From assembly GCA_017408185.1 (NCBI GenBank), contig JAFQVE010000552.1:1-7743 (forward strand): a stretch of 7,743 bases of DNA. Reading direction: 5' to 3'. Positions 1 through 7,743 of this stretch are shown one piece after another (within the stretch, counting starts at the first letter, position 1; the number at the start of each line of letters is the position of its first letter). The translations under genes and the position numbers were made by a program. The notes beneath the pieces are model-generated. The model made no database searches, was not told the DNA's origin, and saw only the letters and a list, made by a program, of their open reading frames with translations. Source of the stretch: Oscillospiraceae bacterium (GTDB taxonomy: Bacteria > Bacillota_A > Clostridia > Oscillospirales > JAAYXM01).

Positions 1-452
1 AGCAGGAGATATGCAATGCTTCCTCCGATAAGCGTTCCGCAGATAAAGGACGGAACATAGAAAAGCCAGCTGAGCCCTTCTTTTCCCCAGAAAAAAGTCA
101 TTACGGGATAGGATAAAATTGCGCCGATAATTCCCGTGCCTATTATTTCACCGAGCACGGCAAAGATTATTTTTCCTTTTGAAGCTTTGTAGAAAACACC
201 GGACAGAAATGCGCCGAAAATTGCACCGGTAAGTGCAATCGGGGGGATCGCCATAGTTGCCATACGTATTATTCCGATGACAAACGCGCAAAGAAGTGCA
301 TACCACGGTCCGAGCAGGCACGCGCAGACGATGTTTATAAGGTGCGCCATGGGGCACATTCCCTCAAAGCGCAGGATGGGGGAGATAACAACGCCGAGTG
401 CCACAAGAACAGAGAGCACAATCATTTTTAAAAGAGCCTTAGAGTTATTCAT
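1..452 (-). CDS. thiW: ThiW, ECF transporter S component for a thiamin precursor (partial, 3' end cut by window edge)
   Basis: The minus-strand frame stays open from an ATG at 452-450 to the window edge, giving about 150 residues. It begins MNNSKALLKMIVLSVLVALG and contains the ThiW-like stretches CPMAHLINIVCACLLGPWYA and IPPIALTGAIFGAFLSG. Several hydrophobic membrane segments alternate with short loops, as expected for a small S component. Known ThiW proteins are about 160-170 residues, so only a short C-terminus is missing. In the family, ThiW is thought to bind a thiazole-type thiamin precursor in the membrane and to work with the shared EcfA/EcfA'/EcfT energising module, none of which is seen here. 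The start is supported by GAGG eight bases upstream (minus strand, 464-461). A TPP riboswitch in the leader independently supports a thiamin role. Family assignment is confident from conserved motifs; the exact substrate is inferred from the family. Confidence 0.87.
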   Translation of the reverse strand, partial: MNNSKALLKMIVLSVLVALGVVISPILRFEGMCPMAHLINIVCACLLGPWYALLCAFVIGIIRMATMAIPPIALTGAIFGAFLSGVFYKASKGKIIFAVLGEIIGTGIIGAILSYPVMTFFWGKEGLSWLFYVPSFICGTLIGGSIAYLL

Positions 453-460
453 TTTATTTT

Positions 461-549
461 CCTCGTTTCGTAATTAAATACGAGGCGGTATACCTCGCTC
501 GGTCGAAGCTTAATTGCTTCCTCTCACCCCGAAACACGGGTTCCCTCGC
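461..549 (-). promoter_or_regulatory. Second, half-TPP-aptamer-like leader element with RBS-competing hairpins
   Basis: Reading the minus strand, GGGAACCCG...CGGGGUGAGAGG followed by the GAAGC/GCUUC hairpin matches the P2-P3-J3/2-P3a part of the real TPP aptamer at 662-745. Positions 501-526 and 699-724 agree in 24 of 26 bases. The second half of a TPP aptamer (CCUGAU...GGAUAAUGCC) is absent. In its place are a CGAGG (497-493) and a CCUCG (485-481), which can form a hairpin with a 7-nt loop. The same CCUCG can instead pair with CGAGG at 465-461, which contains the thiW Shine-Dalgarno GAGG, or with GCGAGG at 549-544 in a P1-like closing helix. The repeat and the complementary blocks are seen directly. 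A translational switch is inference, and the ligand, if any, is unknown. It could also be a decayed duplicate aptamer. Confidence 0.55.
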
Positions 550-556
550 AACTTGT

Positions 557-583
557 AAAAAACGTCAAGAGCTCCCTTGCCGT
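557..583 (-). terminator. Second terminator-like hairpin in the thiW leader
   Basis: On the minus strand, ACG-g-CAAGG / GAGC loop / TCTTG-a-CGT forms a stem of about eight pairs with one internal G/A mismatch, followed directly by six T (plus-strand A run 557-562). It lies downstream of the TPP riboswitch terminator and upstream of the half-aptamer element, so a transcript that escapes the first terminator meets this one next. The stem is moderate, so termination strength is uncertain. What would control it is not visible. Confidence 0.5.
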
Positions 584-604
584 CCTGTTTTCTGCCCTCC
601 TTTG

Positions 605-641
605 AAAAATAATAAAAGGACAATCCCGATAAGGACTGTCC
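605..641 (-). terminator. Intrinsic terminator of the TPP riboswitch (expression platform)
   Basis: On the minus strand, GGACAGTCC pairs with GGGATTGTCC around a short TTAT-type loop (stem 641-618), followed by a T-rich tract with one TTTT run and one TTTTT run (617-605). It sits about 20 nt after the aptamer's 3' end and well before thiW. This is the usual arrangement for a TPP riboswitch that stops transcription when TPP is bound. Confidence 0.85.
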
Positions 642-661
642 TAAAAATCAGAGCTTTATAT

Positions 662-745
662 AACTTCCTCCGTTGGCATTATCCAAATCAGGTATAAGGG
701 TCGAAGCTCAATTACTTCCTCTCAGCCTGAAAACAAGCTCCCCTG
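662..745 (-). promoter_or_regulatory. TPP (thiamin pyrophosphate) riboswitch aptamer
   Basis: The minus strand shows the two diagnostic TPP blocks in order. GGGGAGC leads into a short P3 hairpin and then GGCTGAGAGG, which is the J3/2 that stacks on the pyrimidine ring. A GAAG/CTTC P3a insertion follows, then GACCC closing P2. After these come ACCTGAT, GGATAATGCC, and AACGGAGG, which form P4/P5 and bind the pyrophosphate with Mg2+. The P1 pairing is weak by eye, so the outer ends are approximate. In this class TPP binding normally lowers expression, here by favouring the terminator at 605-641. The downstream gene is thiW, a transporter gene often under TPP control. Confidence 0.95.
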
Positions 746-763
746 TATTTAATTGTCGAGAAC

Positions 764-792
764 ATTATAATACTATTTCTTGAAAATTGCAA
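764..792 (-). promoter_or_regulatory. Sigma-A promoter for the TPP riboswitch-thiW transcript
   Basis: The minus strand has TTGCAA (792-787), a 17-bp spacer and a perfect TATAAT (769-764). Transcription would start near 757, just ahead of the TPP aptamer, leaving a leader of about 300 nt before thiW. Confidence 0.8.
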
Positions 793-826
793 GAGGAAAT
801 TTGAATATTTATATTTTTCTTGCAAT
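786..826. repeat. 9-bp inverted repeat across the thiW-sipL divergent promoters
   Basis: ATTGCAAGA at 786-794 is a perfect inverted copy of TCTTGCAAT at 818-826, with arm centres 32 bp apart (about three helical turns). The left arm covers the -35 of the thiW promoter and the right arm enters the -10 of the sipL promoter. It could be an operator for a dimeric regulator or simply AT-rich coincidence. No regulator is identified. Confidence 0.45.
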
Positions 827-831
827 ATACT
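803..831 (+). promoter_or_regulatory. Candidate sigma-E (mother-cell) promoter for sipL
   Basis: GAATATT (803-809), a 14-bp spacer and AATATACT (824-831) match the Bacillus/Clostridium sigma-E pattern (KMATATW-type -35, CATAYAHT-type -10) at all seven -35 positions and seven of eight -10 positions. C. difficile sipL is known to be expressed in the mother cell under sigma-E, which fits. A sigma-A reading (TTGAAT at 801, TATACT at 826) needs a 19-bp spacer and is less good. Confidence 0.6.
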
Positions 832-865
832 TTACTGAAAATGAAATAAAAAGGAGAGATATAAA

Positions 866-2404
866 TTGGAGCTTAGTCTTGAAAAGAAGGCAACAAAGCG
901 CCTTGAGTGCGTTTTTTGCGGAAGCAGTCTGCACGAAGAAAATACAGAGATGATTGTACCCGACCACAGCCCCGATATTATGCGGATAGTAAGAGGGAGT
1001 GCGGACGCATTTTTAAGGGACAAGAGTGCGCGTGACGGAAAAATTGACGTTGGCGGAAACATAAAGGGAACCGTGCTTTACATAGCCGAAGGGGAGAAAA
1101 AAGTGAGAAAGCTTGATGTTCTGATGCCCTTTGCGTATGTTATCGATGCACCGGGCGTGAGTGACTCATCAAGGATAAGCGCGAATGTTTTCCTGCGCTC
1201 GTTTGATGTGCGCGAAATAAATCCGCGGAAAATTTCTGTCCGTGCAAATGCAGAGCTTTCCGTTTGTGCTTACGGCGAGCGGGAAATTTCATTCTGCCAT
1301 GATATTACGGAGGGCGAGGAGCTTGGGGTCTGCACGAAAAAAAGCACGGTTTCGATGTATCATCCGCAGAATTTCCGTGAAAAGGGATTTACTGTAAGTG
1401 ATGATATAGAGCTTTCTTCCGCAGAAAGCGGGATGAGCGGACTTCTCACATCTTCTGCAGCTCTGAAGGTTACAGATACAAAGATTATCGGAAACAAGAC
1501 CATTTTAAAGGGAAATGCATATATAAGCTATGTGTACGAAAACGAGGACGGATCAATCGGCTGCGGAGAATATGAGCTTCCGTTTTCTCAGATAATCGAT
1601 GTTGAAGGGATGAATGAGGAAAATGACCTTAAAACAGCTCTTTCCGTCACAGGATTTGAGCTTGAACCGCAGTATGACGCAGCAGGAAAGGCGCATTATA
1701 TGACGGTGAGCATTGCAGCAGATGCAACAGTTCTTGTGCTGTCGCGTGAAACCGTTGCGATTGTGGATGATGTTTACAGCACAAAGCTTCCTCTTGATGT
1801 TCGCCGCTGCGCAGAAAAGTGCTCGTCCCTGTGCGCAAAGCCGGAAAAGCGCGTGGCGGCAACCGAAAGCATTGAGGCGGGAACCGGCGTAAAGAGTGTT
1901 ATTGACGTAAACGTGAGCATTATGCCGCCGTCACGCCGCAGGGATGAAGGCGGCGAGGTGCTTTGCAGTGATGCTTCAATAACCGTTATGTATATTGGAG
2001 AGGATGACGGTATATACAATGCATCGCGCAGGAGCATCGTTGTATGCCCGATGCCTCTGGATAATGCGCATAAATACGATGCAAGAGTGTCCGTTTCATC
2101 CAAAAGCGCATCCGTAGGTGCATCCGGTGAGATAAATGTCCGCTTTTTTACGGACTTTGAGATAACAGAAACAGAAGAAATTGCCGTTCCGGTAATTTCG
2201 GAGATATTCGCTGATGCGGAAACGGTGCGAGATACCGACAGTACCCCAAGCGTTATAGTGAAGCGACTTGCGCGGGAGTGCGACATCTGGTCGCTTGCAA
2301 AGGAATACAGAACAACCGTCGGAGAAATAAAGCTTGCCAACGATATTACGGATGACGTAACTTTATCGAGAGGAAGAATGGTTATTATCCCGAAAAAAAG
2401 ATAA
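866..2404 (+). CDS. sipL: SipL-like spore morphogenesis protein, SPOCS (DUF3794) repeats plus C-terminal LysM
   Basis: This 512-residue soluble protein has no signal peptide or membrane segment. Residues ~20-440 are beta-rich and carry SPOCS/DUF3794-type repeats, with the characteristic VPDHSPDIMRIV near residue 31. Residues ~461-512 form a LysM domain (...CDIWSLAKEYRTTVGEIK...GRMVIIPKKR). This order and length match C. difficile SipL (about 520 residues), a mother-cell protein that binds SpoIVA through its LysM domain and is needed to assemble the spore coat around the forespore. Bacillus SpoVID is the functional counterpart. The start is TTG at 866, supported by AAGGAG seven bases upstream; no ATG lies between. 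The gene is monocistronic, with its own promoter and a strong terminator 13 bases after its TAA. Family assignment is firm; the SpoIVA-binding role is transferred from the homologue. Confidence 0.9.
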   Translation: MELSLEKKATKRLECVFCGSSLHEENTEMIVPDHSPDIMRIVRGSADAFLRDKSARDGKIDVGGNIKGTVLYIAEGEKKVRKLDVLMPFAYVIDAPGVSDSSRISANVFLRSFDVREINPRKISVRANAELSVCAYGEREISFCHDITEGEELGVCTKKSTVSMYHPQNFREKGFTVSDDIELSSAESGMSGLLTSSAALKVTDTKIIGNKTILKGNAYISYVYENEDGSIGCGEYELPFSQIIDVEGMNEENDLKTALSVTGFELEPQYDAAGKAHYMTVSIAADATVLVLSRETVAIVDDVYSTKLPLDVRRCAEKCSSLCAKPEKRVAATESIEAGTGVKSVIDVNVSIMPPSRRRDEGGEVLCSDASITVMYIGEDDGIYNASRRSIVVCPMPLDNAHKYDARVSVSSKSASVGASGEINVRFFTDFEITETEEIAVPVISEIFADAETVRDTDSTPSVIVKRLARECDIWSLAKEYRTTVGEIKLANDITDDVTLSRGRMVIIPKKR

Positions 2405-2416
2405 AGCGGATAAGTG

Positions 2417-2453
2417 AAAAAACAGATGGAGCATTTTGCTTCATCTGTTTTTT
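2417..2453 (+). terminator. Terminator after sipL
   Basis: AAAAAACAGATG pairs perfectly with CATCTGTTTTTT, with inner AGC/GCT pairs and a 5-nt loop, giving a stem of about 16 bp with a U tract in the 3' arm. It is symmetrical enough to work in both directions. Its core (GATGGAGCATTTTGCTTCATC, one base longer than the related minus-strand core) recurs in the hairpin at 7429-7458. Confidence 0.9.
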
Positions 2454-2454
2454 C

Positions 2455-2483
2455 TTGAACAGAAAAAGCGTTTGTGGTACAAT
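2455..2483 (+). promoter_or_regulatory. Sigma-A promoter of the two-component operon
   Basis: TTGAAC (2455-2460), a 17-bp spacer and TACAAT (2478-2483) form a good vegetative promoter placed right after the sipL terminator. The roughly 40-nt leader contains a small inverted repeat, AGTAT-AACCG-ATACT (2498-2512), just before the GGAGG ribosome binding site at 2519-2523. I see no copy of the 4326-4343 direct repeat here, so autoregulation is not evident. Confidence 0.8.
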
Positions 2484-2528
2484 AAATATAAAAAGTAAGT
2501 ATAACCGATACTATTTGCGGAGGTCCGT

Positions 2529-3596
2529 ATGAAAAAAAGCTCCCGATATATAAAAGACGTATTAATAATGTCAATTTTGCTTGGTATAGCGTTTGGGATA
2601 AGCCTATTGTTCCAATATGTGTTTGAGGTTCATGAGCATGTTACCACAATATTTGTTTTTGCCGTTTTTCTTATATCTTTATTTACCAACGGTTATGTGT
2701 ATGGTATTTTATCTGCATTTGCGGGAACTATTGCCGTTAATTATGCTTTTACGTTTCCGTATTTTGCGCTCAATTTTACAATACCGGTAAATCTCATTTC
2801 CGGTATGATTATGATTGCCGTTGCTGTTCTTACAAGTGCGCTGACAACAAAATTAAAGCGTCATGAAGCAATGAAAGCGGAAAGCGAAAAAGAACGAATG
2901 CGCGCAAATCTCCTGCGAGCAGTTTCTCACGATCTGAGAACACCGCTCACAACTATTTACGGATCAAGCACAACGCTTCTTGAAAACAACGAAGTTATGA
3001 CGGCGGAGCAAAAAGAAAAGATTATAACGGGCATAAAAGAGGATTCTGAGTGGCTTGTCCGTATGGTTGAAAATTTGCTTTCAATTACCGGGATTGACAG
3101 CGGACAGATAAAAATAATAAAAACATCTACTGTTCTTGATGAGCTTATTGACTCGGTAGTGCTGAAATTCAAAAAACGTTATCCGGCGCAAAAGGTTGAA
3201 ATAAAGCTTCCCGAAGATGTGACAATTATTCCGATGGATGCAATTCTGATTGAACAGGTAATTATTAATATTCTTGAAAATGCGGTACAGCACGCAGAGG
3301 GAATGACCGGGCTTTTTCTTCGGGTGTCTGTTGTCGGGAACAGTGCCGTTTTCGAGATTGAGGATAACGGGTGCGGTATAAATCCGAAACGCCTTGAAAC
3401 GTTATTTACCGGATATTACACCTCGGAGAATGATGTTGCAGACGGCAAGAAGAGAAATGCAGGGATAGGTCTGTCTTTGTGTGCGACAATCATTAAGGCG
3501 CATGGCGGTGACATAAAAGCTGAAAACAAAAAAACAGGAGGTGCGGTGTTCCGTTTTTGCCTAGATACGGAGAGAATAAACTATGATACAGAATAA
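2529..3596 (+). CDS. Sensor histidine kinase, KdpD-like membrane and kinase core without the cytoplasmic N-terminal sensor
   Basis: This 355-residue protein has four close-packed membrane helices at about residues 10-30, 38-55, 57-78 and 86-107, resembling the DUF4118 membrane domain of KdpD. A basic linker is followed by a HisKA dimerisation domain (VSHDLRTPLTTIYGSS; predicted phospho-acceptor His134) and an HATPase_c domain (N box with Asn251, G1 DNGCGI at 279-284, G2 GIGLSL at 312-317). Full KdpD has about 900 residues, with N-terminal KdpD and universal-stress domains plus a GAF domain, all absent here. There is almost no extracytoplasmic loop, so sensing is probably intramembrane or through a partner. 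The start is ATG after GGAGG at a 5-base spacing. The gene overlaps the regulator gene by 14 bases, so the two are translationally coupled. No kdpFABC genes are in view, so a potassium role should not be assumed. Confidence 0.88.
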   Translation: MKKSSRYIKDVLIMSILLGIAFGISLLFQYVFEVHEHVTTIFVFAVFLISLFTNGYVYGILSAFAGTIAVNYAFTFPYFALNFTIPVNLISGMIMIAVAVLTSALTTKLKRHEAMKAESEKERMRANLLRAVSHDLRTPLTTIYGSSTTLLENNEVMTAEQKEKIITGIKEDSEWLVRMVENLLSITGIDSGQIKIIKTSTVLDELIDSVVLKFKKRYPAQKVEIKLPEDVTIIPMDAILIEQVIINILENAVQHAEGMTGLFLRVSVVGNSAVFEIEDNGCGINPKRLETLFTGYYTSENDVADGKKRNAGIGLSLCATIIKAHGGDIKAENKKTGGAVFRFCLDTERINYDTE

Positions 3597-4287
3597 GTAT
3601 AAGATTCTTCTCGTTGAGGATGAGGATAACATCCGAAACCTCGTTGCAACAATGCTTGACACGGCGGGATATCAGACAATTCTCGCAAGCTCCTGTTCCG
3701 CTGCAAAAACGCTGTTCGCCTCTCACATACCGGACCTTATCATTTTGGATCTCGGGCTTCCGGATATGGACGGAGTAAATTTGCTTGATTATGTACGCAA
3801 GGATTCTTTAACCCCTGTTATTGTATTATCGGCACGGACGAATGAAACTGACAAAATCACTGCACTGGACAGGGGAGCAAACGACTATGTCACTAAGCCT
3901 TTTGGCTCCGGAGAGCTTCTTGCGAGGGTGAGAGCCGCTCTTCGCAACCATCGCTTCAGTGCTGATGAGGGGCGGCTGCCCGGCGGAAGATTTATCCTTA
4001 AAGATTTGGAAATAGACTATGATGCCCGACGGATATTTTTGAGAGGCGAGGAGATCCGTCTTACACAAACGGAATACAACATTGTGGCGCTTCTTTCTGA
4101 AAACTGCGGTAAAATGATGACCTATTCCGCTATCATAAAAGCTATTTGGGGCGGATCTGCTCAGGAAGGAAGCATCAAGAAATTACAGGTGAATATGGCG
4201 AATATCCGAAAAAAGATTGGCGACAAACCGGGAGAGCAGAACTATATAGCAAACGAACTCGGAGTTGGGTATCGTTTAAATTCATAA
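3583..4287 (+). CDS. OmpR/PhoB-family response regulator (KdpE-like)
   Basis: This 234-residue regulator has an N-terminal receiver domain with acidic pocket Glu12/Asp13, phospho-acceptor Asp56 (LIILDLGLPDMDG), Ser83 and Lys105 (TKPF), so all key residues are present. A C-terminal winged-helix DNA-binding domain occupies about residues 130-232 (RLTQTEYNIVALL; VNMANIRKKIGDKP; GVGYRL). It starts inside the kinase gene, with GGAGAG eight bases upstream of its ATG. It is the expected partner of the kinase. OmpR-family regulators bind tandem direct repeats with an 11-bp period, and exactly such a site lies 39 bp after its stop codon in front of the phosphate transporter gene, which makes that operon the likely target. 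The receiver and wing resemble KdpE, but the target evidence points to phosphate or anion transport. The target is inference. Confidence 0.9.
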   Translation: MIQNKYKILLVEDEDNIRNLVATMLDTAGYQTILASSCSAAKTLFASHIPDLIILDLGLPDMDGVNLLDYVRKDSLTPVIVLSARTNETDKITALDRGANDYVTKPFGSGELLARVRAALRNHRFSADEGRLPGGRFILKDLEIDYDARRIFLRGEEIRLTQTEYNIVALLSENCGKMMTYSAIIKAIWGGSAQEGSIKKLQVNMANIRKKIGDKPGEQNYIANELGVGYRLNS

Positions 4288-4325
4288 AAAGGTATTAGAG
4301 CAGTAATTTGCTCTGATGCCTTTTT
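4286..4325 (+). terminator. Terminator after the response regulator gene
   Basis: AAAAAGG-TAT-t-AGAGCA, a 6-nt loop (GTAATT), then TGCTCT-g-ATG-CC-TTTTT form a stem of about 11 pairs ending in five T, starting inside the TAA stop codon. The T tract runs directly into the first half of the downstream tandem repeat, so termination and the transporter promoter are tightly packed. Confidence 0.85.
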
Positions 4326-4359
4326 CTTTACCGTATCTTTACCGTAAAAATGTTATAAT
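4326..4359 (+). promoter_or_regulatory. Activator-dependent promoter with PhoB-box-like direct repeat
   Basis: CTTTACC (4326-4332), a 4-bp gap and CTTTACC (4337-4343) are followed after exactly 10 bp by TATAAT (4354-4359). The identity extends to CTTTACCGTA twice, at an 11-bp period. No -35 hexamer is present at the 17-bp position (CCGTAT). The E. coli Pho box has the same geometry: two 7-bp repeats, a 4-bp AT-rich gap, then 10 bp to the -10. B. subtilis PhoP sites (TTAACA-like, 11-bp period) are also similar. Transcription would start near 4366. The geometry is seen directly; the bound regulator is inferred to be the adjacent OmpR/PhoB-family protein. Confidence 0.75.
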
Positions 4360-4407
4360 AAACAGAATATTGTGATTAGTTGTAGCATTATGGAAAGGAG
4401 AATGGAT

Positions 4408-6090
4408 ATGCTGTCAACAGAAGAAATAATGCAGCTTATAGGCAGCCTTATATGGTTGCTTGCGGGTGTCGGCGTGTTTATTGTCGGTATGAATTTCATG
4501 AGCGAGGCTCTTGAAAAAAGCGCCGGCGAAGGAATGAAGAAGATGCTCGGCAGAATCAGTAATAACCGTTTCTCGGGCGTTGGTATCGGGGCAGGAGTTA
4601 CTGCCATCATCCAAAGCTCGTCGGCAACCTCGGTTATGGTTATCGGCTTGGTTAATGCGGGAGTTATGACCCTTATGCAGGCGACTCCTATCATTATGGG
4701 TGCGAATATCGGCACAACGATAACCGGCGTTTTAGTGGCGCTTAAAAATGATTACTTCAATATGCTGATGTACCTGTCTGCCTTTGCCGGTGTTATGATG
4801 GGGTTTTTCAAAAAAGAAAAGATAAAAATTGCAGGGCTTTTATGCAGCGGTCTTGGATTAATATTTGTAGGCTTGAATGTAATGAGCAGTGAGCAGGCGT
4901 TTGGAAATCCGCTGGTCGAGGCTATGTTTCAGGGGATTTTTGCGGTTATAGATTTCCCGCTGCTGCTTATTTTGGTCGGTGTGATTTTTACCGCACTTAT
5001 CCAGAGCTCATCGGCGGCAACCGGCGTGGTCATCACAATGGTCGGAACCGGTGTGCTCCCGCTCGATTTTGCTTTGTTTATCGTGCTTGGTGCAAATATC
5101 GGAACCTGCGTCACGGCGCTTCTTGCATCTGTCGGCGCAAATGCAAACTCAAAGCGTGTTGCGCTCATTCATTTTACTTTTAACGTTATAGGCACTGTCA
5201 TATTTACCGCTATTGTATGGATATTCAGAGAACCGGTGGTAAATCTGCTCGTTTCAATGTTCCCGGGCAGCGATTCTATGTCACTGCAGATGCGCGTATC
5301 TGTATTCCACGTTATTTTCAACGTTACAACAACGTGTGTTCTCTTGCCGTTCGTTTCTCAGCTTGTCAGCTATTCCTGCAAGGTTATAAAGGATAAAAAA
5401 GCTGATGAAAACGCTCTTGTGCTCAGATATGTTGATGACAGACTTCTCACAATGCCTACGGTCGCACTTATGCAGGTGAAAAAGGAAATGGATTATATGT
5501 TTGCACTGGTTGAAGAAAACATTTCCCTCTCCTTTGCCGCAATGAAAACGGAGGATATAGGAAATGGCGATAAAATTATTGCCAACGAAGCTGTTATAGA
5601 TTTTACAAACAGCACATTGACGCGTTTCCTTATAAAGCTTTCTTCTGTGGTTGAGCAAAGTGATGAGCTTGTTATCGGATCGTATTTTCACGTACTGAAT
5701 GACCTTGAGCGTATTGGTGACCACGCCGAGAATTTCTATGAAATTGCAGCGGCAATGTCTGCGAAAAAAATAGAGTTCTCTGCAAATGCATTGGAGGACA
5801 TTAAGAAAATGTGCGGTAAGGTTATACGAATGCTTGATATTTCAAAGGATGCTTTTGACAATTTGAACAAAACAGAATTGCCGGAGCTGGAAGTACTCGA
5901 GGATGAAATAGACGGAATGAAAAAAAGGCTTACGGCAAGCCACTTTGCCCGCCTTGCCGACGGTGACTGCAGTATGGACGTCAGCCCGTATTATTCTTCT
6001 GCCATCGCAGGGCTTGAGCGCGTGGCAGACCATCTTGTCAATATAGGATTCAGTATTGTAAATCCTGTTGGTTCTCAAAAAGAAAATTAA
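4408..6090 (+). CDS. Na+/phosphate symporter of the NptA family with C-terminal PhoU-like domain
   Basis: This 560-residue protein has an N-terminal membrane half (about residues 10-325) made of two inverted Na/Pi-cotransporter repeats, each with a QSSSA signature (residues 69-73 and 199-203) and a GANIGT motif (98-103 and 228-233). These motifs are characteristic of SLC34/NptA transporters that import phosphate with sodium. The cytoplasmic half (about 340-550) is helical and PhoU-like, with NDLERIGDHAEN (431-442) and AGLERVADHLVNI (534-546). This is the usual architecture of bacterial NptA/YjbB-like proteins. I chose ATG 4408 because AAGGAG lies seven bases upstream. An upstream in-frame GTG at 4372 would add 12 residues but lacks a ribosome site and sits only about 6 bases after the expected transcription start. 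The PhoB-box-like promoter fits a phosphate role. Export rather than import has been reported for some relatives, so direction is uncertain. Confidence 0.9.
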   Translation: MLSTEEIMQLIGSLIWLLAGVGVFIVGMNFMSEALEKSAGEGMKKMLGRISNNRFSGVGIGAGVTAIIQSSSATSVMVIGLVNAGVMTLMQATPIIMGANIGTTITGVLVALKNDYFNMLMYLSAFAGVMMGFFKKEKIKIAGLLCSGLGLIFVGLNVMSSEQAFGNPLVEAMFQGIFAVIDFPLLLILVGVIFTALIQSSSAATGVVITMVGTGVLPLDFALFIVLGANIGTCVTALLASVGANANSKRVALIHFTFNVIGTVIFTAIVWIFREPVVNLLVSMFPGSDSMSLQMRVSVFHVIFNVTTTCVLLPFVSQLVSYSCKVIKDKKADENALVLRYVDDRLLTMPTVALMQVKKEMDYMFALVEENISLSFAAMKTEDIGNGDKIIANEAVIDFTNSTLTRFLIKLSSVVEQSDELVIGSYFHVLNDLERIGDHAENFYEIAAAMSAKKIEFSANALEDIKKMCGKVIRMLDISKDAFDNLNKTELPELEVLEDEIDGMKKRLTASHFARLADGDCSMDVSPYYSSAIAGLERVADHLVNIGFSIVNPVGSQKEN

Positions 6091-6105
6091 AAGGAGAGTT
6101 AGTAT

Positions 6106-7380
6106 ATGATTTATGCAGCCGTATCAATTTTTGCAGTAGCGTATGTTTTAATGCTTGTGTTTAGCAAGTACAGACCTTACATAGCGCTTGGCTCTGCGCT
6201 GATTTTCATAATCAGCGGAATGCTTTCCGCAGAAAACATCTTGGGTGCAATTGATTTTAATGTATTATTGATGATTGCCGGAACGATGGGTATTGTGGCT
6301 CTTTTCATTGAGAGCAAAATGCCCGAGCTTCTTGCTGATTTAATAATGGAGAAGGTTCCGGATGTCAAATGGGCGGCAGTTGCAATGGCTCTTTTTGCGG
6401 GTGTCATATCTGCGTTTGTTGACAATGTGGCAACCGTGCTTATGGTTGCACCTGTCGCTCTTGAAATATGCAAAAAGCTTAAAACAAATCCCGTTCCATT
6501 TATAATAGCAATTGCTGTTTCTTCCAATTTACAAGGTGCGGCAACCCTCGTTGGTGATACTACCGCCATTATGCTTGGCTCGGCACTTGATATGAGCTTT
6601 ATGGATTTCTTTTGGTACAAGAACCGCCCGGGTATGTTTTTCGCTGTAGAATTGGGCGCGATTCTTTCTGCAGTTATTTTAGCTTTTCTTTTCAGGAAAG
6701 AGAAAAACCCGATCCCCAAAGCACAGGAACGAACCAAGGTCACCGATTATGTTCCGTCTGCTTTGCTTCTCGGGACAATTCTGCTTCTTATTCTCGCGTC
6801 TTTCATACCCAATAAGCCTGATATAACAAACGGTCTTATTTGCTGTGCTTTATTGCTGATAGGTCTTATTTATAACTTTGCAAAGAAAAAGGATTTATCC
6901 GCTATCGTTTAGCCGCTTAAAGAAATCGATTTTGAAACAATAGGTCTGTTGCTCGGGCTGTTCCTGATGATTGGTGCAATTACAGAGCAAGGTGTTATTG
7001 ATGCTGCCGCAAAGCTTCTTGCCCAAGCAGGCGGCGGAAATATATTTGTGCTCTATACCGTTATTGTGTGGGCATCGGTTCTTATTTCTGCATTTATTGA
7101 TAATATACCGTATGTAGCAACAATGATTCCTGTTATAGCCGGTCTTGCTTCTGCATTGAATATAGATCCTACCGTTTTGTATTTCGGCCTGCTTTCCGGT
7201 GCAACGCTCGGCGGTAACTGCACACCTATCGGCGCATCCGCAAACATTACAGGCATAGGTATTTTGCGCAAGGAAGGATATACGGTTAAGAATTCTGATT
7301 TCTTTAAAATCGGCATACCGTTTACATTGGCGGCAATAATCCCGGCATATATTTACCTGTGGATTATGTACGGAGTGTAA
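6106..7380 (+). pseudogene. SLC13/ArsB-NhaD-type permease interrupted by one in-frame TAG
   Basis: From ATG 6106 (AAGGAG nine bases upstream, directly after the NptA stop) one frame runs 424 codons to TAA 7380, with a single internal TAG at codon 269. The N-terminal half (268 residues) has several membrane segments and the motifs FVDNVATVLMVAP and NLQGAATLVGDTTA. The C-terminal half (155 residues) has the matching second-repeat motifs FIDNIPYVATMIP and GGNCTPIGASANITG. These paired Asp-Asn and Gly/Thr/Ser-rich hairpin motifs identify the ion transporter superfamily (ArsB, NhaD, SLC13/CitM type); the substrate is unknown. The part after the stop shows no other stop or frameshift, so the lesion is recent, a sequence error, or read through. 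The C-terminal half has no convincing ribosome site of its own: the first in-frame candidate, TTG 6949, lacks one. The gene is co-transcribed with the phosphate symporter. Confidence 0.8.
6910..6912 (+). other. In-frame amber codon splitting the permease gene
   Basis: The codon string is ATC GTT TAG CCG CTT AAA. The stop falls in the predicted cytoplasmic linker between the two inverted repeats (after KKDLSAIV and before PLKEIDFETIG). A one-base change from CAG, AAG, GAG, TGG or TTG would produce it. The five complete reading frames in this window all end in TAA. Confidence 0.85.
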
Positions 7381-7428
7381 GCTGAAGTCAGCTCTCTTCT
7401 GCTTAACTGAAAAAAGGATAGCAAAACG

Positions 7429-7458
7429 CAGCGGATGAAGCAAATGCTCCATCCGCTG
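7429..7458. terminator. Bidirectional hairpin between the permease gene and the tRNA remnant
   Basis: CAGCGGATG and CATCCGCTG pair over 9 bp, then after one mismatch AGC/GCT close an AAAT loop. Downstream on the plus strand is AAGTATTGTCTTTTT; downstream on the minus strand is CGTTTTGC. Neither U tract is ideal, so it may be a weak convergent terminator. Its core is a near copy, in reverse orientation, of the sipL terminator core. Confidence 0.6.
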
Positions 7459-7482
7459 AAGTATTGTCTTTTTACAACACAA

Positions 7483-7515
7483 CAACCCCTGTAACCATTG
7501 CAGTTACAGGGGTTG
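7483..7515 (-). terminator. Hairpin just downstream of the tRNA-fMet fragment
   Basis: CAACCCCTGTAAC and GTTACAGGGGTTG form a perfect 13-bp stem with a 7-nt loop. On the minus strand it begins four bases after the tRNA's CCA end and is followed by TTGTGTTG rather than a clean T run. Position and strength suggest it is the original terminator of the tRNA gene. Confidence 0.65.
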
Positions 7516-7519
7516 CTTC

Positions 7520-7564
7520 TGGTTGCGGAGGCAGGATTTGAACCTACAACCTTCGGGTTATGAG
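7520..7564 (-). tRNA. 3' half of an initiator tRNA-fMet gene (CAT anticodon), probable integration site
   Basis: On the minus strand, CTCATAACCC (anticodon loop with CAT, then the 3' side of the anticodon stem) is followed by GAAGGTTG, a T arm with loop TTCAAAT (stem GTAGG/CCTGC), the acceptor strand CTCCGCA, discriminator A and an encoded CCA. This matches the 3' half of bacterial initiator tRNA. Upstream of the anticodon loop the sequence is GATCC, where the 5' stem GGG and a D arm should be, and no 5' half is present. Loss of similarity exactly at the anticodon loop is typical of an attachment site used by a tyrosine recombinase. The piece is not a functional tRNA gene. Confidence 0.85.
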
Positions 7565-7583
7565 GGATCAACACGGTAAAAGT

Positions 7584-7632
7584 AAGTGCGTAATCAGCCG
7601 CAAAACGGCAGTCTTACGCACTTCGTTTTTTT
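7584..7632 (+). terminator. Strong terminator just inside the presumed element
   Basis: AAGTGCGTAA pairs perfectly with TTACGCACTT (10 bp), with an inner GCCG/CGGC stem and a CAAAA loop, followed by CG and seven T (7626-7632). On the minus strand the hairpin is followed by ACTTTTACC, so it may also end leftward transcripts. No gene is identified that it serves within the window. Confidence 0.8.
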
Positions 7633-7670
7633 AACAATCCTTTGCTTGCGTGATTCAACCCATTGCGGTA

Positions 7671-7689
7671 GGGGTCAAATTGGGGTCAA
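7671..7689. repeat. GGGGTCAA direct repeat near the attachment site
   Basis: GGGGTCAA occurs at 7671-7678 and 7682-7689, an 11-bp period. Short repeats this close to an attachment core can be arm-type integrase or excisionase sites, but it may equally be chance or the end of an unrecognised coding sequence. Confidence 0.35.
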
Positions 7690-7743
7690 GGGTTGTGTGT
7701 TAAGTGTGATTTGATTGCCGGAATTTTAAACAAATTAAAGCTC

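Follow-up and report, generated by a model that had tools for sequence, protein, structure and literature searches.

The thiW leader of an Oscillospiraceae bacterium carries, behind a complete TPP riboswitch, a second structured RNA element that is conserved among relatives, covaries in its stems, is associated with thiamin genes, and lacks the pyrophosphate arm of the TPP aptamer. It probably represents a clostridial class of cis-regulatory RNA, most likely a riboswitch that is derived from or resembles the TPP riboswitch and acts as an OFF switch, with thiamin or TMP as the favoured ligand; its function, sign, and ligand are what we infer from sequence and predicted structure. The features general to riboswitches were found here, namely a conserved structured leader RNA, a gene-related location, and a predicted mutually exclusive platform.

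Architecture of the thiW leader

The stretch of DNA analysed (hereafter, the window) comprises 7,743 nt on the forward strand of contig JAFQVE010000552.1, and the leader is read on its minus strand, as are all features in this paragraph. The first regulator is a TPP riboswitch aptamer (648–754; RF00059, 67.2 bits in an Rfam scan of the window), behind which a terminator-like hairpin with a U-rich run can be read from the sequence (611–641), the hairpin also accounting for a sub-threshold Rfam match to sbrA at 659–611. The second element occupies 500–587 as a conserved aptamer-like region, from P0 through P3a and CGACCG, delimited by alignments A2 and A3 and scoring 89.4 and 91.2 bits with R1 and R2, respectively, models that were built from its relatives. 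It opens with a new 5′ hairpin, P0 (560–585, GAGC loop at 574–571), followed by a conserved GCGAGGGAA strand (541–549) that is seen in the alignment, contains the GG of the P2 5′ side, and is part of the core pattern by which members were collected. Next come the P3 hairpin CCCG-UGUUU-CGGG (528–540), the alignment-supported GUGAGA (522–527), which is the counterpart of the CUGAGA at the pyrimidine site of TPP riboswitches, and the P3a hairpin (505–520). In the minimum free energy fold, a platform hairpin, GCGAGG/CCUCGU (480–498), occupies the place of TPP P4/P5, and duplex prediction puts a P1 3′ strand (460–469) over the thiW Shine-Dalgarno sequence (SD; GAGG, 464–461), pairing with 570–567 and 564–559. 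The gene next after the second copy is thiW, encoding an ECF transporter S component (1–452, start codon at 452, cut at the window end; TIGR02359, 132.8 bits).

A first-pass annotation of this DNA had described a full TPP aptamer followed by a half aptamer, and the sequence bears out its main observations. By direct comparison, positions 724–699 and 526–501 of the minus strand are identical at 24 of 26 bases, and one of the two mismatches, U-G to C-G, leaves pairing in the P3a stem intact. The first copy is a full TPP riboswitch, the second has no pyrophosphate arm, and the P3 (CCCG/CGGG), GUGAGA, P3a, and CGAGG/CCUCG hairpin of the second copy are as described. The extent that it had given, 461–549, proved too narrow, since the element begins approximately 40 nt further upstream, at 587, and includes the conserved 5′ hairpin that had been missed. 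Likewise, the CGAGG/CCUCG arm is indeed a hairpin at the P4/P5 place, but among relatives it is a variable platform hairpin and not part of the conserved core. The second copy had no Rfam match in the window at E ≤ 10, and the fold stability of its stretch was not unusual (z −0.88; 37 of 200 shuffles equally good), a measure that is uninformative here.

Elsewhere in the window, the plus strand encodes a SipL/SPOCS-LysM spore-type protein, a DUF4118 histidine kinase with a response regulator, and a Na/Pi cotransporter with PhoU domains (866–6090). These are followed by two adjacent open reading frames of the CitMHS transporter family (PF03600; 6106–6912 and 6949–7380), arranged as if they were one frame-broken gene.

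Conserved structure and covariation

Alignment A2 contained 72 copies (the window and 71 loci), with L064, L065, L069, L070, and L072 omitted alongside the span-identical copies L040, L073, L079, and L080, while alignment A3 omitted L175, L177, and near-identical copies. The order in the 72-copy alignment was P0 with its GAGC loop, a linker, GCGA(U)GGGAA, P3 with the loop UGUUU, GUGAGA, P3a, and CGACCG, and RNAalifold predicted three hairpins, in which 97.7% of the alignment cells were paired. Across the 72 sequences, 15 of the 18 stem pairs had changed on both sides (0 of 500 shuffles), comprising seven of nine pairs in P0, three of four in P3, and all five in P3a. The covariation score was 0.610, versus at most 0.157 for slid versions, and four of the five covariation measures beat all 500 shuffles, while the weaker fifth, further pair types, was reached by 12 of them. 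These compensatory changes indicate that the retained pyrimidine half has been kept by selection, as had been suggested from the window; both they and the conservation in relatives were found on checking, and the half-aptamer reading stands.

Besides the P0 loop GAGC, the P3 loop letters GUGUU were conserved. Both loops are nearly invariant; a kissing contact between the P0 loop GAGC and the P3 loop (GUUU or GUUC) was considered as a possibility. UGAGAG was present in at least 131 of 134 loci and CGAGAG in one, and the letter before UGAGA was mostly G (114/134); because the collecting pattern demands [UC]GAGAG and GGGA, the constancy of those letters is partly by construction.

Distribution and associated genes

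The core pattern was present in 79 of 80 fetched thiW leaders, these being the best 80 of 469 ThiW relatives, taken from one-per-species genomes; at the exception, L069, the contig extends only 115 nt upstream, and R1 had no match in that genome. In total, 134 loci carried the core, with no genome repeated and 127 distinct sequences, a set that excludes L081–L113 and L137 (genomes already included), L133, which is a TPP aptamer, and L156, which a contig end truncates. L153 misses the core pattern yet scores 85.5 bits with R2. R1 matched 34 of the 35 genomes behind chosen loci and, among 391 genomes drawn evenly at the level of Clostridia, 27 at E ≤ 1e-4, 18 of which carry the element (≥56 bits) and nine a TPP aptamer only (34–38 bits), the TPP P4/P5 signature being present in all nine of the latter. 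In two order-level samples, 25 and 22 of 295 genomes each matched at E ≤ 1e-6; matches were also obtained for two of nine genomes in a small order and for 3 of 299 in a phylum-level sample. Stricter filters, by which weak matches were lost, applied to the larger genome samples. The 108 distinct leaders fell into two types: type 1, the window's clade (82/108), in which P1 extends toward the ribosome site of thiW, and type 2 (26/108), which has a P1 like ACAGCG/CGCUGU and a plain stem at the P4 place.

The first thi-type gene downstream was thiW at 126 of the 134 loci, thiM at two, and an ABC binding protein at two, while none was found at four, in a search that covered thiW, thiM, thiE, and one binding-protein query; two of these four (L158 and L179) have less than 280 nt downstream. 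A thiM match followed thiW in 112 of the 126. The downstream families were thus ThiW, ThiM, ThiE, and a phosphonate-type substrate-binding lipoprotein, and thiW, thiM, and the binding-protein genes all fit thiamin salvage. The lipoprotein had a weak, sub-threshold match to a mycoplasma thiamine-pyrophosphate lipoprotein model (E = 4.5e-4). Its gene, encoding a phosphonate-type ABC substrate-binding lipoprotein (PF12974), lies at 603–1667 behind the L154 copy (354–463), while the L157 copy (1504–1614) precedes a binding-lipoprotein reading frame ending at 2795, with an ATPase-like reading frame next; possibly, these binding-protein genes belong to a thiamin-related importer.

At L142, thiC (3–779, minus strand, cut) comes after thiW behind the element, and pyrimidine synthesis may therefore share its control there. 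Copies near 1500–1600 on the minus strand at L163, L179, and L180 were followed by no match to thiW, thiM, thiE, or the binding protein (only 274 nt lie downstream at L179). In two genomes (L158/L179 and L162/L180) the gene-less copy is a second copy, and such copies are possibly remnants or small transcripts.

Relationship to the TPP riboswitch

In TPP riboswitches, UGAGA holds the pyrimidine ring and the P4/P5 of the pyrophosphate arm carries the signature CUGAU..GGNUAAU, the latter also being seen in the Rfam match to the window's TPP riboswitch. This signature was found 3′ of the element in none of the 134 loci (within 160 nt), whereas it occurred within 450 nt on the 5′ side in 91 of 134. 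The placement between a TPP riboswitch and thiW, noted in the first-pass annotation, recurs in the relatives as it does in the window: cmscan recovered a TPP riboswitch next to the element at 11 of 12 loci (below the gathering score at L006 and L021, none at L071) and at 14 of 20 type-2 loci, with none adjacent at L117, L120, L122, L123, L154 (where the available upstream sequence is only approximately 350 nt long), and L157. Copies of this last kind indicate that the element is independent of a TPP neighbour. Additionally, three regulators stand in a row in 14 type-1 leaders and one type-2 leader, with two TPP signatures before the element (L019, L136, and others).

Models derived from relatives of the second element found the window's TPP aptamer, R1 with 28.2 bits (E = 3.9e-4) and R2 with 32.9 bits (E = 4.6e-6; both E values are rough), so the likeness of the two copies goes beyond chance. 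R1 also matched TPP aptamers nearby, with a top score of 46.3 bits at L042, and in the two cases displayed it aligned them through GGGA, P3 with GUGUU, UGAGA, P3a, and GACCG. Nevertheless, Rfam 15 placed no family on the element in 33 sources (the window at E ≤ 10, 12 loci at E ≤ 0.5, 20 loci at E ≤ 1), and RF00059 failed to match it there though it matched the neighbouring TPP aptamers. The pyrimidine arm (P2, P3, UGAGA junction) and the closing helix P1 are present, the latter weaker in type 1, while the P4/P5 signature and a model match are absent, and we therefore file the element as a TPP-related candidate class and not as a TPP riboswitch. We infer descent from TPP aptamers; the element is at least built like a TPP riboswitch.

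The close match between the window's two copies had also raised the idea of a decaying or recent duplicate. Among the 84 leaders with both aptamers, P3a similarity was 0.738 within leaders versus 0.733 between them (60 of 300 shuffles as high), so that the 24 of 26 in the window lies near the top of ordinary scatter and does not mark a recent copy. Recent duplication is ruled out by this absence of excess similarity. We also dropped a reading of the P3a junction as a k-junction: in the part of PMC10573300 consulted, two ligand-holding arms radiate from the TPP k-junction, which could not be tied to P3a.

Closing helix and expression platforms

P1 pairing was matched by 0 of 1000 shuffles in type 1 and by 1 of 1000 in type 2 (108 distinct leaders). 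Specifically, the strand before GCGA pairs in type 2 with a strand that follows the stem at the P4 place (ungapped test, 0 of 500 partner shuffles as high), and A-U, U-A, G-C, and C-G were all found at one P1 position; at several loci (e.g., L135, L154, L155, and L157) the best ungapped partner lay away from P1. A script found terminators in 16 loci, positioned downstream of P3a and P1, with antiterminators averaging −15.4 kcal/mol versus −10.5 kcal/mol with swapped partners (0/2000). The antiterminator 5′ strand entered or passed the P1 3′ strand in 11 of the 16 and lay inside the P1-closed loop in five. Four terminator picks were doubtful (L118, L119, L173, and L174); the result was 0 of 2000 without them (12 loci) and 0 of 2000 without close kin (8 loci), bearing in mind that shared ancestry is not fully removed in partner-shuffle tests.

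In 21 translational type-2 leaders, a helix that joins the segment preceding the P1 3′ strand to a CGUUUCYC-like strand following it covaries (0/2000), and in many of these leaders the CGUUUCYC-like strand can base-pair with the SD. In type 1, pairing of the linker with the sequence immediately ahead of the SD was matched by 1 of 1000 shuffles, and coverage of the SD by P1 was only marginally above that of swapped strands (9/200). That the P0 3′ strand pairs directly with the SD was not supported in type 1, such pairing not exceeding chance (169/1000). Antiterminators and anti-SD helices are the customary form of OFF switches, and as those predicted here compete with the aptamer, an OFF sign is predicted. 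The sign is unsure in the window's clade, given the weak SD coverage, the uninvolved P0 3′ strand, and the overlap of the predicted P1 5′ strand with P0 in the window.

Proposed mechanism and ligand

In the mechanism that we favour, the element would keep P1, P2, P3, UGAGA, and P3a, with a variable plain stem replacing P4/P5 and a 5′ hairpin with the GAGC loop added. Ligand binding would stabilize the P1-closed aptamer; in some lineages closed P1 would block the antiterminator and let the terminator form, in others it would free the anti-SD strand, and in the clade of the window, P1 is predicted to place its 3′ strand against the thiW ribosome site. The ligand would lower expression (OFF) and, behind a TPP switch, thiW-thiM would be expressed only if TPP and the second ligand were both low. 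Because thiamin or TMP would best fit an OFF switch that controls thiazole salvage and recognizes the pyrimidine end but not the pyrophosphate, we give that pair roughly even chances of being the ligand. HMP or HMP-PP appears unlikely, as does, to the same degree, some other compound, and HET or HET-P and TPP are each doubtful candidates. The retained pyrimidine-site sequence is no proof of pyrimidine binding.

Alternatively, the element could be another type of sensor for HMP-PP (or HMP), acting as an ON switch that raises thiazole salvage at low TPP when there is ample pyrimidine partner. The sequence of the pyrimidine site is kept, and the parts consulted of PMC6478431 and PMC6429828 place known HMP-PP riboswitches likewise behind TPP and before thiW. 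We nonetheless consider this unlikely, since competition of the predicted antiterminators and anti-SD helices with the aptamer results in OFF, and the aptamer is not embedded in a terminator. The precursor ligand proposed in the first-pass annotation is possible and similarly not favoured by the predicted sign. That sign, together with thiW, thiM, and thiE downstream and, in the part of PMC9481103 consulted, the precedent of tandem TPP-TPP leaders, would suit a feedback sensor of TPP or thiazole (HET, HET-P), either a reduced TPP aptamer that steepens the response or a sensor of the HET-branch product. Such a sensor seems quite unlikely when all 134 loci lack the pyrophosphate site, while the pyrimidine-site sequence, which a thiazole sensor would not need, is kept. 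It is distinctly improbable that the conserved leader structure responds to a protein or some other factor instead of a small molecule: a protein could contact the conserved GAGC and UGUUU loops, yet the layout is common to TPP aptamers and the mutually exclusive platforms, of three kinds, are riboswitch-like. Finally, a functionless TPP aptamer, either decaying or newly duplicated, to which the 24 of 26 common bases and the missing arm in the window might point, is hardly credible and is already refuted for the class by the covariation in 72 sequences and the within-leader comparison, alongside wide conservation and copies that have no adjacent TPP riboswitch.

We propose, tentatively and with less than even confidence, that a new class arose from a TPP riboswitch by discarding the pyrophosphate arm and adding a pocket-reshaping 5′ hairpin, that it senses unphosphorylated thiamin (or TMP), and that it forms a two-input gate with the TPP switch on thiazole salvage. 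If so, this would be a natural change of riboswitch ligand by the swapping of one aptamer half, making the origin of new classes directly testable, and would provide a second sensor in the thiamin-salvage control of gut Clostridia. It would also give the L154/L157 ABC transporter, whose substrate is not known, a thiamin-related substrate candidate.

Comparison with known systems

Within the openly available text searched, no such motif was found, nor was one mentioned in the portions seen of PMC8632094, PMC11109978, and PMC12452182. The TPP riboswitch (RF00059) and the element share the order P1, P2, P3, UGAGA, P3a, the letters GGGA, GUGUU, UGAGAGG, and GACCG in clostridial members, and thiamin genes, with OFF logic predicted likewise for the element. 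They differ in the P4/P5 signature, absent from the element, in the extra 5′ hairpin with its GAGC loop, and in the letter before UGAGA, which is mostly G in the element and C in the TPP riboswitch.

The HMP-PP riboswitch (thiS motif) is described in the part of PMC6478431 consulted as an aptamer embedded in an intrinsic terminator stem with a U run that turns genes on, and it shares with the element the tandem position behind TPP riboswitches and before thiW or thiazole-branch genes. The core of the element, in contrast, forms no terminator, any terminators lie downstream of it, no U run follows the element in the window, and the predicted sign is OFF versus ON. We rejected identity with the thiS motif on this architecture alone. 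Additionally, unpublished work cited in PMC9481103, as far as that text was seen, reports TPP-class RNAs that prefer thiamin or TMP; these resemble the element in possible ligand type and tandem arrangement and are classed as TPP riboswitches, and, described there without sequences, they may overlap with the element class. Tandem TPP leaders of thiW contain more than the known pair of TPP and HMP-PP riboswitches.
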